Of a stretch of DNA of 64,000 nt, positions 1-64,000 are shown one piece after another. Location: contig NZ_LT984803.1 in assembly GCF_900250115.1 (NCBI RefSeq), forward strand, positions 3,003,583 to 3,067,582, in the 5' to 3' direction. The DNA is from Cupriavidus taiwanensis (GTDB lineage Bacteria > Pseudomonadota > Gammaproteobacteria > Burkholderiales > Burkholderiaceae). The position numbers and the translations under genes were made by a program. Position 1 is the stretch's first letter, and each line of letters begins with the position of its first letter. The notes under the pieces are model-generated. The model ran no database searches. It saw nothing but the letters and a program-made list of their open reading frames with translations, and was not told the origin of the DNA.

Positions 1-1040
1 TATCCAGCCAGTACAGCGACACCGCTCCCGATTGGCATTGACGCTTGCCGAACGAGAGGAGATCTCTCGCTCCGTGGCGGCCGGACTCTCTGTCCGGTCG
101 ATTGCATCCCGGCTAGGACGCGCCCCGTCTACCATTAGCCGTGAGCTCAGGCGAAACGGGGGAAGCCAAGGCTATCGTGCAAACCAGGCGGACGAGCTTG
201 CCTGGGCGCGAGCGCGCCGCCCAAAGGCCTGTAAGCTCGTCGGAAACCGAACGCTGGCGCAGGTTGTGGCAGCCAAGCTGAGGATGCAATGGTCCCCAGA
301 GCAGATTGCAGGCTGGCTCAAGCATGCATATGCGGTCAACAAGGACTACCAGGTGTCACACGAGACGATCTATCGTAGCCTTTATGTACAGGCCCGCGGT
401 GCGCTGAAGAAGGAGTTGCTTGAACACCTGAGGCGCTGCCGGGTCATGCGTCACTCTCGTCTCTATTCCGCGAAGACTGACGACCGTGGAAGAATCTGTG
501 ACACCGTTTCGATCAGTGAGCGGCCTGCAACCGTCGAAGATCGCGCGATTCCCGGCCACTGGGAAGGCGACCTGCTCTTCGGCAGCGACAACAGCCAGAT
601 CGTCACCTTGGTCGAGCGTCAGACGAGGTTTGTGATGCTGGTGAAGGTTGCCAGCAAGGACACAGAGACTGTGGTCAATGCCCTGATCAAACATGCAGGC
701 AAATTACCCCAGGAGCTGTACAAATCGCTGACGTGGGATCGTGGAAAAGAGATGGCCGATCACAAGCGCTTTACCGTGGCGACCGACATTCAGGTCTACT
801 TCTGCGACCCTCAGAATCCCTGGCAACGGGGCTCCAACGAGAACACGAACGGCCTATTAAGACAATACTTCCCGAAAGGCACGGATCTCTCTGTCTACTC
901 GCAAGCCAAACTCAATGCCGTCGCGAGGCGGCTCAATGAACGTCCGCGCAAGACACTCAACTTTGATACGCCGGCCGAACGATTCCATCAAAACGTTGCA
1001 TCGACCGGTTGAATCCGCAGCCGATAGCAGCCACCTTAAG
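1..1040 (+). mobile_element. IS30-family insertion sequence, 3' part only
   Basis: The left edge of the window cuts this element, so only the transposase 3' end and the right end are visible. The right boundary is unresolved. It should lie between the transposase stop (1012) and the nrdB terminator (1046). Without the left inverted repeat I cannot define the right one. Base composition is clearly less GC-rich than the flanking chromosome, as expected for mobile DNA. Confidence 0.75.
2..1012 (+). CDS. IS30-family transposase (5' end outside window)
   Basis: DDE transposase. The reading frame is open from base 2 with no stop, so the true start is upstream of the window. The first in-window initiator would be a TTG at 32, which is probably not the real start. 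An N-terminal helix-turn-helix with the run RLGRAPSTISRELRRNG is typical of IS30. The catalytic triad fits the family: D in GHWEGDLLFG, D in LTWDRGKEM, and E in RGSNENTNGLLRQYFPKGTD. The C-terminus RLNERPRKTLNFDTPAERF is also classic IS30. It is transcribed towards nrdB. The ORF looks intact as far as it can be seen. Confidence 0.9.
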   Translation: MQPVQRHRSRLALTLAEREEISRSVAAGLSVRSIASRLGRAPSTISRELRRNGGSQGYRANQADELAWARARRPKACKLVGNRTLAQVVAAKLRMQWSPEQIAGWLKHAYAVNKDYQVSHETIYRSLYVQARGALKKELLEHLRRCRVMRHSRLYSAKTDDRGRICDTVSISERPATVEDRAIPGHWEGDLLFGSDNSQIVTLVERQTRFVMLVKVASKDTETVVNALIKHAGKLPQELYKSLTWDRGKEMADHKRFTVATDIQVYFCDPQNPWQRGSNENTNGLLRQYFPKGTDLSVYSQAKLNAVARRLNERPRKTLNFDTPAERFHQNVASTG

Positions 1041-1045
1041 CAAAA

Positions 1046-1070
1046 AAATGGGAGCCATCAGCTCCCATTT
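1046..1070 (-). terminator. Rho-independent terminator of nrdB
   Basis: A perfect 10-bp stem (AAATGGGAGC with GCTCCCATTT) encloses a 5-nt loop. On the minus strand it is followed by a run of T (complement of the A-run at 1042-1048). It lies 26 nt beyond the nrdB stop codon, so it ends the nrdA-nrdB transcript. The IS30 element ends directly beyond it. Confidence 0.9.
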
Positions 1071-1095
1071 CTCATTATCCAAGGAAGATAACCAC

Positions 1096-2295
1096 TCAAT
1101 CCCAGCTCAACGCCCCACCCGTCTGATACTCAATAACCCGCGTCTCAAAGAAGTTCCTCTCCTTCTTCAAGTCAATCATCTCAGACATCCACGGGAACGG
1201 ATTCTCCTCGTTCGGGAATAGCTGATCAAGACCAATCTGCTGGCAACGACGATTGCAAATAAACCGCAGGTAAGACTTGAACATCGGCGCATTCAGCCCC
1301 AACACCCCACGCGGCATGGTGTCCTCAGCGTAGCGATACTCAAGATCAACCGCCTTCTTGAACAGCTCCGTAATCTCAGCCTTAAACTCCGCCGTCCAAA
1401 GATGCGGATTCTCCAGCTTGATCTGATTAATCAGGTCAATCCCAAAATTGCAGTGCAGCGACTCATCCCGCAGGATGTACTGATACTGCTCCGCCGCCCC
1501 AGTCATCTTGTTCTGCCGCCCCATCGCCAGGATCTGCGTGAAGCCCACATAGAAGAACAGCCCTTCCATGATGCAGGCGAACACGATCAGCGACTTCAGC
1601 AGCTTCTGGTCGTTTTCCGGCGTGCCGGTCTTGAACGACGGGTCGGTCAGCGTGTCGATGAACGGGATCAGGAACTCGTCCTTGTCGCGGATCGACTGCA
1701 CTTCGTGGTACGCGTTGAAGATCTCGGCTTCGTTCAGGCCCAGCGATTCAACGATGTACTGGTAGGCGTGCGTGTGGATGGCCTCTTCAAAGGCCTGGCG
1801 CAGCAGGTACTGGCGGCATTCCGGCGCGGTGATCTGGCGGTAGGTGCCCAGCACGATGTTGTTGGCGGCCAGCGAGTCGGCGGTGACGAAGAAGCCGAGG
1901 TTGCGCTTGATGATGCGGCGCTCGTCTTCGGTCAGGCCGTTCGGGTCTTTCCACGTCGCGATGTCTCGCGACATGTTGATTTCCTGCGGCATCCAGTGGT
2001 TGGCGCAGCCGGCCAGGTACTTTTCCCACGCCCACTTGTACTTGAACGGGACGAGCTGGTTGACGTCGGTCGAGCCGTTGATGACGCGCTTGTCGGCGGC
2101 GTTGACGCGGCGGTTGCTTTGCGCGGCGGCGGCGTTGGGGTTGTTGCCCAGGATGCCGGCTTGCGTGGCGCTCGGCGGCAGGACGCCTTGCTGGTCGGCG
2201 GTGGCAGCCGCGGGGTTGGAAACTGCAGCGGGTTGCAGGGCAGGCTGCGGTGCGGCCTGCGGGGTGGCTTGAACGTCGTCGTCCCAGCTCAGCAT
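1096..2295 (-). CDS. nrdB: Ribonucleoside-diphosphate reductase, beta subunit (class Ia)
   Basis: Small subunit of aerobic ribonucleotide reductase. It holds the diiron-tyrosyl radical cofactor that starts reduction of ribonucleotides by NrdA in the cytoplasm. Diiron ligands are visible at about D140, E171, H174 (EEAIHTHAY), E244 (IMEGLFF), E278 and H281 (RDESLHCNF). The radical Tyr is Y178, in the position of E. coli Y122. Residues 1-60 are an Ala/Pro/Gln-rich tail outside the conserved core, and the C-terminus ends GGALSWD. It follows nrdA by 149 nt, a gap that holds a dispersed palindrome. Third-position GC falls in the last third of the gene (below about 1480), next to the IS30 element. 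Confidence 0.96.
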
Positions 2296-2363
2296 GATTG
2301 GTTCTCCGTGATTCGGTTGGGGGGCGCAGTTGGTCAGGTTTGACGCTTTACTTCGTTGATGCG

Positions 2364-2415
2364 CCGGCCCTCACCCCCGCCCCTCTCCCGCAAGCGGGAG
2401 AGGGGAGCAAACCGG
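2364..2415. repeat. Dispersed palindromic intergenic repeat, copy 1
   Basis: About 52 bp with the core palindrome CTCTCCCGCAAGCGGGAGAG flanked by CCGGCCCTC and GGGAGCAAACCGG. It sits between nrdA and nrdB. Related copies occur at 13741-13762 plus 15019-15035 (split by an IS), 23432-23470, 23501-23552, 36690-36730 and 36762-36813. It would form a strong hairpin in the nrdAB mRNA. Confidence 0.85.
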
Positions 2416-2444
2416 GGGTTGTTTTTACGCTCAGGTTCTTCGCC

Positions 2445-5396
2445 TTACTGGCAGGCTTCGCACTCTTCAAACCCAGGATCGCCCGGGCGCATCGTGCAGA
2501 CGGCGCCTTCGGCTTCCGGCATGGCCGGGGCCGATGCAGCGGCGGCGTCCAGGGACGACGTGCTGTCGCTGCCCGACGACACCGCGTTCAGCGAGCCGCG
2601 CGACACGGTGGACTTCTCCACGTGCGTGGCAGCCATCGTGCGCAGGTAGTACGTGGTCTTCAGGCCGCGCAGCCAGGCCAGCTTGTAGGTGTCGTCCAGC
2701 TTCTTGCCCGAGGCGCCGGCCATGTAGATGTTCAGGGACTGGGCCTGGTCGATCCACTTCTGGCGGCGGCTGGCGGCTTCGACCAGCCAGGTCGGCTCGA
2801 CTTCGAACGCGGTGGCGTAGATGTCGCGCAGGTCTTGCGGAATGCGGTCGATGCGCGACAGCGAGCCGTCGAAGTACTTCAGGTCGGCGACCATCACTTC
2901 GTCCCACAGGCCGCGTTCCTTCAGGTCGCGCACCAGGTAGTCATTGACCACGGTGAACTCGCCCGACAGGTTCGACTTGACGTACAGGTTCTGGAAGGTC
3001 GGCTCGATGCAGGCGGACACGCCGATGATGTTCGAGATCGTGGCGGTCGGCGCGATCGCGATGCAGTTCGAGTTGCGCATGCCGTGCTGCTTGATGCGGG
3101 CGCGCAGGCTGTCCCAGTCCATGGTGCTGGACAGGTCCACTTCCAGGTAGCCGCCGCGCTCTTCGGCCAGCAGCTTGAGCGAGTCCTGCGGCAGGATGCC
3201 ACGGTCCCACAGCGAGCCTTCGTAGGTGCTGTAGCGGCCGCGCTCTTCGGCCAGCTCGGTGGAGGCCTGGTAGGCGTAGTAGCACACGGCTTCCATCGAG
3301 GTGTCGGCGAACTTGACCGCGGCGTCGCTGGCGTACGGGGTGCGCAGCACGTGCAGGCAGTCCTGGAAGCCCATGATGCCCATGCCGACCGGACGGTGGC
3401 GCAGGTTGGAATTGCGGGCCTTGTCGACAGCGTAGTAGTTGATGTCGATGACGTTATCCAGCATCCGCATGGCGGTGCGGATGGTCTTCTGCAGCTTGGC
3501 ATGGTCAAGCGCGTACGAGCCATCGGCCTGCTTGGCCAGGTGGGCGACCAGGTTGACCGAGCCCAGGTTGCACACGGCGATTTCGCTGTCGTTGGTGTTC
3601 AGCGTGATTTCCGTGCACAGGTTGGAGCTGTGGACGACGCCGACGTGCTGCTGCGGGCTGCGGATGTTGCACGGATCCTTGAAGGTGATCCACGGGTGGC
3701 CGGTTTCGAACAGCATGCCCAGCATCTTGCGCCACAGTTGCAGCGCGGGCAGCTTCTTGAACAGCTTCAGTTCGCCGCTGGCGGCCTTGGCTTCATAGCC
3801 CAGGTAGGCCTTCTCGAATTCCTTGCCGACCTTGTCGTGCAGGTCCGGGCAGGTGGCGGGCGAGAACAGCGTCCACTCCCCGCCTTCCATCACGCGCTTC
3901 ATGAACAGGTCCGGGATCCAGTTGGCCGTGTTCATGTCGTGGGTGCGGCGGCGGTCGTCGCCGGTGTTCTTGCGCAGTTCCAGGAATTCTTCGATGTCCA
4001 GGTGCCACGTTTCCAGGTAGGCGCAGACGGCGCCTTTGCGCTTGCCGCCCTGGTTCACGGCCACGGCGGTGTCGTTCACTACCTTCAGGAACGGCACCAC
4101 CCCCTGGCTCTTGCCGTTGGTGCCCTTGATGTGCGAGCCCAGTGCGCGCACATTGGTCCAGTCATTGCCCAGGCCGCCGGCGAACTTGGACAGCAGCGCG
4201 TTTTCCTTCAGCGCTTCGTAGATGCCTTCCAGGTCGTCCGAGACGGTGGTCAGGTAGCACGACGACAGCTGCGAGCGCTGGGTGCCCGAGTTGAACAGGG
4301 TCGGCGTGGACGACATGAAGTCGAACGACGACAGCAGCTGGTAGAACTCGATGGCGCGCGCTTCGCGGTCTTTCTCGTTAAGCGCCAGGCCCATGGCCAC
4401 GCGCATGAAGAAGGCCTGCGGCATTTCGATGCGGGTTTCATCGATATGCAGGAAGTAGCGGTCGTACAGGGTCTGCAGGCCCAGGTAGTTGAACTGGAAG
4501 TCGCGGCCGGCGTCCAGCGCGGCGCCCAGGCGGGCCAGGTCGAAAGTGGCCAGCTTTTCGTCGAGCAGTTCGGCCTCGATGCCGCGCGCGATGAACTTGG
4601 GGAAGTATTCGGCGTAGCGCGTGGCCATCTCGGCCTGGGTCACTTCGGTGCCCAGGATTTCCTTGCGGATGGTGTGCAGCAGGATACGGGCGGTGACCTG
4701 GCTGTAGTCCGGGTCCTTCTCGATCAGGGTACGCGCGGCCAGGATGGCGGAGTCGTACACCTGCGTCATCGGTACGCCTTCGTACAGGTTCTTCAGCGTT
4801 TCCTTCAGGATCGGCTCGGCGCTGACGGCCGAGTTTTCCCCATTCCCCAGGCCGGAGCAGGCGTTGTCGATCAGGGCGTGCAGCGCGACGATGTCGAGCG
4901 GCTTGCTCACGCCGGCGTCGGTCACGTTGATGCTGATGCCGGCCTCCTGCACGCGGGCCACGGCCTCGGCACTGGCGCTGGCACGCTCGGCCTTGCGCTT
5001 CTCGCGGTACAGCACGTAGGCGCGGGCCACTTCATGCTCGCCCGAGCGCATCAGCGACAGCTCGACCTGGTCCTGCACGTCTTCGATATGGATGGCGCCG
5101 CCGCTCGGGCGGCTGCGCACCAGCGCGCGCACCACGTTGCCGGTCAGCTGCTCGACGATCTCGCGCACGCGCGCCGAGGCAGCGCCCTGCCCGCCGTTGA
5201 CGGCGAGGAAGGCCTTGGTCATGGCGACGGCGATCTTGGACGGCTCGAACGCCACCACGGCGCCGTTGCGACGAATGATCTTGTGGTCCGGGTAATTCGT
5301 GGCTGCGGCGCTGGGGGTCTGCTGCGCGGTCGAGGCCTGGCTGGCAACGCCGGTGGCGGCGCCACCCGTGGTGATTTCGTTCTGGGCCGTTTGCAT
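2445..5396 (-). CDS. nrdA: Ribonucleoside-diphosphate reductase, alpha subunit (class Ia)
   Basis: Large catalytic subunit, 983 aa; reduces NDPs to dNDPs with the radical from NrdB. The ATG at 5396 is preceded by AGGAG at a good distance, so it is preferred over an upstream in-frame start at 5432. A complete N-terminal ATP-cone (about residues 38-130) is followed by a second cone-like region (about 150-245). Length exceeds the roughly 760 aa of E. coli NrdA because of this doubled regulatory region. Catalytic landmarks are SQLSSCYL, NLCTEITLN, AVCNLGSVNL and IAPTATISNIIG. The tail ends in the redox pair CEACQ, expected to accept electrons from thioredoxin or glutaredoxin. Upstream lie a structured leader and two NrdR-like boxes. 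Confidence 0.96.
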   Translation of the reverse strand: MQTAQNEITTGGAATGVASQASTAQQTPSAAATNYPDHKIIRRNGAVVAFEPSKIAVAMTKAFLAVNGGQGAASARVREIVEQLTGNVVRALVRSRPSGGAIHIEDVQDQVELSLMRSGEHEVARAYVLYREKRKAERASASAEAVARVQEAGISINVTDAGVSKPLDIVALHALIDNACSGLGNGENSAVSAEPILKETLKNLYEGVPMTQVYDSAILAARTLIEKDPDYSQVTARILLHTIRKEILGTEVTQAEMATRYAEYFPKFIARGIEAELLDEKLATFDLARLGAALDAGRDFQFNYLGLQTLYDRYFLHIDETRIEMPQAFFMRVAMGLALNEKDREARAIEFYQLLSSFDFMSSTPTLFNSGTQRSQLSSCYLTTVSDDLEGIYEALKENALLSKFAGGLGNDWTNVRALGSHIKGTNGKSQGVVPFLKVVNDTAVAVNQGGKRKGAVCAYLETWHLDIEEFLELRKNTGDDRRRTHDMNTANWIPDLFMKRVMEGGEWTLFSPATCPDLHDKVGKEFEKAYLGYEAKAASGELKLFKKLPALQLWRKMLGMLFETGHPWITFKDPCNIRSPQQHVGVVHSSNLCTEITLNTNDSEIAVCNLGSVNLVAHLAKQADGSYALDHAKLQKTIRTAMRMLDNVIDINYYAVDKARNSNLRHRPVGMGIMGFQDCLHVLRTPYASDAAVKFADTSMEAVCYYAYQASTELAEERGRYSTYEGSLWDRGILPQDSLKLLAEERGGYLEVDLSSTMDWDSLRARIKQHGMRNSNCIAIAPTATISNIIGVSACIEPTFQNLYVKSNLSGEFTVVNDYLVRDLKERGLWDEVMVADLKYFDGSLSRIDRIPQDLRDIYATAFEVEPTWLVEAASRRQKWIDQAQSLNIYMAGASGKKLDDTYKLAWLRGLKTTYYLRTMAATHVEKSTVSRGSLNAVSSGSDSTSSLDAAAASAPAMPEAEGAVCTMRPGDPGFEECEACQ

Positions 5397-5431
5397 GAGA
5401 ACTCCTGTTTTTACCCTGGAAATAAGAGACA

Positions 5432-5530
5432 AAGAGTCCCTGGCGAAATGCGGCGAAAAAGAACGTCCCTCCCGGCTGCATAGCGGGTGCGACAGACTGC
5501 CTTTACGTGAACATTTCGCCAGGGACTCTT
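5432..5530 (-). promoter_or_regulatory. Perfect 19-bp inverted repeat in nrdA leader
   Basis: The arm AAGAGTCCCTGGCGAAATG (5432-5450) is the exact reverse complement of CATTTCGCCAGGGACTCTT (5512-5530), with a 61-nt loop between. In the nrdA mRNA the structure would end about 35 nt before the start codon. It has no U-run directly after it, so it is not a canonical terminator. A structured leader acting on translation or mRNA stability is the simplest inference; I do not recognise it as a known riboswitch. Confidence 0.7.
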
Positions 5531-5617
5531 GTGATTCGCTGGCCTTGCGTGGAGTTTTGCAGTCGACGCGAACTTCGCGGCTGCTGCCTCGCTCCTTGGG
5601 CCGGCTCCCCGGTTTGA

Positions 5618-5664
5618 CTACTAGATATAGTGTGTGATGCGGAAAACTGGGCTAAGTATAGTGA
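5618..5664 (-). promoter_or_regulatory. Two NrdR-like boxes spaced 31 bp
   Basis: On the minus strand, ACACTATATCTAGTAG (5618-5633) matches the published NrdR consensus acaCwAtATaTwgtgt at about 13 of 16 positions. A weaker copy with the core CACTATA lies at 5649-5664. The centre-to-centre spacing is 31 bp, about three helical turns, which is typical of NrdR box pairs. Each box contains a TATA-like hexamer, so NrdR binding would mask the likely promoter of nrdA. Confidence 0.75.
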
Positions 5665-5828
5665 AACGAATCCGAATGACCAGTCTTGACAACCGTTATT
5701 TGGGGGCCGCCCGCGGCTGTGCGGCGGCGCCACATGCCCGCAAGCCTAGTAGTCGCAAGGGTTTCGGCCAGACCGTTCGCAACTGCACATTTGACAAAAA
5801 TTTTTTTGATTGTTGCAGGGTTGCGATA

Positions 5829-5848
5829 GCCCCACACCGACGTGGGGC
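5829..5848 (-). terminator. Weak hairpin downstream of ampD
   Basis: GCCCCAC (5829-5835) pairs with GTGGGGC (5842-5848) across a 6-nt loop, 40 nt past the ampD stop. No U-run follows on the minus strand, so if it terminates the operon it does so weakly or with Rho. Confidence 0.4.
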
Positions 5849-5888
5849 ATGTGCGCGGGGATGGGGCACGCCAGCGTTAGCAATGACG

Positions 5889-6505
5889 TTAGGAATCCGT
5901 CACCTGCCGGGCAGCGCCCGGGCACTGGTAGGGCAGCATGCCCGGCGCCACGCCGGCCTGCCTGGCAAAGCGCTCCCAGTCGAAATGCGGGCCGGGATCG
6001 GTCTTGCGGCCCGGCGCGATGTCGCTGTGGCCGGCAATCGCGCGCACCGGGTAGCCTGCCATCAGCGCTGGCACCAGCGTCGCCACGGTGTCGTACTGGG
6101 CTTTGGTGAACGGCAGGTCGTCGCAGCCTTCGATCTCGATGCCGATTGAAAAATCGTTGCAGCGCGCGCGGCCGAAGAAGTCTGACTGCCCCGCATGCCA
6201 GGCCCGCTGGGTGCACGGCACGAACTGCACCAGCTCGCCCGTGCGCGTCACCAGGAAGTGCGCGGACACCTGGACCTGGTGGATGGTGGCAAAGAACGGG
6301 TGCTTGTCCGGGTCGAGCCGGTTCTGGAAGAACGCCTCGATGTCGCCGCTGCCGAACTGGCCGGGCGGCAGGCTGATGTTGTGCAGCACCACCAGGTCCA
6401 CCGGCATGCCGTCCGGACGTGCGTCGAAATTGGGCGACGGCACGCGGCGGGCCGCCGGTACCCAGCCGTCGGCATCGGGCAGGAAGGCGGAACGTGCAGG
6501 CGCGG

Positions 6506-6509
<4 letters not shown>
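5889..6509 (-). CDS. ampD: 1,6-anhydro-N-acetylmuramyl-L-alanine amidase AmpD
   Basis: Cytoplasmic zinc amidase of peptidoglycan recycling; it removes the stem peptide from anhydro-muropeptides, which limits AmpR-type beta-lactamase induction in organisms that have that circuit. Length (206 aa) is close to the family norm. Zinc ligands are seen as H43 (VVLHNIS), H161 (AIAGHSDIAPGRKTDPG) and D171 in the same motif, and the IEIEG strand near 124-128 is conserved. The ATG overlaps the stop of the response regulator gene as ATGA, so the two are translationally coupled. A longer open frame upstream is only read-through of the out-of-frame neighbour. Confidence 0.93.
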
Positions 6510-8155
<1,646 letters not shown>

Positions 8156-8178
8156 GGGTGATGGCGGAATCGGTAGGG

Positions 8179-10326
8179 TCAAACGGCGGCCGCCGCGGCG
8201 GCTTCGGCGCTTTCGATGCGCAACGTCAGCACGAAGGCCTTGGCCGGCAGTGTATCGCGCGCGGCGGCGGCCAGCATGCCGGTGCGCTCGATGAGCGCCG
8301 GCAGCGAGATGGTGCCGTAGCGCACCTGCGCGTCATTGGCGCCGCACAGCTCGCGCGCCATGAACAGCCCCAGCCCGGTGCCCTGGGCGTTACTGGTGAA
8401 GAACGGCTCGAACAGGCTGCGCTGGTGTTCGCGCGCCACCTCGGCGCCGTCGTTCCAGACGATCAGCTCGGCATGGTGCTGGTCCAGCGCGTGCGCCAGC
8501 AGCCGGATCGAGCCGGGCAGCCGGCTGCAGTAGCGCCAGGCGTTGTCGAGCAGGTTGCCCAGCACCTGCTGCAGCTGCGCGGCGTCGAACACCACCGGCT
8601 GGACCACGTCGACGGTCAGGCGGATGGCATTGGCGTTGATGTCGGCGCGGCCGGCCGGGCGGGTCTCGCCGGCGCGGGGGCGGCGCTGGCGCATTTCGGC
8701 GCGCCAGCGCTCGACGATCTCGGGCAGCGCCTGCGCCAGCTGCACGGTGCTGCGGCCGGTGCGCGGGCGGCGCGACATCTGCAGCACGTCCGCCACCACC
8801 TGGTCCAGCCGGCGCACGTTGTCGTGGATGATGCGCAGCAGGCGGGCGTCGATATCGACACCGGCACCGCCCTGCTCCGGTGCGTCCGGATCGTGCCGGC
8901 CGGAATCGCCCAGCAGTTCGCTGGCCTGGCTGATCGCCGCCAGCGGGTTGCGGATCTGGTGCGCGATGCTGGCCACCAGCCGGCCCATGGCGGCCAGCTT
9001 TTCCTGCTGCACCTGTTCGGCGATGCGTTCCCAGCTTTCGATATGGACCAGCACGGTGTCGCGCATCTCGCTGCGCAGCAGCGCCTCATCCTCCTGCGAC
9101 CACGCCATGGCCTCGTTCTGCGCGATGGCCAGGCGCAGGCGGGCGGCGGCTTCGGGCGACAGCTCGTTCCACGCGGCGGTGTCGAGCGCGGCCGGCACGG
9201 TGCGGCCATGCGCCATGGTCGAGCGCAGGCCGGCCAGGCCCGGCAGCACGAAGCGCAGCCGCAGCCGGGTGTGCTGCATGGTGCCATCGGCCAGCGCGGC
9301 GCCGGAAGCCATCGGCAGCAGCTGCAGGATGCGCGGCACGTCGTCCTTGCTGCGCAGCCAGTCGCGCAGCATTTCCATCAGCGGCTGCAGGCGCGGGATG
9401 CGGCGCAGGTCGAACAGCACGGTATCGCCGCCGCCCGGCCCGCCTGCGCCGGCCGGCGCAGCGCCCAGCTTGCGCGAGTAGATGCGCTCGTGCGGCTGCA
9501 CGCCCAGCAGCACCACCGCGGCGGGATTGGCGGCCACTACCGCGCCGTTGGCGCGCACCAGCATCACGCCGTCCTGCATGTCGTTGACCATCAGCCGGTT
9601 GACCAGCTGCTGCAGGCGCAGCTCCTGCTCGCGCGCCAGCGCCAGGCGCTCCTGCGCCAGCTGGCGGTTGGCCAGCATATACATCAGCAGCGCGGCGATC
9701 ATGAACACCAGGCCGAACAGGCCCGAGCCCAGCAGCCCGGCATCGGCCTGGCGCAGCAGGATGGTGTGCATGAAGGGCCCGCTCATCACCACCAGCGCCG
9801 AGATCGCCGCGGCAAATAGCGCGAACAGCAGGCTGGTGAGCGCGCCGGCTTCCAGCGCCGGCAGCAGGAAGATCATCGCCAGGCCCTCGGCGTGCCCGTC
9901 GCGCCCCAGCACGCTGAAGACCAGCGCCAGCAGCGCCAGGTCGGCCAGCACCTGCACCCGCACGCGCAGATGGAAATGCCGGCGCCACAGCGTGCCGGCC
10001 AGCATCGCCAGGGCAATGCCGAGGTAAGGGACGGCGACGGCCATGGCCGCCGCATGCTCGATGCCGCCCATGGCGTCCAGGCCAAAGGGCAAGGCGGGGA
10101 TCGCGGCCGCGATGGTAGCGGTGGCGGAAGTGGCCGCGCCGGTGACCGGCTCGCCGCGGCGCATCAGCGCAAAGCCGACCAGCAGCAGCCCTATGGCGAC
10201 GCGGGTCCAGCAGAAATAGCGCAGCAGGCGCCAGTGGAAGTCAGGCGGCTCGGGCTGGCGCCACAGCTGCGCCAGCCCGCGCCAGGCGTTCAGCCGCTGC
10301 CAGGCCGACGGCGCCGGCTGGGTCAT
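8179..10326 (-). CDS. pilS: Membrane sensor histidine kinase, PilS-like
   Basis: Partner kinase of the adjacent NtrC-type regulator. The N-terminal 210 residues contain about six hydrophobic helices typical of PilS. A PAS-like segment follows (VNDMQDGVMLVRANG). The H-box is ASIAHQIRNPLAA with the phospho-His near residue 455, the N-box is LGNLLDNAWRYC near 590, and a G-box GTGLGLFMAREL follows. At 715 aa it is longer than common PilS proteins, mostly because of an inserted region between PAS and HisKA. The ATG overlaps the stop of the upstream small gene by 4 nt. In other bacteria PilS senses PilA levels in the membrane and controls pilin transcription. Confidence 0.85.
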   Translation of the reverse strand: MTQPAPSAWQRLNAWRGLAQLWRQPEPPDFHWRLLRYFCWTRVAIGLLLVGFALMRRGEPVTGAATSATATIAAAIPALPFGLDAMGGIEHAAAMAVAVPYLGIALAMLAGTLWRRHFHLRVRVQVLADLALLALVFSVLGRDGHAEGLAMIFLLPALEAGALTSLLFALFAAAISALVVMSGPFMHTILLRQADAGLLGSGLFGLVFMIAALLMYMLANRQLAQERLALAREQELRLQQLVNRLMVNDMQDGVMLVRANGAVVAANPAAVVLLGVQPHERIYSRKLGAAPAGAGGPGGGDTVLFDLRRIPRLQPLMEMLRDWLRSKDDVPRILQLLPMASGAALADGTMQHTRLRLRFVLPGLAGLRSTMAHGRTVPAALDTAAWNELSPEAAARLRLAIAQNEAMAWSQEDEALLRSEMRDTVLVHIESWERIAEQVQQEKLAAMGRLVASIAHQIRNPLAAISQASELLGDSGRHDPDAPEQGGAGVDIDARLLRIIHDNVRRLDQVVADVLQMSRRPRTGRSTVQLAQALPEIVERWRAEMRQRRPRAGETRPAGRADINANAIRLTVDVVQPVVFDAAQLQQVLGNLLDNAWRYCSRLPGSIRLLAHALDQHHAELIVWNDGAEVAREHQRSLFEPFFTSNAQGTGLGLFMARELCGANDAQVRYGTISLPALIERTGMLAAAARDTLPAKAFVLTLRIESAEAAAAAAV

Positions 10327-10634
10327 GGGTGCGGGCCGCTGCTGCCGTCGCCGCTGCCGCGGCTGCTTTCGGTGCGGCTTTCTTCAGGCAGGTGGCTGCG
10401 CCGGCAGTAGTGCAGGCCGCGCCAGGCAATGGCATCGCCCTGCGGCAGGTGCACGCCGCACTGGGCGCACTGGACCATGCGCTCGGCGGCCGCGTCGGGC
10501 GTGCCGGCGGCGGCGTGTTCGCTGGCCTCGCGCGCCTGGCGGGCGCGATGCTCGGCCAGCCGGGCCTCGGCGCGGGCGCGCAGCCACCAGAAGACGCCCA
10601 GCACCACGGCCAGCAGGATCAGGATACGTGCCAT
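10323..10634 (-). CDS. Small membrane-anchored protein, PP0621-like, with Cys motif
   Basis: 103 aa. A single N-terminal transmembrane helix (ILILLAVVLGVFWWLRA) is followed by an Arg/Ala-rich segment and a zinc-ribbon-like patch, CAQCGVHLPQGD...HYCRRSH. The Cys-x-x-Cys and Cys/His spacing suggests metal binding. It resembles the PP0621 family often found beside pilS in beta- and gammaproteobacteria. Function is unknown. Its stop overlaps the pilS start by 4 nt and it begins 6 nt after the upstream gene, so it is a full member of this operon. Confidence 0.8.
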   Translation of the reverse strand: MARILILLAVVLGVFWWLRARAEARLAEHRARQAREASEHAAAGTPDAAAERMVQCAQCGVHLPQGDAIAWRGLHYCRRSHLPEESRTESSRGSGDGSSGPHP

Positions 10635-10640
10635 GGAGAA

Positions 10641-11576
10641 TCAGAGCCGGTGCAGGACGACTTCAATCACGAAACGGCTGCCGACATAGGCCAGCAGCAG
10701 GATGCCGAACGAGGCCATGACCCAGCGCAGCGCCACCTTGCCGCGCCAGCCGCGGAAGATACGGCCGGCCAGGATGCCGCCGAACATGGCCCACGAGATC
10801 AGCGCGAACACGGTCTTGTGGTCCAGCCGGAACGCACGCCCGAACAGCTCTTCGGAGAACAGCAGGCCCGAGCCGATGGTCAGCGTCAGCAGCACGAAGC
10901 CCGCGCCGATCAGCCGGAACAGCAGCTTCTCCAGCGTCAGCAGCGGCGGCAGCAGGTCCAGCCAGCGTCCCAGCCACTGGCCGGGCTGCGGTGCCGCTGG
11001 CCGCGCCGGCGCGTGCCGGAAGCCGTGCAGGCGCCGCTCGGCCAGCAGCATCAAGAAGGCGTGGAACGCGGCCAGCGTGAACAGCCCGTAGGCCACGTTG
11101 GCGATGATGAAATGCAGCTTGAACAGCGGCCGCGCCGCGTAGCCCAGGATCTGCGAGCCGGGAAACGCCAGCGGCATCAGGCTGGCCACCAGCGCCACCG
11201 GGATCACGATCAGCCCCAGCCCCGCCAGCGAGAAGAAGAAGCTCTCGATCCAGTAAATGCCCACGCCCAGCCATAGCATGGCCGACAGCGCAAAGGCAAA
11301 GCCGAACATCATGCGCTCGGCCGGGAAGATCGTTTCATGCAGCAGCATGCCGTGGCTGGCCAGCGCCGCCAGCATCAGCACATGCCACCAGGCCGGGCGC
11401 CCCTCGCCGTGCGCGCCGCCCGCCGGAGGGATGCCGCCGCCAGCCACCAGCACGGCAGCAGCCGAAGCGCCGGCCGGGCCGGCCGAAGCCGCCACGCGCG
11501 GATGGCGCGTGGCCCAGCCGTGCCAGGCCAGGCCGCAATAGAGAAGTGCCGTCAGGGCATACAGTACAATGACCAT
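10641..11576 (-). CDS. CcsA/YpjD-like inner membrane protein (cytochrome c assembly family)
   Basis: 311 aa with about eight hydrophobic segments. It belongs to the CcsA/HemX-like membrane family (YpjD/CorE in enterobacteria). It lies head to head with ffh, the same arrangement as ypjD-ffh in E. coli, which supports the family call. An Ala/Gly/Pro-rich periplasmic or cytoplasmic loop follows the first helix (about residues 25-70). A role in cytochrome c maturation is not proven for this branch. It is the first gene of the minus-strand run leading to ampD. Confidence 0.82.
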   Translation of the reverse strand: MVIVLYALTALLYCGLAWHGWATRHPRVAASAGPAGASAAAVLVAGGGIPPAGGAHGEGRPAWWHVLMLAALASHGMLLHETIFPAERMMFGFAFALSAMLWLGVGIYWIESFFFSLAGLGLIVIPVALVASLMPLAFPGSQILGYAARPLFKLHFIIANVAYGLFTLAAFHAFLMLLAERRLHGFRHAPARPAAPQPGQWLGRWLDLLPPLLTLEKLLFRLIGAGFVLLTLTIGSGLLFSEELFGRAFRLDHKTVFALISWAMFGGILAGRIFRGWRGKVALRWVMASFGILLLAYVGSRFVIEVVLHRL

Positions 11577-11717
11577 TTACGCAGTTTACCTTAGTGCCCA
11601 CGGCCGGTGGCGGCCCGCTTGAACCGGTGTGGCCGGTGTTCCAGGCCCGCCCGTGTGCCGGACTGCCTCCCGATTTCAGCCCCGAGCCCTGCTCCGACTT
11701 CTCCTCCGATTCCTGCC

Positions 11718-13112
11718 ATGCTGGACAATCTCACTCAACGCCTGGCGCGTGTGGTCAAGACCATGCGCGGCGAGGCGCGCCTGACCGAGGCCAACACCGC
11801 CGAGATGCTGCGCGAAGTGCGCCTTGCCATGCTCGAAGCCGACGTGGCGCTGCCGGTCGTGCGCGAATTCGTCGCCCGCGTGAAGGAAAAGGCCATGGGC
11901 GAGGAGGTGGTCAGCAGCCTGACCCCGGGCCAGGCCCTGGTCGGCGTGGTCCAGCGCGAGCTGACCACGGTGATCGGCGGCGCCGAAGCCGCCAGCGGCA
12001 ACAATAAAGAGGCCGAGCTGAACCTGTCGGTGCAGCCGCCCGCCATCATCCTGATGGCCGGCCTGCAGGGCGCCGGCAAGACCACCACCGCCGGCAAGCT
12101 GGCCAAGTGGCTCAAGGAAAACAAAAAGAAGAAGGTGCTGACGGTCTCGTGCGACGTCTACCGCCCCGCCGCCATCGCCCAGCTCAAGACCGTGTCCGAG
12201 CAGGTCGGCGCTGACTTCTTCCCGTCGCAGCCGGACCAGAAGCCGGTGGACATCGCCCGCGCGGCGGTGGACTGGGCGCGCAAGCATTACCACGACGTGC
12301 TGATCGTCGACACCGCCGGCCGGCTGGGCATCGACGAGGCGATGATGCAGGAAATCGCCGCACTGCACGCCGAGCTCAAGCCCGCCGAGACCCTGTTCGT
12401 GGTCGACGCCATGCTGGGCCAGGACGCGGTCAACACCGCCAAGGCGTTCAATGACACCCTGCCGCTGACCGGCGTGGTGCTGACCAAGCTGGACGGCGAT
12501 GCGCGCGGCGGCGCGGCGCTGTCGGTGCGCCACATCACCGGCCGCCCGATCAAGTTCGTCGGCGTCGGCGAAAAACTCGACGGCCTGGAGCCGTTCTACC
12601 CGGACCGCATGGCCCAGCGCATCCTGGGCATGGGCGACATCCTGGCGCTGGTCGAGGAAGCCCAGCGCGGCGTCGACATGGAAGCGGCCGAGAAGCTGGC
12701 CAAGAAGATCAAGAAGACCGGCGACTTCGACCTCGAGGACTTCAAGGCGCAGATCGGCCAGATGAAGAAGATGGGCGGCCTGGGCAGCCTGGTCGACAAG
12801 CTGCCGGCGCAGTTCGCCCAGCAGGCGCAGGGCGCCAACATGGACCAGGCCGAAAAGCAGGTGGCGCGCATGGAGGGCATCATCAACAGCATGACCCCGG
12901 CCGAGCGCGCCAAGCCGGAGCTGATCAAGGCCAGCCGCAAGCGCCGCATCGCCGCGGGCGCCGGCGTGCCGGTGCAGGAGGTCAACCGCCTGCTCAACCA
13001 GTTCGACCAGATGCAATCCATGATGAAGAAGCTCAAGGGCGGCGGCATGATGAAGATGATGCGCCAGATGGGCGCGATGAAGGGCGGCATGAAGGGCCTC
13101 TTCAACCGCTGA
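11718..13112 (+). CDS. ffh: Signal recognition particle GTPase Ffh
   Basis: Targets nascent inner-membrane proteins to FtsY and SecYEG together with 4.5S RNA. The start at ATG 11718 (MLDNLTQRLARVV) matches the usual Ffh N-terminus; the 37 codons open upstream look non-coding. N domain is at 1-95 and the G domain carries P-loop GLQGAGKTTTAGK (about 114), DTAGRLGID and TKLDGDARGG. The C-terminal M domain is Met-rich and basic (QSMMKKLKGGGMMKMMRQ), as needed to bind signal peptides and RNA. 464 aa, a little longer than E. coli Ffh. No 4.5S RNA gene was recognised in the window. Confidence 0.97.
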   Translation: MLDNLTQRLARVVKTMRGEARLTEANTAEMLREVRLAMLEADVALPVVREFVARVKEKAMGEEVVSSLTPGQALVGVVQRELTTVIGGAEAASGNNKEAELNLSVQPPAIILMAGLQGAGKTTTAGKLAKWLKENKKKKVLTVSCDVYRPAAIAQLKTVSEQVGADFFPSQPDQKPVDIARAAVDWARKHYHDVLIVDTAGRLGIDEAMMQEIAALHAELKPAETLFVVDAMLGQDAVNTAKAFNDTLPLTGVVLTKLDGDARGGAALSVRHITGRPIKFVGVGEKLDGLEPFYPDRMAQRILGMGDILALVEEAQRGVDMEAAEKLAKKIKKTGDFDLEDFKAQIGQMKKMGGLGSLVDKLPAQFAQQAQGANMDQAEKQVARMEGIINSMTPAERAKPELIKASRKRRIAAGAGVPVQEVNRLLNQFDQMQSMMKKLKGGGMMKMMRQMGAMKGGMKGLFNR

Positions 13113-13165
13113 AGCCGGCCGCCGCAAGCCGAACCGCCTCCCCGCACAAGAACAGGAAAGACATC

Positions 13166-13708
13166 ATGATGACTGCCGAACAGGCCCGCGAGCTGTGGGC
13201 CAATTCCGAAGAAATCGTCTCCGCCGTGGAAGTCCAGGCCTCGCTGGACCGCATGGCCGCGGACATCACCGCCAGGATGGGCAATGACTTCCCGCTGGTG
13301 CTGTCGGTGATGGGCGGCGCGGTGGTCTTCACCGGCATGCTGCTGCCCAAGCTGGCGTTCCCGCTGGAGTTCGACTACATCCACCTCTCGCGCTACAACA
13401 ACAAGACCGTCGGCGGCGAGATGCAATGGCGCGTGGCCCCGCGCGAATCGGTCAAGGACCGCGTGGTGCTGGTGCTGGACGACATCCTGGATGAAGGCGA
13501 GACCATGGCCGCCATCCGCCAGCGCATCATGGACATGGGCGCGAGGGAATTCCACGCCGCCGTGCTGTGCGAGAAGACGCTGAGCAAACCCAAGCCGATG
13601 CATCCGGACTTCTGCGGCTTTGCCGTGCCGGACCGCTACGTGTTTGGCTGCGGGATGGATGCGAAGGGTTACTGGCGCAACCTGGATTCGATCCGGGCGC
13701 TGGTTTGA
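13166..13708 (+). CDS. hpt: Hypoxanthine(-guanine) phosphoribosyltransferase
   Basis: Purine salvage: transfers phosphoribose from PRPP to hypoxanthine (and possibly guanine). The PRPP-binding loop VLVLDDILDEGETM lies at about residues 101-113, and the type I PRTase fold is complete in 180 aa. Two adjacent ATG codons (13166 and 13169) follow AGGAA; the first is used here. It sits 53 nt after ffh on the same strand and may be co-transcribed. The IS481 element lies 54 nt past its stop, so readthrough downstream is interrupted. Confidence 0.9.
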   Translation: MMTAEQARELWANSEEIVSAVEVQASLDRMAADITARMGNDFPLVLSVMGGAVVFTGMLLPKLAFPLEFDYIHLSRYNNKTVGGEMQWRVAPRESVKDRVVLVLDDILDEGETMAAIRQRIMDMGAREFHAAVLCEKTLSKPKPMHPDFCGFAVPDRYVFGCGMDAKGYWRNLDSIRALV

Positions 13709-13740
13709 ATTAGAGAGGGGCGCGCGGCGCGCGCTGAGGG

Positions 13741-13762
13741 TGTTCTCCCCTCTCCCGCGCGC
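13741..13762. repeat. Dispersed palindromic repeat, left half, split by IS481
   Basis: TGTTCTCCCCTCTCCCGCGC matches the left arm of the dispersed palindrome. The right arm, GCAAGCGGGAGAGGGAGCA, resumes at 15019 just after the insertion sequence. The element therefore inserted at the apex of a repeat copy. Confidence 0.8.
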
Positions 13763-15018
13763 TGTATGGACCGGGGACATAGGTAACAGGTGTGCCAGGA
13801 CATGGGTAACACTTTTCCCGCTTAGTCAGCGGGAGGAAAACGTTGCCCTGGAGCCAAACCACCGTGAAGCAGCAAAGAGAAGAGTTCGTCCGCCTGGCAC
13901 GCCAGGCGGACGCCAATATTGCGGAGCTTTGCCGCCGCTTCTGCATCAGCCGCAAGACCGGCTACAAGTGGTTGAACCGAGAGGATCTGGACGACCGAAC
14001 TCGGCGGCCACATAGCTCTCCCGGCCGAACTCCAGCTGCCATCGAAGAGAGCGTGCTAGCGATACGAGCCGAACATTCGGCCTGGGGCGCCCGCAAGATC
14101 GCACGCGTGCTGGAGCGCGACCACCGCATCCAAATCGCCCCGAGCACAGTCAATTGGGTGCTGCGCCGCCATGGCTTGATCGATCCGGCCGCCAGCGCGG
14201 CCGCTACAGCATGGCAGCGCTTCGAGCACGACCGGCCCAATGCACTATGGCAAATTGACTTCAAAGGCCACTTCGCTACCGACACGCAGAGGTGCCACCC
14301 GCTCACGGTCTTGGACGATCACTCCCGGTTCAATGTGCTGCTCAAGGCCTTAGGCAACGAACAGTTTGAATCCGTACAGGAAGCGTTAGAGATGGCTTTT
14401 GCGCGCTATGGGCTGCCCGAACGGATCAATGCAGACAACGGCCCGCCCTGGGGTTCTCCTGTGCCCCGAGCATTAACCACGCTGGGCGCGTGGCTGATTC
14501 GCCTGGGCGTGCGGCTCAGTCATAGCCGACCTGGCCATCCTCAGACCAACGGTAAGGACGAGCGCTTCCATCGAACCATGCAGGCTGAGCTGTTGGCCAA
14601 CCAGCGTTTCCGGGATCTGGACGATGCCCAGCATCACTTCAGCCATTGGCGCCACGTGTACAACTTCAAGCGCCCCCACCACGCGCTGGATATGGAGACC
14701 CCCGCAAGCCGCTATGCGCCTAGCCCACGGGCGATGCCGCGCGAACTCCCGCCCATCGAGTACGGCAGCAATGACATCGTGCGAAAGGTAGGCGACGGCG
14801 GGCGCATCTGCTTCCGAGGAAAGACGTTCCGGGTCGGACGAGCCTTGGTCGGAACGCCCGTAGCGCTGCGCCCTCGCGTGGATCTGGACGGCACCTTTGA
14901 CGTCTACTTCTGCCATCAAAAGGTCGCCACAATAGACCTACAGCAGGCCGATTAAACTGGAGACTGGACTGTTACCCATGTCCTGGCACATGTGTTACCC
15001 ATGTCACCGGTCCATACA
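13763..15018 (+). mobile_element. Complete IS481-family insertion sequence (1256 bp)
   Basis: It starts TGTATGGACCGG and ends CCGGTCCATACA, with terminal inverted repeats of 49 bp (13763-13811 and 14970-15018) that match at 45 positions by hand alignment. Each repeat contains two copies of the word GACAT-GGTAACA. One intact transposase ORF fills the interior. Flanks are GCGC on the left and GCAA on the right, so no clear target duplication longer than GC is visible. Near-identical ends and an intact ORF suggest a recent insertion. Confidence 0.93.
13843..14955 (+). CDS. IS481-family transposase
   Basis: 370 aa DDE transposase. The TTG at 13843 is supported by GGGAGG 6 nt upstream; no ATG fits. 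An N-terminal helix-turn-helix (ELCRRFCISRKTGYKWL) is followed by the integrase core: D near 138 (ALWQIDFKGHF), D near 198 (INADNGPPWGS) and E near 239 (NGKDERFHRTM). The C-terminal part (PPIEYGSNDIVRKV...GKTFRVGRAL) is the beta-rich extension seen in several IS481 members. No frameshift or stop is seen. Confidence 0.93.
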   Translation: MPWSQTTVKQQREEFVRLARQADANIAELCRRFCISRKTGYKWLNREDLDDRTRRPHSSPGRTPAAIEESVLAIRAEHSAWGARKIARVLERDHRIQIAPSTVNWVLRRHGLIDPAASAAATAWQRFEHDRPNALWQIDFKGHFATDTQRCHPLTVLDDHSRFNVLLKALGNEQFESVQEALEMAFARYGLPERINADNGPPWGSPVPRALTTLGAWLIRLGVRLSHSRPGHPQTNGKDERFHRTMQAELLANQRFRDLDDAQHHFSHWRHVYNFKRPHHALDMETPASRYAPSPRAMPRELPPIEYGSNDIVRKVGDGGRICFRGKTFRVGRALVGTPVALRPRVDLDGTFDVYFCHQKVATIDLQQAD

Positions 15019-15035
15019 GCAAGCGGGAGAGGGAG
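15019..15035. repeat. Dispersed palindromic repeat, right half
   Basis: GCAAGCGGGAGAGGGAG continues the palindrome whose left half lies at 13741-13762, on the other side of the IS481 element. Confidence 0.8.
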
Positions 15036-15066
15036 CACACAATCGGTTCATGGAAAGGGCTTACGT

Positions 15067-15690
15067 CTACGCGTGCTGCGTACCCAGGATCGGCCACAGC
15101 GACGCCAGCAGCAGTACCGCCATCCCGACATTGAACGCCCGCAGCACCCTGGGCCGCGCCAGCCAGCGCCGCAGCGCCGAGCCGCACAACGCCCACAGCG
15201 CCACGCTGGGCAGGTTTACCACCCCGAAGATCGCCGACAGCAGCAGCACGTTGAGCCACAGGTTGCCGTGCAGCACATAGGTGCTGCACGCGCCCACCGC
15301 CATCACCCACGCCTTGGGATTGACCCACTGGAACGCCGCGGCCGCCCAGAAGCCCATCGGCCGCGCCACCTGCTGGTCCTGCACGCCGCCGGCCGTGGCC
15401 AGCTTCCATGCCAGCCAGATCAGGTAGACCGTCGCCACCACGCGCAGCACCTGCCAGGTCCACGGGAACGCATGGAACAGCGACCCCAGCCCCAGGCCCA
15501 CCAATCCCACCATCAGCGCGAAGCCGATGCTGACACCGAGCAGGTGCGGCAGCGTGCGCACGAAGCCGAAGTTCACGCCGGAGGCGAGCAGCATCGTGTT
15601 GTTCGGACCGGGGGTGATCGACGACACCAGGGCAAAGCCGGCAAAGGCGGCAAAGACACCGGTGCCGGCGGCGAGTTGGGACACTTCCAT
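15067..15690 (-). CDS. LysE/RhtB-family amino acid exporter
   Basis: 207 aa, about six transmembrane helices. The N-terminal signature SSITPGPNNTMLLASGVNFG is typical of LysE/RhtB efflux proteins, which export amino acids or related metabolites through the inner membrane. FQWVNPKAWVMAVGA is the second conserved loop. The substrate cannot be deduced. It is preceded by an operator-like repeat at 15745-15764 and by a second, distantly related LysE-family gene. Confidence 0.88.
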   Translation of the reverse strand: MEVSQLAAGTGVFAAFAGFALVSSITPGPNNTMLLASGVNFGFVRTLPHLLGVSIGFALMVGLVGLGLGSLFHAFPWTWQVLRVVATVYLIWLAWKLATAGGVQDQQVARPMGFWAAAAFQWVNPKAWVMAVGACSTYVLHGNLWLNVLLLSAIFGVVNLPSVALWALCGSALRRWLARPRVLRAFNVGMAVLLLASLWPILGTQHA

Positions 15691-15744
15691 GACTGACTCC
15701 AGGGGGCGTTCATGTGCTTTCGGAAAATCAGTCTACGGCCAGTT

Positions 15745-15764
15745 ATCGGTACAGTACCGGTACA
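15745..15764 (-). promoter_or_regulatory. Operator-like repeat upstream of LysE gene
   Basis: On the minus strand the segment reads TGTACCGGTACTGTACCGAT: the word TGTACCG occurs twice, 11 bp apart, and the site also holds the palindromes GTACCGGTAC and CGGTACTGTACCG. It lies 55-74 nt before the exporter start. This is a plausible site for a dimeric regulator (for example a MocR/GntR-type protein), but no such gene is adjacent. Confidence 0.5.
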
Positions 15765-15813
15765 CTTTCCAGGAAATGCGCCGATACAGGGCGACCGGTG
15801 GGCAGCGCGCGGC

Positions 15814-16476
15814 TCAGCGCAGCGCATGCCAGGCAACGCCCAACGCCAGCAGCCACAGCACGGCCCCGGTCAGGCGTTCGACCCACCGCACCGAGCGCGC
15901 GAAGCGCGCCGCCACCGCCGGATGCCCGATGCCGCCGGCCACCAGCAGGTCCCAGGCGAGCACGACGGCAAACATCCAGGCGCCATAGGCGATTTGCACC
16001 GCCTGCGGCGTGCGACTGGCGCCCAGCACTGAAAACAGGCTGGCGTAGAACAGCCCGTTCTTCGGGTTCAGCACGGCCGACAGGAAGCCGCTGGCAAGCT
16101 GCGCCGGCCAGTCCGCGGCCGCGGGTCTCGCGGCAGCATCGGCCGCAGGGATCGACAGCTCGCCGGACGCGCGCAACAGCCGCCACCCCAGCCACGCCAG
16201 ATAGGCACAGCCGGCCCACTGCAACGCCGCGAACCATTGCGGCGAGTCACGCATCGCGGCCACGCCGGCCAGCGCCAGGCCGATAAAGACGCCATTGCCC
16301 AGCGCAATGCCCAGGCAGACGGCGCCGGCGCGCCGCGGCCCGTGCAGCAGCGCGCTGCGCACTACCAGGAAGAAATCCGGTCCCGGGCTGAGCAGCGCCA
16401 GCGCATGCGCGCCGGCCACCATGGCGAATTGCTGCCATGGCAATGCCCCGGGGGCGAGATCGAAAACCATGTCCAT
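15814..16476 (-). CDS. LysE/RhtB-family amino acid exporter
   Basis: 220 aa with about six transmembrane helices and the family signature LALLSPGPDFFLVVRSALLHG near the N-terminus, plus SAVLNPKNGLFYASLFS mid-protein. It is only distantly similar to the exporter at 15067-15690, so this is not a recent tandem duplication. It follows the AraC regulator gene by 88 nt on the same strand. AraC-type regulators often control adjacent LysE exporters, so the regulator may act on it. Confidence 0.88.
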   Translation of the reverse strand: MDMVFDLAPGALPWQQFAMVAGAHALALLSPGPDFFLVVRSALLHGPRRAGAVCLGIALGNGVFIGLALAGVAAMRDSPQWFAALQWAGCAYLAWLGWRLLRASGELSIPAADAAARPAAADWPAQLASGFLSAVLNPKNGLFYASLFSVLGASRTPQAVQIAYGAWMFAVVLAWDLLVAGGIGHPAVAARFARSVRWVERLTGAVLWLLALGVAWHALR

Positions 16477-16564
16477 GCCGACCCTCCGTGAAGAGTCCGC
16501 ATTGTGGTGCGCGCGGCGGCGGCCGGTCTTGAAGAAAGTTGCGGTGCGGCGCCAGGCCGGCGCC

Positions 16565-17395
16565 TCAGGCGGCGCGCTGATACCCGCGCGGCGTCATGGC
16601 CACGCGTTGCTTGAAGGCGCGCTGGAAATGGCTCTGGTCGGCAAAGCCCAGCGCCAGCGCGACCTCGGCCAGCGCCGCGCCCTGCCGCAGCAGGCGGCGC
16701 CCGTGCTGGATGCGCAGGTCGAGCTGGTAGGCGTGCGGCGTCATGCCGGTTTCGGCGCGGAAGGCCCGCACCAGGTGGTAGCGGCTCAGGCCGCAGGCGC
16801 GCGCCAGTTCGGCCAGCGGCAGCCGCTCGGCATGGCGCTCGCGCAGCAGTTCGCATAACTGCGCCACCCGGGCGGAGACCGCGGCCGGTATCGGCAGTGT
16901 CCGGGTGGTTGCGCCGCTATCGATGGCGGCATGCAGGTCGCCGATGAAGGCGACCAGCGCGGCCTCCTTCTCGACGCTGTCGGCGGGCGAGAACAGCGTG
17001 CGGCTCAACGCGCAGACCAGCCGGTAAACCTCCGGCGAGGCCATCACGCGTGCCGGCAGCCAGGCCCGCGCCGCACTGTCCTCGTCCAGCAGGGCCGCGA
17101 TCCAGGCCGGGTCGAAATGCAGCATCTGGTAGCTCCAGCGCCCGTCCGGCACCGGATTGCAGGCATGGACCTGGTGCGCCGGGATCACCACCACCGCGCC
17201 CGGCCCGAGCACCGCGCTTGCATCGCGGCAGGCAAAGCGGCTGGTGCCGCCGTCGACGGCGCCGACCGACAGCGTGGCATGGCTATGCGCCAGGTAGCTG
17301 GCGCTGCTGTGGCTGGCGCGCCGGCTTTCGGCAAACGGCAGCGCGGGGTCCGCCCACCAGCAGCCGGGTGCCGGTGCGGCCGCGGGACGGCTCAC
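16565..17395 (-). CDS. AraC-family transcriptional regulator
   Basis: 276 aa. The N-terminal cupin-like sensing domain (LAHSHATLSVGAVDGG, VVVIPAHQVHACNP) is followed by the double helix-turn-helix of AraC/XylS (LPLAELARACGLSRYHLVRAF and ALGFADQSHFQRAFK). I chose the GTG at 17395, which overlaps the stop of the oxygenase gene as GTGA; an in-frame ATG at 17428 would overlap further. The longer open frame upstream is an artefact of GC-rich sequence antisense or out of frame to neighbours. Likely targets are its own operon or the adjacent exporter. Confidence 0.87.
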   Translation of the reverse strand: MSRPAAAPAPGCWWADPALPFAESRRASHSSASYLAHSHATLSVGAVDGGTSRFACRDASAVLGPGAVVVIPAHQVHACNPVPDGRWSYQMLHFDPAWIAALLDEDSAARAWLPARVMASPEVYRLVCALSRTLFSPADSVEKEAALVAFIGDLHAAIDSGATTRTLPIPAAVSARVAQLCELLRERHAERLPLAELARACGLSRYHLVRAFRAETGMTPHAYQLDLRIQHGRRLLRQGAALAEVALALGFADQSHFQRAFKQRVAMTPRGYQRAA

Positions 17396-18285
17396 GCCGC
17401 GCTGCGGTACGGCCGTTCGCGCAGCCATTTGGTGGCGATCCACTTTTCGCCGGCGGCTACGGGCAGGCCGGCGTGCAGGGTGCGGTCGTCGAGCGTGCCG
17501 TCCGGCAGCAGGTAGCTGAAGTAGACCGCGTTGCCCTTGACCGGCGCCACCTCCAGGCCCACGCGCGGGAATGCGGTGGCGCCGCCCGCCTCGGGCGTGT
17601 TCAGGTAGATCACCAGGGTGGCGATGCGCTGCCCGCCGACCGACAGCTGCCGCGCTTCGCCGGGACGCTGCGGGTTGAAGTAGTCGAAGTGCGGCTGGTA
17701 TTCGCCGCCCGGCTTGTAGTTGAGGATCTGGAGCCCTTCGCCATGCTCGGCCGGCACCCCGGTGACGGCGGCGATGCGGGCCTCGATGCGCGCGATCAGG
17801 GCGTGCTCGGCCACCTGGAACATCGCGCCCATGCTGGTGCGGGCGTCGATCAGGTTCTCGTCGCCGGTGTCGGGATTGACCACCGGCGAGCGCGCCAGCC
17901 GGCCGCGCGACAGCGCCACCAGGGCATCGCATTCGTCGTCGCTCAGCAACTGCTGGAACAGCTGCACCTGCGGCGCCGCCAGCCGGAACAGCACCGGCAC
18001 CTGGCGGTCGCCGCCGTCGGCCGCGTAGACCGCGGGCGTGCCGGCGGCCGCCACGTCGGCCGGCGCCGGCCGTGCCGGCGCGGCAGCGCCGCCGGTGTCC
18101 TGCGCAAACGCCGCGGCCACGGCACGGCGCGCGAAGGCGTCGTCGTAGCCCGAGCGCAGCATCGACAGCACCAGCGCATCGGCGGCAAAGCCCTGGGCGA
18201 TATGCCGGGCCAGCCATTGTTCGAGTTCGGGCGAGGATTCGGTGTAGCCGGCCTTGCGGCCGGCAACGGATGCTTCGCGGATCAT
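17392..18285 (-). CDS. Prolyl 4-hydroxylase-like 2OG-Fe(II) dioxygenase
   Basis: 297 aa. C-terminal double-stranded beta-helix with the Fe(II) site HFDYF (H-x-D) and distal His in RTLHAGLPV, plus the 2-oxoglutarate-binding Lys in GEKWIATKW. This is the P4Hc type that hydroxylates prolyl residues of proteins or peptides. The N-terminal 100 residues form a separate helical region rich in Ala of unknown role. The target is not known; bacterial homologues include EF-Tu hydroxylases. The ATG overlaps the transglycosylase stop (ATGA) and its own stop overlaps the AraC GTG. Confidence 0.87.
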   Translation of the reverse strand: MIREASVAGRKAGYTESSPELEQWLARHIAQGFAADALVLSMLRSGYDDAFARRAVAAAFAQDTGGAAAPARPAPADVAAAGTPAVYAADGGDRQVPVLFRLAAPQVQLFQQLLSDDECDALVALSRGRLARSPVVNPDTGDENLIDARTSMGAMFQVAEHALIARIEARIAAVTGVPAEHGEGLQILNYKPGGEYQPHFDYFNPQRPGEARQLSVGGQRIATLVIYLNTPEAGGATAFPRVGLEVAPVKGNAVYFSYLLPDGTLDDRTLHAGLPVAAGEKWIATKWLRERPYRSAA

Positions 18286-19043
18286 GACGGATTGGCTGCG
18301 ACGCGCTGCGACGAGAACGGGTTGCGGGCGGGCGGCTCCGCCACCGGCGCGCGCGGGCGCGACGGCGCGATCTCGGCATCGCCGGCCACGGTGACGGTGG
18401 CTTCGGAATACTGCCAGCGCTTCCACGCCGCCAGCACCGCGTTGGGATATTCCGGGCGGCCGCGGCTGCCGTTGTAGCGGCCCAGCGCCAGGTACAGGTC
18501 GCCCTGCTCGCGGTCCAGGTAGTAGCGCAGGATGGTGCAGCCGTAGCGCAGGTTGCTCTGCAGGTGGAACAGCTTGCGCGCGTCGCTGTCGCCGATGGTG
18601 CGCACCCAGAACGGCATCACCTGCATCAGCCCGCGCGCCCCGGCGGAACTGATCGCGTACTTGCGGAAGTTGCTCTCGACCTGGATCAGGCCCAGCACCA
18701 GCGCGGGCTCCAGGCCGGCGCGCTTGGCTTCGTAGTAGGCCACCTCGATCAGTTCGACCCGCACCTGCGGCTCGGGGATGCGCGCGGCCAGCCGCGCCGA
18801 CATCTCGCCCAGCCACTTCAGGTAGGCCAGGCGCTCGCCGCCGGAGGCGAACACCGGCCGCAGCGGCCGGTCATCGGCAATGGCCGCGGCCAGCGCGCCG
18901 CGCACCGAATCGGCCAGGTCTTCTTCCTTCTGCGCGCCGGCGTGCGCCGCCGTGGCCGCCACGGCCAGCAGCGCTACCAGCAGCGCGCCCGCCAGGCGGC
19001 GGGCGGCGGCAGCTGCGGCGGTCATGCCGCGGACGGCGCGCAT
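18282..19043 (-). CDS. Lytic transglycosylase (SLT domain), secreted
   Basis: 253 aa. N-terminal signal peptide (LAGALLVALLAVAATAAHA). The SLT fold has the catalytic Glu in GLIQVESNFRKYAISSAGA and the following GLMQVMPFW motif; RYNGSRGRPEYPNAVLAAW is the usual C-terminal active-site strand. It cleaves peptidoglycan glycan strands in the periplasm to give 1,6-anhydromuropeptides, the substrates recycled through AmpD. It starts 6 nt after the proS stop and overlaps the oxygenase gene, so it is in the proS operon. Confidence 0.9.
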   Translation of the reverse strand: MRAVRGMTAAAAAARRLAGALLVALLAVAATAAHAGAQKEEDLADSVRGALAAAIADDRPLRPVFASGGERLAYLKWLGEMSARLAARIPEPQVRVELIEVAYYEAKRAGLEPALVLGLIQVESNFRKYAISSAGARGLMQVMPFWVRTIGDSDARKLFHLQSNLRYGCTILRYYLDREQGDLYLALGRYNGSRGRPEYPNAVLAAWKRWQYSEATVTVAGDAEIAPSRPRAPVAEPPARNPFSSQRVAANPS

Positions 19044-19048
19044 GGGGC

Positions 19049-20770
19049 TCAGTTCGCCAGCTGGCTGCGCACGTGGCCGACCACTTCGGCCACGCCGACG
19101 GCGGTGGCCTGCGCGTCGCGCCGGCCCTGGTACTCGACCTTGCCTTCCTTCAGGCCGCGGTCGCCCACCACCACGCGGTGCGGCACGCCGATCAGTTCCC
19201 AGTCGGCAAACATCACGCCCGGGCGTTCGCCGCGGTCGTCGAGGATCACGTCGACGCCGGCGGCGAGCAGCTCGGCATGGATGCGGTCGGCCTCGGCCTT
19301 GACGGCCTCGGAGCGGTCATAGCCCACCGGGCAGATCACCACCGCGAACGGGGCGATCGCGGCCGGCCAGATGATGCCGCGCTCGTCGAAGTTCTGCTCG
19401 ATCGCCGCGCCCAGGATGCGGGTGATGCCGATGCCATAGCAGCCCATCTGCATCGGCTGGGTCTTGCCGTTCTCGTCGAGGAAGGTGGCGTTCATCGATT
19501 CCGAGTAGCGCGTGCCCAGCATGAACACGTGGCCCACCTCGATGCCGCGGCAGATTTCCAGCGTGCCCTGGCCATCCGGCGAGGCGTCGCCCGCCACCAC
19601 GTTGCGCAGGTCGGCCACGATCGGCTCGGGCAGGTCGCGGCCCCAGTTGACGCCGGTGTAGTGGTAGTCGCGGTAATTGGCGCCGCAGACAAAGTCGCTC
19701 ATGTTGGCGACGGTGCGGTCGGCCACCACCTTGACCGGCTTCTTCATGTCGATCGGGCCCAGGTAGCCCGGCGGCGAGCCGAAGGCTTCGACGATCTCGT
19801 TCTCGGTGGCGAAGCGGAACTCGGCCAGCCCCGGCACCTTGGAGGCCTTGACCTCGTTCAGCTCGTGGTCGGCGCGGATCAGCAGCAGCCAGATCTGGAC
19901 GCCGGCGTCGCTATCGGTGGCCAGCACGATCGACTTGACGTTGGTCTCGAGCGGGATGTTTAGGAATTCGGCCACCTGCTCGCACTTGACCTTCTCCGGG
20001 GTGAAGGTCTTGACGAGGTCTTGCGTGGGCGCGGCGCGCTCCGCCACCAGCGGCAGCGCCTCGGCGGCCTCCATGTTGGCGGCATAGGCCGAGCTCGGGC
20101 AGTAGACGATGGCGTCCTCGCCGGTTTCGGCGATCACGTGGAACTCATGCGAGCCCGAGCCGCCGATGGCACCGTTGTCGGCGGCGACGGCGCGGAATTC
20201 CAGCCCGAAGCGGCGGAAGATGCGCACGTAGGCGTCGTACATGTTCTCGTACGACTTGCGCAGGCCGTCGGCGTCACGGTCGAAGGAATAGGCGTCCTTC
20301 ATGGTGAACTCGCGCCCGCGCATGATGCCGAAGCGCGGCCGGCGCTCGTCGCGGAACTTGGTCTGGATCTGGTAGAAATTGACCGGCAGCTGCTTGTAGC
20401 TGCGGATCTCGGAGCGGGCGATATCGGTCACCACCTCTTCGGAGGTCGGCTGCACCGCGAAGTCGCGCTCATGGCGGTCCTTCAGGCGCAGCAGCTCGGG
20501 CCCCATCTTGTCCCAGCGGCCGGTTTCCTGCCACAGCTCGGCCGGCTGGATCACCGGCATCGACAGCTCCACCGCGCCGGCCCGGTTCATTTCCTCGCGC
20601 ACGATGTTTTCCACCTTGCGGATCACGCGCAACCCGACCGGCATGTAGTTGTAGATGCCGGCACCCAGCTTCTTGATCATGCCGGCGCGCATCATCAGCT
20701 TGTGCGAAACGATTTCCGCGTCGGCGGGCGCTTCCTTGAGGGTGGAAATGAAGAATTGCGAGGCTTTCAT
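19049..20770 (-). CDS. proS: Prolyl-tRNA synthetase
   Basis: 573 aa, bacterial type with the editing insertion domain (about residues 225-400). The start at ATG 20770 ([19 protein letters not shown]) is the canonical one; upstream codons in frame are not family-like. Class II motif 2 is [17 protein letters not shown] and motif 3 is [10 protein letters not shown]. It charges tRNA-Pro with proline in the cytoplasm. The window also holds a tRNA-Pro(CGG) gene. It heads the minus-strand run continuing with the transglycosylase, oxygenase, AraC and LysE genes, and is divergent from rppH. Confidence 0.97.
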
Positions 20771-20925
20771 CCGTAATTTCTCTCTGGGCCGCCGAGGTCG
20801 GAAAAATCCGTCCCGGCACGATCCGGGGGGCTGGCGGCGCTGAATTATGCGCACGCGCCTGAAACTGCCCTTCCGCTCGGGGAAAACCACCATCCCCCGC
20901 TCCGGGCCCGGCTGCGCGCTTCCTT

Positions 20926-20931
20926 TATAAT
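20926..20931 (+). promoter_or_regulatory. -10 element for rppH
   Basis: A consensus TATAAT lies 33 nt before the rppH ATG, in the proS-rppH divergent region (20771-20963). No good -35 hexamer is seen at 16-18 bp, so the promoter may need an activator or rely on the strong -10. Confidence 0.55.
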
Positions 20932-20963
20932 CAGCGTAATTCTAAAGGATTCGAGGTGCAGTC

Positions 20964-21647
20964 ATGCTCGATCGTGAAGGCTTTCGCCCGAACGTCGGCA
21001 TCATCCTCCTCAACGCAAGAAACGAGGTTTTCTGGGGCAAGCGAATCGGCGAACACTCCTGGCAGTTTCCGCAGGGCGGCATCAAGTACGGCGAAACGCC
21101 GGAACAGGCCATGTACCGCGAACTGCATGAGGAAATCGGCCTGCTTCCGGAGCACGTCAGGATCGTCGGTCGCACGCGCGACTGGCTGCGTTACGAGGTG
21201 CCGGACAAGTTCATCCGCCGCGAGATCCGCGGCCACTACAAGGGCCAGAAACAAATCTGGTTCCTGCTGCGCATGGCCGGCAGGGACTGCGACATCCACC
21301 TGCGCGCCACCGAGCACCCGGAGTTCGATGCCTGGCGCTGGAGCCACTACTGGGTGCCACTCGAGGCCGTGATCGAGTTCAAGCGCGATGTCTACCAGAT
21401 GGCGCTGACGGAGCTGTCACGCTTCCTGAACCGGCATCCGCGCGTGCCGCTCAGCCCGTATGGGACGCATGGCAGCCATGGTGGCCACGGCGTGCACGGG
21501 CGCCACGGCGGGCCGCGCGGCCAGGCGCTGAGCCGTGCCCAGGCCGCGCAGCAGGCCGACGCCGACGGCAATGCCGCAGCCCCGGGCGCGGCCGACTACG
21601 TTTCGCCGGCGACGCCGGTATCCACCTCACGGAGCACTGATGACTAG
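20964..21647 (+). CDS. rppH: RNA pyrophosphohydrolase RppH (Nudix)
   Basis: Removes pyrophosphate from the 5' end of mRNAs and so starts RNase E-dependent decay. 227 aa. The Nudix box spans residues 38-60 ([12 protein letters not shown]...[10 protein letters not shown]) and the flanking RppH-specific stretches ([25 protein letters not shown]) are present. After about residue 160 the enzyme core ends and a low-complexity tail follows, rich in Gly and His ([17 protein letters not shown]) and then Ala; it is absent from E. coli RppH. The stop overlaps the start of the lipoprotein gene by 8 nt. Confidence 0.95.
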
Positions 21648-22221
21648 TTTGACCGGCGTGGGCCGCCGCGGCGGCCTGAGCGCGGCCGGATTGCTGCTTG
21701 CCGCGGCCAGCCTGGCGCTGGCCGGCTGCAAGACCACCGGCAAGGAGATGGCGGAGGAAGAGAGCACCTGGAACAACCCGTTCGCGCCCAAGACCTTCGA
21801 GGAAGCCAAGGCCATGCTGCCGCCATTGCCGCAGGAGGCCAACCTGATCCCGTTCTCGGTAGCCGGCACCGGCACGCTTTCGTTCGCGGTGGACAGCAAG
21901 TCCATTTCAGTGGGCAAGGACAACGTGGTGCGCTATACCGTGGTCACCACCAGCCAGAGCGGCGCCCGCAACGTGACCTTCGAAGGCATGCGCTGCGACG
22001 CGTTCGAGCGCAAGCTGTACGCGACCCTGCCCCCGGGCGCCACCGAGTGGGTGCCCAACAGCAGCGACTACGGCGAGACCTGGCACCGCATGCAGACCGG
22101 GGTGCGCAACGCCTACGCCGCCACGCTGGCGATCGATTTCTTCTGCGAGGGTCGCACCGTCGCCGGCAAGCCCGCGGACATGGTGCTCGAGCTGCAATCG
22201 CGCGCGCCGCACAAGCGCTGA
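21640..22221 (+). CDS. CNP1-like family lipoprotein
   Basis: 193 aa. Signal peptide with a lipobox ([10 protein letters not shown]), so the mature protein should be lipidated at the Cys and envelope-located. The body matches the CNP1-like family of beta- and some gammaproteobacteria. Conserved features include [18 protein letters not shown] and the paired Cys of [13 protein letters not shown] and FFCEGRTV. Function is unknown. The start at ATG 21640 is chosen because it gives the lipoprotein signal; a longer frame upstream overlaps rppH without support. Confidence 0.85.
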
Positions 22222-22241
22222 TGCGCGCCGCACCGGCATAG

Positions 22242-22278
22242 AAAAACGGCGGGACTGCCAGGCAGTCCCGCCGTTTTT
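22242..22278. terminator. Bidirectional terminator between CNP1-like gene and proB
   Basis: Near-perfect palindrome: AAAAACGGCGGGACTGCC, one base, then its exact reverse complement. It has A/T runs on both sides, so it can end the rppH-CNP1 transcript and, from the other strand, the rplU-rpmA-obgE-proB transcript. Confidence 0.92.
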
Positions 22279-22289
22279 CTTTCCATCGC

Positions 22290-23408
22290 TCAGACCAGTA
22301 CCAGGTTGTCGCGATGGATCAGTTCGGGCTCGTTCAGGTGGCCGAGCACGGCTTCGATCTCGGACGACGGCTTGCGCGCGATCAGCCGCGACTCCGCGCT
22401 GGAATAGTTGGTGATGCCACGCGCCACCTCCTTGCCTTGCGCATCGACACAGGCGATCACCTCGCCGCGGGCGAATTCGCCCTGCACTTCGACCACGCCG
22501 ATCGGCAGCAGCGACTTGCCGCCGCCGGTCAGCTTCTCGACCGCGCCGTTGTCGATCACGACGCGCCCGCGCAGTTGCAGGTGGTCGGCCATCCACTGCT
22601 TGCGCGCGGTCAGCCGGCCGGTCGGCGCCAGCAGCTGGGTGCCGATGGCCTCGCCGGCGGCCAGGCGCTCCAGCACGTTGGCCTCGCGGCCCGAGGCGAT
22701 GGTGGTATGCGCGCCCGACTTGGCCGCGCGCTTGGCCGCCAGGATCTTGGTCAGCATGCCGCCGCGCCCGATCGACGTGCCCGCGCCGCCGGCCATGGCT
22801 TCCAGCTCGGGCGTGCCGGCCAGGGCTTCGTCGACGAACTGCGCGGCCGGGTCCTTGCGCGGATCGGCGGTGTACAGGCCGCGCTGGTCGGTCAGGATCA
22901 CCAGTGCGTCGCCTTCGATCAGGTTGGTGACCAGCGCGCCGAGCGTGTCGTTGTCGCCGAACTTGATTTCGTCGGTGACCACGGTGTCGTTCTCGTTGAT
23001 GATCGGCACCACGCCCAGCGACAGCAGCGTCAGCAGCGTGGAGCGCGCGTTCAGGTAGCGCTCGCGGTCGGCCAGGTCGGCGTGGGTCAGCAGCACCTGC
23101 GCGGTGCGGATGCCATAGCGGCCGAACTGGCTCTCGTAGACCTGCGCCAGCCCCATCTGGCCGACCGCGGCGGCCGCCTGCAGCTCATGGATTTCCTTCG
23201 GGCGGCGCGCCCAGCCGAGGCGCTGCATGCCTTCGGCGATGGCGCCGGAACTGACCAGCACCACTTCCTTGCCGGCCACGCGCAGCTTGGCGATCTGGGC
23301 CGCCCAGCGGGCGATGGCGTCGTGGTCCAGCCCCTTGCCGTCGTTGGTGACCAGGCTGGAGCCCACTTTTACGACGATGCGCTTTGCCTGCGCGATGACC
23401 GATTGCAT
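22290..23408 (-). CDS. proB: Glutamate 5-kinase
   Basis: First step of proline synthesis: ATP-dependent phosphorylation of glutamate. 372 aa. Amino acid kinase domain (residues 1-260) with [13 protein letters not shown] near the N-terminus, [11 protein letters not shown] and GTGMLTK-like motif ([13 protein letters not shown]). A C-terminal PUA domain (about 280-365) is present as in E. coli ProB. It is last in the ribosomal L21/L27-obgE group, separated from obgE by 168 nt with two dispersed repeats. Confidence 0.96.
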
Positions 23409-23431
23409 GGTGGAAATCCTGTCTGCGATTG

Positions 23432-23470
23432 TGTTCCCCTCTCCCCTCAGGGGAGAGGGCAGGGTGAGGG
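23432..23470. repeat. Dispersed palindromic repeat, variant
   Basis: GTTCCCCTCTCCCCTCAGGG followed by GAGAGGGCAGGGTGAGGGG. It is a variant of the CTCTCCC...GGGAGAG family and lies directly upstream of proB. Confidence 0.75.
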
Positions 23471-23500
23471 GTGGTTAGACAAGGCGCCACGCCCGATCGG

Positions 23501-23552
23501 CCCCCGCCCTCACCGCCAGCCCCTCTCCCGCCCGCGGGAGAGGGGAGCCAAC
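23501..23552. repeat. Dispersed palindromic repeat, copy 3
   Basis: CCCCCGCCCTCACCGCCAGC followed by the palindrome CCCTCTCCCGCCCGCGGGAG and AGGGGAGCCAACC. It follows the obgE stop and is in tandem with the variant at 23432-23470. Confidence 0.8.
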
Positions 23553-23576
23553 CATTGGCACGCGCAGGCGCGCCGC

Positions 23577-25056
<1,480 letters not shown>

Positions 25057-25095
25057 GTCTTACTCCTGTCGCTTTACCGGATTACGCTCGATCGA

Positions 25096-25407
25096 TCAGG
25101 CAACGATCGCTTCGATGCGCAGTTCGGTGTAATTCTGACGATGGCCCTGACGCTTCTGGTAGTGCTTGCGACGGCGCATCTTGAAGATCTTCACCTTGTC
25201 GTGACGACCCTGGGAGATAACGGTAGCCTTGACGGAAGCCCCGCTCACCAGCGGCGTACCAAACTTGATTTGGTCGCCGGCGCCCACTGCGAGCACCTGG
25301 TCGAGCGTGATTTCTGCGCCAATGTCTGCCGGTATCTGTTCTACTTTCAGTTTTTCGCCAGCAGCAACCTTGTATTGCTTGCCGCCGGTTTTTACGACCG
25401 CGTACAT
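25096..25407 (-). CDS. rplU: 50S ribosomal protein L21
   Basis: 103 aa, the family's standard length, starting [20 protein letters not shown] and containing [17 protein letters not shown]. The ATG at 25407 is canonical; the longer open frame upstream is the leader. A promoter with a 17-bp spacer lies about 110 nt upstream. Confidence 0.98.
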
Positions 25408-25515
25408 TGTCGAACCTCTCGGATGTGAATAAAACGCCGAAACCGCGCGATGCGGTCCGGTTATCTCCCACCGGCAAGGACCCGCAAGGCGAGCGACTAC
25501 CGGAGGAAACCGGGA

Positions 25516-25544
25516 ATTGTAAACGAGATCGGGGAAAACCGCAA
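25516..25544 (-). promoter_or_regulatory. rplU promoter (sigma-70 type)
   Basis: On the minus strand TTGCGG (25544-25539), a 17-bp spacer and TACAAT (25521-25516) form a good housekeeping promoter. Transcription would start near 25509 and leave a leader of about 100 nt before rplU. The leader is GC-rich and could hold the usual ribosomal-protein autoregulatory structure, which I cannot confirm. Confidence 0.75.
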
Positions 25545-25602
25545 AGAAAACAGGCACATAGCCTGCGAGCGGCGCGCCCGGCACAATCGGCGGCCACTGC
25601 GC

Positions 25603-25698
25603 TCAGGTCAGGTCGGCAAGAAGGAACCCCGCCAGTGCGGCAAACGCCACCCACCAGGCGGTGCGGCGCAGCTGGCGGCGAGGTACGGGCTTGTCCAT
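25603..25698 (-). CDS. Possible 31-aa single-pass membrane peptide upstream of rplU
   Basis: A short ORF missed by length filters. ATG 25698 to TGA 25603. It begins MDKPVPRRQLRRTAWW and continues with a hydrophobic helix (VAFAALAGFLLADLT). A basic N-terminus followed by one helix fits a small inner-membrane protein oriented N-in. A consensus TATAAT ends 8 nt before the ATG, so a transcript could start at the ATG (leaderless); no Shine-Dalgarno is seen. I do not recognise the peptide. Chance occurrence is possible. Confidence 0.45.
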   Translation of the reverse strand: MDKPVPRRQLRRTAWWVAFAALAGFLLADLT

Positions 25699-25705
25699 GA
25701 CTGCA

Positions 25706-25711
25706 ATTATA
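25706..25711 (-). promoter_or_regulatory. -10 element TATAAT facing rplU
   Basis: A consensus TATAAT on the minus strand, in the rplU-ispB divergent region. The expected start point falls at or next to the ATG of the 31-codon ORF. No clear -35 is seen. It could serve that ORF or give a second, longer rplU transcript. Confidence 0.5.
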
Positions 25712-25804
25712 GTGGCGCCGATGACCGGCGCCGCTGCGCGCATACCCTGAGCCCGGTGCCCGGCAAACTATGCGAGGCATGCGTAGAACGCCGCCTGCAT
25801 CGCA

Positions 25805-25810
25805 TATAAT
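25805..25810 (+). promoter_or_regulatory. -10 element for ispB
   Basis: A consensus TATAAT on the plus strand, with the expected start near 25817. This places in-frame start codons before it (ATG 25770) outside the transcript and supports a downstream start for ispB. Confidence 0.6.
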
Positions 25811-25838
25811 CGTCCGGTTTTGCGTAACGGTGATCATC

Positions 25839-26816
25839 TTGTCCCAGCCTTCCGCCACTGCCTTGCTTGCCCCGGTCGCTGCAGACATGCGCGCGGTCGA
25901 TGCTGTTATCCGCCAGCGGCTGTCCTCCGAAGTCCCGCTGATCGAGCAGATCGGCGAATACATCATCGGTGCCGGCGGCAAGCGCCTGCGCCCGGTGATC
26001 CTGCTGCTGACAGCGCGCGCGCTGGGCTATGACGGCAACCGCCATCACGAGCTGGCGGCCGTGGTCGAGTTCATCCACACCGCCACGCTGCTGCACGACG
26101 ATGTGGTCGACGAGTCCGAGCTGCGGCGCGGCCGCGATACCGCCAACGCCGTGTTCGGCAATGCCGCCAGCGTGCTGGTGGGCGACTTCCTCTATTCGCG
26201 CGCGTTCCAGATGATGGTCGATGCCGGCAGCATGCGCATCATGGAAATCCTGTCCAACGCGACCAACGTGATCGCCGAGGGCGAGGTGCTGCAGCTGCTG
26301 AACATGCACGACCCCGACGTCACCGTCGAGCGCTACCTGCAGGTGATCCGCTACAAGACCGCCAAGCTGTTCGAGGCCGCCGCGCAACTGGGCGCGGTGC
26401 TGTCGGGCGCCGACGCGCAGATGGAGGAAGCCGCCGCCGAATATGGCCGCCGCATCGGCACCGCGTTCCAGCTGATCGACGACATGCTGGACTACACCGC
26501 CAGCGCCGAGCAGATGGGCAAGAACGCCGGCGACGACCTGCGCGAAGGCAAGCCCACCCTGCCGCTGCTGCACCTGCTGGAACACGGCACCGCCGAACAG
26601 CGCCAGCTGGCCCGGGACGCGATCGTGCAGGGCGGCACCGAGCATTTCGACGCGGTCTTTGCCGCGATCCACGCCAGCGGCGCGCTCGAGGTCACCTTCG
26701 AAGCGGCACGGCGCGAGGCCGAAGCCGCCGAGCAGGCAGCCCGGCAATTCCCGCCGTCCGAGCTGAAGGAAACCCTGATCCAGCTGTGTGCGTTCTCGCT
26801 GCAGCGGCAGTCCTGA
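25839..26816 (+). CDS. ispB: Octaprenyl diphosphate synthase (polyprenyl synthetase)
   Basis: Makes the long prenyl tail of ubiquinone from FPP and IPP. The first Asp-rich motif is LLHDDVVDE (about residue 86) and the second is LIDDMLDY (about 212); the basic GGKRLRP motif is present. I place the start at TTG 25839 (MSQPSATALLAPVAA), giving 325 aa, close to E. coli IspB; GTG 25830 is an alternative. The in-frame ATG at 25770 is upstream of the -10 element and so unlikely. Ubiquinone synthesis also involves coq7 at the other end of the window. Confidence 0.93.
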   Translation: MSQPSATALLAPVAADMRAVDAVIRQRLSSEVPLIEQIGEYIIGAGGKRLRPVILLLTARALGYDGNRHHELAAVVEFIHTATLLHDDVVDESELRRGRDTANAVFGNAASVLVGDFLYSRAFQMMVDAGSMRIMEILSNATNVIAEGEVLQLLNMHDPDVTVERYLQVIRYKTAKLFEAAAQLGAVLSGADAQMEEAAAEYGRRIGTAFQLIDDMLDYTASAEQMGKNAGDDLREGKPTLPLLHLLEHGTAEQRQLARDAIVQGGTEHFDAVFAAIHASGALEVTFEAARREAEAAEQAARQFPPSELKETLIQLCAFSLQRQS

Positions 26817-26922
26817 GCCGGGATGCGTGGCGTTTTCCTTCGCCCTCTTCCATTCCCAAAAAAACGCTGCTAAACTTACCTTCTTTGCTGCTGACGCCAA
26901 AACGTCTGCCGGCGAAACAAAT

Positions 26923-26999
26923 CGGGGTGTAGCTTAGCCTGGTAGAGCGCTACGTTCGGGACGTAGAGGCCGGAGGTTCGAATCCTCTCACCCCGACCA
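26923..26999 (+). tRNA. tRNA-Pro, anticodon CGG
   Basis: 77 nt with CCA encoded. The acceptor stem CGGGGTG pairs with CACCCCG, the D-loop segment is AGCTTAGCCTGGTAGAGC, the anticodon stem is CTACG/CGTAG with loop TTCGGGA (anticodon CGG at 26957-26959), and the T-arm is GGAGGTTCGAATCCTC. It reads the Pro codon CCG, frequent in this GC-rich genome. TTCCAT, a 17-bp spacer and TAAACT upstream form a candidate promoter. Confidence 0.97.
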
Positions 27000-27006
27000 G
27001 ATTTAG

Positions 27007-27040
27007 AAAGGCCGAACTCACGTCAGTGGTTCGGCCTTTT
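27007..27040 (+). terminator. Terminator of tRNA-Pro
   Basis: AAAGGCCGAAC pairs with GTTCGGCCTTT across an 11-nt loop, followed by T. It lies directly after the tRNA. The remaining roughly 245 nt before pilB contain no gene I can support. Confidence 0.9.
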
Positions 27041-27285
27041 GTCATTCTGGCCATGCACAATTCCGCGGCTCCCGCGGATTGTCCATAGCCCCAAACCCCT
27101 GTCCTTCATCAGCGCCATTTCTCCCCGCGCAAGTAGGGTTGCGCCCGTGTCGCGCAAACGCCAATACCGGGCCGTCATCGCCTTTACAAAAAGTGACCCC
27201 AGCGTCAAACTGCCCCGAGCCGGGGACGTGGGTTCGTCCGCCCTTGCCTGCATGCCTTACCGCCTAACCGCACCGCGCACCTGCC

Positions 27286-29010
27286 ATGACACTCGGACTT
27301 TCCCTGGCCCAGAGCCGGCGTATCGCGCCCGCCCTGCTTGCTCAGCTGGAGCAGGCCGCGCGTGAAAAGCAATCGCAGCTGATCGACGAGATCGTCGGCA
27401 GCGGCACCATGAGCGCGCACGACCTGGCGCTGTTCGCCGCGGACAAGTACCAGCTGCCGCTGCTGGACCTGGCCCAGTACAACCTCGCCAAGGTGCCGCC
27501 GGCGCTCGCCGGCAACCGTGAATTCCATGCCCACCGGCTGCTGCCGCTGGGCCGGCGCGAGAACCGCCTGGTGCTGGCGCTGTCCGATCCGTCCAACCAG
27601 GCCGGCCTGGACGCGATCCGCGACAAGTACAAGCTGCCGGTCGAAGCGGTGGTGGTCGAGCACGACAAGCTGATGAAGCATGTGCGCGCCGCCGGCGAGG
27701 CGCTCGGCACGCTGAAGAACATCTCGCCGGTGCAGGCCGAGCGCAAGATGATCGAATACGATCCGGTCGCCGCCGCCGCCAACCCGCGCAACCGCACCAC
27801 GGCCGACAGTATCGACGATGCGCCGGTGGTGCGCTTCCTGCAGAAGCTGCTGACCGAGGCCTTCCACCGCGGCGCCTCCGACCTGCACTTCGAGCCGTTC
27901 GAAACCTTCTACCGGATCCGCTTCCGCGTCGATGGCGTGCTGCAGGAAGTCGCGCGGCCGCCGCTGGATATCCGCGACAAGATCGCGACCCGCATCAAGG
28001 TGCTGTCGCGGCTGGATATTTCCGAAAAGCGCGTGCCGCAGGACGGCCGCATGAAGCTGCTGATCGCGCTGCCCAAGGACAAGGATGCCAAGGAAACCGT
28101 CGAGAAGGCGGTGGACTTCCGCGTCTCGACGCTACCGACGCTGTTCGGCGAGAAGATCGTGATGCGGATCCTGGAATCGTCGTCCGACAAGCTCGACATC
28201 GACCAGCTCGGCTATGAGCCGGAGCAGAAGGCGCTGCTGCTGGACGTGATCAAGCGCCCGTACGGCATGGTGCTGGTGACCGGCCCGACCGGCAGCGGCA
28301 AGACCGTGTCGCTGTACACCTTCCTGAACCTGCTGAACCAGGGCGACATCAATATCTCGACGGCGGAGGACCCGGCGGAAATCCAGCTGCCGGGCATCAA
28401 CCAGGTCAACGTCAACGACAAGGCCGGGCTGACCTTCGCCACCGCGCTGCGCTCGTTCCTGCGCCAGGATCCGGACATCATCATGGTGGGCGAAATCCGC
28501 GACCTGGAAACCGCCGACATCTCCATCAAGGCCGCGCAGACCGGCCACCTGGTGTTGTCGACGCTGCACACCAATGACGCGCCGACCACGCTGACACGCC
28601 TGATGAACATGGGCGTGGCGCCTTTCAACATTGCCTCGAGCGTGCTGATGATCACCGCCCAGCGGCTGGCGCGGCGCCTGTGCAGCTGCAAGCGCGAGGG
28701 CGAGATCCCGCGCGAGGCCTTGCTGGAAGCGGGCTTTCGCGAGCAGGACCTGGACGGCAGCTGGCAGCCCTACCATCCGGTCGGCTGCGAGCGCTGCAAC
28801 GGCAGCGGCTACAAGGGCCGCTGCGGCATCTACCAGGTGATGCCGATCACCGAGGCCATGCAGGAGATCATCCTGGCGCACGGCACCGCGCTGCAGATTG
28901 CCGAGCAGGCGCGCAAGGACGGCGTGCTATCGTTGCGCGAAGCGGGGCTGCTGAAGGTCAGGCAGGGCGTCACGTCACTCGAAGAAGTGCTGGCGACCAC
29001 GAACACGTAG
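27286..29010 (+). CDS. pilB: Type IV pilus assembly ATPase PilB
   Basis: Cytoplasmic hexameric motor that drives pilus extension. 574 aa. The N-terminal MshEN-type domain covers residues 1-150. The secretion ATPase domain has Walker A GPTGSGKT (about 334-341), the Asp box ITAEDP-like segment STAEDPAEI, Walker B IIMVGEIRDLETAD and the His box SLHT-like segment LSTLHTNDAPTT. A Cys zinc motif is at 465-517 (CSCKREG, GCERCNGSGYKGRCG). It is followed by pilC and pilD in one plus-strand run. Confidence 0.96.
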   Translation: MTLGLSLAQSRRIAPALLAQLEQAAREKQSQLIDEIVGSGTMSAHDLALFAADKYQLPLLDLAQYNLAKVPPALAGNREFHAHRLLPLGRRENRLVLALSDPSNQAGLDAIRDKYKLPVEAVVVEHDKLMKHVRAAGEALGTLKNISPVQAERKMIEYDPVAAAANPRNRTTADSIDDAPVVRFLQKLLTEAFHRGASDLHFEPFETFYRIRFRVDGVLQEVARPPLDIRDKIATRIKVLSRLDISEKRVPQDGRMKLLIALPKDKDAKETVEKAVDFRVSTLPTLFGEKIVMRILESSSDKLDIDQLGYEPEQKALLLDVIKRPYGMVLVTGPTGSGKTVSLYTFLNLLNQGDINISTAEDPAEIQLPGINQVNVNDKAGLTFATALRSFLRQDPDIIMVGEIRDLETADISIKAAQTGHLVLSTLHTNDAPTTLTRLMNMGVAPFNIASSVLMITAQRLARRLCSCKREGEIPREALLEAGFREQDLDGSWQPYHPVGCERCNGSGYKGRCGIYQVMPITEAMQEIILAHGTALQIAEQARKDGVLSLREAGLLKVRQGVTSLEEVLATTNT

Positions 29011-29075
29011 GGAAGCAGGACATAACGTAAATACAAGACGCAGAACAAGCGTCATTGTCATCGGGGGTCAATAAC

Positions 29076-30347
29076 ATGGCGACGCGCGCACCAGCAGCGG
29101 GCGCCCGGACGGGGGCACCGTCACGGGCCAAATCAGGGAAGGGACGCAAGGCTCCCACCCAGTACATCTTCGAGTGGGAAGGCAAGGACCGCAAGGGCAA
29201 GACCTTCACCGGCGAGCTGCGCGCCGAAAACCAGGCCGAAGTCACCGCCACGCTGCGCAAGCAGGGCCTGACCATCGTCAGGCTGAAGAAGCGCAAGGCC
29301 GCGCGCGGGCGCAAGATCACCGAGAAGGACATCGCCTACTTCACCCGGCAGCTGTCGACCATGCTCAAGGCCGGCATCCCGCTGCTGCAGTCGATCGACA
29401 TCATCGCGCGCGGGCACGTGAACCCCAACTTCACCCAGCTGCTGTCCGACATCCGCTTCGACATCGAGGCCGGCAGCAGCATGGCCGCGGCGTTCCGCCG
29501 CCATCCCAGATACTTCGACACGCTCTACTGCAACCTGATCGATGCCGGCGAACAGGGCGGCATCCTGGACTCGCTGCTGGAGCGCCTGTCGCTCTACATG
29601 GAGAAGACCATCGCGCTGAAGGGGCAGATCAAGTCGGCGATGATCTATCCGATCGCGGTGCTGACCGTCGCCTTTGCCGTCACCGTGATCCTGATGCTGT
29701 TCGTGATCCCGGCGTTCAAGGGCGTGTTTTCCAGCTTCGGCGCCAATCTGCCCGCGCCGACGCTGCTGGTGATCGCGATCTCGGACTTCTTTGTCCAGTA
29801 CTGGTACCTGATGATCGGCGCGCCGGTGGCCGGCATCAGCTTTTATCTGCGCGCGCTGAAGAAATCCGAGAAGGTGCAGCGCGCCACCGACCGCGCGCTG
29901 CTGAAGCTGCCGATCTTCGGCAGCCTGTTCCGCAAGGCCGTGATCGCGCGCTGGACCCGCACCCTGGCGACCATGTTCGCGGCCGGCACGCCGCTGGTTG
30001 AGTCGATGGAGTCGGTGGCCGGCGCGGCCGGCAACTGGGTCTACTACGACGCCACCCGCGAGATCGAGCAGTCGGTGCGCATCGGCACCAGCCTGACCAA
30101 CGCGATGCAGGCGACCCATGTGTTCGACAACATGGTGCTGCAGATGACGCAGATCGGCGAGGAATCCGGCGCGCTGGACAACATGCTGCTGAAGGTTGCG
30201 GAGTTCTACGAGCGCGAGGTCGACGATGCCGTCGCCGCCATCTCCAGCCTAATCGAGCCGCTGATCATCGTGGTGCTGGGCGTGCTGATCGGCGGCATGG
30301 TGGTGGCGATGTACCTGCCGATCTTCAAGCTGGGACAGGTGGTGTAA
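29076..30347 (+). CDS. pilC: Type IV pilus inner membrane platform protein PilC
   Basis: 423 aa with two GspF-type domains and three hydrophobic regions (for example AVLTVAFAVTVILMLFVIPA and the C-terminal PLIIVVLGVLIGGMVVAMYL). The start at ATG 29076 has GGGGGT upstream; an in-frame TTG at 29055 is less likely. It forms the membrane platform on which PilB works. It begins 65 nt after pilB and ends 3 nt before pilD. Confidence 0.95.
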   Translation: MATRAPAAGARTGAPSRAKSGKGRKAPTQYIFEWEGKDRKGKTFTGELRAENQAEVTATLRKQGLTIVRLKKRKAARGRKITEKDIAYFTRQLSTMLKAGIPLLQSIDIIARGHVNPNFTQLLSDIRFDIEAGSSMAAAFRRHPRYFDTLYCNLIDAGEQGGILDSLLERLSLYMEKTIALKGQIKSAMIYPIAVLTVAFAVTVILMLFVIPAFKGVFSSFGANLPAPTLLVIAISDFFVQYWYLMIGAPVAGISFYLRALKKSEKVQRATDRALLKLPIFGSLFRKAVIARWTRTLATMFAAGTPLVESMESVAGAAGNWVYYDATREIEQSVRIGTSLTNAMQATHVFDNMVLQMTQIGEESGALDNMLLKVAEFYEREVDDAVAAISSLIEPLIIVVLGVLIGGMVVAMYLPIFKLGQVV

Positions 30348-30350
30348 GCG

Positions 30351-31250
30351 ATGCAGCCGGTGTGGTCCGCGTCCCCTTATCCGAGCGGCAGTGCCCCGCT
30401 GCTGCACGCGCTGGCGGCGCTGCCGCCAGTCTTTCTGGTGGCGGCCGCGGCGCTGCTGGGGCTGGTGGTCGGCAGTTTCCTCAATGTGGTGATCCACCGC
30501 GTGCCGCGCATGATGGAGCGCGAAGAAGCCAACTACATTGCCGAGCTCCGCGGCGACCCGCTGCCCTACCCTGGCCGCTACAACCTGATGGTGCCGCGCT
30601 CGGCGTGCCCGCATTGCGGCCACGCCATCGCCCCGTGGGAAAACGTGCCGGTGCTGAGCTACCTGTTCCTGCGCGGCCGCTGCTCGGCGTGCAAGACACC
30701 GATCAGCGCGCGCTATCCGCTGGTGGAGCTGGCCTGCGGCGTGCTGAGCGCGCTGGTGGCATGGCGCTTCGGCCCGGGCGTGCAGGCGCTGGCCGCGCTG
30801 GTGCTGGTGTGGGGGCTGCTGGCACTGACCATGATCGATGCCGATACGCAATTGCTGCCCGACCAGATCACGCTGCCGCTGCTGTGGATCGGCCTGCTGC
30901 TGAACCTGGCCGGCCTGTTCGTGGCGCTGCCCGACGCAGTGGTCGGCGCCGCCGCCGGCTACCTGGTGCTGTGGCTCGCCTACTGGCTGTTCCGGCTGCT
31001 GCGCGGCAAGGAAGGCATGGGCTTCGGCGACTTCAAGCTGATGGCGGCGCTGGGTGCCTGGTTCGGCTGGCAGGCGCTGCCGGCGCTGGTGCTGCTGTCG
31101 TCGGTGGCGGGCGTGCTGTTCGGACTGGCCAATATCGCGCTGCGCCGCCAGGAGCGCGATACGCCGTTCCCGTTCGGGCCCTTCATTGCGCTGGCCGGCG
31201 TGGTGGTGCTGCTGTTCGGCCCCGGCGTGCTGCCGGTGTTTGCATGGTGA
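30351..31250 (+). CDS. pilD: Type IV prepilin peptidase/N-methyltransferase PilD
   Basis: 299 aa polytopic protease that removes prepilin leaders and methylates the new N-terminus. The cytoplasmic zinc loop has CPHCGH and CSACK (about 85-115). The aspartyl protease residues are D near 161 (MIDADTQ) and D near 226 (GMGFGDFKLM). NVPVLSYLFLRG is the typical linker. It is placed 3 nt after pilC. Confidence 0.95.
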   Translation: MQPVWSASPYPSGSAPLLHALAALPPVFLVAAAALLGLVVGSFLNVVIHRVPRMMEREEANYIAELRGDPLPYPGRYNLMVPRSACPHCGHAIAPWENVPVLSYLFLRGRCSACKTPISARYPLVELACGVLSALVAWRFGPGVQALAALVLVWGLLALTMIDADTQLLPDQITLPLLWIGLLLNLAGLFVALPDAVVGAAAGYLVLWLAYWLFRLLRGKEGMGFGDFKLMAALGAWFGWQALPALVLLSSVAGVLFGLANIALRRQERDTPFPFGPFIALAGVVVLLFGPGVLPVFAW

Positions 31251-31334
31251 TGGCCGCGCGGTCGTGATCGGGCCACGGCTGAAGCGGCCGAAGCTGGTAT
31301 CGTTGCGGCAACGACGCCTGACAGAATACTTCAC

Positions 31335-31961
31335 ATGCTGGAAATCGGACTGACCGGCGGCATCGGCAGCGGCAAGACCCGCGTGGCCGACATGTTCGCC
31401 GCGCGCGGCGCCGCGATCATCGACACCGACCTGCTCGCGCACGAGATCACCGCCCCGGGCGGGCGCGCCATCCCGGCGCTGGTCGAGGCCTTCGGCCCCG
31501 CCTGCCTGCGCCCGGACGGCGCCATGGACCGCGACGCCATGCGTGCGCTGGTGTTTGCCGATCCCGCCGCCAAGGCGCGGCTCGAAGCCATCACGCACCC
31601 GCTCATCCGCGCGCTGACGACCGAACGCGCGCAGTCGATCCGTGATGCCGGCGCGCATCCCTACCTGATCTATGTGGTGCCGCTGCTGGTGGAGTCGGGC
31701 TCATGGCGCGAGCGCGTCGGCCGTGTGCTGGTGGTCGACTGCACGGAGGCCACGCAGGTGGCCCGCGTGATGTCGCGCAACGGCTTCAGCCGCGATCAGG
31801 TGCTGGCGATCATGGCCAGGCAGGCGACGCGCGCGGCGCGCCTGGCATGTGCCGACGACGTCATCGATAACGACGGACCGGTCGAGGCGCTGGTGGCGCA
31901 GGTCGACCGGCTCGACCGCTACTACCGTGAACTGTCGGCCGCGGGCACGGTCCATCCATAA
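31335..31961 (+). CDS. coaE: Dephospho-CoA kinase
   Basis: Final step of coenzyme A synthesis. 208 aa. P-loop GLTGGIGSGKT (residues 6-16), DTDLLAHEIT and VPLLVESG are conserved. The order pilD-coaE-zapD-yacG is standard in proteobacteria (E. coli hofBC-coaE-zapD-yacG). Confidence 0.95.
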   Translation: MLEIGLTGGIGSGKTRVADMFAARGAAIIDTDLLAHEITAPGGRAIPALVEAFGPACLRPDGAMDRDAMRALVFADPAAKARLEAITHPLIRALTTERAQSIRDAGAHPYLIYVVPLLVESGSWRERVGRVLVVDCTEATQVARVMSRNGFSRDQVLAIMARQATRAARLACADDVIDNDGPVEALVAQVDRLDRYYRELSAAGTVHP

Positions 31962-32005
31962 CGCGCCGCGCTGGCGCTGTGGCGCATTGCATCACGCGCG
32001 CGACA

Positions 32006-32034
32006 TTGTCCTCGGACCTGGTCTCGCATAGAAT
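32006..32034 (+). promoter_or_regulatory. Candidate promoter for zapD-yacG
   Basis: TTGTCC (32006-32011), a spacer of exactly 17 bp, then TAGAAT (32029-32034). The start would fall near 32041 and give a leader of about 130 nt that contains an inverted repeat CCGGGAAAT (32048-32056) / ATTTCCCGG (32104-32112). Confidence 0.65.
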
Positions 32035-32170
32035 GCGCTGGAACATGCCGGGAAATCGCCGCATAGTGCCGGTATTCCACACGCATAGATCGCCCTTTCC
32101 GGTATTTCCCGGGCCTCATTCAGCACCGGGCCGCCCCTGAAGCGCCCGACGCCCTGCACGGACACAGCAC

Positions 32171-32929
32171 TTGATTCTGTACGAATACCCTTTCAACGAA
32201 CGCATCAGGACACTCCTGCGCCTGGAGGACCTGTTCGATCGGCTGGAATACTTCCTCGGCCAGGATCATGCCCAGCAGCACCATGTCGCGCTGACCACGC
32301 TGTTCGAGATCATCGATGTCGCCGGCCGCGCCGACCTGAAGACCGACCTGATCAAGGAACTGGAGCGCCAGCGCCAGGCGTTGGCGCCGCTGCGCGCCAA
32401 TCCGCAGATCGACCAGGACGCGCTCGACTCGGTCATCGGCGAGATCGAGCAGGGCATCGCCATGCTCAACCAGACCGTGGGCAAGGCCGGCCAGTTGCTG
32501 ACGGATAACGAGTGGCTGACCAGCATCCGCAGCCGCGCCATCATCCCCGGCGGCACCTGCGAGTTCGACCTGCCTGCGTACTATGCATGGCAGCACCGTC
32601 CCGCCGAAGACCGCCGCGCCGACATCCTGAAATGGGCGCGGCCGCTGGTATCGCTGCGCATGGGCACCACCATCGTGCTGCGGCTGCTGCGCGAGGCCGG
32701 CCAGAGCGGCAAAGTGATCGCCACCGGCGGCAGCTACCAGCAGATGCTGTCAGGCCGCAGCTACCAGCTGATGCAGGTCTACCTGGACGATTCGCTGCTG
32801 GCCTTCATCCCCGAGATGAGCGCCAACAAGTACATGCTGTGGGTGCGTTTCACGCAGCAGGACGGCGACCTGCGCCCGCGCTCGGTCGATGCCGATATCC
32901 CGTTCCTGCTGAAACTCTGCAATTTCTGA
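32171..32929 (+). CDS. zapD: Cell division protein ZapD
   Basis: 252 aa, near the E. coli length of 247. ZapD binds the FtsZ C-terminus and bundles FtsZ filaments at the septum. The family N-terminus is seen as [20 protein letters not shown], with further conserved stretches [15 protein letters not shown] and [19 protein letters not shown]. Initiation is at TTG 32171; no ATG fits and no strong ribosome binding site is visible. Its partner FtsZ is encoded at 43852-45048. Confidence 0.92.
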
Positions 32930-32946
32930 AGCCCGCGCTGAACGCC

Positions 32947-33135
32947 ATGCCAGCTGTCGTCAAATGCCCCACCTGCGGCACCGAGGTGGCCTGGGTGCCC
33001 GACAACAAATTCCGCCCGTTCTGTTCCGAGCGCTGCAAGCAGATCGATCTCGGCGCCTGGGCGTCGGAGAAATACGTGATCGGCGGCAAGCCGGGCGAGA
33101 CCTCGCCCGACCGGTCCGAAGACGAGGACGACTGA
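32947..33135 (+). CDS. yacG: DNA gyrase inhibitor YacG (zinc protein)
   Basis: 62 aa. Four zinc ligands: C7 and C10 (KCPTCGTEV), C26 and C30 (FCSERCK). The acidic C-terminus ends [10 protein letters not shown]. It binds GyrB and blocks DNA binding in E. coli. It starts 17 nt after zapD. Confidence 0.93.
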
Positions 33136-33156
33136 GGGCGCGCCCCCTGCGCCCTC
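33134..33156. terminator. Hairpin between convergent yacG and OPT genes
   Basis: GAGGGCGC (33134-33141) pairs with GCGCCCTC (33149-33156) across GCCCCCT, followed by TTCCT. It overlaps the yacG stop. Weak U-tract, so moderate evidence of termination. Confidence 0.45.
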
Positions 33157-33160
33157 TTCC

Positions 33161-35200
33161 TCAGTGCGCTGCCGCCAGCACGCGGCGGTAGAAACCCACG
33201 CACACCAGCACGAACACCGCCAGACCCAGCCACTGCGCGGTCGCTTCAAACCCGCCCCCGACCACTGCCAGCGGCGCATCGCTGCCTGACAGGCCGATCA
33301 CCGCGGCCAGCATCACGCCGACCAGGCTTTCGCCGACGATCAGGCCGGAGGCCAGCAGTGTGCCGCGCCGCTCGGCGTGCTCGAGTGCCAGCTGCACGTC
33401 GTCGCCGCGTGCGGTGGCACGGCGGCGCTCGGCGCGCAGCAACAGCCACGACAGCACCGCACCCACCACCAGCGCCGAGCTGATCGTCGGCGGCAGGTAG
33501 ATGCCGATGCCCACCGCCAGCACCGGCAGCCGCGCCACGCCTCCACGGCGGCGCAGGATTTCGTCGATGGCGATCAGCACCACGCCCAGCCCGATGCCGA
33601 TCAGGATCATCTTCCAGTTGAGCTGGTGGGTGAAGATGCCGGTGGCGATGGCGGTCATCAGCGTCGCCTGCGGCGCGGCCAGCGCCTGGTTCGGGTCCAT
33701 GCCCGCACGCGGCAGCGCGCCGGCGAAGCCATAAGCGCTGTAGAGCAGTTCCAGCACCGGCGGAATCACCGCGGCGCCGACCACGCAGCCGATCAGCAGC
33801 GCGACCTGCTGGCGCCACGGCGTCGCGCCGACCAGCCAGCCGGTCTTCAGGTCCTGCAGGTTGTCATTGGCGATGGACGCCACCGCCACCACCGCCGAGG
33901 TGGTGAAGATCGCCAGCGCGATCGCGAACTTGCCGCCCTCGGGCGTGGCCAGCAGGCCGTCGGCCTGGCCCGCCAGCAGGATCAGCAGCGATACCAGGAT
34001 CACCGCGATGATGCCGATGCCCGAAATCGGGCTGGCCGACGAGCCCACCAACCCCGCCATGTAACCGCACGCCGCCGCCACCAGGAAGCCGAAGATAAAG
34101 GCGAACACCACCGCGTAGACCACCAGGCGCCAGCGCGCCCCGCCATCCAGCGGCGCCGGCGCGAGGAACCAGGCGAACACCGTCACCAGCACCGCCAGCA
34201 GCGCCAGCATCGCCAGCCCGATCCACTTGGCGGGCAGGTCCTGCTGCGTGCGCGGCACGCGGCCCTGCCCCGTCGGCCCGGCCTGCAGCGCGCCGAACGA
34301 GGCGCGGATGCCGTAGAGCATCGGCCTGGCCAATGACAGCAGCGTCCAGATCGCGGCGATGCCGATGGTGCCGGCGCCAATGAAGCGTGCCTGCTGGCTC
34401 CACACCATGGTGCCGAAGGCCGACAGCGTGGCGCCGTCCGGGCGCGGCGTGACCGCGGTCAGCCAGGGCACCGCGACGCCCCAGGTCAGCACCAGCCCGA
34501 GCAGCATGGCCAGCCCGCCGACGATGCCGACCAGGTAGCCCGCGCCCACCAGCGCCAGCGAGAAGCCCATCGACAGCCGCACCACCGAGGCGCCCGCCGA
34601 CAGCCAGAAATTGGCGCCCTCGGCCAGCACGCGCAGGCCGCCGGCGGCGAAGCTGAACAGCCCCGCGACCAGGCCCCCGGCCATCAGGTCGGCCAGGCCG
34701 GTCGCTTGCGGCTTCCGGCCCGGCGCGGCTTCGGCCGGCGCGGCGCTGCCCACGCGCAGGATTTCCGCGGCGGCCACGCCCTCGGGATAGGGCAGGTCGC
34801 TCTGCACCACCATGGCATGGCGCAGCGGGATGCTGAACACCACGCCCAGCATGCCGCCGGCCGCGCAGATCGCCAGCGTCTGCCAGAACGGGAAGCCCTG
34901 CCAGTGGCCCAGCATCACCAGCCCGGGCAGGATAAAGATAATCGACGACAGGGTGCCCGCGGCCGAGGCCTGCGTCTGCACCATGTTGTTTTCCAGGATG
35001 TTGGCGCCGGGGAAGAGCCGCAGCACGGCCATCGAGATCACGGCCGCGGGGATCGCCGACGAGAAGGTGAGGCCGACCTTCAGGCCCAGGTAGATGTTGG
35101 AGGCGGTGAACACGACCGTGATCAGCGCACCGAGGACGATGCCGCGCAGGGTCAGTTCAGGCAGGGAAACGTCGTCGGCGACACGATCGACACGTAGCAT
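33161..35200 (-). CDS. OPT-family oligopeptide transporter
   Basis: 679 aa with about 14-16 hydrophobic helices. It belongs to the OPT superfamily (peptide or metal-chelate uptake). The N-terminal signature is ELTLRGIVLGALITVVFTAS...YLGLKVGLTFSSAIPAA, and PYPEGVAAAEILRVG is a conserved loop. The substrate cannot be inferred. It lies downstream of mutT on the same strand with a 90-nt gap. Confidence 0.9.
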   Translation of the reverse strand: MLRVDRVADDVSLPELTLRGIVLGALITVVFTASNIYLGLKVGLTFSSAIPAAVISMAVLRLFPGANILENNMVQTQASAAGTLSSIIFILPGLVMLGHWQGFPFWQTLAICAAGGMLGVVFSIPLRHAMVVQSDLPYPEGVAAAEILRVGSAAPAEAAPGRKPQATGLADLMAGGLVAGLFSFAAGGLRVLAEGANFWLSAGASVVRLSMGFSLALVGAGYLVGIVGGLAMLLGLVLTWGVAVPWLTAVTPRPDGATLSAFGTMVWSQQARFIGAGTIGIAAIWTLLSLARPMLYGIRASFGALQAGPTGQGRVPRTQQDLPAKWIGLAMLALLAVLVTVFAWFLAPAPLDGGARWRLVVYAVVFAFIFGFLVAAACGYMAGLVGSSASPISGIGIIAVILVSLLILLAGQADGLLATPEGGKFAIALAIFTTSAVVAVASIANDNLQDLKTGWLVGATPWRQQVALLIGCVVGAAVIPPVLELLYSAYGFAGALPRAGMDPNQALAAPQATLMTAIATGIFTHQLNWKMILIGIGLGVVLIAIDEILRRRGGVARLPVLAVGIGIYLPPTISSALVVGAVLSWLLLRAERRRATARGDDVQLALEHAERRGTLLASGLIVGESLVGVMLAAVIGLSGSDAPLAVVGGGFEATAQWLGLAVFVLVCVGFYRRVLAAAH

Positions 35201-35290
35201 GCAGGTTCCTTTCCTGTGGACCGGTCCGGCCGGCCCGGGCGGCGCACAAGCGGGCGCCGCGGCCGCTTGTGGGTGACGCGGACGGCGAGG

Positions 35291-35737
35291 TCAGCCGTCG
35301 CGCGCTTCCTCGTCCAGCCACGCCACCACGGGAATGGTGGCCGGCAGCAGCGGCCCCACCGTCACCGGCGTGCCCTGCCACGAGAACGCCTGGCCTTCGC
35401 GGCCGACAGGCTCGCCCTGCCAGGCCGTGACCTTGCAGAAATGCAGCCGCACATAGGCGTGCGGGTAGTCATGTTCCAGGATGTGCCAGCGCTCGCATTG
35501 CGTGACATCAAGCCCCAGCTCTTCGTGAAGCTCGCGCGCCAGCGCTGCCTCCACCGACTCGCCCGGCTCCAGCTTGCCGCCGGGGAATTCCCAGTAGCCC
35601 TCGTAGGGCTTGCCGGCCGGGCGCTGCGCCAGCAGGAAGCGGCCGTCGGGCTGCACCAGCACGCCGACCGCCACCTCGGTCACCTTGCGCGCCGGGTTGC
35701 CGCCGGTGGCTGCGGGGTTCTGCGTCGCCGCGCTCAT
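35291..35737 (-). CDS. mutT: Nudix hydrolase MutT (8-oxo-dGTP diphosphatase)
   Basis: 148 aa. Nudix box with GGKLEPGESVEAA and ARELHEELG (about residues 53-75). WEFPGGKLEPGE and the QRPAGKPYEGYWEFPG stretch are MutT hallmarks. It removes oxidised dGTP from the nucleotide pool. Its ATG overlaps the stop of the DUF815 ATPase gene (ATGA), an arrangement known from related genomes. Confidence 0.92.
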   Translation of the reverse strand: MSAATQNPAATGGNPARKVTEVAVGVLVQPDGRFLLAQRPAGKPYEGYWEFPGGKLEPGESVEAALARELHEELGLDVTQCERWHILEHDYPHAYVRLHFCKVTAWQGEPVGREGQAFSWQGTPVTVGPLLPATIPVVAWLDEEARDG

Positions 35738-36639
35738 GCCTTGGCGTCCCCCGCCAGATCGGCGATGTACGGCTTGCCGTGCTTGCCGCCCCAGTCACGC
35801 GCGAACTGCCAGGCCACGCGGCCCGAACGCGAGCCGCGCTCCAGCGCCCACACCAGCGCGTCGCCACGCGCGGCGGCGATGTCCTCGTCGGTGCAGCCGA
35901 AGTGCCGCAGCCAGTGGCCGACGATGGCCAGGTACTCGTCCTGCTTGGGCGGGTAGAACGACAGCCACAGGCCGAAGCGCTCGGACAGCGAGATCTTCTC
36001 TTCCACCACTTCGCCGGGGTGGATCTCGCCGTCGTCGGTGTGGCGGTAGGTCTCGTTGTCCTTCATGTACTCCGGCAGCAGGTGCCGGCGGTTGGACGTG
36101 GCGTAGATCAGCACGTTGTCCGACTGCGCCGCGACCGATCCGTCCAGCGCCGACTTGAGCGACTTGTAGCCCGACTCGCCTTCCTCGAACGACAGGTCAT
36201 CGCAGAAGATGACGAAACGCTCGGGCCGTTGCGAGACCAGCTCGACGATATCGCCGAGGTCGCCGAGGTCATCCTTGTCGACCTCGACCAGCCGCAGCCC
36301 GTCCTTGACGAAGGCGTTGAGACAGGCCTTGATCAGCGACGACTTGCCGGTGCCGCGCGCGCCCGTCAGCAGCACGTTGTTGGCGGGCAGCCGGTTCACG
36401 AACTGGCGCGTATTGCCGACGATGGCATCCTTCTGGCGCTCGATATTCTTCAGGTCGTCCAGGTGGATCGGCGGCAGCTGGCGCACCGGCTGGAGGTAGC
36501 CGATATTGCCGAACAGGCTCTGGCGCTTGCGCCAGCGAAACGCGACCGCCTCCTGCCAGTCCGCGTCGCTCAGTTGCGGCGGCAGCCATTGTTCGAGGCG
36601 GGAGAGGAAGTTGTCGAGGCGGGCGGCGAGGTCGGACAT
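35734..36639 (-). CDS. DUF815-family AAA+ ATPase
   Basis: 301 aa. Walker A is LLTGARGTGKSS (about 91-101), Walker B is RFVIFCDDLSFEEGE, and FGLWLSFYPPKQDEYLAIV is a conserved C-terminal stretch. The family is widespread but its role is unknown. It is translationally coupled to mutT. The region upstream holds two dispersed repeats. Confidence 0.9.
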   Translation of the reverse strand: MSDLAARLDNFLSRLEQWLPPQLSDADWQEAVAFRWRKRQSLFGNIGYLQPVRQLPPIHLDDLKNIERQKDAIVGNTRQFVNRLPANNVLLTGARGTGKSSLIKACLNAFVKDGLRLVEVDKDDLGDLGDIVELVSQRPERFVIFCDDLSFEEGESGYKSLKSALDGSVAAQSDNVLIYATSNRRHLLPEYMKDNETYRHTDDGEIHPGEVVEEKISLSERFGLWLSFYPPKQDEYLAIVGHWLRHFGCTDEDIAAARGDALVWALERGSRSGRVAWQFARDWGGKHGKPYIADLAGDAKA

Positions 36640-36689
36640 GGCAGCGGGGCGGTAAGCAGTAGAGGGTTAGCTTGGTGCCGATTGCTTGG

Positions 36690-36730
36690 CTCCCTCTCCC
36701 CTCGGCGGGAGAGAGTTGGGAGAGGCGGTG
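36690..36730. repeat. Dispersed palindromic repeat, variant
   Basis: CTCCCTCTCCCCTCGGCGGG followed by AGAGAGTTGGGAGAGG. It belongs to the same family as 23432-23470 and lies between argJ and the DUF815 gene. Confidence 0.7.
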
Positions 36731-36761
36731 GTTTGGCCGGGCACCACGCTGGTTGAGACGC

Positions 36762-36813
36762 TGGCCCTCTCCCCCGGCCCCTCTCCCGCAAGCGGTAGAA
36801 GGGAGCAAACCGG
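36762..36813. repeat. Dispersed palindromic repeat, copy 4
   Basis: GGCCCTCTCCCCCGGCCCCT followed by CTCCCGCAAGCGGTAGAAGG and GAGCAAACCGG. It shares its end with copy 1 (2364-2415), including GAGCAAACCGG, but the right arm has two substitutions. Confidence 0.8.
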
Positions 36814-36819
36814 CAGGGC

Positions 36820-38058
36820 TTATGAACGATAGTCGGCGTTGATCGACACGTAGTCGTGCGACAGGTCACAGGTCCACACGGTCGCTTCGGCATTGCCGCG
36901 GCCGAGCGCGATGCGCACGGTGATCTCGGCCTGCTTCATCACGCGCTGGCCGTCTTCCTCGCGGTAGTCGGGATTGCGGCCGCCGTCGCGGGCGACCCAG
37001 ACGTCGTCCAGCCACAGGTTGACGCGGCCGACGTCGAGATCATCCACGCCGGCGTAACCCACCGCGGCCAGGATGCGGCCCAGGTTGGGGTCCGAGGCAT
37101 AGAAGGCGGTCTTGACCAGCGGCGAATGCGCCACCGCGTAGGCGATCTGGCGGCACTCGGCCACATCGTTGCCGCCTTCGACGCGGATGGTGATCAGCTT
37201 GGTCGCGCCTTCGCCGTCGCGCACGATCATCTGCGCCAGTTCCTGCGCCAGGCTCGTCACCGCATGGCGCAGCGCTGCGAAGGCCGGACCTTCGGCGCGG
37301 TCGACCACGGCACCGGACTTGCCCGAGGCGATCAGCACGAACGAATCATTGGTCGAGGTATCGCCATCGATGGTGATGCTGTTGAACGAGTGGTCGGCGG
37401 CGTGCGTCACCAGCGCCTGCAGCACCGGCTGCGCCACCGCGGCATCCATGGCGATGAAGCCCAGCATGGTCGCCATGTTCGGGCGGATCATGCCGGCGCC
37501 CTTGCTGATGCCCGACAGCGTCACGGTCTTGCCGTCGATCTGCACCGTGCGCGACGCGACCTTGGGCTGGGTGTCGGTGGTCATGATCGCTTCCGCCGCG
37601 GCCAGCCAGTTGTCGGCCCCGGCATTGGCGATGGCGGCGGGCAGGCCGGCCAGCAGGCGCTCCATCGGCAGTTGCTCGAGGATCACGCCGGTGGAGAACG
37701 GCAGCACCTGCGCGGCATCGATGCCCAGCTGCGCGGCCAGCGCGTCGCAGGTGGCGCGGGCGTTGACCAGGCCCTGCTCGCCGGTGCCGGCGTTGGCATT
37801 GCCGGTGTTGACCACCAGCGCGCGGATGCCCCTGCCCGACTTTTCCGCAAGCGCTAGGTGCTCACGGCAGACCTGAACCGGCGCGGCGCAGAAGCGGTTG
37901 CTGGTAAAGACGCCGGCGACGGTGCCGCCTTCGGCCACGCGCACCACCAGCACGTCCTTGCGGTTGGCCTTGCGGATGCCCGCCTCGGCCCAGCCGAGCT
38001 CCACGCCGGCGACGGATTTCAGGTTCTCTGCCTGGGGCAGCGGAAGATTGACGGGCAT
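36820..38058 (-). CDS. argJ: Bifunctional ornithine acetyltransferase/N-acetylglutamate synthase
   Basis: Arginine synthesis: transfers acetyl from N-acetylornithine to glutamate. 412 aa. It self-cleaves before the nucleophilic Thr in [10 protein letters not shown] (about residue 197) to give alpha and beta chains. The oxyanion and substrate regions [10 protein letters not shown] and [10 protein letters not shown] are present. Good ribosome binding site GGAG upstream of the ATG. Confidence 0.95.
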
Positions 38059-38101
38059 GCAGGACTCCTCGATGTTGCTGCTAGCGACTGGCTGGTCTCA
38101 G

Positions 38102-38134
38102 ACGAACATGCCCGCGAAGGGCGGGCATGTTCGT
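38102..38134. terminator. Perfect 14-bp hairpin between secA and argJ
   Basis: ACGAACATGCCCGC pairs exactly with GCGGGCATGTTCGT across loop GAAGG. It lies past the secA stop on the minus strand. No T-run follows in that direction, so it may block exonucleases or terminate weakly. Confidence 0.5.
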
Positions 38135-38199
38135 TTCCTGTTGCGTCACGCCCCGCGTTGCAGGACCGACGTCATACCGGGCACCCGGCGCGGCTCAGT

Positions 38200-40977
<2,778 letters not shown>

Positions 40978-41236
40978 CGATTGCTTTCACCTGCGCGGAA
41001 CCGGGTGGCATCCCCAGGGAAGGCGGGCTGCCCCGGCGGCCGGGCGCGGTAATGGATAGATTGGCGCAAAACGCCGAGTTTATCATGTGCCGGGGTCACG
41101 CCCGGCGGCGCGGGGCGCTGGCGCCAGCCCCGCCGCAAGCAGTTCGGGATGGTTGCGCCGGCTTCGATCCGGCCGCCCTCGCTTCCGGCCTGCGCGGCCC
41201 TGCGTGCACGCGCCGCCCCCTTGCTAGAATGGACCC

Positions 41237-41740
41237 ATGCGCCGCTTCACCCATCCCGCCCTGCAGACCCCCGTTGCCAAGCCGCTCAACGACTGGCTGG
41301 ACAAGGCCGGCCCGGTGTCGACGCTGCTGCAGACCGCGCGCCAGCTGTCGGTGCTGGAGGCCGAGGTGCTGGCGCTGCTGCCGGCCGGCATGCGCGCGGG
41401 CCTGGCCGTGGCCGGCATCAAGCGCGACCCGTCCGACCCCAACGGCCAGGTGCTGCTGTTGCTGGCAGCCCATGGCGCGGCCGCGGCGCGGGTGCGCCAG
41501 GTCGTGCCCACGCTGCTCGGACGGCTGCAGCAGCGCGGCTCGCCGGTCACCTCGATCCGCGTGCGGGTGCAGCCCGAGGTGCAGCGCCATTCCGACTGGG
41601 AGGTGGAGCCGGTGCCCCGGCCGCGCACCAGCGGCCGCATGACGCCGACCGGGCTGGCCAATCTGGCCCAGCTCGCGCGCAGCCTGCCGGATTCGCCGCT
41701 GCGCGACGCGCTCAATACCCTGCTGTCACACCACCGCTGA
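41237..41740 (+). CDS. DUF721-family (DciA-like) protein
   Basis: 167 aa. N-terminal DUF721 module that resembles the DciA family of DnaB helicase operators, though the match is distant. The C-terminus is Pro/Arg-rich (VEPVPRPRTSGRMTP). TAGAAT ends 6 nt before the ATG and there is no Shine-Dalgarno, so the message may be leaderless. It sits between secA and lpxC. Confidence 0.8.
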   Translation: MRRFTHPALQTPVAKPLNDWLDKAGPVSTLLQTARQLSVLEAEVLALLPAGMRAGLAVAGIKRDPSDPNGQVLLLLAAHGAAAARVRQVVPTLLGRLQQRGSPVTSIRVRVQPEVQRHSDWEVEPVPRPRTSGRMTPTGLANLAQLARSLPDSPLRDALNTLLSHHR

Positions 41741-41763
41741 CCACCGGCGCAGCGTCCAAAACA

Positions 41764-41793
41764 AAAGAGCCGACCTGTGCAGGTCGGCTCTTT
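41764..41793. terminator. Bidirectional terminator between DUF721 gene and lpxC
   Basis: AAAGAGCCGACCT pairs exactly with AGGTCGGCTCTTT across loop GTGC, with A-rich and T-rich flanks. It serves the two convergent transcripts, including the end of the lpxC unit. Confidence 0.93.
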
Positions 41794-41809
41794 CTCCATG
41801 CGAGGCAGC

Positions 41810-42727
41810 TCAGGCGAAGGCCGGCTGGGCCTGCGGCAGGAACGCCGCCGGGGCTTCCTCGACGCGGTCGAAGGTGACCAGCTCGTAGGCTTCCTGGTCG
41901 GCGAGCAGCGCGCGCAGCAGCTGGTTGTTCAGGCCATGGCCGGATTTGTTCGCCACATAGGCGCCGATCAGCGGATGGCCCACCACGTACAGGTCGCCGA
42001 TCGCATCCAGGATCTTGTGGCGCACGAACTCGTCGCCGTAGCGCAGTTCCTCGTTGTTGAGCATGCGGTGCTCGTCCAGCACGATCGCGTTGTCCAGGCT
42101 GCCGCCGCGCGCCAGGCCCATTTCGCGCAGGGCCTCGACCTCGTGCGCAAAGCCGAAGGTGCGGGCGCGGGCAATCTCGCGCACGTAGCTGGTGTCGGCG
42201 AAATCGATCGAGAAGGTCTGGCCGGTCTTGTCGACCGCCGGGTGGCGGAAGTCGATGGTGAACGACAGCTTGAAGCCGAAGAACGGCTCCAGCCGCGCCA
42301 GCTTGTCGCCTTCGCGCACTTCCACCGGCTTCTTCACGCGGATGAAGGTCTTGGGCGCATTCTGCTCCTCGATGCCAGCCGACTGCAGCAGGAACACGAA
42401 CGACGCCGCGCTGCCGTCCATGATCGGGATTTCCTCGGCGTCGACGTCGACATAGAGATTGTCGATGCCCAGGCCGGCGCAGGCGGACATCAGGTGCTCG
42501 ACGGTGGAAACGCGCGCGCCAGCCTTCTGCAGCACCGACGCCAGGCGCGTGTCGCCGATGGCCGAAGCGGCCACGGGAATCTCGACGGCCTCGGGCAGGT
42601 CGACGCGGGTGAAGACGATGCCGGTACCCGCCGGCGCCGGACGCAGCGTCAGCGTGACCTTGCGGCCGGAGTGCAGGCCGATGCCAACGGTCTTCACCAG
42701 GGATTTGATCGTGCGCTGTTTGAGCAT
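41810..42727 (-). CDS. lpxC: UDP-3-O-acyl-N-acetylglucosamine deacetylase
   Basis: First committed step of lipid A synthesis, zinc enzyme. 305 aa. Zinc ligands are H78 ([10 protein letters not shown]), H and D near 236-240 ([13 protein letters not shown]); the catalytic His region [18 protein letters not shown] follows. The upstream 153 nt are AT-rich and probably hold its promoter. It is the last gene of the dcw region, as in many proteobacteria. Confidence 0.97.
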
Positions 42728-42880
42728 GACAGCCTCAACAATTATTAAAATCTATCGTGTTGTCTTTTTGATTAAGGGATTTTACCACCACATCCGGGGC
42801 GGTGCAGCCGGGTTTTGTTTCCGGCTGTTAACACGCCTGTCACAAGTTACGTATTATCCACGTTTACCCGGATGACTGTG

Positions 42881-43387
42881 TCAGCCACGCAACGCCGCCA
42901 GCACCGCCTCGGCGCTGCTGACACGGAATTCGCCCGGCGCCTCGACTTCGAGCCGGGTCACCACGCCATCGTCGATCACCATGGCGAAACGCTTGGCGCG
43001 CACGCCCATGCCGCGCGCGCTCAGGTCCTGGTCCAGGCCAAGCGCGCGGGTCCACTCGGCGCTGCCGTCGGCCATCATCCGCACCTTGCCGGCCACCTGC
43101 TGCTCGCGGCCCCAGGCGCCCATCACGAAGGCATCGTTGACCGAGACGCACCAGATCTCGTCCACGCCCGCCTCGCGCAGCGCCGCGGCATGCTGCACGA
43201 AGCCCGGCACATGCTTGGCCGAACACGTCGGCGTGAAGGCGCCGGGCAGGCCGAACACCACGATCTTGCGGCCGCGGACCAGGTCCGCCACCTTGAACGC
43301 ATTGGGGCCGAGCGCGCAGCCGTTGCTTTCGGTCTCGAAGAATTCCTGCAGCGTGGCGTCGGGGACGCGGGAACCGACAGTGATCAT
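42881..43387 (-). CDS. Peroxiredoxin (Prx5/AhpC-TSA, redoxin family)
   Basis: 168 aa. Peroxidatic C55 lies in PGAFTPTCSAKHVPGF. Prx5-type proteins reduce peroxides using glutaredoxin or thioredoxin. The start at ATG 43387 (MITVGSRVPDATL) is canonical; 22 codons open upstream look non-coding. It sits between ftsZ and lpxC, a place also found in related betaproteobacteria, with no obvious link to division. Confidence 0.92.
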   Translation of the reverse strand: MITVGSRVPDATLQEFFETESNGCALGPNAFKVADLVRGRKIVVFGLPGAFTPTCSAKHVPGFVQHAAALREAGVDEIWCVSVNDAFVMGAWGREQQVAGKVRMMADGSAEWTRALGLDQDLSARGMGVRAKRFAMVIDDGVVTRLEVEAPGEFRVSSAEAVLAALRG

Positions 43388-43851
43388 GGCTTTCTGGTTT
43401 TCCTTGGGTGTCTGAACGGGTCTATGAAGGATAGGACGGATGCGGGATCGCATGGCGGCGCGTTGCCGCAGGGCAACCTAACGATCATAGGTGCCCGGCC
43501 GGCGCTGCCAAAGCCGGATCACATCCGGTGACATTCGGACGAATTTCGATACACCTGAAGACGCTACAAAGACGTCCGCGCGGCGCACCTTTTGGGTGCG
43601 CCGCGCGGACGACGATACATCCCGACCGGGAAGGCGGGAAACCAGTCCGGGGAGGCGGCCAGCGGCACGCCCGTCCCGGCGACGGGATGCGGGTGAAGCT
43701 CAGTCCGGCGCAGGCGCGGCGCCGCCAGCAGCCCGGCGGTTCACGTCAGCCATGCAAGGCACGCGCGGATGGGGAGCGCACGTGCATCGCGACCAGGCGA
43801 CGCGTTCCGTCAGGCGGCCGGTGGAGGCACCGATGCCGCGCCAGGCAGGCT
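43388..43851. other. Intergenic region between ftsZ and peroxiredoxin gene
   Basis: 464 nt with no gene I can support. It contains a perfect 16-bp GC-rich hairpin at 43574-43610 and a small hairpin GTTGCC/GGCAAC at 43462-43477. The peroxiredoxin promoter should lie at the left end, but I could not pick a convincing pair of hexamers. Confidence 0.5.
43574..43610 (-). terminator. GC-rich hairpin downstream of ftsZ
   Basis: GTCCGCGCGGCGCACC pairs exactly with GGTGCGCCGCGCGGAC over a 5-nt loop TTTTG. It is the only strong hairpin between ftsZ and the peroxiredoxin gene, 242 nt past the ftsZ stop. The following sequence on the minus strand (GTCTTTG) is a poor U-tract. Confidence 0.55.
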
Positions 43852-45048
43852 TCAGTCTGCCTGCTTGCGCAGGAAGGCCGGGATGTCGTACGTATCCACA
43901 CCCTTTTCCTGCAGCGCCGCAACGTGGGCCGACGCCGACTCACGCGAGCTGCGCCACACTGCCGGCGTATCGAGGTTGCTGTAGTCCGGCGAGCTGTGCT
44001 GCGCGGCGGTGGCGGCCATGTTGGCCATCATCTGCACCGGCATGTTGTCGGTGCCGGTCTTCAGCAGCGTCATCGGCTGCTGCTTCTTGGCCGAGCGGCC
44101 CAGGCCGGTCGCGACCACGGTCACGCGCAGCGCGTCGCTCATCGAGTCGTCGTACACCGTACCGAAGATCACGGTCGCATCTTCCGCGGCGTAGCTGCGG
44201 ATGGTGTTCATGACTTCCTTGGTTTCCGACAGCTTCAGCGAACGGCTGGCGGTGATGTTGACCAGCACGCCGCGCGCGCCGGACAGGTCCACGCCTTCCA
44301 GCAGCGGGCTGGCAACGGCCTGCTCGGCCGCCAGGCGGGCGCGGTCCACGCCCGACACGGTGGCCGTCCCCATCATGGCCTTGCCCTGCTCGCCCATCAC
44401 CGTCTTGACGTCTTCGAAGTCGACGTTGACCAGGCCGTCAACGTTGATGATCTCGGCAATGCCGGCCACCGCGTTGTGCAGCACGTCGTCGGCGCACTGG
44501 AAGCACTTGTCCATCTCGGCGTCGTCGCCCATCACTTCGAACAGCTTCTCGTTGAGCACCACGATCAGCGAGTCGACGCTCGATTCCAGCTCGCTGGAAC
44601 CGTGCTCGGCCACCTTGGCGCGGCGCGCGCCTTCGAAGTCGAACGGCTTGCTGACCACGCCCACGGTCAGGATGCCCATCTCCTTGGCCACTTGCGCAAC
44701 GATCGGCGCGGCGCCCGTGCCGGTACCGCCGCCCATGCCGGCAGTGATGAAGACCATGTGCGCGCCGCGCAGCGCGTCGGCGATCTGCTCGCGGGCCTGA
44801 TCGGCGCAACCGCGGCCGACTTCCGGCTTGGCGCCAGCGCCCAGGCCCGTATTGCCGAGTTGAAGCACGCGCGAAGCGGTGGAACGCTTGAGCGCCTGGG
44901 CGTCGGTATTCATGCAGATGAATTCGACGCCTTGGACGCCGCGGCTGATCATGTGCTGCACGGCATTGCCGCCCGCGCCGCCCACGCCGACCACCTTGAT
45001 GATGGTGCCGTCCATCACTTCCGTTTCGATCATGTCAAAGTCCATCAC
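43852..45048 (-). CDS. ftsZ: Cell division GTPase FtsZ
   Basis: 398 aa bacterial tubulin that forms the Z ring. Signature GGGTGTGAAP at 106-115, T3 loop KVVGVGGAGGNAVQ, T7 loop NVDFEDVKTVM. The C-terminal peptide DIPAFLRKQAD binds FtsA, ZipA and ZapD. It follows ftsA by 177 nt, which may hold an extra promoter (an A/T tract lies at about 45118-45141). Confidence 0.98.
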   Translation of the reverse strand: MMDFDMIETEVMDGTIIKVVGVGGAGGNAVQHMISRGVQGVEFICMNTDAQALKRSTASRVLQLGNTGLGAGAKPEVGRGCADQAREQIADALRGAHMVFITAGMGGGTGTGAAPIVAQVAKEMGILTVGVVSKPFDFEGARRAKVAEHGSSELESSVDSLIVVLNEKLFEVMGDDAEMDKCFQCADDVLHNAVAGIAEIINVDGLVNVDFEDVKTVMGEQGKAMMGTATVSGVDRARLAAEQAVASPLLEGVDLSGARGVLVNITASRSLKLSETKEVMNTIRSYAAEDATVIFGTVYDDSMSDALRVTVVATGLGRSAKKQQPMTLLKTGTDNMPVQMMANMAATAAQHSSPDYSNLDTPAVWRSSRESASAHVAALQEKGVDTYDIPAFLRKQAD

Positions 45049-45225
45049 TGCCTCCGAGAAGAATCAGTCCCCAGACGATGCAGCCTCCCCGCCGCAACCC
45101 CTGGTTTCTGAACAAGAAACCAAAAAAAAGAAAATCAGAAAACTTCCATCCGGCACGCAGGCCTGTGCGGTAGACCGCCCTGCCCGCGCGCCGTTGCATC
45201 GTCAGCGCGTCAATTTCCGAATGGA

Positions 45226-46458
45226 TCAGAAATTGCCGACAAACCATTCCTTCATGCGGGTCCACACCTGCTTGACCGACCCGCTCTGCACGGCCACCTT
45301 GCGCCCGCGCATGCGCTGCACGCGGCCTTCCAGCAGCAGGCCCATCACGGTCGCGTAGCGCGGGCTCTTCACCACCTCGTGCAGGTTGCCGCGATACTCG
45401 GGCACGCCGACGCGCACCGGCTTGAGGAAGATGTCCTCGCCCAGCTCGACCATGCCCGGCATCATCGCGGTCCCACCGGTGATGACCACGCCCGACGACA
45501 ACAGTTCTTCATAACCGGATTCGCGCACCACCTGGTGCACCAGCGAGTACAGCTCCTCGATGCGCGGCTCGATCACCGCGGCCAGCGCCTGGCGGCTGAG
45601 CGTGCGCGTGCCGCGGTCGCCCACGCCCGGCACCTCGATCATGTCGTCCGGGTCGGCGATCGCCTGCTTGGCGATGCCGTACTGGATCTTGATGTCCTCG
45701 GCGTCGGGCGTCGGCGTGCGCAGCGCCATCGCGATATCGTTGGTGATCTGGTCGCCGGCGATGGGAATCACGGCCGTATGGCGGATCGCGCCTTCGCTGA
45801 AGATGGCGATGTCGGTGGTGCCGCCGCCGATGTCGACCAGCACCACGCCCAGTTCTTTCTCGTCCTCGGTCAGCACGGCCAGGCTCGAAGCCAGCGGCTG
45901 CAGGATCAGGTCGTGCACTTCCAGGCCGCAGCGGCGCACGCACTTGACGATGTTCTGCGCGGCGCTGACCGCGCCGGTGACGATATGCACCTTCACTTCC
46001 AGGCGGATGCCGCTCATGCCGATGGGCTCGCGCACGTCCTCCTGGCCGTCGATGATGAATTCCTGCGTCAGGATGTGCAGGATCTGCTGGTCGGTCGGGA
46101 TATTGACCGCCTTGGCGGTCTCGATCACGCGCGCCACGTCGGTCTGCGTGACCTCCTTGTCCTTGATCGCCACCATGCCGCTGGAGTTGAAGCTGCGGAT
46201 ATGGCTGCCGGCAATGCCGGTGAAGACCTCCGAAATCTTGCAGTCGGCCATCAGCTCGGCCTCTTCCAGCGCCTTCTGGATCGACTGCACGGTGGCCTCG
46301 ATGTTGACCACGACCCCTTTCTTCAGACCCTTGGACTCAGACTGGCCCATCCCGATCACCTCGTAGCTGCCGTCGGGGCGCAGTTCCGCCACCACGGCCG
46401 CCACCTTCGAGGTGCCGATATCGAGACCGACCAACAGGTCCTTGTATTCCTTGCTCAT
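45226..46458 (-). CDS. ftsA: Cell division protein FtsA
   Basis: 410 aa actin-like membrane tether for FtsZ. LVGLDIGTSKVAAVV and VLVDIGGGTTDIAIFSEG are the phosphate loops, GVVITGGTAMMPGM the adenosine motif, and the C-terminal amphipathic membrane helix is VWTRMKEWFVGNF. ATG at 46458 overlaps the ftsQ stop (ATGA). The longer open frame upstream is an artefact. Confidence 0.97.
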   Translation of the reverse strand: MSKEYKDLLVGLDIGTSKVAAVVAELRPDGSYEVIGMGQSESKGLKKGVVVNIEATVQSIQKALEEAELMADCKISEVFTGIAGSHIRSFNSSGMVAIKDKEVTQTDVARVIETAKAVNIPTDQQILHILTQEFIIDGQEDVREPIGMSGIRLEVKVHIVTGAVSAAQNIVKCVRRCGLEVHDLILQPLASSLAVLTEDEKELGVVLVDIGGGTTDIAIFSEGAIRHTAVIPIAGDQITNDIAMALRTPTPDAEDIKIQYGIAKQAIADPDDMIEVPGVGDRGTRTLSRQALAAVIEPRIEELYSLVHQVVRESGYEELLSSGVVITGGTAMMPGMVELGEDIFLKPVRVGVPEYRGNLHEVVKSPRYATVMGLLLEGRVQRMRGRKVAVQSGSVKQVWTRMKEWFVGNF

Positions 46459-47405
46459 CGGGTTTTCTCCGCGTTCTTGCTCTTCAGTCGCGTCGGATTG
46501 TTGTTGGATGTACCTGAAACCGTTGCGGCCGCCCCCGGCCTGGCGGCGCTGGTCGCCGCACTCGTCGCCGCACTCGCCGCCTTCGCCCTGGCCGCTTTCT
46601 CGGCCTTCTCGGCCCGCACCGCTGCCGCGATCTGCGCCTCGGTCAGGAAGCGCGCGTTGGCGGCGCGGATGGCAAAGCCGTTGGGATAGCGCAGGTCGGC
46701 ATACTCGATCTGGCTGCCCCATTGCTGCGTGACCTGCGGCCAGGCCGCGACGAAGCGGCGCACGCGCTGGTCCATCGCGGTGCGGTCCTCGTCGTTCTGC
46801 TCGCGCCCCAGCTCGACCTCCATGCCGTTGGACAGGCGCGCGCGCCAGGCGTAGCGGCCGGACAGCGCCACCGCGAGCGGCTCCGCGTTGAGCGGCTTGA
46901 ACCACTGGCGCATCACCTCGAGCTTCTCGATCACGTCGGCTTCGCTGTCGGGCGGCCCGTCCAGTGCCAGCAGCTGCGCGTCTTCTTCCGCCTCGGCGGT
47001 GTTGGCGACAAAGATCTCGCCATAGGTGTTGATCAGGCGACCGCTGTCGGGCGCGCCCCAGGTGCCGAGCGCCTCGTGCTCCTCGACCTCGACCGCCAGG
47101 CCGTTGGGCCATTCGCGCCGCACGCTGGCGCGCCGCACCCATGGCACCGACTCGAACGCCTGGCGCGCCGCGTTCAGGTCCAGCGTGAAGAAGTTGCCGG
47201 TCAGCTTGCCCAGCGCGCTGGAGCGCACGCTGGGCGCGTTCACGTGGCGCAGGGCGCCGCCGTCCATCGGCCCGATCTCCACGTGCGTGATGGCAAACAC
47301 CGGCCGCTGCGCCAGCCACAGCAGGCCCGCCGCGAGCGCCATCAGCGCCACCACCGCATACAGCGTGGAGGCGATCAGGTTGAGCAGGCGTGCGTTATGC
47401 CACAT
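46455..47405 (-). CDS. ftsQ: Cell division protein FtsQ
   Basis: 316 aa, bitopic. One N-terminal helix (LIASTLYAVVALMALAAGLLW) is followed by a POTRA domain (VEIGPMDGGALRHVN) and the beta domain (VRREWPNGLAVEVEEHEALGTWG). The C-terminal tail of about 50 residues is Ala/Lys-rich and low in complexity. It links FtsLB to the early divisome. Confidence 0.95.
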   Translation of the reverse strand: MWHNARLLNLIASTLYAVVALMALAAGLLWLAQRPVFAITHVEIGPMDGGALRHVNAPSVRSSALGKLTGNFFTLDLNAARQAFESVPWVRRASVRREWPNGLAVEVEEHEALGTWGAPDSGRLINTYGEIFVANTAEAEEDAQLLALDGPPDSEADVIEKLEVMRQWFKPLNAEPLAVALSGRYAWRARLSNGMEVELGREQNDEDRTAMDQRVRRFVAAWPQVTQQWGSQIEYADLRYPNGFAIRAANARFLTEAQIAAAVRAEKAEKAARAKAASAATSAATSAARPGAAATVSGTSNNNPTRLKSKNAEKTR

Positions 47406-47432
47406 GGTCCGGTGCGGTCCTGTCGGGTGAAG

Positions 47433-48416
47433 TTATTCGGGTTTCCAATGCTCGTTGGGATGCAGGTCGAGCGTGGCGGCGGCCACCACCTGCAGCACGA
47501 AGTCCTCGTAGCTGATGCCGACCGCGCGCGCCGCCATCGGCACCAGCGAATGGCCGGTCATGCCGGGCGAGGTATTCATCTCGAGCAGGAACGGCGTGCC
47601 GTCGGCGCGCAGCATCACGTCGGCGCGCGCCCAGCCGCGGCAGCCCAGCACGCGGTAGGCCTGCACCGCCAGCGCCTGCACCTGCCGCTCGACTTCGGCA
47701 TCCAGGCCAGACGGGCACAAGTACTGGGTATCGTCAGTAAAGTACTTATTTTGATAGTCGTAGTTGGCCTCGGGCGCGACGATGCGGATCACCGGCAGCG
47801 CTTCGGCGCTATCGCCCTCGCCCACCACCGGGCAGGTCAGCTCGGCGCCGTCGACGAAGGTCTCGGCGATGACGTCGTTGTCCAGCGCCGCGGCCTTGTC
47901 GAAGGCGGCGCGCATCTGGTCCGCCGCGGTGACCTTGGTCAGCCCGATCGACGAGCCTTCGCGCGCCGGCTTGACGATCAGCGGCAGGCCCAGGTCGGCC
48001 GCGACCGCGTCGAAGTCGGTGTCCGCGTGCAGCATGGCGAAGCGCGGCGTGGCCAGCCCATGCGTGATCCACAAACGCTTGGTGGCCTGCTTGTCCATCG
48101 CCAGCGCCGACGCCAGCACGCCACTGCCGGTGTACGGCACGCCCAGCTGCTCGAGCAGGCCCTGGATGGTGCCGTCCTCGCCGTAGCGGCCGTGCAGCGC
48201 GATGAAGACGCGGTCGAAACCGGCCGCCGCCAGCTCGGCCACGCCCTGCAGGCCGGGGTCGAAGCCGTGCGCGTCGACGCCGCGCGACTGCAGCGCGGCC
48301 AGCACGCCGTTGCCGGACATCAGCGAGATCTCGCGCTCGGCCGAGCGGCCGCCCAGCAGCACGCCGACCTTGCCCAGCGACTTGGGATCGATATTGGGAT
48401 GGGCGACGAAGCTCAT
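47433..48416 (-). CDS. ddlB: D-alanine--D-alanine ligase
   Basis: 327 aa ATP-grasp enzyme making the D-Ala-D-Ala dipeptide. [20 protein letters not shown] is the N-terminal site; [25 protein letters not shown] is the substrate loop (cut here for length: [12 protein letters not shown] then GVPYTGSG), and [18 protein letters not shown] binds Mg and D-Ala. Its ATG overlaps the murC stop by 4 nt. Confidence 0.97.
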
Positions 48417-49840
48417 GCCTGGCTCCCTTGCTGCAGCGGTTGCTGGTGCGACACCAGCTGGCCCGGCACGCCGCCGATCGAGCCCGCCCCCATGGTCACG
48501 ACCACATCGCCGGGCCGTACGGCATTCAGGATGGCCTGCGGCATCTCTTCCATCTGCTCCACGAAAACAGGTTCGACCTTGCCCGCCACGCGCAGCGCGC
48601 GCGTCAGTGCACGGCCGTCGGCGGCGACGATCGGGGTCTCGCCGGCGGCATAGACCTCGGACAACAGCAGGGCATCGACGGTGCCCAGCACCTTGACGAA
48701 GTCTTCAAAGCAATCGCGCGTGCGGGTGAAACGGTGCGGCTGGAACGCCAGCACCAGGCGCCGGCCGGGGAACGCGCCGCGCGCGGCGGCGAGGGTGGCG
48801 GCCATTTCCACCGGATGGTGGCCGTAGTCGTCCACCAGCGTGAAGGTGCCGGCGCCGTCGGGCGTGGCGACTTCGCCGTAGCGCTGGAAGCGGCGGCCGA
48901 CACCGTGGAATTCACGCAGCGCCTTGACGATGGCGGCATCGGGCACTTCCAGCTCGGTGGCGATGGCGATCGCCGCCAGCGCGTTCTGCACGTTGTGCAT
49001 GCCGGGCAGGTTCAGCACGATCTCCAGCGGCGGCTCGGCGTGATGGTTCAGCTGGCGCAGCACCGTGAAATGCATCTGGCCGTCGACCGCGCGCGCATCC
49101 ACGGCGCGGATCTGCGCATCTTCGGCAAAGCCGTAGCGCACCACCGGCTTGGACACCAACGGCAGGATCTCGCGCACGTTGGGATCGTCCACGCACAGCA
49201 CGGCGATGCCGTAGAACGGCAGGCGCTGGGTGAATTCGATGAACGCCTGCTTGAGCCGGGCAAAGTCATGCCCGTAGGTGTCCATGTGGTCGGCATCGAT
49301 ATTGGTGACGACCTCGATGACCGGGAACAGGTTCAGGAACGACGCATCCGATTCGTCGGCCTCGGCCACGATGAAGTCGCCGGTGCCCAGGCGCGCGTTG
49401 GCGCCGGCCGAGTTCAGCCGGCCGCCGATGACGAAGGTCGGATCGAGGCCGCCTTCGGCCAGCACCGATGCCACCAGGCTGGTGGTGGTGGTCTTGCCAT
49501 GGGTACCGGCAATGGCCACGCCCTGCTTCAGCCGCATCAGCTCGGCCAGCATCACCGCGCGCGGCACCACGGGGATACGCTGGCTGCGCGCGGCCAGCAC
49601 TTCGGGGTTGTCGCCGCTGACCGCGGTCGACACCACCACCGCGTTGGCGCCGCTCACGTTGACGGCGTCATGGCCGTGCATGACGGTGGCGCCCAGCGAC
49701 GCCAGGCGCCGCGTGGCGGCATTGCTGCCCACGTCCGAGCCCGAGACCTTGTATCCCAGGTTCAGCAGGACCTCGGCGATGCCGCTCATGCCGGCGCCGC
49801 CGATGCCCACGAAGTGGATGTTCTTGACGATATGCTTCAT
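48413..49840 (-). CDS. murC: UDP-N-acetylmuramate--L-alanine ligase
   Basis: 475 aa Mur ligase adding L-Ala. N-terminal Rossmann motif [20 protein letters not shown] loop [14 protein letters not shown], central [10 protein letters not shown] and C-terminal [13 protein letters not shown]. It starts 21 nt after the murG stop. Confidence 0.97.
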
Positions 49841-49861
49841 TGGATTGCTGCTTCGCTCACT

Positions 49862-50932
49862 TCAGTCCCTGGCCAGCTCGCGGCATACCTCGGCGACGCG
49901 CCGGGTTGCCTCAGGCCTGGCCAGTCCGCGCGCCAGGCGCGCCATGTCTTTCAGCTGCGGCCGGGTCAGGCTGGCAATGGTCCGCGCCAGGCCCTCGGCC
50001 GTCAGGTCTTTCTGCTGCACGAGCAGGGCCGCGCCCTGGCTCGACAAAAACTGTGCGTTGGTGGTCTGGTGGTCGTCCACCGCATGCGGGAACGGCACGA
50101 ACAGCGCCGCCACGCCCGCCGCGGCCACTTCCGACACCGTCATCGCGCCGGCGCGGCAGATCACCAGGTCGGCGTCGGCATAGGCGCGCGCCATGTCGTC
50201 GATGAACGGCAGCGTCTGCGCCGCCACCTGCGCCGCGGCGTAGTTGGCGCGCAGCGTGTCGATCTGCTTCGCGCCCGCCTGGTGCGTCACCACCGGGCGC
50301 TGAGGCTGCGGCAACAGCGCGATGGCCTTGGGCACCACCTCGTTGAGCGCGGCGGCGCCCAGGCTGCCGCCCACCACCAGGATGCGCAGCGGACCGTCGC
50401 GACGGTCGTAGCGCGCCTCGGGGTTATCCAGCTGCGCCAGCTCCTCGCGCACCGGGTTGCCGGTCCATTCGCTGCCGGGCAGTGCATCGGGGAACGCGCA
50501 CAGCACGCGGTCGGCCACCCTGGCCAGCACCTTGTTGGCCAGCCCGGCGATCGAGTTCTGCTCGTGCAGCACCAGCGGCCGGCCCAGCAGCGACGCCATC
50601 ATGCCGGCCGGGAAGGTGATATAGCCGCCCATGCCCAGCACCACGCTAGGACGTACCCGCCGCAGCGCGGCGAGGCTCTGCCAGAACGCGCGCAGCAGGT
50701 TCAGCGGCAGCAGGAACTTGGTCACCAGCCCCTTGCCGCGCAACCCGCCGAACTGGATGAACTCCATCGGGATGTCGTGCTTCGGCACCAGCGTGGCTTC
50801 CATGCCAGTGCGGTTGCCCAGCCAGACCACGTTCCAGCCCTGCGCGCGCAGCGCCTGCGCGACCGCCAGCCCGGGGAACACATGTCCCCCGGTGCCACCG
50901 GCCATCACGAGCAGGGTGCGCGGCTGCGTCAT
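49862..50932 (-). CDS. murG: Undecaprenyl-PP-MurNAc-pentapeptide GlcNAc transferase
   Basis: 356 aa GT28 transferase that makes lipid II from lipid I on the inner face of the membrane. G-loops [15 protein letters not shown] and [12 protein letters not shown], and the UDP-GlcNAc site [20 protein letters not shown]. Its ATG overlaps the stop of a 38-codon ORF as ATGA, with GGAGGG as ribosome binding site inside that ORF; in most relatives murG directly follows ftsW. Confidence 0.97.
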
Positions 50933-51045
50933 ACCTTCCCTCCGCGCATCAATACACGGTTTTGGCTTCGGCCGCTGCGCTTAACTTCCTGCAATCGCAG
51001 GAAGTTAGCCTTCGCCGAAATCGCGTGCTGCTGCGTTCCGGTCAT
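50929..51045 (-). CDS. 38-aa coupled ORF between ftsW and murG, C-terminus copies FtsW
   Basis: ATG at 51045 overlaps the ftsW stop (ATGA) and its TGA overlaps the murG start (ATGA). It begins [10 protein letters not shown], has a basic middle ([12 protein letters not shown]) and ends [10 protein letters not shown]. These last ten residues are identical to the end of FtsW. The DNA copies (50928-50963 and 51041-51076, 36 nt each) differ at five positions, all synonymous. Both starts use the same GGAGGGAAGGT ribosome binding context. A perfect 11-bp hairpin, TAACTTCCTGC/GCAGGAAGTTA (50982-51007), lies inside the ORF. Either this is an expressed micropeptide or a scar of partial duplication by a short palindromic insertion. 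I know of no described homologue. Confidence 0.55.
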
Positions 51046-52283
51046 ACCTTCCCTCCACGCATCAGCACGCGATTTTCATAATCAATGCGAAGCAGGATCG
51101 CCAGCGCCACGCAGTTCATCAGGATGCCCGAGCCGCCATAGCTGACCAGCGGCAGCGTCAGCCCCTTGGTCGGCAGCAAGCCCAGGTTCACACCCATGTT
51201 GATAAAGGTCTGCCAGCCGATCCAGACGCCGATGCCCTTGGCCACCAGGCCGGCAAAGGTGCGGTCCAGCTGCAGCGCGGTGCGGCCGATATTGAAGGCG
51301 CGCCGCACCAGCCAGTAGAACAGCACGATCACCACCAGCACGCCGATAAAGCCGAATTCCTCGCCAATCACGGCGAGGATGAAGTCGGTATGCGCTTCGG
51401 GCAGGTAGTGCAGCTTTTCGATGCTGCCGCCCAGCCCCACGCCGGTCCATTCGCCGCGGCCGAAGGCGATCAGCGAGTGCGTGAGCTGGTAGGCCTTGCC
51501 CAGGGCGTTGCTCTCTTCCCATGGATTCAGGTAGGCAAAGATCCGCTCGCGCCGCCAGGGCGACGCCGTGATCAGCAGCGCGAACGCGCCCACCGCCACC
51601 CCGACCAGCCCGGCGAAAAGCTTGCCGTTGATGCCGCCGAGGAACAGGATGCCCATCGCCACCGCGGCGATCACCAGGAATGCGCCCATGTCGGGCTCCA
51701 GCAGCAGCAGCAGACCCACCACCACCACCGCCACGCCCATCGGCAGGAAGCCCTTGGACACGGTCTGCATCCACTCCTGCTTGCGCACGGTGTAGTTGGC
51801 GGCGTACAGCACCACCGCCAGCTTCATCAGCTCGGACGGCTGGAAGTTCATCACGCCCAGCGGAATCCAGCGCCGCGCGCCGTTCACGCCCTTGCCGACG
51901 AACGGCACCAGCACGATCACCAGCAGGATCAGCGCAACGATAAAGAGCTTGGGCGCGTAGCGGTCCCACACCTTGACCGGCACCTGGAACGCGGCCAGCC
52001 CGACCGACAGGCCGATTCCCAGCGCGAATGCATGCCGCATCAGGAAGTGGCTTTCGCGGTAGTTGGCGTAGCGCGGCGAGTCCGGCAGCGCGATCGAGGC
52101 CGAGTAGACCATCACCAGGCCGAGCGCGAGCAGCACGATCGAGACCCACAGCATGGGCTGGTCGTACTCCATCATGCGCGAGCGGGTCGGCTTGACGCCC
52201 GACACCGCGTCGCGCAGGCCGCCCCAGGCATTGCCGATGGTGGCGCCGATAAATCCGCTGCGCTTGACCTGTGCGTCGTTCAT
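51042..52283 (-). CDS. ftsW: Septal peptidoglycan glycosyltransferase FtsW (SEDS)
   Basis: 413 aa SEDS polymerase with about ten helices that works with FtsI at the septum. ATG 52283 overlaps the murD stop (ATGA); longer frames upstream are spurious. Conserved stretches are [47 protein letters not shown] and [14 protein letters not shown]. The cytoplasmic C-terminus ends [12 protein letters not shown], the segment duplicated just downstream. Confidence 0.97.
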
Positions 52284-53791
52284 GGGAGGATCCCCCGGGA
52301 CAGGGCCAGTTCTTCCACCGCGCCGCGGAACACCTCGGCGCGATGCACGTAGTTGCGGAACATGTCCAGGCTGGCGCACGCCGGCGACAGCAGCACCGCA
52401 TCGCCAGCCTGGGCCAGCGTGGCGGCCTGCGTCAACGCTTGCTCCAGCGTGGCGGCGTCGACCAAGGTGGCGCCACTGCCCTGCAGCGCATCGCGCAGCT
52501 CAGGCGCGGCGCGGCCGATCAGCACCACCGCGCGCGCGTACTGTCCCACCGGCGCGGCCAGCGGCGAGAAATCCTGTCCCTTGCCCTCGCCCCCGGCGAT
52601 CAGCACCACGCGCTTGTCCAGGCCCGACAGCGCGGCCACGGTCGCGCCCACGTTGGTGCCCTTGCTGTCGTCGAAATACTCGACGTCGTCGATGGTGGCG
52701 ACCCACTCGACGCGGTGCGGCTCGCCGCGGTATTCGCGCAGGCCGTGCAGCAGTGCGTTCAGCGGCAGGTCGATGGCCCGGCACAGCGCCAGCGCGGCCA
52801 TCGCGTTGGTGGCGTTGTGCATGCCGCGGATATGCAGCGCGTCGGCTGGCATCAGCCGCTTGTGGCGCACCGGCACCGCTTCCGGCGCGGCCTCGGCGGA
52901 CTTGCGGCGGCGCGGCTTGCCCTCCCCTTCCGCGTCGGGATCGGGCTCGGCCAGCACCAGCCAGGGCATGCCGCCCTCGCGCAGGATGCCGAAGCTGCCC
53001 GGCACCTCGGGCAGGTCGATGCCGAAGGTCACCGGCGCGGAGCCGGGGCGCGCCATGTCCAGCGTCAGGCGGTCGTTGCGGTTCAGCACCTGCACGCACG
53101 CGCTGCCGGCCGGGCCGAAGATGCGCGCCTTGGACGCGGCGTAGGCTTCCATCGAGCCGTGCCAGTCGAGGTGGTCCTGCGTCACGTTGAGCACGGTGGC
53201 GGCATGGGGCGCCAGCGTATGGGTGGTTTCCAGCTGGAAGCTCGACAGCTCCAGCACCCAGACCTCCGGCAGCGACGCCGCGGCGATGCAGGCCGACAGC
53301 TTGTCCAGCGCCGACGGGCTGATATTGCCGGCCACCGCCACGCTCTTGCCGGCGCGCTCGACCAGCCGGCCGGTCAGCGCGGTGGTGGTGGTCTTGCCGT
53401 TGGTGCCGGTGATCGCCAGCAGCTTCGGCGCATAGCCGGACTCGGCTTCGAGGTGGCGCAGCGCGCGCACGAACAGCTCGATCTCGCCCCACACCGGGAT
53501 GCCGCGCGCCTGCGCCGCGGCCAGCAGCGCGCCGGTGGCGGGCTCGAGCGGCGACAGGCCGGGGCTGATCGCCACCAGGCCGATGCCGTCGAGCAGGCTT
53601 TCGGCAAACGGGCCGCCGACGAATTCGGCCGAAGTCAGCTCGGCCTGCAGGAACACAAGGTTGGCGGGCGCCTCGCGCGTGTCGGCCACGCGCACCGCGC
53701 AGCCGTTCAGGCCACACCAGCGCGCCATGGCCAGCCCCGACTCGCCGAGGCCCAGTACCAGCACATGAGGTTTTTGCAGCTCGCCAAACAC
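52280..53791 (-). CDS. murD: UDP-N-acetylmuramoylalanine--D-glutamate ligase
   Basis: 503 aa, longer than E. coli MurD (438). [15 protein letters not shown] is the UDP site, [14 protein letters not shown] the ATP loop, and [15 protein letters not shown] and [15 protein letters not shown] are Mur ligase motifs. About 35 extra residues, acidic then basic ([16 protein letters not shown]), are inserted in the central domain. It precedes ftsW by a 4-nt overlap. Confidence 0.96.
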
Positions 53792-53855
53792 TTCGATTTC
53801 CTGCCTTTGGTTTCCTGTATCGATAAAGCCGCGCCGTTTCAGCGCAGCGTCTTTC

Positions 53856-55025
53856 TTAACGCAGCTTGAGCGTCGACAACCCGATCAGCACCAGCAGCAT
53901 GGTGATGATCCAGAACCGCACCGTGACCTGCGTTTCCTTCCAGCCGCCCAGTTCGAAATGGTGATGCAGCGGCGCCATGCGGAACAGCCGCCTGCCCTCG
54001 CCATAGCGGCGCTTGGTGAGCTTGAACCAGGTGACCTGCGCCATCACCGACAGCGTTTCGACCACGAAGATGCCGCCCATCACGAACAGCACGATCTCCT
54101 GGCGCACGATCACCGCCACCGTGCCCAGCGCGCCACCCAGCGCCAGCGCGCCGACGTCGCCCATGAACACCTGGGCCGGATGCGCGTTGAACCAGAGGAA
54201 GGCCAGCCCCGCCCCGCCCAGCGCCGAGCAGAAGATCAGCAGCTCGCCCGCGCCCGGGATATGCGGGAACAGCAGGTACTTGCTGTAGACCGCGTTGCCC
54301 ATCACATAGGCAAACACGCCCAGCCCGCCGCCGACCAGCACCACCGGCATGATCACCAGGCCGTCCAGGCCGTCGGTCAGGTTGACGGCGTTGCTCGAGC
54401 CCACGATCACCAGGTAGGTCAGCACGATGAAGCCGGCCACGCCCAGCGGATAGCTGATCTCCTTGAAGAAGGGCACGATCAGGTTGGACTTGTACGGCAT
54501 GTCCAGCGACAGCCCGCCCTCGACCCAGTTCAGGAACAGCTCCCAGACCCGCACGTTGCTGCTCTCGGACACCGAGAAGGCCAGGTAGACCGCGGCCACC
54601 AGGCCGATCAGGGTCTGCCAGAAAAACTTCTCGCGGCTCGACATGCCGCGCGGGTCGCGATACACCACCTTGCGGTAGTCGTCGACCCAGCCGATCGCGC
54701 CGTAGCCGAAGGTGACCAGCATCACCACCCAGATAAAGCGGTTGCCCCAGTCGCACCACAGCAGCGTCGACACCGCGATCGACACCAGCACCAGCACGCC
54801 GCCCATGGTGGGCGTGCCGGACTTGACCAAATGCGTTTGCGGGCCGATGGTGCGCACCGCCTGGCCGACCTTCAGCTCGGTCAGCTTGCGGATCACCCAC
54901 GGCCCGAACGCCAGGCCGATCACCAGCGCGGTGACGTTGGCCATCACCGCGCGGAAAGTCAGGTAGTTGACGACCCGGAGGAAGCTGTAGTCGTTTTGCA
55001 GCCACTGGGCCAGAGCCAATAACAT
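53856..55025 (-). CDS. mraY: Phospho-N-acetylmuramoyl-pentapeptide transferase
   Basis: 389 aa, ten-helix membrane enzyme making lipid [32 protein letters not shown] (catalytic Asp pair), [14 protein letters not shown] and [20 protein letters not shown] are conserved. The final His-rich loop [13 protein letters not shown] is present. It begins 13 nt after murF. Confidence 0.97.
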
Positions 55026-55038
55026 CGTGTTGTCTTAT

Positions 55039-56439
55039 TTAGTGTGCGGAAGTGTCTGCGACCAGCGCCGCGACCATCCGTTCCATGCGCATGAAGCGCG
55101 ATCCCTTCACCAGCACGGCGCCCGCTTGCGCCACCATGCCCCCGCTGTCTTCCTCCAAGGCCTTGGCCAGGTCTTCCGCGCTGCCGAAATGGCGCCCGTT
55201 GGCGCCGAACGCCCGCACCGCATGCACCGCCAGCGCGCCGGTGGCCCACAGCACGTCGATGCCGCGCGCCTGGGCATAGGCACCGATCTCTTCGTGGAAC
55301 GCCGGCCCCTGGTCGCCTACTTCGCCCATGTCGCCCAGCACCAGCACGCGCGGCGCGGCAAAGCCGGCCAGCACGTCGATGGCGGCGCGCATCGAGTCGG
55401 GGTTGGCGTTGTAGGTGTCGTCGACCACCACCGTGCCGGCCGGCGTGTACTTGACCTGCAGCCGTCCCTTCACGGGCTTGAACTCCTCCAGGCCCGCCTG
55501 GATTGCCGGCACGCGCACGCCCGCGGCGAGCGCGCAGGCGATCGCCGCCAGCGCGTTGCGCACGTTGTGCTCGCCCAGCAGCGCCAGCCGCACCTCGAAG
55601 GCATGGCCCGGCGCGCGCACCTGCATCACCTGCACGCCGTCGACCAGTTCCACGGTGGCGTGCACGTCGGCCTGCTGCGAGGTGCCGAACGACAGCACGC
55701 GGCGGGTGGCCGCGGCCGCGCGCCACACCGGGGCGTAGGCGCCGCCGCTTTCCGCATCGAGCGGGAACACCGCGACGCCGTCGGCCGGCAGCGCCGCGAT
55801 CGCGGCGGCGTGCTCGTGCGCCACGGCTTCCACGCTGACCATGAATTCCTGGTGCTCGCGCTGGGCGTTGGTGATCACCGCCACGGTGGGCTGGGCGATG
55901 CCGGCCAGGTAGACGGTCTCGCCCGGATGGTTCATGCCGAGCTCCAGCACCGCCAGCTGGTGCGTGGCGCGCAGGCGCAGCACCGTCAGCGGCAGGCCGA
56001 TATCGTTGTTGAGGTTGCCGCCGGTGGCCAGGCGCTGGTCCTCGCCGACGGCCGCGGCAAAGATCGCCGCGATCATTTCCTTGACCGTGGTCTTGCCATT
56101 GCTGCCGGTCACCGCCACCGCCGGCAGCGTGAACTGGCGGCGCCAGCCCGCGCCAAGCTGGCCCAGCGCCATGCGCGTGTCCGGCGCGACGATGGCCGGC
56201 ACCCCGGCATCGACTTCGCGGCTCACCAGCACCGCGGCGGCGCCGCGCGCGACCACGTCGGCGATGAAGTCATGCGCATCGAAGCGCTCGCCCCGCAGCG
56301 CCACGAACAGGTCGCCGGGCTCGACGCTGCGGCTGTCGGTATGCACGCGCGCGAACGGCACGGCGGCGTCGCCGCAAATGCGCGCGCCGGCGATCCAGCC
56401 GGCCGCTTGCTGCAAGGTGGTCATGGTGGTCTGGCTCAT
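55039..56439 (-). CDS. murF: UDP-MurNAc-tripeptide--D-alanyl-D-alanine ligase
   Basis: 466 aa Mur ligase that adds D-Ala-D-Ala from DdlB. TGSNGKTTVKEMIAAIFAAA-type ATP loop (TGSNGKTTVKEM), TNAQREHQEFM and DDTYNANPDSMRAAIDVLA (motif DDTYNANPDSM). ATG overlaps the murE stop by 4 nt. Confidence 0.97.
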   Translation of the reverse strand: MSQTTMTTLQQAAGWIAGARICGDAAVPFARVHTDSRSVEPGDLFVALRGERFDAHDFIADVVARGAAAVLVSREVDAGVPAIVAPDTRMALGQLGAGWRRQFTLPAVAVTGSNGKTTVKEMIAAIFAAAVGEDQRLATGGNLNNDIGLPLTVLRLRATHQLAVLELGMNHPGETVYLAGIAQPTVAVITNAQREHQEFMVSVEAVAHEHAAAIAALPADGVAVFPLDAESGGAYAPVWRAAAATRRVLSFGTSQQADVHATVELVDGVQVMQVRAPGHAFEVRLALLGEHNVRNALAAIACALAAGVRVPAIQAGLEEFKPVKGRLQVKYTPAGTVVVDDTYNANPDSMRAAIDVLAGFAAPRVLVLGDMGEVGDQGPAFHEEIGAYAQARGIDVLWATGALAVHAVRAFGANGRHFGSAEDLAKALEEDSGGMVAQAGAVLVKGSRFMRMERMVAALVADTSAH

Positions 56440-58001
56440 GCCGATACTCCGCGCGTGGCCAGTGCCAGCCGTACGTGTTCGCGATCCGAGAACGGGCGCT
56501 TGCGGCCCTGGATCTCCTGGGTGGCCTCATGGCCCTTGCCCGCCACCAGCACCACGTCGGCCGGCGCCGCGTGCCGCACGGCATAGAGGATGGCGGCGGC
56601 GCGGTCTTCGATCTGGCGCCCGCGCGCGCGCTCGGCCATGCCGTCGGCAATCGCGTCGAGGATCTCCTGCGGGTCTTCGCTGCGCGGGTTGTCGCTGGTC
56701 AGCACGATTTCGTCGGCCAGGCGCTCGGCGACGGCGCCCATCAGCGGGCGCTTGATCGGGTCGCGGTCGCCGCCGCAGCCGAACACGCACCACAGGCGGC
56801 CGTTGCGCGCCTGCGCCACCGGGCGCAGTGCGGCCAGCGTCTGCTCGAGCGCGTCAGGGGTGTGGGCGTAGTCGACCACCGCCAGCGGCGCCTGCGCGGC
56901 GTCGTGGCCGGCCCCGAACAGCTCCATGCGTCCTTCCACCGGCGCAAGCGCGCGCAGCGCGGCAATCGCCGCGTCCCACGCCACGCCGTTGGCCAGCGCC
57001 GCGCCCAGCACCGCCAGCAGGTTGCTGACATTGAAGGCACCGATCATCGGCGTGGCCATCTCGGCGTGGCCGAAGCTGCCGTCGATATGGAAGGCGGTGC
57101 CGGTGGCGGTGGCGCGCAAGTTGGTGGCGCGCAGCCATGCGCCGCGCTGGCCGCGCACCGTGGCGGCGGCAGGGCCGTCGATGCCGTATTCGATCACGTG
57201 CGGCGCGGCCACGGCGGCGGCGTCGGCTGCCAGCAGGCGCCGGCCCATGGCGTCGTCGCGGTTGATCACCGCGGTGCGCAGGCCGTCCCAGCGGAACAGG
57301 CGCGCCTTGGCGGCCTCGTACTCGGCCATCGAGCCGTGGTAGTCGAGGTGGTCCTGGGTCAGGTTGGTCAGCACCACCACCGAAAAATGCGTGCCGGCCA
57401 CGCGCTCCTGCTCGAGGCCGTGCGACGACACTTCCATCGCCACGGCGCGCGCGCCGGCGTCGTGCAGCGTGGCCAGGCTGGCCTGTAGCTGCACCGCGTC
57501 GGGCGTGGTGAAGCCGGTGGCCTGCAGCGCGTCGGGGAAGCCGGTGCCGAGCGTGCCGATGGCCGCGCAGGGCGTGCCGGTGCCCTGCAGCACGCGCGCC
57601 AGCCACTGGCTGCATGAGGTCTTGCCATTGGTGCCGGTGATGCCGGTCACGGCCAGGCCGCGCGCCGGGTTGCCGTGCCAGCCAGCGGCGATCGGGCCTG
57701 CCAGCTGGTGCAGGCGGCTCACGGCCAGGTGCGGCACGGCGTCGCCGAAGGGCCAGTCGAAGCCGTCGGCCTCGTACACCACGGCGCCGGCGCCGGCGGC
57801 GATCGCCTGCGCGATATAGGGCCGGCCGTCGGTGGCGAGGCGGTCGTTGCCCAGCACGTAGGCGAAGAACACATCGCCGCGCGCCAGGCGCCGGGTATCG
57901 CCGGTCAGCTGCGCCGCGGCGGCCACGTTGGTACGCAGCCAGGCCAGCGCGTTGCTGGCCTGGGCGGTGACCTCGAGGGGAAGCAGGGGCTTGGCCGTCA
58001 T
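56436..58001 (-). CDS. murE: UDP-MurNAc-L-Ala-D-Glu--2,6-diaminopimelate ligase
   Basis: 521 aa. ATP loop [34 protein letters not shown] and the DAP-specific loop TSDNPRSEDP (DNPR signature of mDAP-adding enzymes). This fits Gram-negative mDAP peptidoglycan. It starts 10 nt after the ftsI stop. Confidence 0.97.
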   Translation of the reverse strand: MTAKPLLPLEVTAQASNALAWLRTNVAAAAQLTGDTRRLARGDVFFAYVLGNDRLATDGRPYIAQAIAAGAGAVVYEADGFDWPFGDAVPHLAVSRLHQLAGPIAAGWHGNPARGLAVTGITGTNGKTSCSQWLARVLQGTGTPCAAIGTLGTGFPDALQATGFTTPDAVQLQASLATLHDAGARAVAMEVSSHGLEQERVAGTHFSVVVLTNLTQDHLDYHGSMAEYEAAKARLFRWDGLRTAVINRDDAMGRRLLAADAAAVAAPHVIEYGIDGPAAATVRGQRGAWLRATNLRATATGTAFHIDGSFGHAEMATPMIGAFNVSNLLAVLGAALANGVAWDAAIAALRALAPVEGRMELFGAGHDAAQAPLAVVDYAHTPDALEQTLAALRPVAQARNGRLWCVFGCGGDRDPIKRPLMGAVAERLADEIVLTSDNPRSEDPQEILDAIADGMAERARGRQIEDRAAAILYAVRHAAPADVVLVAGKGHEATQEIQGRKRPFSDREHVRLALATRGVSA

Positions 58002-58011
58002 CGGATCGATC

Positions 58012-59817
58012 TCATTGGGTCGAGCTCCACGGTTCGCTTTCCTGAACCTTGTCGCTGACCACCAGCTGGCGGATCGGCGAATCGGGCTGGACGTTCAGTG
58101 CGCGCAGCGTGCCGCCGGTGATGGCTGCGAACGCCGGGCCGGCCACCAGGCCGCCGTAGTGGCTGCCGGCGGTGGGCTCGTCCACGCTGACGGCAACGAT
58201 GATGCGCGGGTTCGACATCGGCGCCAGGCCGATGAACGAGGCGCGGTACTTGCTGCGGTTGTAGCCGCGCCCTTCATGCTTGTAGGCGGTGCCGGTCTTG
58301 CCGCCGACGCGGTAGCCCATCACCTGCGCCTCGGGCGCGGTGCCACCGGGCGCGGTCACGGTTTCCATCATCGCGCGCACGTCGCGCGCCACCTGCGGCG
58401 ACAGGATGCGCTCGCCGGTGGCGGGGCCGTTGGTGCGGAACATCGTCACCGGGATCAGTTCGCCGTCATGGGCGAAGATGGTGTAGGCATGCGCCATCTG
58501 GAACAGCGACACCGACAGGCCGTAGCCGTACGACATGGTGGCCTGCTCGATCGGGCGCCAGCTCTTGTACGGGCGCACGCGTCCGGCGACCGCGCCGGGG
58601 AAGCCGATCTTGGGCGCCTGCCCCAGGCCGATGCTGGTGTACATGTCCCACATTTCCTGCGGCTTCATCATCATCGCGATCTTGGTCGTGCCGATGTTGG
58701 ACGACTTCTGGATCACGCCGGTGACGGTGAGCGCGCCGTAGTTGTGGGTATCGGTGATGGTGGCGCCTTCGAAGTTGTACTTGCCGGTGGTGGCGATCAC
58801 CGTCGACGGCGACACGCGCTTGAGCTGCAGCGCCAGCCCCACCGTGATCGGCTTCATCATCGAGCCGGGCTCGAAGGTGTCGGTCAGCACGCGGTTGCGC
58901 AGCTGCTCGCCCGACAGCCGGGTGCGGTCGTTGGGGTTGTAGGTGGGCCAGTTGGCCAGCGCCAGCACCTCGCCGGTCTGGGCGTCGAGCACCACCGCAC
59001 TGGCGGCCTTGGCCTTGTGCTTGTCGACCACGGCCTTGAGCTCGTTGTAGGCCAGGTACTGGATCTTGGCGTCGATCGACAGCTGGATGTCCTCGCCGTC
59101 GCGCGGGGTCTTCAGCACGCCGATGTCCTCGACCACGCGGCCGAGCCGGTCCTTGATCACCTGGCGCGCGCCGGCGCGGCCGGCCAGGCCGCTCTCGCGC
59201 GCCAGCTCGACCCCTTCCTGGCCGCGGTCCTCGACGTTGGTGAAGCCGACGATATGCGCCATCGCCTCCCCTTCCGGGTAGAAGCGCTTGTATTCGCGGG
59301 TCTGGTGGATGCCTTCGATCTTCAGCGCGGCGATCTTGTCGGCGACGTCGGGCAGCACCTGGCGCTTCAGATAGACAAAGCCCTTGTCCTCGGACAGCTT
59401 CTTGCCCAGGTCCTTCTCGGACATGCCGAGCAGCCGGGCCAGCTGGCGGATCTTGCCGGCCTCGACCTGGTTGGGCACGTCCTCGGGCACCGCCCAGATC
59501 GCCTTGACCGGCAGGCTCGTGGCCAGCACCAGGCCGTTGCGGTCCAGAATCTTGCCGCGCGTGGCCGGCAATTCGAGCGTGCGCTGGAAGCGCTTCTTGC
59601 CCTCGGCCTCGTAGAACTGGTTGCCGGGCCCCTGGATCCACGCGGCGCGCACGGCGAGCGCGACGAACGCGGCGAACATCAGGAACACCACCAGCTTGGA
59701 GCGCCACATCGGCAGGCGCAGGCCCAGCACCGGGCTGGCGGCGAACTGGCCGCTGCGCGGGCGCGAGGCGGTGCCGTTGCGGTCACGGCGGGGCGGGTTG
59801 GGGCGGGCCATGCTCAT
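58012..59817 (-). CDS. ftsI: Penicillin-binding protein 3, septal transpeptidase FtsI
   Basis: 601 aa. One N-terminal helix (LVVFLMFAAFVALAVRAAW), a pedestal domain, then the transpeptidase with SxxK in EPGSMMKPITV (Ser near 316), SSN in QKSSNIGTT (about 370) and KTG in VGGKTGTAYK (about 507). ATG 59817 shares its A with the ftsL stop (TGATG); a second ATG lies two codons later. Confidence 0.97.
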   Translation of the reverse strand: MSMARPNPPRRDRNGTASRPRSGQFAASPVLGLRLPMWRSKLVVFLMFAAFVALAVRAAWIQGPGNQFYEAEGKKRFQRTLELPATRGKILDRNGLVLATSLPVKAIWAVPEDVPNQVEAGKIRQLARLLGMSEKDLGKKLSEDKGFVYLKRQVLPDVADKIAALKIEGIHQTREYKRFYPEGEAMAHIVGFTNVEDRGQEGVELARESGLAGRAGARQVIKDRLGRVVEDIGVLKTPRDGEDIQLSIDAKIQYLAYNELKAVVDKHKAKAASAVVLDAQTGEVLALANWPTYNPNDRTRLSGEQLRNRVLTDTFEPGSMMKPITVGLALQLKRVSPSTVIATTGKYNFEGATITDTHNYGALTVTGVIQKSSNIGTTKIAMMMKPQEMWDMYTSIGLGQAPKIGFPGAVAGRVRPYKSWRPIEQATMSYGYGLSVSLFQMAHAYTIFAHDGELIPVTMFRTNGPATGERILSPQVARDVRAMMETVTAPGGTAPEAQVMGYRVGGKTGTAYKHEGRGYNRSKYRASFIGLAPMSNPRIIVAVSVDEPTAGSHYGGLVAGPAFAAITGGTLRALNVQPDSPIRQLVVSDKVQESEPWSSTQ

Positions 59818-60128
59818 CAGCGCGCCTCCGCTGCGCTGGCCGGCGCCGACGGTGCCGGCGGCAGCACGATGCCGGACAGGTACTGGGTCTTGCCGGGGTT
59901 GACCGGCGCCATCTTCAGCTGCGCGCGCGCCGCCTCGGCAATGCGGGCGCTCTTGCCCAGCGCGCTCTGCTGGTATTGCAGGCGCGACCAGTCGATATCG
60001 AGCTGCCTTTCTTCCGCCTGGGCCCGCTCCAGCGCGACGAACAGCGTGCGCGCCTGGTGCTGCGCGCTCACCAGCGACAGCGCGCACAGGATCAGCGCGG
60101 CCAGCAGGAAGAAGGTCAGGCGGTTCAT
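59817..60128 (-). CDS. ftsL: Cell division protein FtsL
   Basis: 103 aa bitopic protein: short cytoplasmic end, one helix ([20 protein letters not shown]) and a coiled-coil periplasmic domain ([19 protein letters not shown]). It forms the FtsQLB complex that activates FtsWI. The gene overlaps rsmH by 4 nt and ftsI by 1 nt. Confidence 0.93.
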
Positions 60129-61126
60129 GCGCGCGTACCTCCGCCAGCGGTTGACACAGCCGGGGCCAGCTTCTCGGCCACGCGCATCACCGCCGAGCGC
60201 GCGCGCGGGTTGGCGGCCACCTCTGCGGCGCCCGGCTTGAAGCGGCCGAGCAGGCGCAGCGTCGGCTGCGGCAGGTCGGCCGCGCGCAGCGGCGCGCGGC
60301 GCAGCGCCGGGTCGGCATCCTGCTGGGGACGGGCGCGCGCCGCCATGAACCGCTTGACGATGCGGTCCTCCAGCGAATGGAAGCTGATCACCACCAGGCG
60401 TCCCCCTACCTGCAGCAGGTCATACGCCGCCTTCAGCCCTCTTTCGAGGTCCTCAAGCTCTTGATTGACGTGAATCCGTAGAGCCTGAAAGGTGCGGGTC
60501 GCAGGGTCCTGACCCTTCTCGCGTGTTTTGACGGCTTTCGCCACGAGCGCGGCAAGGTCGGCAGTAGTGGCGATGGGTCCGCCATCGCCGGATTCGCTCC
60601 GGCGAGCAACAATCGCCTTTGCAATCTGTACAGCAAACCGTTCTTCCCCATAGTCTCGTATCACCCTGGCAATGTCCTGCTCATCCGCCTGCGCCAGCCA
60701 CTGTGCGGCAGTGATGCCGCGCGTGGTGTCCATGCGCATGTCCAGCGGGCCCTCGAAACGAAAGGAAAACCCCCTCGCCGCCTCGTCGATCTGGGGCGAG
60801 CTGATCCCCAGGTCGAGCAGCACGCCGGCAACATGGCCGCGCCCCGCCAGGCGTTCCGCCATGGCTGCAAAGCTCGCGTGCTCAATGGAGAAGCGGGCAT
60901 CCTTGATGGTGCCCGCTTCTGCGATTGCTGCTGGGTCCTTGTCGAACGCAACCAGGGCCCCGTCTGGCCCCAGCCGGGCCAGTACCGCCCGGCTGTGCCC
61001 TCCCCTGCCGAAGGTGCCGTCGACATAAACCCCGTCGGGCCGCCAGACCAGGGCGTCGACGGCCTCGTCCAGCAGCACGGTGCGATGCTGCAAGGCGGGG
61101 GTTGCCGGGGTTCCGGTAGGACTCAT
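60125..61126 (-). CDS. rsmH: 16S rRNA m4C1402 methyltransferase RsmH
   Basis: 333 aa. SAM motif [16 protein letters not shown] (residues 34-48) and [20 protein letters not shown]. Pairs with RsmI to modify C1402 in the ribosomal P site. Codon usage is unusual: over about 60430-60690 about 40 percent of codons end in A or T (hand count 35 of 88), unlike the flanking genes, although the protein motifs stay intact. Confidence 0.95.
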
Positions 61127-61133
61127 GACCTCT

Positions 61134-61562
61134 TCAGAAAGAGAAATTCTTCAATGCTTCGGGCATGCCCTGCGCCATCGCCTGCTGTTCCTTGGCGGCG
61201 TAGGTTGCGGCATCCCACACTTCGAAATGGCTGCCCATGCCGAGCAGCATGACTTCCTTGTCGAGCATGGCGGCACTGCGCAGCTCCGGTGCGATCAGCA
61301 CCCGGCCCGCGCCGTCCATATCCACGTCGGCGGCGTTGCCCAGGAAGATGCGCTTCCACCAGTGCGCATCCATCGGCAGCGCTGCAATGCGCGTGCGGAA
61401 GTTTTCCCACTCGGGCCGGGGAAACAGCAGCAGGCAGCCATCCGGGTGCTTGGTCAGCGTCACCCGGCCTTCGGCCTGCTGTTGCAGCGCTTCGCGATGC
61501 CGCGACGGAATCGACATCCGCCCCTTGGCATCCAGCGACAGCGCCGATGCTCCCTGAAACAA
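61134..61562 (-). CDS. mraZ: Transcriptional regulator MraZ
   Basis: 142 aa with two SpoVT-AbrB-type repeats ([19 protein letters not shown] and [16 protein letters not shown]). It represses the dcw cluster, including itself. Starts at TTG 61562 ([11 protein letters not shown]), with GGGGAG in good position upstream. A repeat array matching its known type of operator lies 109-144 nt before the start. Confidence 0.94.
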
Positions 61563-61670
61563 GCTCGCTCCCCGTCCACGCCGGCCTTGCGAACGGTTCG
61601 CCGGCCGGCCTGCGCGTGAATCCTTCCGTTCCGGCTATGGTGAGAATCATCCCACGGCCGGGGCCCAATT

Positions 61671-61706
61671 TCACACAAAAATACACTTCCTCACACTATT
61701 TCCCAC
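61671..61706 (-). promoter_or_regulatory. Probable MraZ operator (four 10-bp-phased repeats)
   Basis: On the minus strand the repeats GTGGGA, GTGTGA, GTGTAT and GTGTGA start at 61706, 61696, 61686 and 61676, exactly 10 bp apart. MraZ proteins are known to bind tandem GTGGGA/TGGGA-type repeats of 10-bp period in the mraZ promoter. The AT-rich array probably overlaps the main dcw promoter. Confidence 0.8.
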
Positions 61707-61999
61707 TTTAGAGGAAGCGATATGGGCGGTCAAGGCTGCAGGCGGGCCAGCAAACGAGATTTTTTTAATCAGAACAATGACTTAGCGCGCACACCTCACG
61801 CACCGCAAAAGTGAATCCTTAATGAAATGAAGATCTTAGGGAGGAAAGCAGAGAAACCACCTGAGAACCACTTGCGGAGGAACTGCCGACCGCGCGGAAA
61901 AGACCTGTCCCGGCGCGCGCCCCGAGGATACAACAATTGCCCGCCAGCCCCGCTGAATTCAGGGCTGGGAGGGACATGCCCGAACCCGGGCGCCGGACT
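61707..61999. other. Intergenic region upstream of the dcw cluster
   Basis: 293 nt between coq7 and the MraZ operator, less GC-rich than its surroundings (A/T-rich stretch about 61755-61850). No gene or clear terminator for coq7 is seen; promoter elements for mraZ may extend into it. Confidence 0.4.
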
Positions 62000-62623
62000 T
62001 CAGATACGGTAGGCGGCGGTGGTCATCACGCGCGAGGCGCCGCGCATCAGCGCCCGCACCGGGGCGGGCAAGGGCATGCCGCCGGCTTCGCGCGCAGCAT
62101 CGCCGTGGCGGATCTCGTCGTCGCGCATCTGCTCGAGGATCGCGCGGGAGCGGCCGTCGGACTCGGGCAGGCGGTCCAGGTGTCCACCGAGGTGGTGCTC
62201 GACCTGGCGCTCGGTCTCGGCAACGAAGCCCAGGCTGACGCGATCGCCGGCGCGGCCGGCGACCCAGCCGATGGCGAAGGCGCCGGCGTACCAGAGCGGA
62301 TTGAGCAGGCTGGGACGCGAGCCCAGTTCGCGCAGGCGCTCGGCGCACCAGGCCAGGTGGTCTTCCTCTTCGCGCGCGGCCGCGCCCATCTGCGCGCGCA
62401 CGGCGCCGTTGCGCGCGGTCAGCTTCTGCGCCTGGTACAGGGCCTGCGCGCAGACCTCGCCGACATGGTTGATGCGCATCAGGCCAGCCACATGGCGGCG
62501 CTCCTCGGCGCTCATCTGTTCGGTGTCCGGCGCCAGCCGGTCAGCCGGGTTGGCGCGCGCCGAGCGCGTGGCGCCGGCAATGGCGCGCAGGGCCACGTCG
62601 AATTCTTTGATCAGGGTGTCCAT
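62000..62623 (-). CDS. coq7: 2-polyprenyl-3-methyl-6-methoxy-1,4-benzoquinone monooxygenase
   Basis: 207 aa diiron hydroxylase of ubiquinone synthesis. Ligand motifs [12 protein letters not shown] (E), EEEDHLAW (ExxH), [10 protein letters not shown] and [10 protein letters not shown] (ExxH) make the carboxylate-bridged site. I chose ATG 62623 (MDTLIKEFD), which is the family start; a longer frame to 62668 is less likely. It works in the same pathway as ispB. Confidence 0.93.
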
Positions 62624-62960
62624 GTCGCAGAGGCGGTTGGAATCGGTGCCCGGGCAAGCCCCTGCCATGCTGGGGTGCGCGGCCGCGGCGCGGCACGCGG
62701 GGGCGCCATCGGGATTACCCGTATTGTAGCGTGCCTCTAATCGGCGCCAGCCCGCATCACGCCTTGCGTGGATACGCCCGGCTAGTCAGAAACCCTGAGT
62801 TGTTAAAACAAGACAAGGGGTTGGGCCCCAATGGTGAACGAAACGTTGTTTGTTACAGTACTTCGCAACTTCGAAGGAAGTTTGACGCACGGGAGATGGA
62901 GACCATCAGGAGGTTCTCTCGCGCCGTCACCAATAATTCTTACAGTGGAGATCAACGAGC
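62624..62960. other. Divergent region between coq7 and porin
   Basis: 337 nt. For coq7, TACAAT on the minus strand (rc of ATTGTA near 62721-62727) is a possible -10. The 180 nt before the porin are AT-richer and likely contain its promoter and a leader; no gene is supported (a 77-codon frame at 62731 has no family features). Confidence 0.45.
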
Positions 62961-64000
62961 ATGAAGAAATCGCTTCTGGCGCTGGCAGCGCTTGGCGCAT
63001 TTGCCGGGGCGGCGCAGGCCCAATCGAGCGTGACCCTGTACGGTGTGGTGGATGCCAACATCGAATACGTGAGCAACATGTCCAGCGTCACGCCCTCGAT
63101 CGCCAACGGCCTGGCAACCGGCCCCGCTGAAAACGTCTTCCGGCTGACCTCGGGCGGCCTGTCCGGTTCGCGTTGGGGCCTGCGCGGCGTGGAAGACCTC
63201 GGCAGCGGCCTGAAGGCGCTGTTCGTGCTCGAAAGCGGTTTCGGTCTCGATGACGGCCGGTCGCAGCAAGGCGGCCGCCTGTTCGGTCGTCAGGCTTATG
63301 TCGGCCTGGAAAGCGCCCAGGTCGGCCGCTTCACCTTCGGTCGCCAGTACACCACGCTGTTCGACATGATGGCCAACTTCTCGCCGACCGGCTACGCCAC
63401 CCAGTATGAACCGGTGGTGGCACAGCTGGGCCTGAACTTCCGCTCGGACAACACCGCCAAGTACACCGGCAAGTTCGGTCCGGTGACGGCGATCGCCCAC
63501 TGGTCGTTCGGCAACGGCGTGGCCGGCGCCGGCGAAGTTCCTGGCCAGTTCCGCCGCGACACCGGCTACGGTGCCGGCCTGGCCTGGGCGGCAGGTCCGT
63601 TCGGCATTTCGGCGGCCTACGACCAGTACAACCCGACCCTGAACGCCGCCGGCGGCACCGGCGACTTCAAGAAGGCCGCGATTGCCGCGAGCTACGCCTT
63701 CGGCCCGGCCAAGCTGATGGCCGGCTACCGCTGGGGCATGAACAAGGCCGCCAACGACAACAACATCCTGAAGGACAACTACTACTGGGTGGGCGCCAAC
63801 TACCAGGTCACCCCGGCACTGGGCCTGACGCTCGCCTACTTCTACGACGACGTCAAGAACCTGAACCTGGCCGCCAACGGCGTCACCAACAACATCAAGA
63901 ACCCCTGGCAGATCTCGTTCGTCGCCGACTACAACCTGTCCAAGCGCACCGACGTCTACCTGACCACCGCCTACGCGAAGAACGCCGGCGTCAACTTCGA
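62961..64000 (+). CDS. Outer membrane porin, Gram-negative OmpC-like (3' end outside window)
   Basis: 346 codons are visible; the frame is open to the right edge. ATG 62961 has GGAG 10 nt upstream. Signal peptide MKKSLLALAALGAFAGAAQA, then the mature start QSSVTLYGVVDANIEYVS, which is the typical first strand of betaproteobacterial trimeric porins. GSRWGLRGVEDLGSGLKALF, RLFGRQAYVGL and FTFGRQYTTLFD are family hallmarks; strands such as YYWVGANYQVTPALGLTLAYF alternate aromatic and polar residues (split here at 20). It forms an outer-membrane diffusion channel. Confidence 0.94.
   Translation, partial: MKKSLLALAALGAFAGAAQAQSSVTLYGVVDANIEYVSNMSSVTPSIANGLATGPAENVFRLTSGGLSGSRWGLRGVEDLGSGLKALFVLESGFGLDDGRSQQGGRLFGRQAYVGLESAQVGRFTFGRQYTTLFDMMANFSPTGYATQYEPVVAQLGLNFRSDNTAKYTGKFGPVTAIAHWSFGNGVAGAGEVPGQFRRDTGYGAGLAWAAGPFGISAAYDQYNPTLNAAGGTGDFKKAAIAASYAFGPAKLMAGYRWGMNKAANDNNILKDNYYWVGANYQVTPALGLTLAYFYDDVKNLNLAANGVTNNIKNPWQISFVADYNLSKRTDVYLTTAYAKNAGVNF

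Follow-up and report, generated by a model that had tools for sequence, protein, structure and literature searches.

The micro-open reading frame (micro-ORF) located between ftsW and murG of Cupriavidus taiwanensis is, with a probability that we put at roughly 0.75, a member, located at ftsW-murG, of a family of short palindromic inserts. This reading accounts both for the anatomy of the insert and for its coupling to the flanking genes. The window, which is the whole stretch of DNA that was analyzed, comprises 64,000 nucleotides of the C. taiwanensis genome.

The insert between ftsW and murG of C. taiwanensis

The anatomy given in the initial annotation of the micro-ORF was confirmed. The ATG of the micro-ORF overlaps the ftsW stop codon and its own stop codon overlaps the murG ATG, in both cases as ATGA, its final ten residues are those of FtsW, GGAGGG precedes both the micro-ORF and murG starts, and the 11-bp hairpin TAACTTCCTGC-GATT-GCAGGAAGTTA is present in the micro-ORF. 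The two copies of the ftsW end had been reported to differ at five bases, all synonymous. This holds for the stretch from AAAA to TGA, but a sixth difference, located further upstream, replaces E by Q, and the copies are identical at 30 of 36 positions. The first third of the micro-ORF (A′) reproduces the ftsW end as its reverse complement, a feature absent from the initial annotation. The insert is 113 nt long in the C. taiwanensis genome, and the micro-ORF is its sole content, with no recombinase gene of its own. By eye, the N-terminus of the micro-ORF, MTxxQQ, resembles the MurG N-termini of some relatives.

Table 1. Features of the ftsW-murG junction in the window.
Feature	Position	Strand	Remarks
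micro-ORF	50929..51045	-	38 codons; overlaps both ftsW and murG by ATGA
murG	49862..50932	-	Pfam Glyco_transf_28 N- and C-terminal domains
ftsW	51042..52283	-	Pfam FTSW_RODA_SPOVE; 3′ end exact, 5′ end approximate (listed open frame extends to 52379)
A1, ftsW end in use (GAAAATCG...GGTATGA)	51042..51077	-	GGAGGG and micro-ORF start within
Stem I 5′ arm, inside A1 (AAATCGCGTGCTG)	51063..51075	-	
A′, inverted copy of ftsW end (CAGCACGCGATTT), stem I 3′ arm	51018..51030	-	
Palindromic core	50962..51019	-	sole strong copy found in genome
Central hairpin of core	50979..51009	-	13 bp, one bulged A, compensatory changes across relatives
A2, second ftsW end copy	50929..50964	-	source of the GGAGGG and ATGA of murG

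The predicted folding energy of a 156-nt stretch was -71.5 kcal/mol, whereas 200 shuffles averaged -48.45 (z = -6.4). The core of C. taiwanensis was recovered at E = 8.7e-19 by a covariance model whose building set included this very copy, and the next non-overlapping match in the genome had an E-value of 0.58. A search of Rfam returned nothing above the gathering score (best E-value 4.1, 9.2 bits versus 88).

Distribution of the unit and of its palindromic core

The ftsW-murG junction was read in 60 Cupriavidus genomes. Fifteen of these carry the unit (G000, G001, G005, G007, G009, G011, G012, G016, G023, G028, G036, G044, G050, G052, and G056); G016 has two units, and G009 and G052 each have at least two. 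The junction was empty in 41 genomes, ftsW and murG overlapping directly by ATGA, three genomes harbored other inserts, and the single junction outside these classes was that of G048. Every translated Cupriavidus unit comprises 38 codons, and the sole length change seen among the units was one extra base in a contig-edge copy in G052. The unit is therefore neither absent from all close relatives nor prone to frequent frameshifts, the two situations that the initial annotation had set against its own claim.

The three other inserts were a diverged micro-ORF (G033), an unrelated palindromic repeat (G015, C. laharis), and an 11-codon ORF (G042). The insert of G015 (L017/L033) is an inverted repeat, CCCGCGCAGGCGGGGA...TCCCGCCTGCGCGGGAATGACGG, located in the ftsW-murG overlap; it carries a copy of the final 22 nt of ftsW and yields a 43-codon ORF that, here too, runs from ATGA to ATGA. 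The ORF of G042 (Cupriavidus sp. D384; L155/L038) encodes MTAYRIARGIA, is bordered by ATGA on both sides, and is devoid of the palindromic core. The insert of G033 (L016) and the second unit of G044 (L168) are diverged units of 35 and 34 codons, respectively, which retain GCC-ACAATCG and the gene-end copy in the absence of a recognizable palindrome.

The distribution of the unit was compared with a tree of ftsW and murG comprising 57 Cupriavidus genomes (all except G046, G048, and G052). The 14 carriers in this tree required 12 changes (gains or losses), of which at least 9 fall on well-supported branches. Shuffling of the carrier labels gave a mean of 12.8 changes, and 171 of 500 shuffles were as low as 12. 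Since the observed number was no lower than with shuffled labels, presence of the unit is not clustered by descent. Such a distribution would also arise from frequent loss of an old unit.

Outside Cupriavidus, an 18-mer was searched for in 299 genomes of the family, allowing one mismatch, and was found in 8 genomes belonging to two genera, in all cases at the ftsW-murG junction as ORFs of 42 or 39 codons. In the protein database, the micro-ORF peptides are listed as hypothetical proteins of Cupriavidus, Burkholderia, and Paraburkholderia, with 59 proteins at E ≤ 0.001. The G050 peptide has an identical counterpart in the database, assigned to a strain named C. alkaliphilus; the junction of C. 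alkaliphilus ASC-732 (L031) is empty.

The core is a palindrome of the form TTCGGCGnAGGCTAAC-hairpin-GTTAAGCGnAGCGGCCGnAGCC. A covariance model was built from 24 core sequences, in the alignment of which 98.7% of the cells are paired, with 15 both-side changes versus 5.0 in shuffles. At E ≤ 0.01, the core was detected in 98 of 399 genomes of the order Burkholderiales and in 49 of 158 genera, often at the 3′ ends of housekeeping genes; the search used strict filters, the E-values are rough, and 11 of the 98 genomes rest on E-values of 0.001 to 0.01. Owing to these filters and to the limit of 13 scored candidates per genome, copy numbers are lower bounds. Near-identical tandem units were observed in G016, G175, and G347. 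A 95-nt query had no match in plasmid and phage collections. Viral contigs gave 9 matches to one 16-mer, two of which appear by eye to contain the full core. The latter two, L374 (position 9343) and L376 (position 4516), are IMG/VR contigs classed as viral; the core of L376 begins 10 nt past a long ORF, and that of L374 comes after a GGAAAACCGGCGC...GCGCCGG stem. In L222 (G360), two cores are located within palindromes of about 200 nt (CTAACAGGCCGTTGAAAAAC...GTTTTTCAACGGCCTG; positions 1440-1660 and 2770-2990), which flank small ORFs that are toxin-antitoxin-like by eye, an arrangement reminiscent of integron cassettes.

Anatomy of the unit, target site, and origin of the gene ends

The units display a recurring anatomy, gene (a b spacer rc(a) core) a* b*, at the motif GA(A/C)AA near the stop codon. 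The gene is terminated by A1, the inverted piece A′ pairs with A1, and the second gene end, A2, is found beyond the core. This anatomy was analyzed starting from 118 matches in 92 loci (including L091, L092, and L101, which came from the MurG search), which yielded 88 non-redundant units with sufficient flank. Of these, 77 were taken as first in their array, although the filter let a few later units through (for example L224 at 1501 and L264 at 988). Beyond the core, a direct copy of the gene end scored above all 25 swapped controls in 38 of the 77 units (about 3 expected) and an inverted copy before the core did so in 24 (about 3 expected), leaving 39 and 53 units, respectively, in which the copy did not exceed all controls. 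For the match between the inverted piece and the sequence that follows the core, 9 of the 77 units outscored all 25 swapped controls. In a register-aware test, the A1:A′ stem exceeded all 50 shuffles in 40 of 73 scoreable units. Of the 44 units for which at most one of 50 shuffles did equally well, 28 begin exactly one base past the direct copy. GA(A/C)AA marks the site of 36 of the 44, a motif with a frequency of 0.6% per position; the A-run was partly built into the search, but not the GA.

A same-strand frame of at least 150 codons ends between -60 and +5 nt from the core in 45 of 71 units, versus 19 of 71 for the opposite strand and 25 of 1099 random places. Among the 58 upstream frames listed (one of them twice), 40 were submitted to NCBIfam, which identified ftsW (7), nrdA (4), alanine transaminase (3), glmS (3), acs (2), serS (2), and one each of argF, pyk, smpB, tkt, metK, folE2, proB, mraY, and an ABC substrate-binding protein (weak). 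Ten of the 40 frames had no NCBIfam match. Pfam added gapA (L235), a second smpB (L240), and VWA-domain proteins for two of these ten (L223 and L281), and supported, as a second mode of evidence, the identification of ftsW upstream of the L092 unit. The frame chosen for L242 matched no family in NCBIfam or Pfam.

Some weak matches lay outside ftsW, at the 3′ ends of two genes that Pfam identified as a cysH-type gene and a branched-chain amino acid permease gene. The cysH product (Pfam PAPS_reduct) ends in (K/R)DSKECGLHEQNIKH in all 16 empty Cupriavidus relatives that were read and in RDTKECGLHEGNLRS(A/V)PVSAKANFA(Q/G)QS in the carriers G022 and G054. Behind the cysH core, KDSKACGLHEQNIKH is found in G022 and, as judged by eye, a remnant of KDSKACGLHEQNIKH in G054. 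Comparison of G022 with the 16 empty relatives gave identities of 83-93% for the gene body, 57-71% for A1, and 76-93% for A2. The gene end in use is therefore distant from that of the empty relatives and the sequence beyond the core is close to it, indicating that the unit arrived with a foreign gene end and that the native end was displaced. At cysH in G022 and, by eye, in G054, the replacement end was thus carried in and the native end left as a direct repeat, as in integrative elements. The permease gene ends in TAG in its three carriers (G022, G028, and G054) versus TGA or TAA in all 28 empty relatives shown (38 were found empty).

The ends of ftsW were compared in 13 of the 15 Cupriavidus carriers, the ftsW end of G009 and G052 being unreadable. 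In C. taiwanensis, A2 shares 35 of 36 bases with the ftsW end of G002, the closest empty relative, versus 31 for A1. This is in agreement with the proposal that the synonymous differences stem from the gain of a diverged ftsW end, although the carriers do not all agree: in G001, G005, G007, and G050, the match to the ftsW end of empty relatives, at 35-36 of 36 bases, is that of A1, not A2. The identity of A1 between carriers was not clearly raised. The direction of displacement is therefore claimed at cysH and not at ftsW, the 36 nt of the ftsW end being too conserved.

This anatomy is explained if (a b spacer rc(a) core) enters at GA(A/C)AA, just ahead of the stop codon of a conserved gene. 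The unit comprises a copy of the last tens of nucleotides of the gene, a spacer, A′, which repeats the first part of that copy in inverted orientation, and the palindromic core. At most sites, A2 looks like dead DNA. At ftsW-murG, A2 holds the ribosome binding site and start codon of murG and must therefore stay joined to ftsW by translation, so that the sequence between the two ends is found only as ORFs leading from the ATGA of ftsW to that of murG.

Coupling, RNA pairing, and proposed mobility of the unit

Translational continuity was evaluated at 36 insert-bearing junctions, of which 33 contain the core and 3 the other Cupriavidus inserts; G009 and G052, whose ftsW ends were unreadable, are not among them. 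The junctions are mutually related and hence do not represent 36 independent events. An ORF begins in the ATGA of ftsW in all 36 and ends at the murG start in 32; a second ATGA-linked ORF closes the chain to murG in L167, L168, L199, and L308. The gapless chain from ftsW through the ORF to murG, as proposed for C. taiwanensis, was thus found at every insert-bearing junction that was read. The core is read as S(A/V)(K/Q/E)AN... in most junctions and as FR(R/C)RLTS in L278, L285, and L294. Conservation of the ATGA chain in spite of two core frames suggests that coupling, rather than the peptide, is what has been kept.

Pairing between A1 and A′ (stem I) was analyzed in 22 ftsW units (16 distinct rows). 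All 13 positions of A′ paired with its own A1 in 21 units, and 12 did so in the remaining one; the averages were 11.5 with the A1 of other species and 8.2 with its own A2. In the alignment, 99.5% of the cells are paired, with 30 both-side changes versus 8.7 in shuffled alignments (none of 500 as high). Stem I encloses the ribosome binding site and start codon of the micro-ORF, and the latter is therefore probably translated mainly by ribosomes finishing ftsW.

Two other functions can be considered for the insert at this junction. A small-protein gene, the 38-42 residue peptide of which would itself work, for example in the divisome, would fit the fixed length of the ORF (38 codons in Cupriavidus, 42 or 39 in the two other genera), the 19 invariant columns in 13 sequences, the number of database homologs, and the ATGA on both sides. 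However, the core is maintained as a paired structure, three units are read in another frame (FRRRLTS instead of SAKAN), the unit is missing from most Cupriavidus genomes, the palindrome also follows genes that need no such ORF, and relatives have other tails (NPFSM, NHSMM, NLVAM, and NRVPM) in place of the FtsW-like one. Selection on the peptide, as suggested in the initial annotation, is not supported by these observations, and we consider a functional peptide quite improbable. A cis-acting RNA switch, in which stem I would sequester the ribosome binding site and set the output of murG, has somewhat better prospects, although we regard it as unlikely. The switch is suggested by the location of the ribosome binding site and start within stem I, by the compensatory changes, by the 12 G-U cells versus a single unpaired cell in this 13-pair stem, and by the arm CCTCCCC of g11, which pairs with the ribosome binding site itself; against it, A1:A′ pairing is also present at the ends of other genes, and the stems of the wider set of units show no G-U excess (9 G-U, 10 A-C). 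Stem I may be a side effect that has been put to use at ftsW-murG, which is compatible with the insert explanation. The unit may also affect murG translation.

The origin of the units may also be viewed differently. Foreign DNA could have spread by ordinary homologous recombination, or an old unit could have been lost frequently. Either would dispense with mobility of the unit as such and is in line with the unclustered carriers of the Cupriavidus tree and with the units of several genera at the same junction. This scenario seems rather unlikely to us, since the cysH body of G022 is Cupriavidus-like up to the insertion point with the native end right after the core, and since units are found at more than a dozen different genes. 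A scar of slippage or tandem duplication would produce direct repeats and near-identical tandem units such as those described above, but neither a core common to 49 genera nor a gene end unlike that of the host is expected from local slippage, making this origin very improbable.

The units probably move as such, through some enzyme, into the same gene of other species, and would as a rule push the native end aside. More tentatively, with the odds somewhat against it, they may form a class of enzyme-less homing micro-elements of about 110 nt in which A′ (8-25 nt) acts as a base-pairing guide to the target gene end; each unit would carry its address and a replacement end, pass between genera, and be kept translatable where genes are coupled. 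Candidate mobilizers were considered. A reverse transcriptase was present in 9 of 20 genomes (19 of them carriers) and TnpB in 2 of 20 carriers; neither is universal, each being absent from several multi-copy genomes. The same applies to the Y1 transposase (PF01797), which had no match in six multi-copy genomes: G338 had 0 matches, and G407, G465, G501, G572, and G673, with 7-13 core matches each, were outside the 243 Y1-matching genomes. We know of no excised form of the unit.

The unit shares features with several known systems. As for REP/RAYT (Y1) elements, it contains a short imperfect palindrome with an unpaired base (a bulged A) and an apparent foot tetranucleotide (by eye GnAG here, GTAG or GTGG in REPs), and it is present in many copies in some genomes and in tandem arrays; those REP consensus rows of PMC2817692 that were compared by eye include no match to the core. 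The unit differs from REPs by its location at gene 3′ ends in the sense orientation, by the gene-end copies on both sides, by the GA(A/C)AA target, and by the absence of Y1 matches mentioned above.

Integrative elements inserting at gene 3′ ends bring a copy of the end that makes the gene whole again, the old end persisting as a direct repeat. The unit resembles them in this respect at cysH but is only about 110 nt long, has no integrase gene, and carries an extra inverted copy that pairs with the restored end. The Rickettsia palindromic elements are short palindromes tolerated as open frames within coding sequences; here too a short palindrome is kept as an open frame, but at the gene end and with copied gene ends, the frame at ftsW being a separate coupled ORF. 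Further systems considered were integron attC sites and bridge or omega RNA guides. A literature search, which included six core strings as letters and had most subscription journals and preprints outside its scope, retrieved no description of the palindrome family.

The odd micro-ORF, a 'hypothetical protein' in the database, is probably the visible tip of a family of elements present in about a quarter of the sampled Burkholderiales genomes. Its strict anatomy makes the mode of insertion testable, namely what acts at GA(A/C)AA and whether the inverted arm chooses the target. A conserved micro-ORF that overlaps its neighbors by ATGA is not necessarily a small-protein gene, and the unit provides a natural test of the translational coupling of ftsW and murG.
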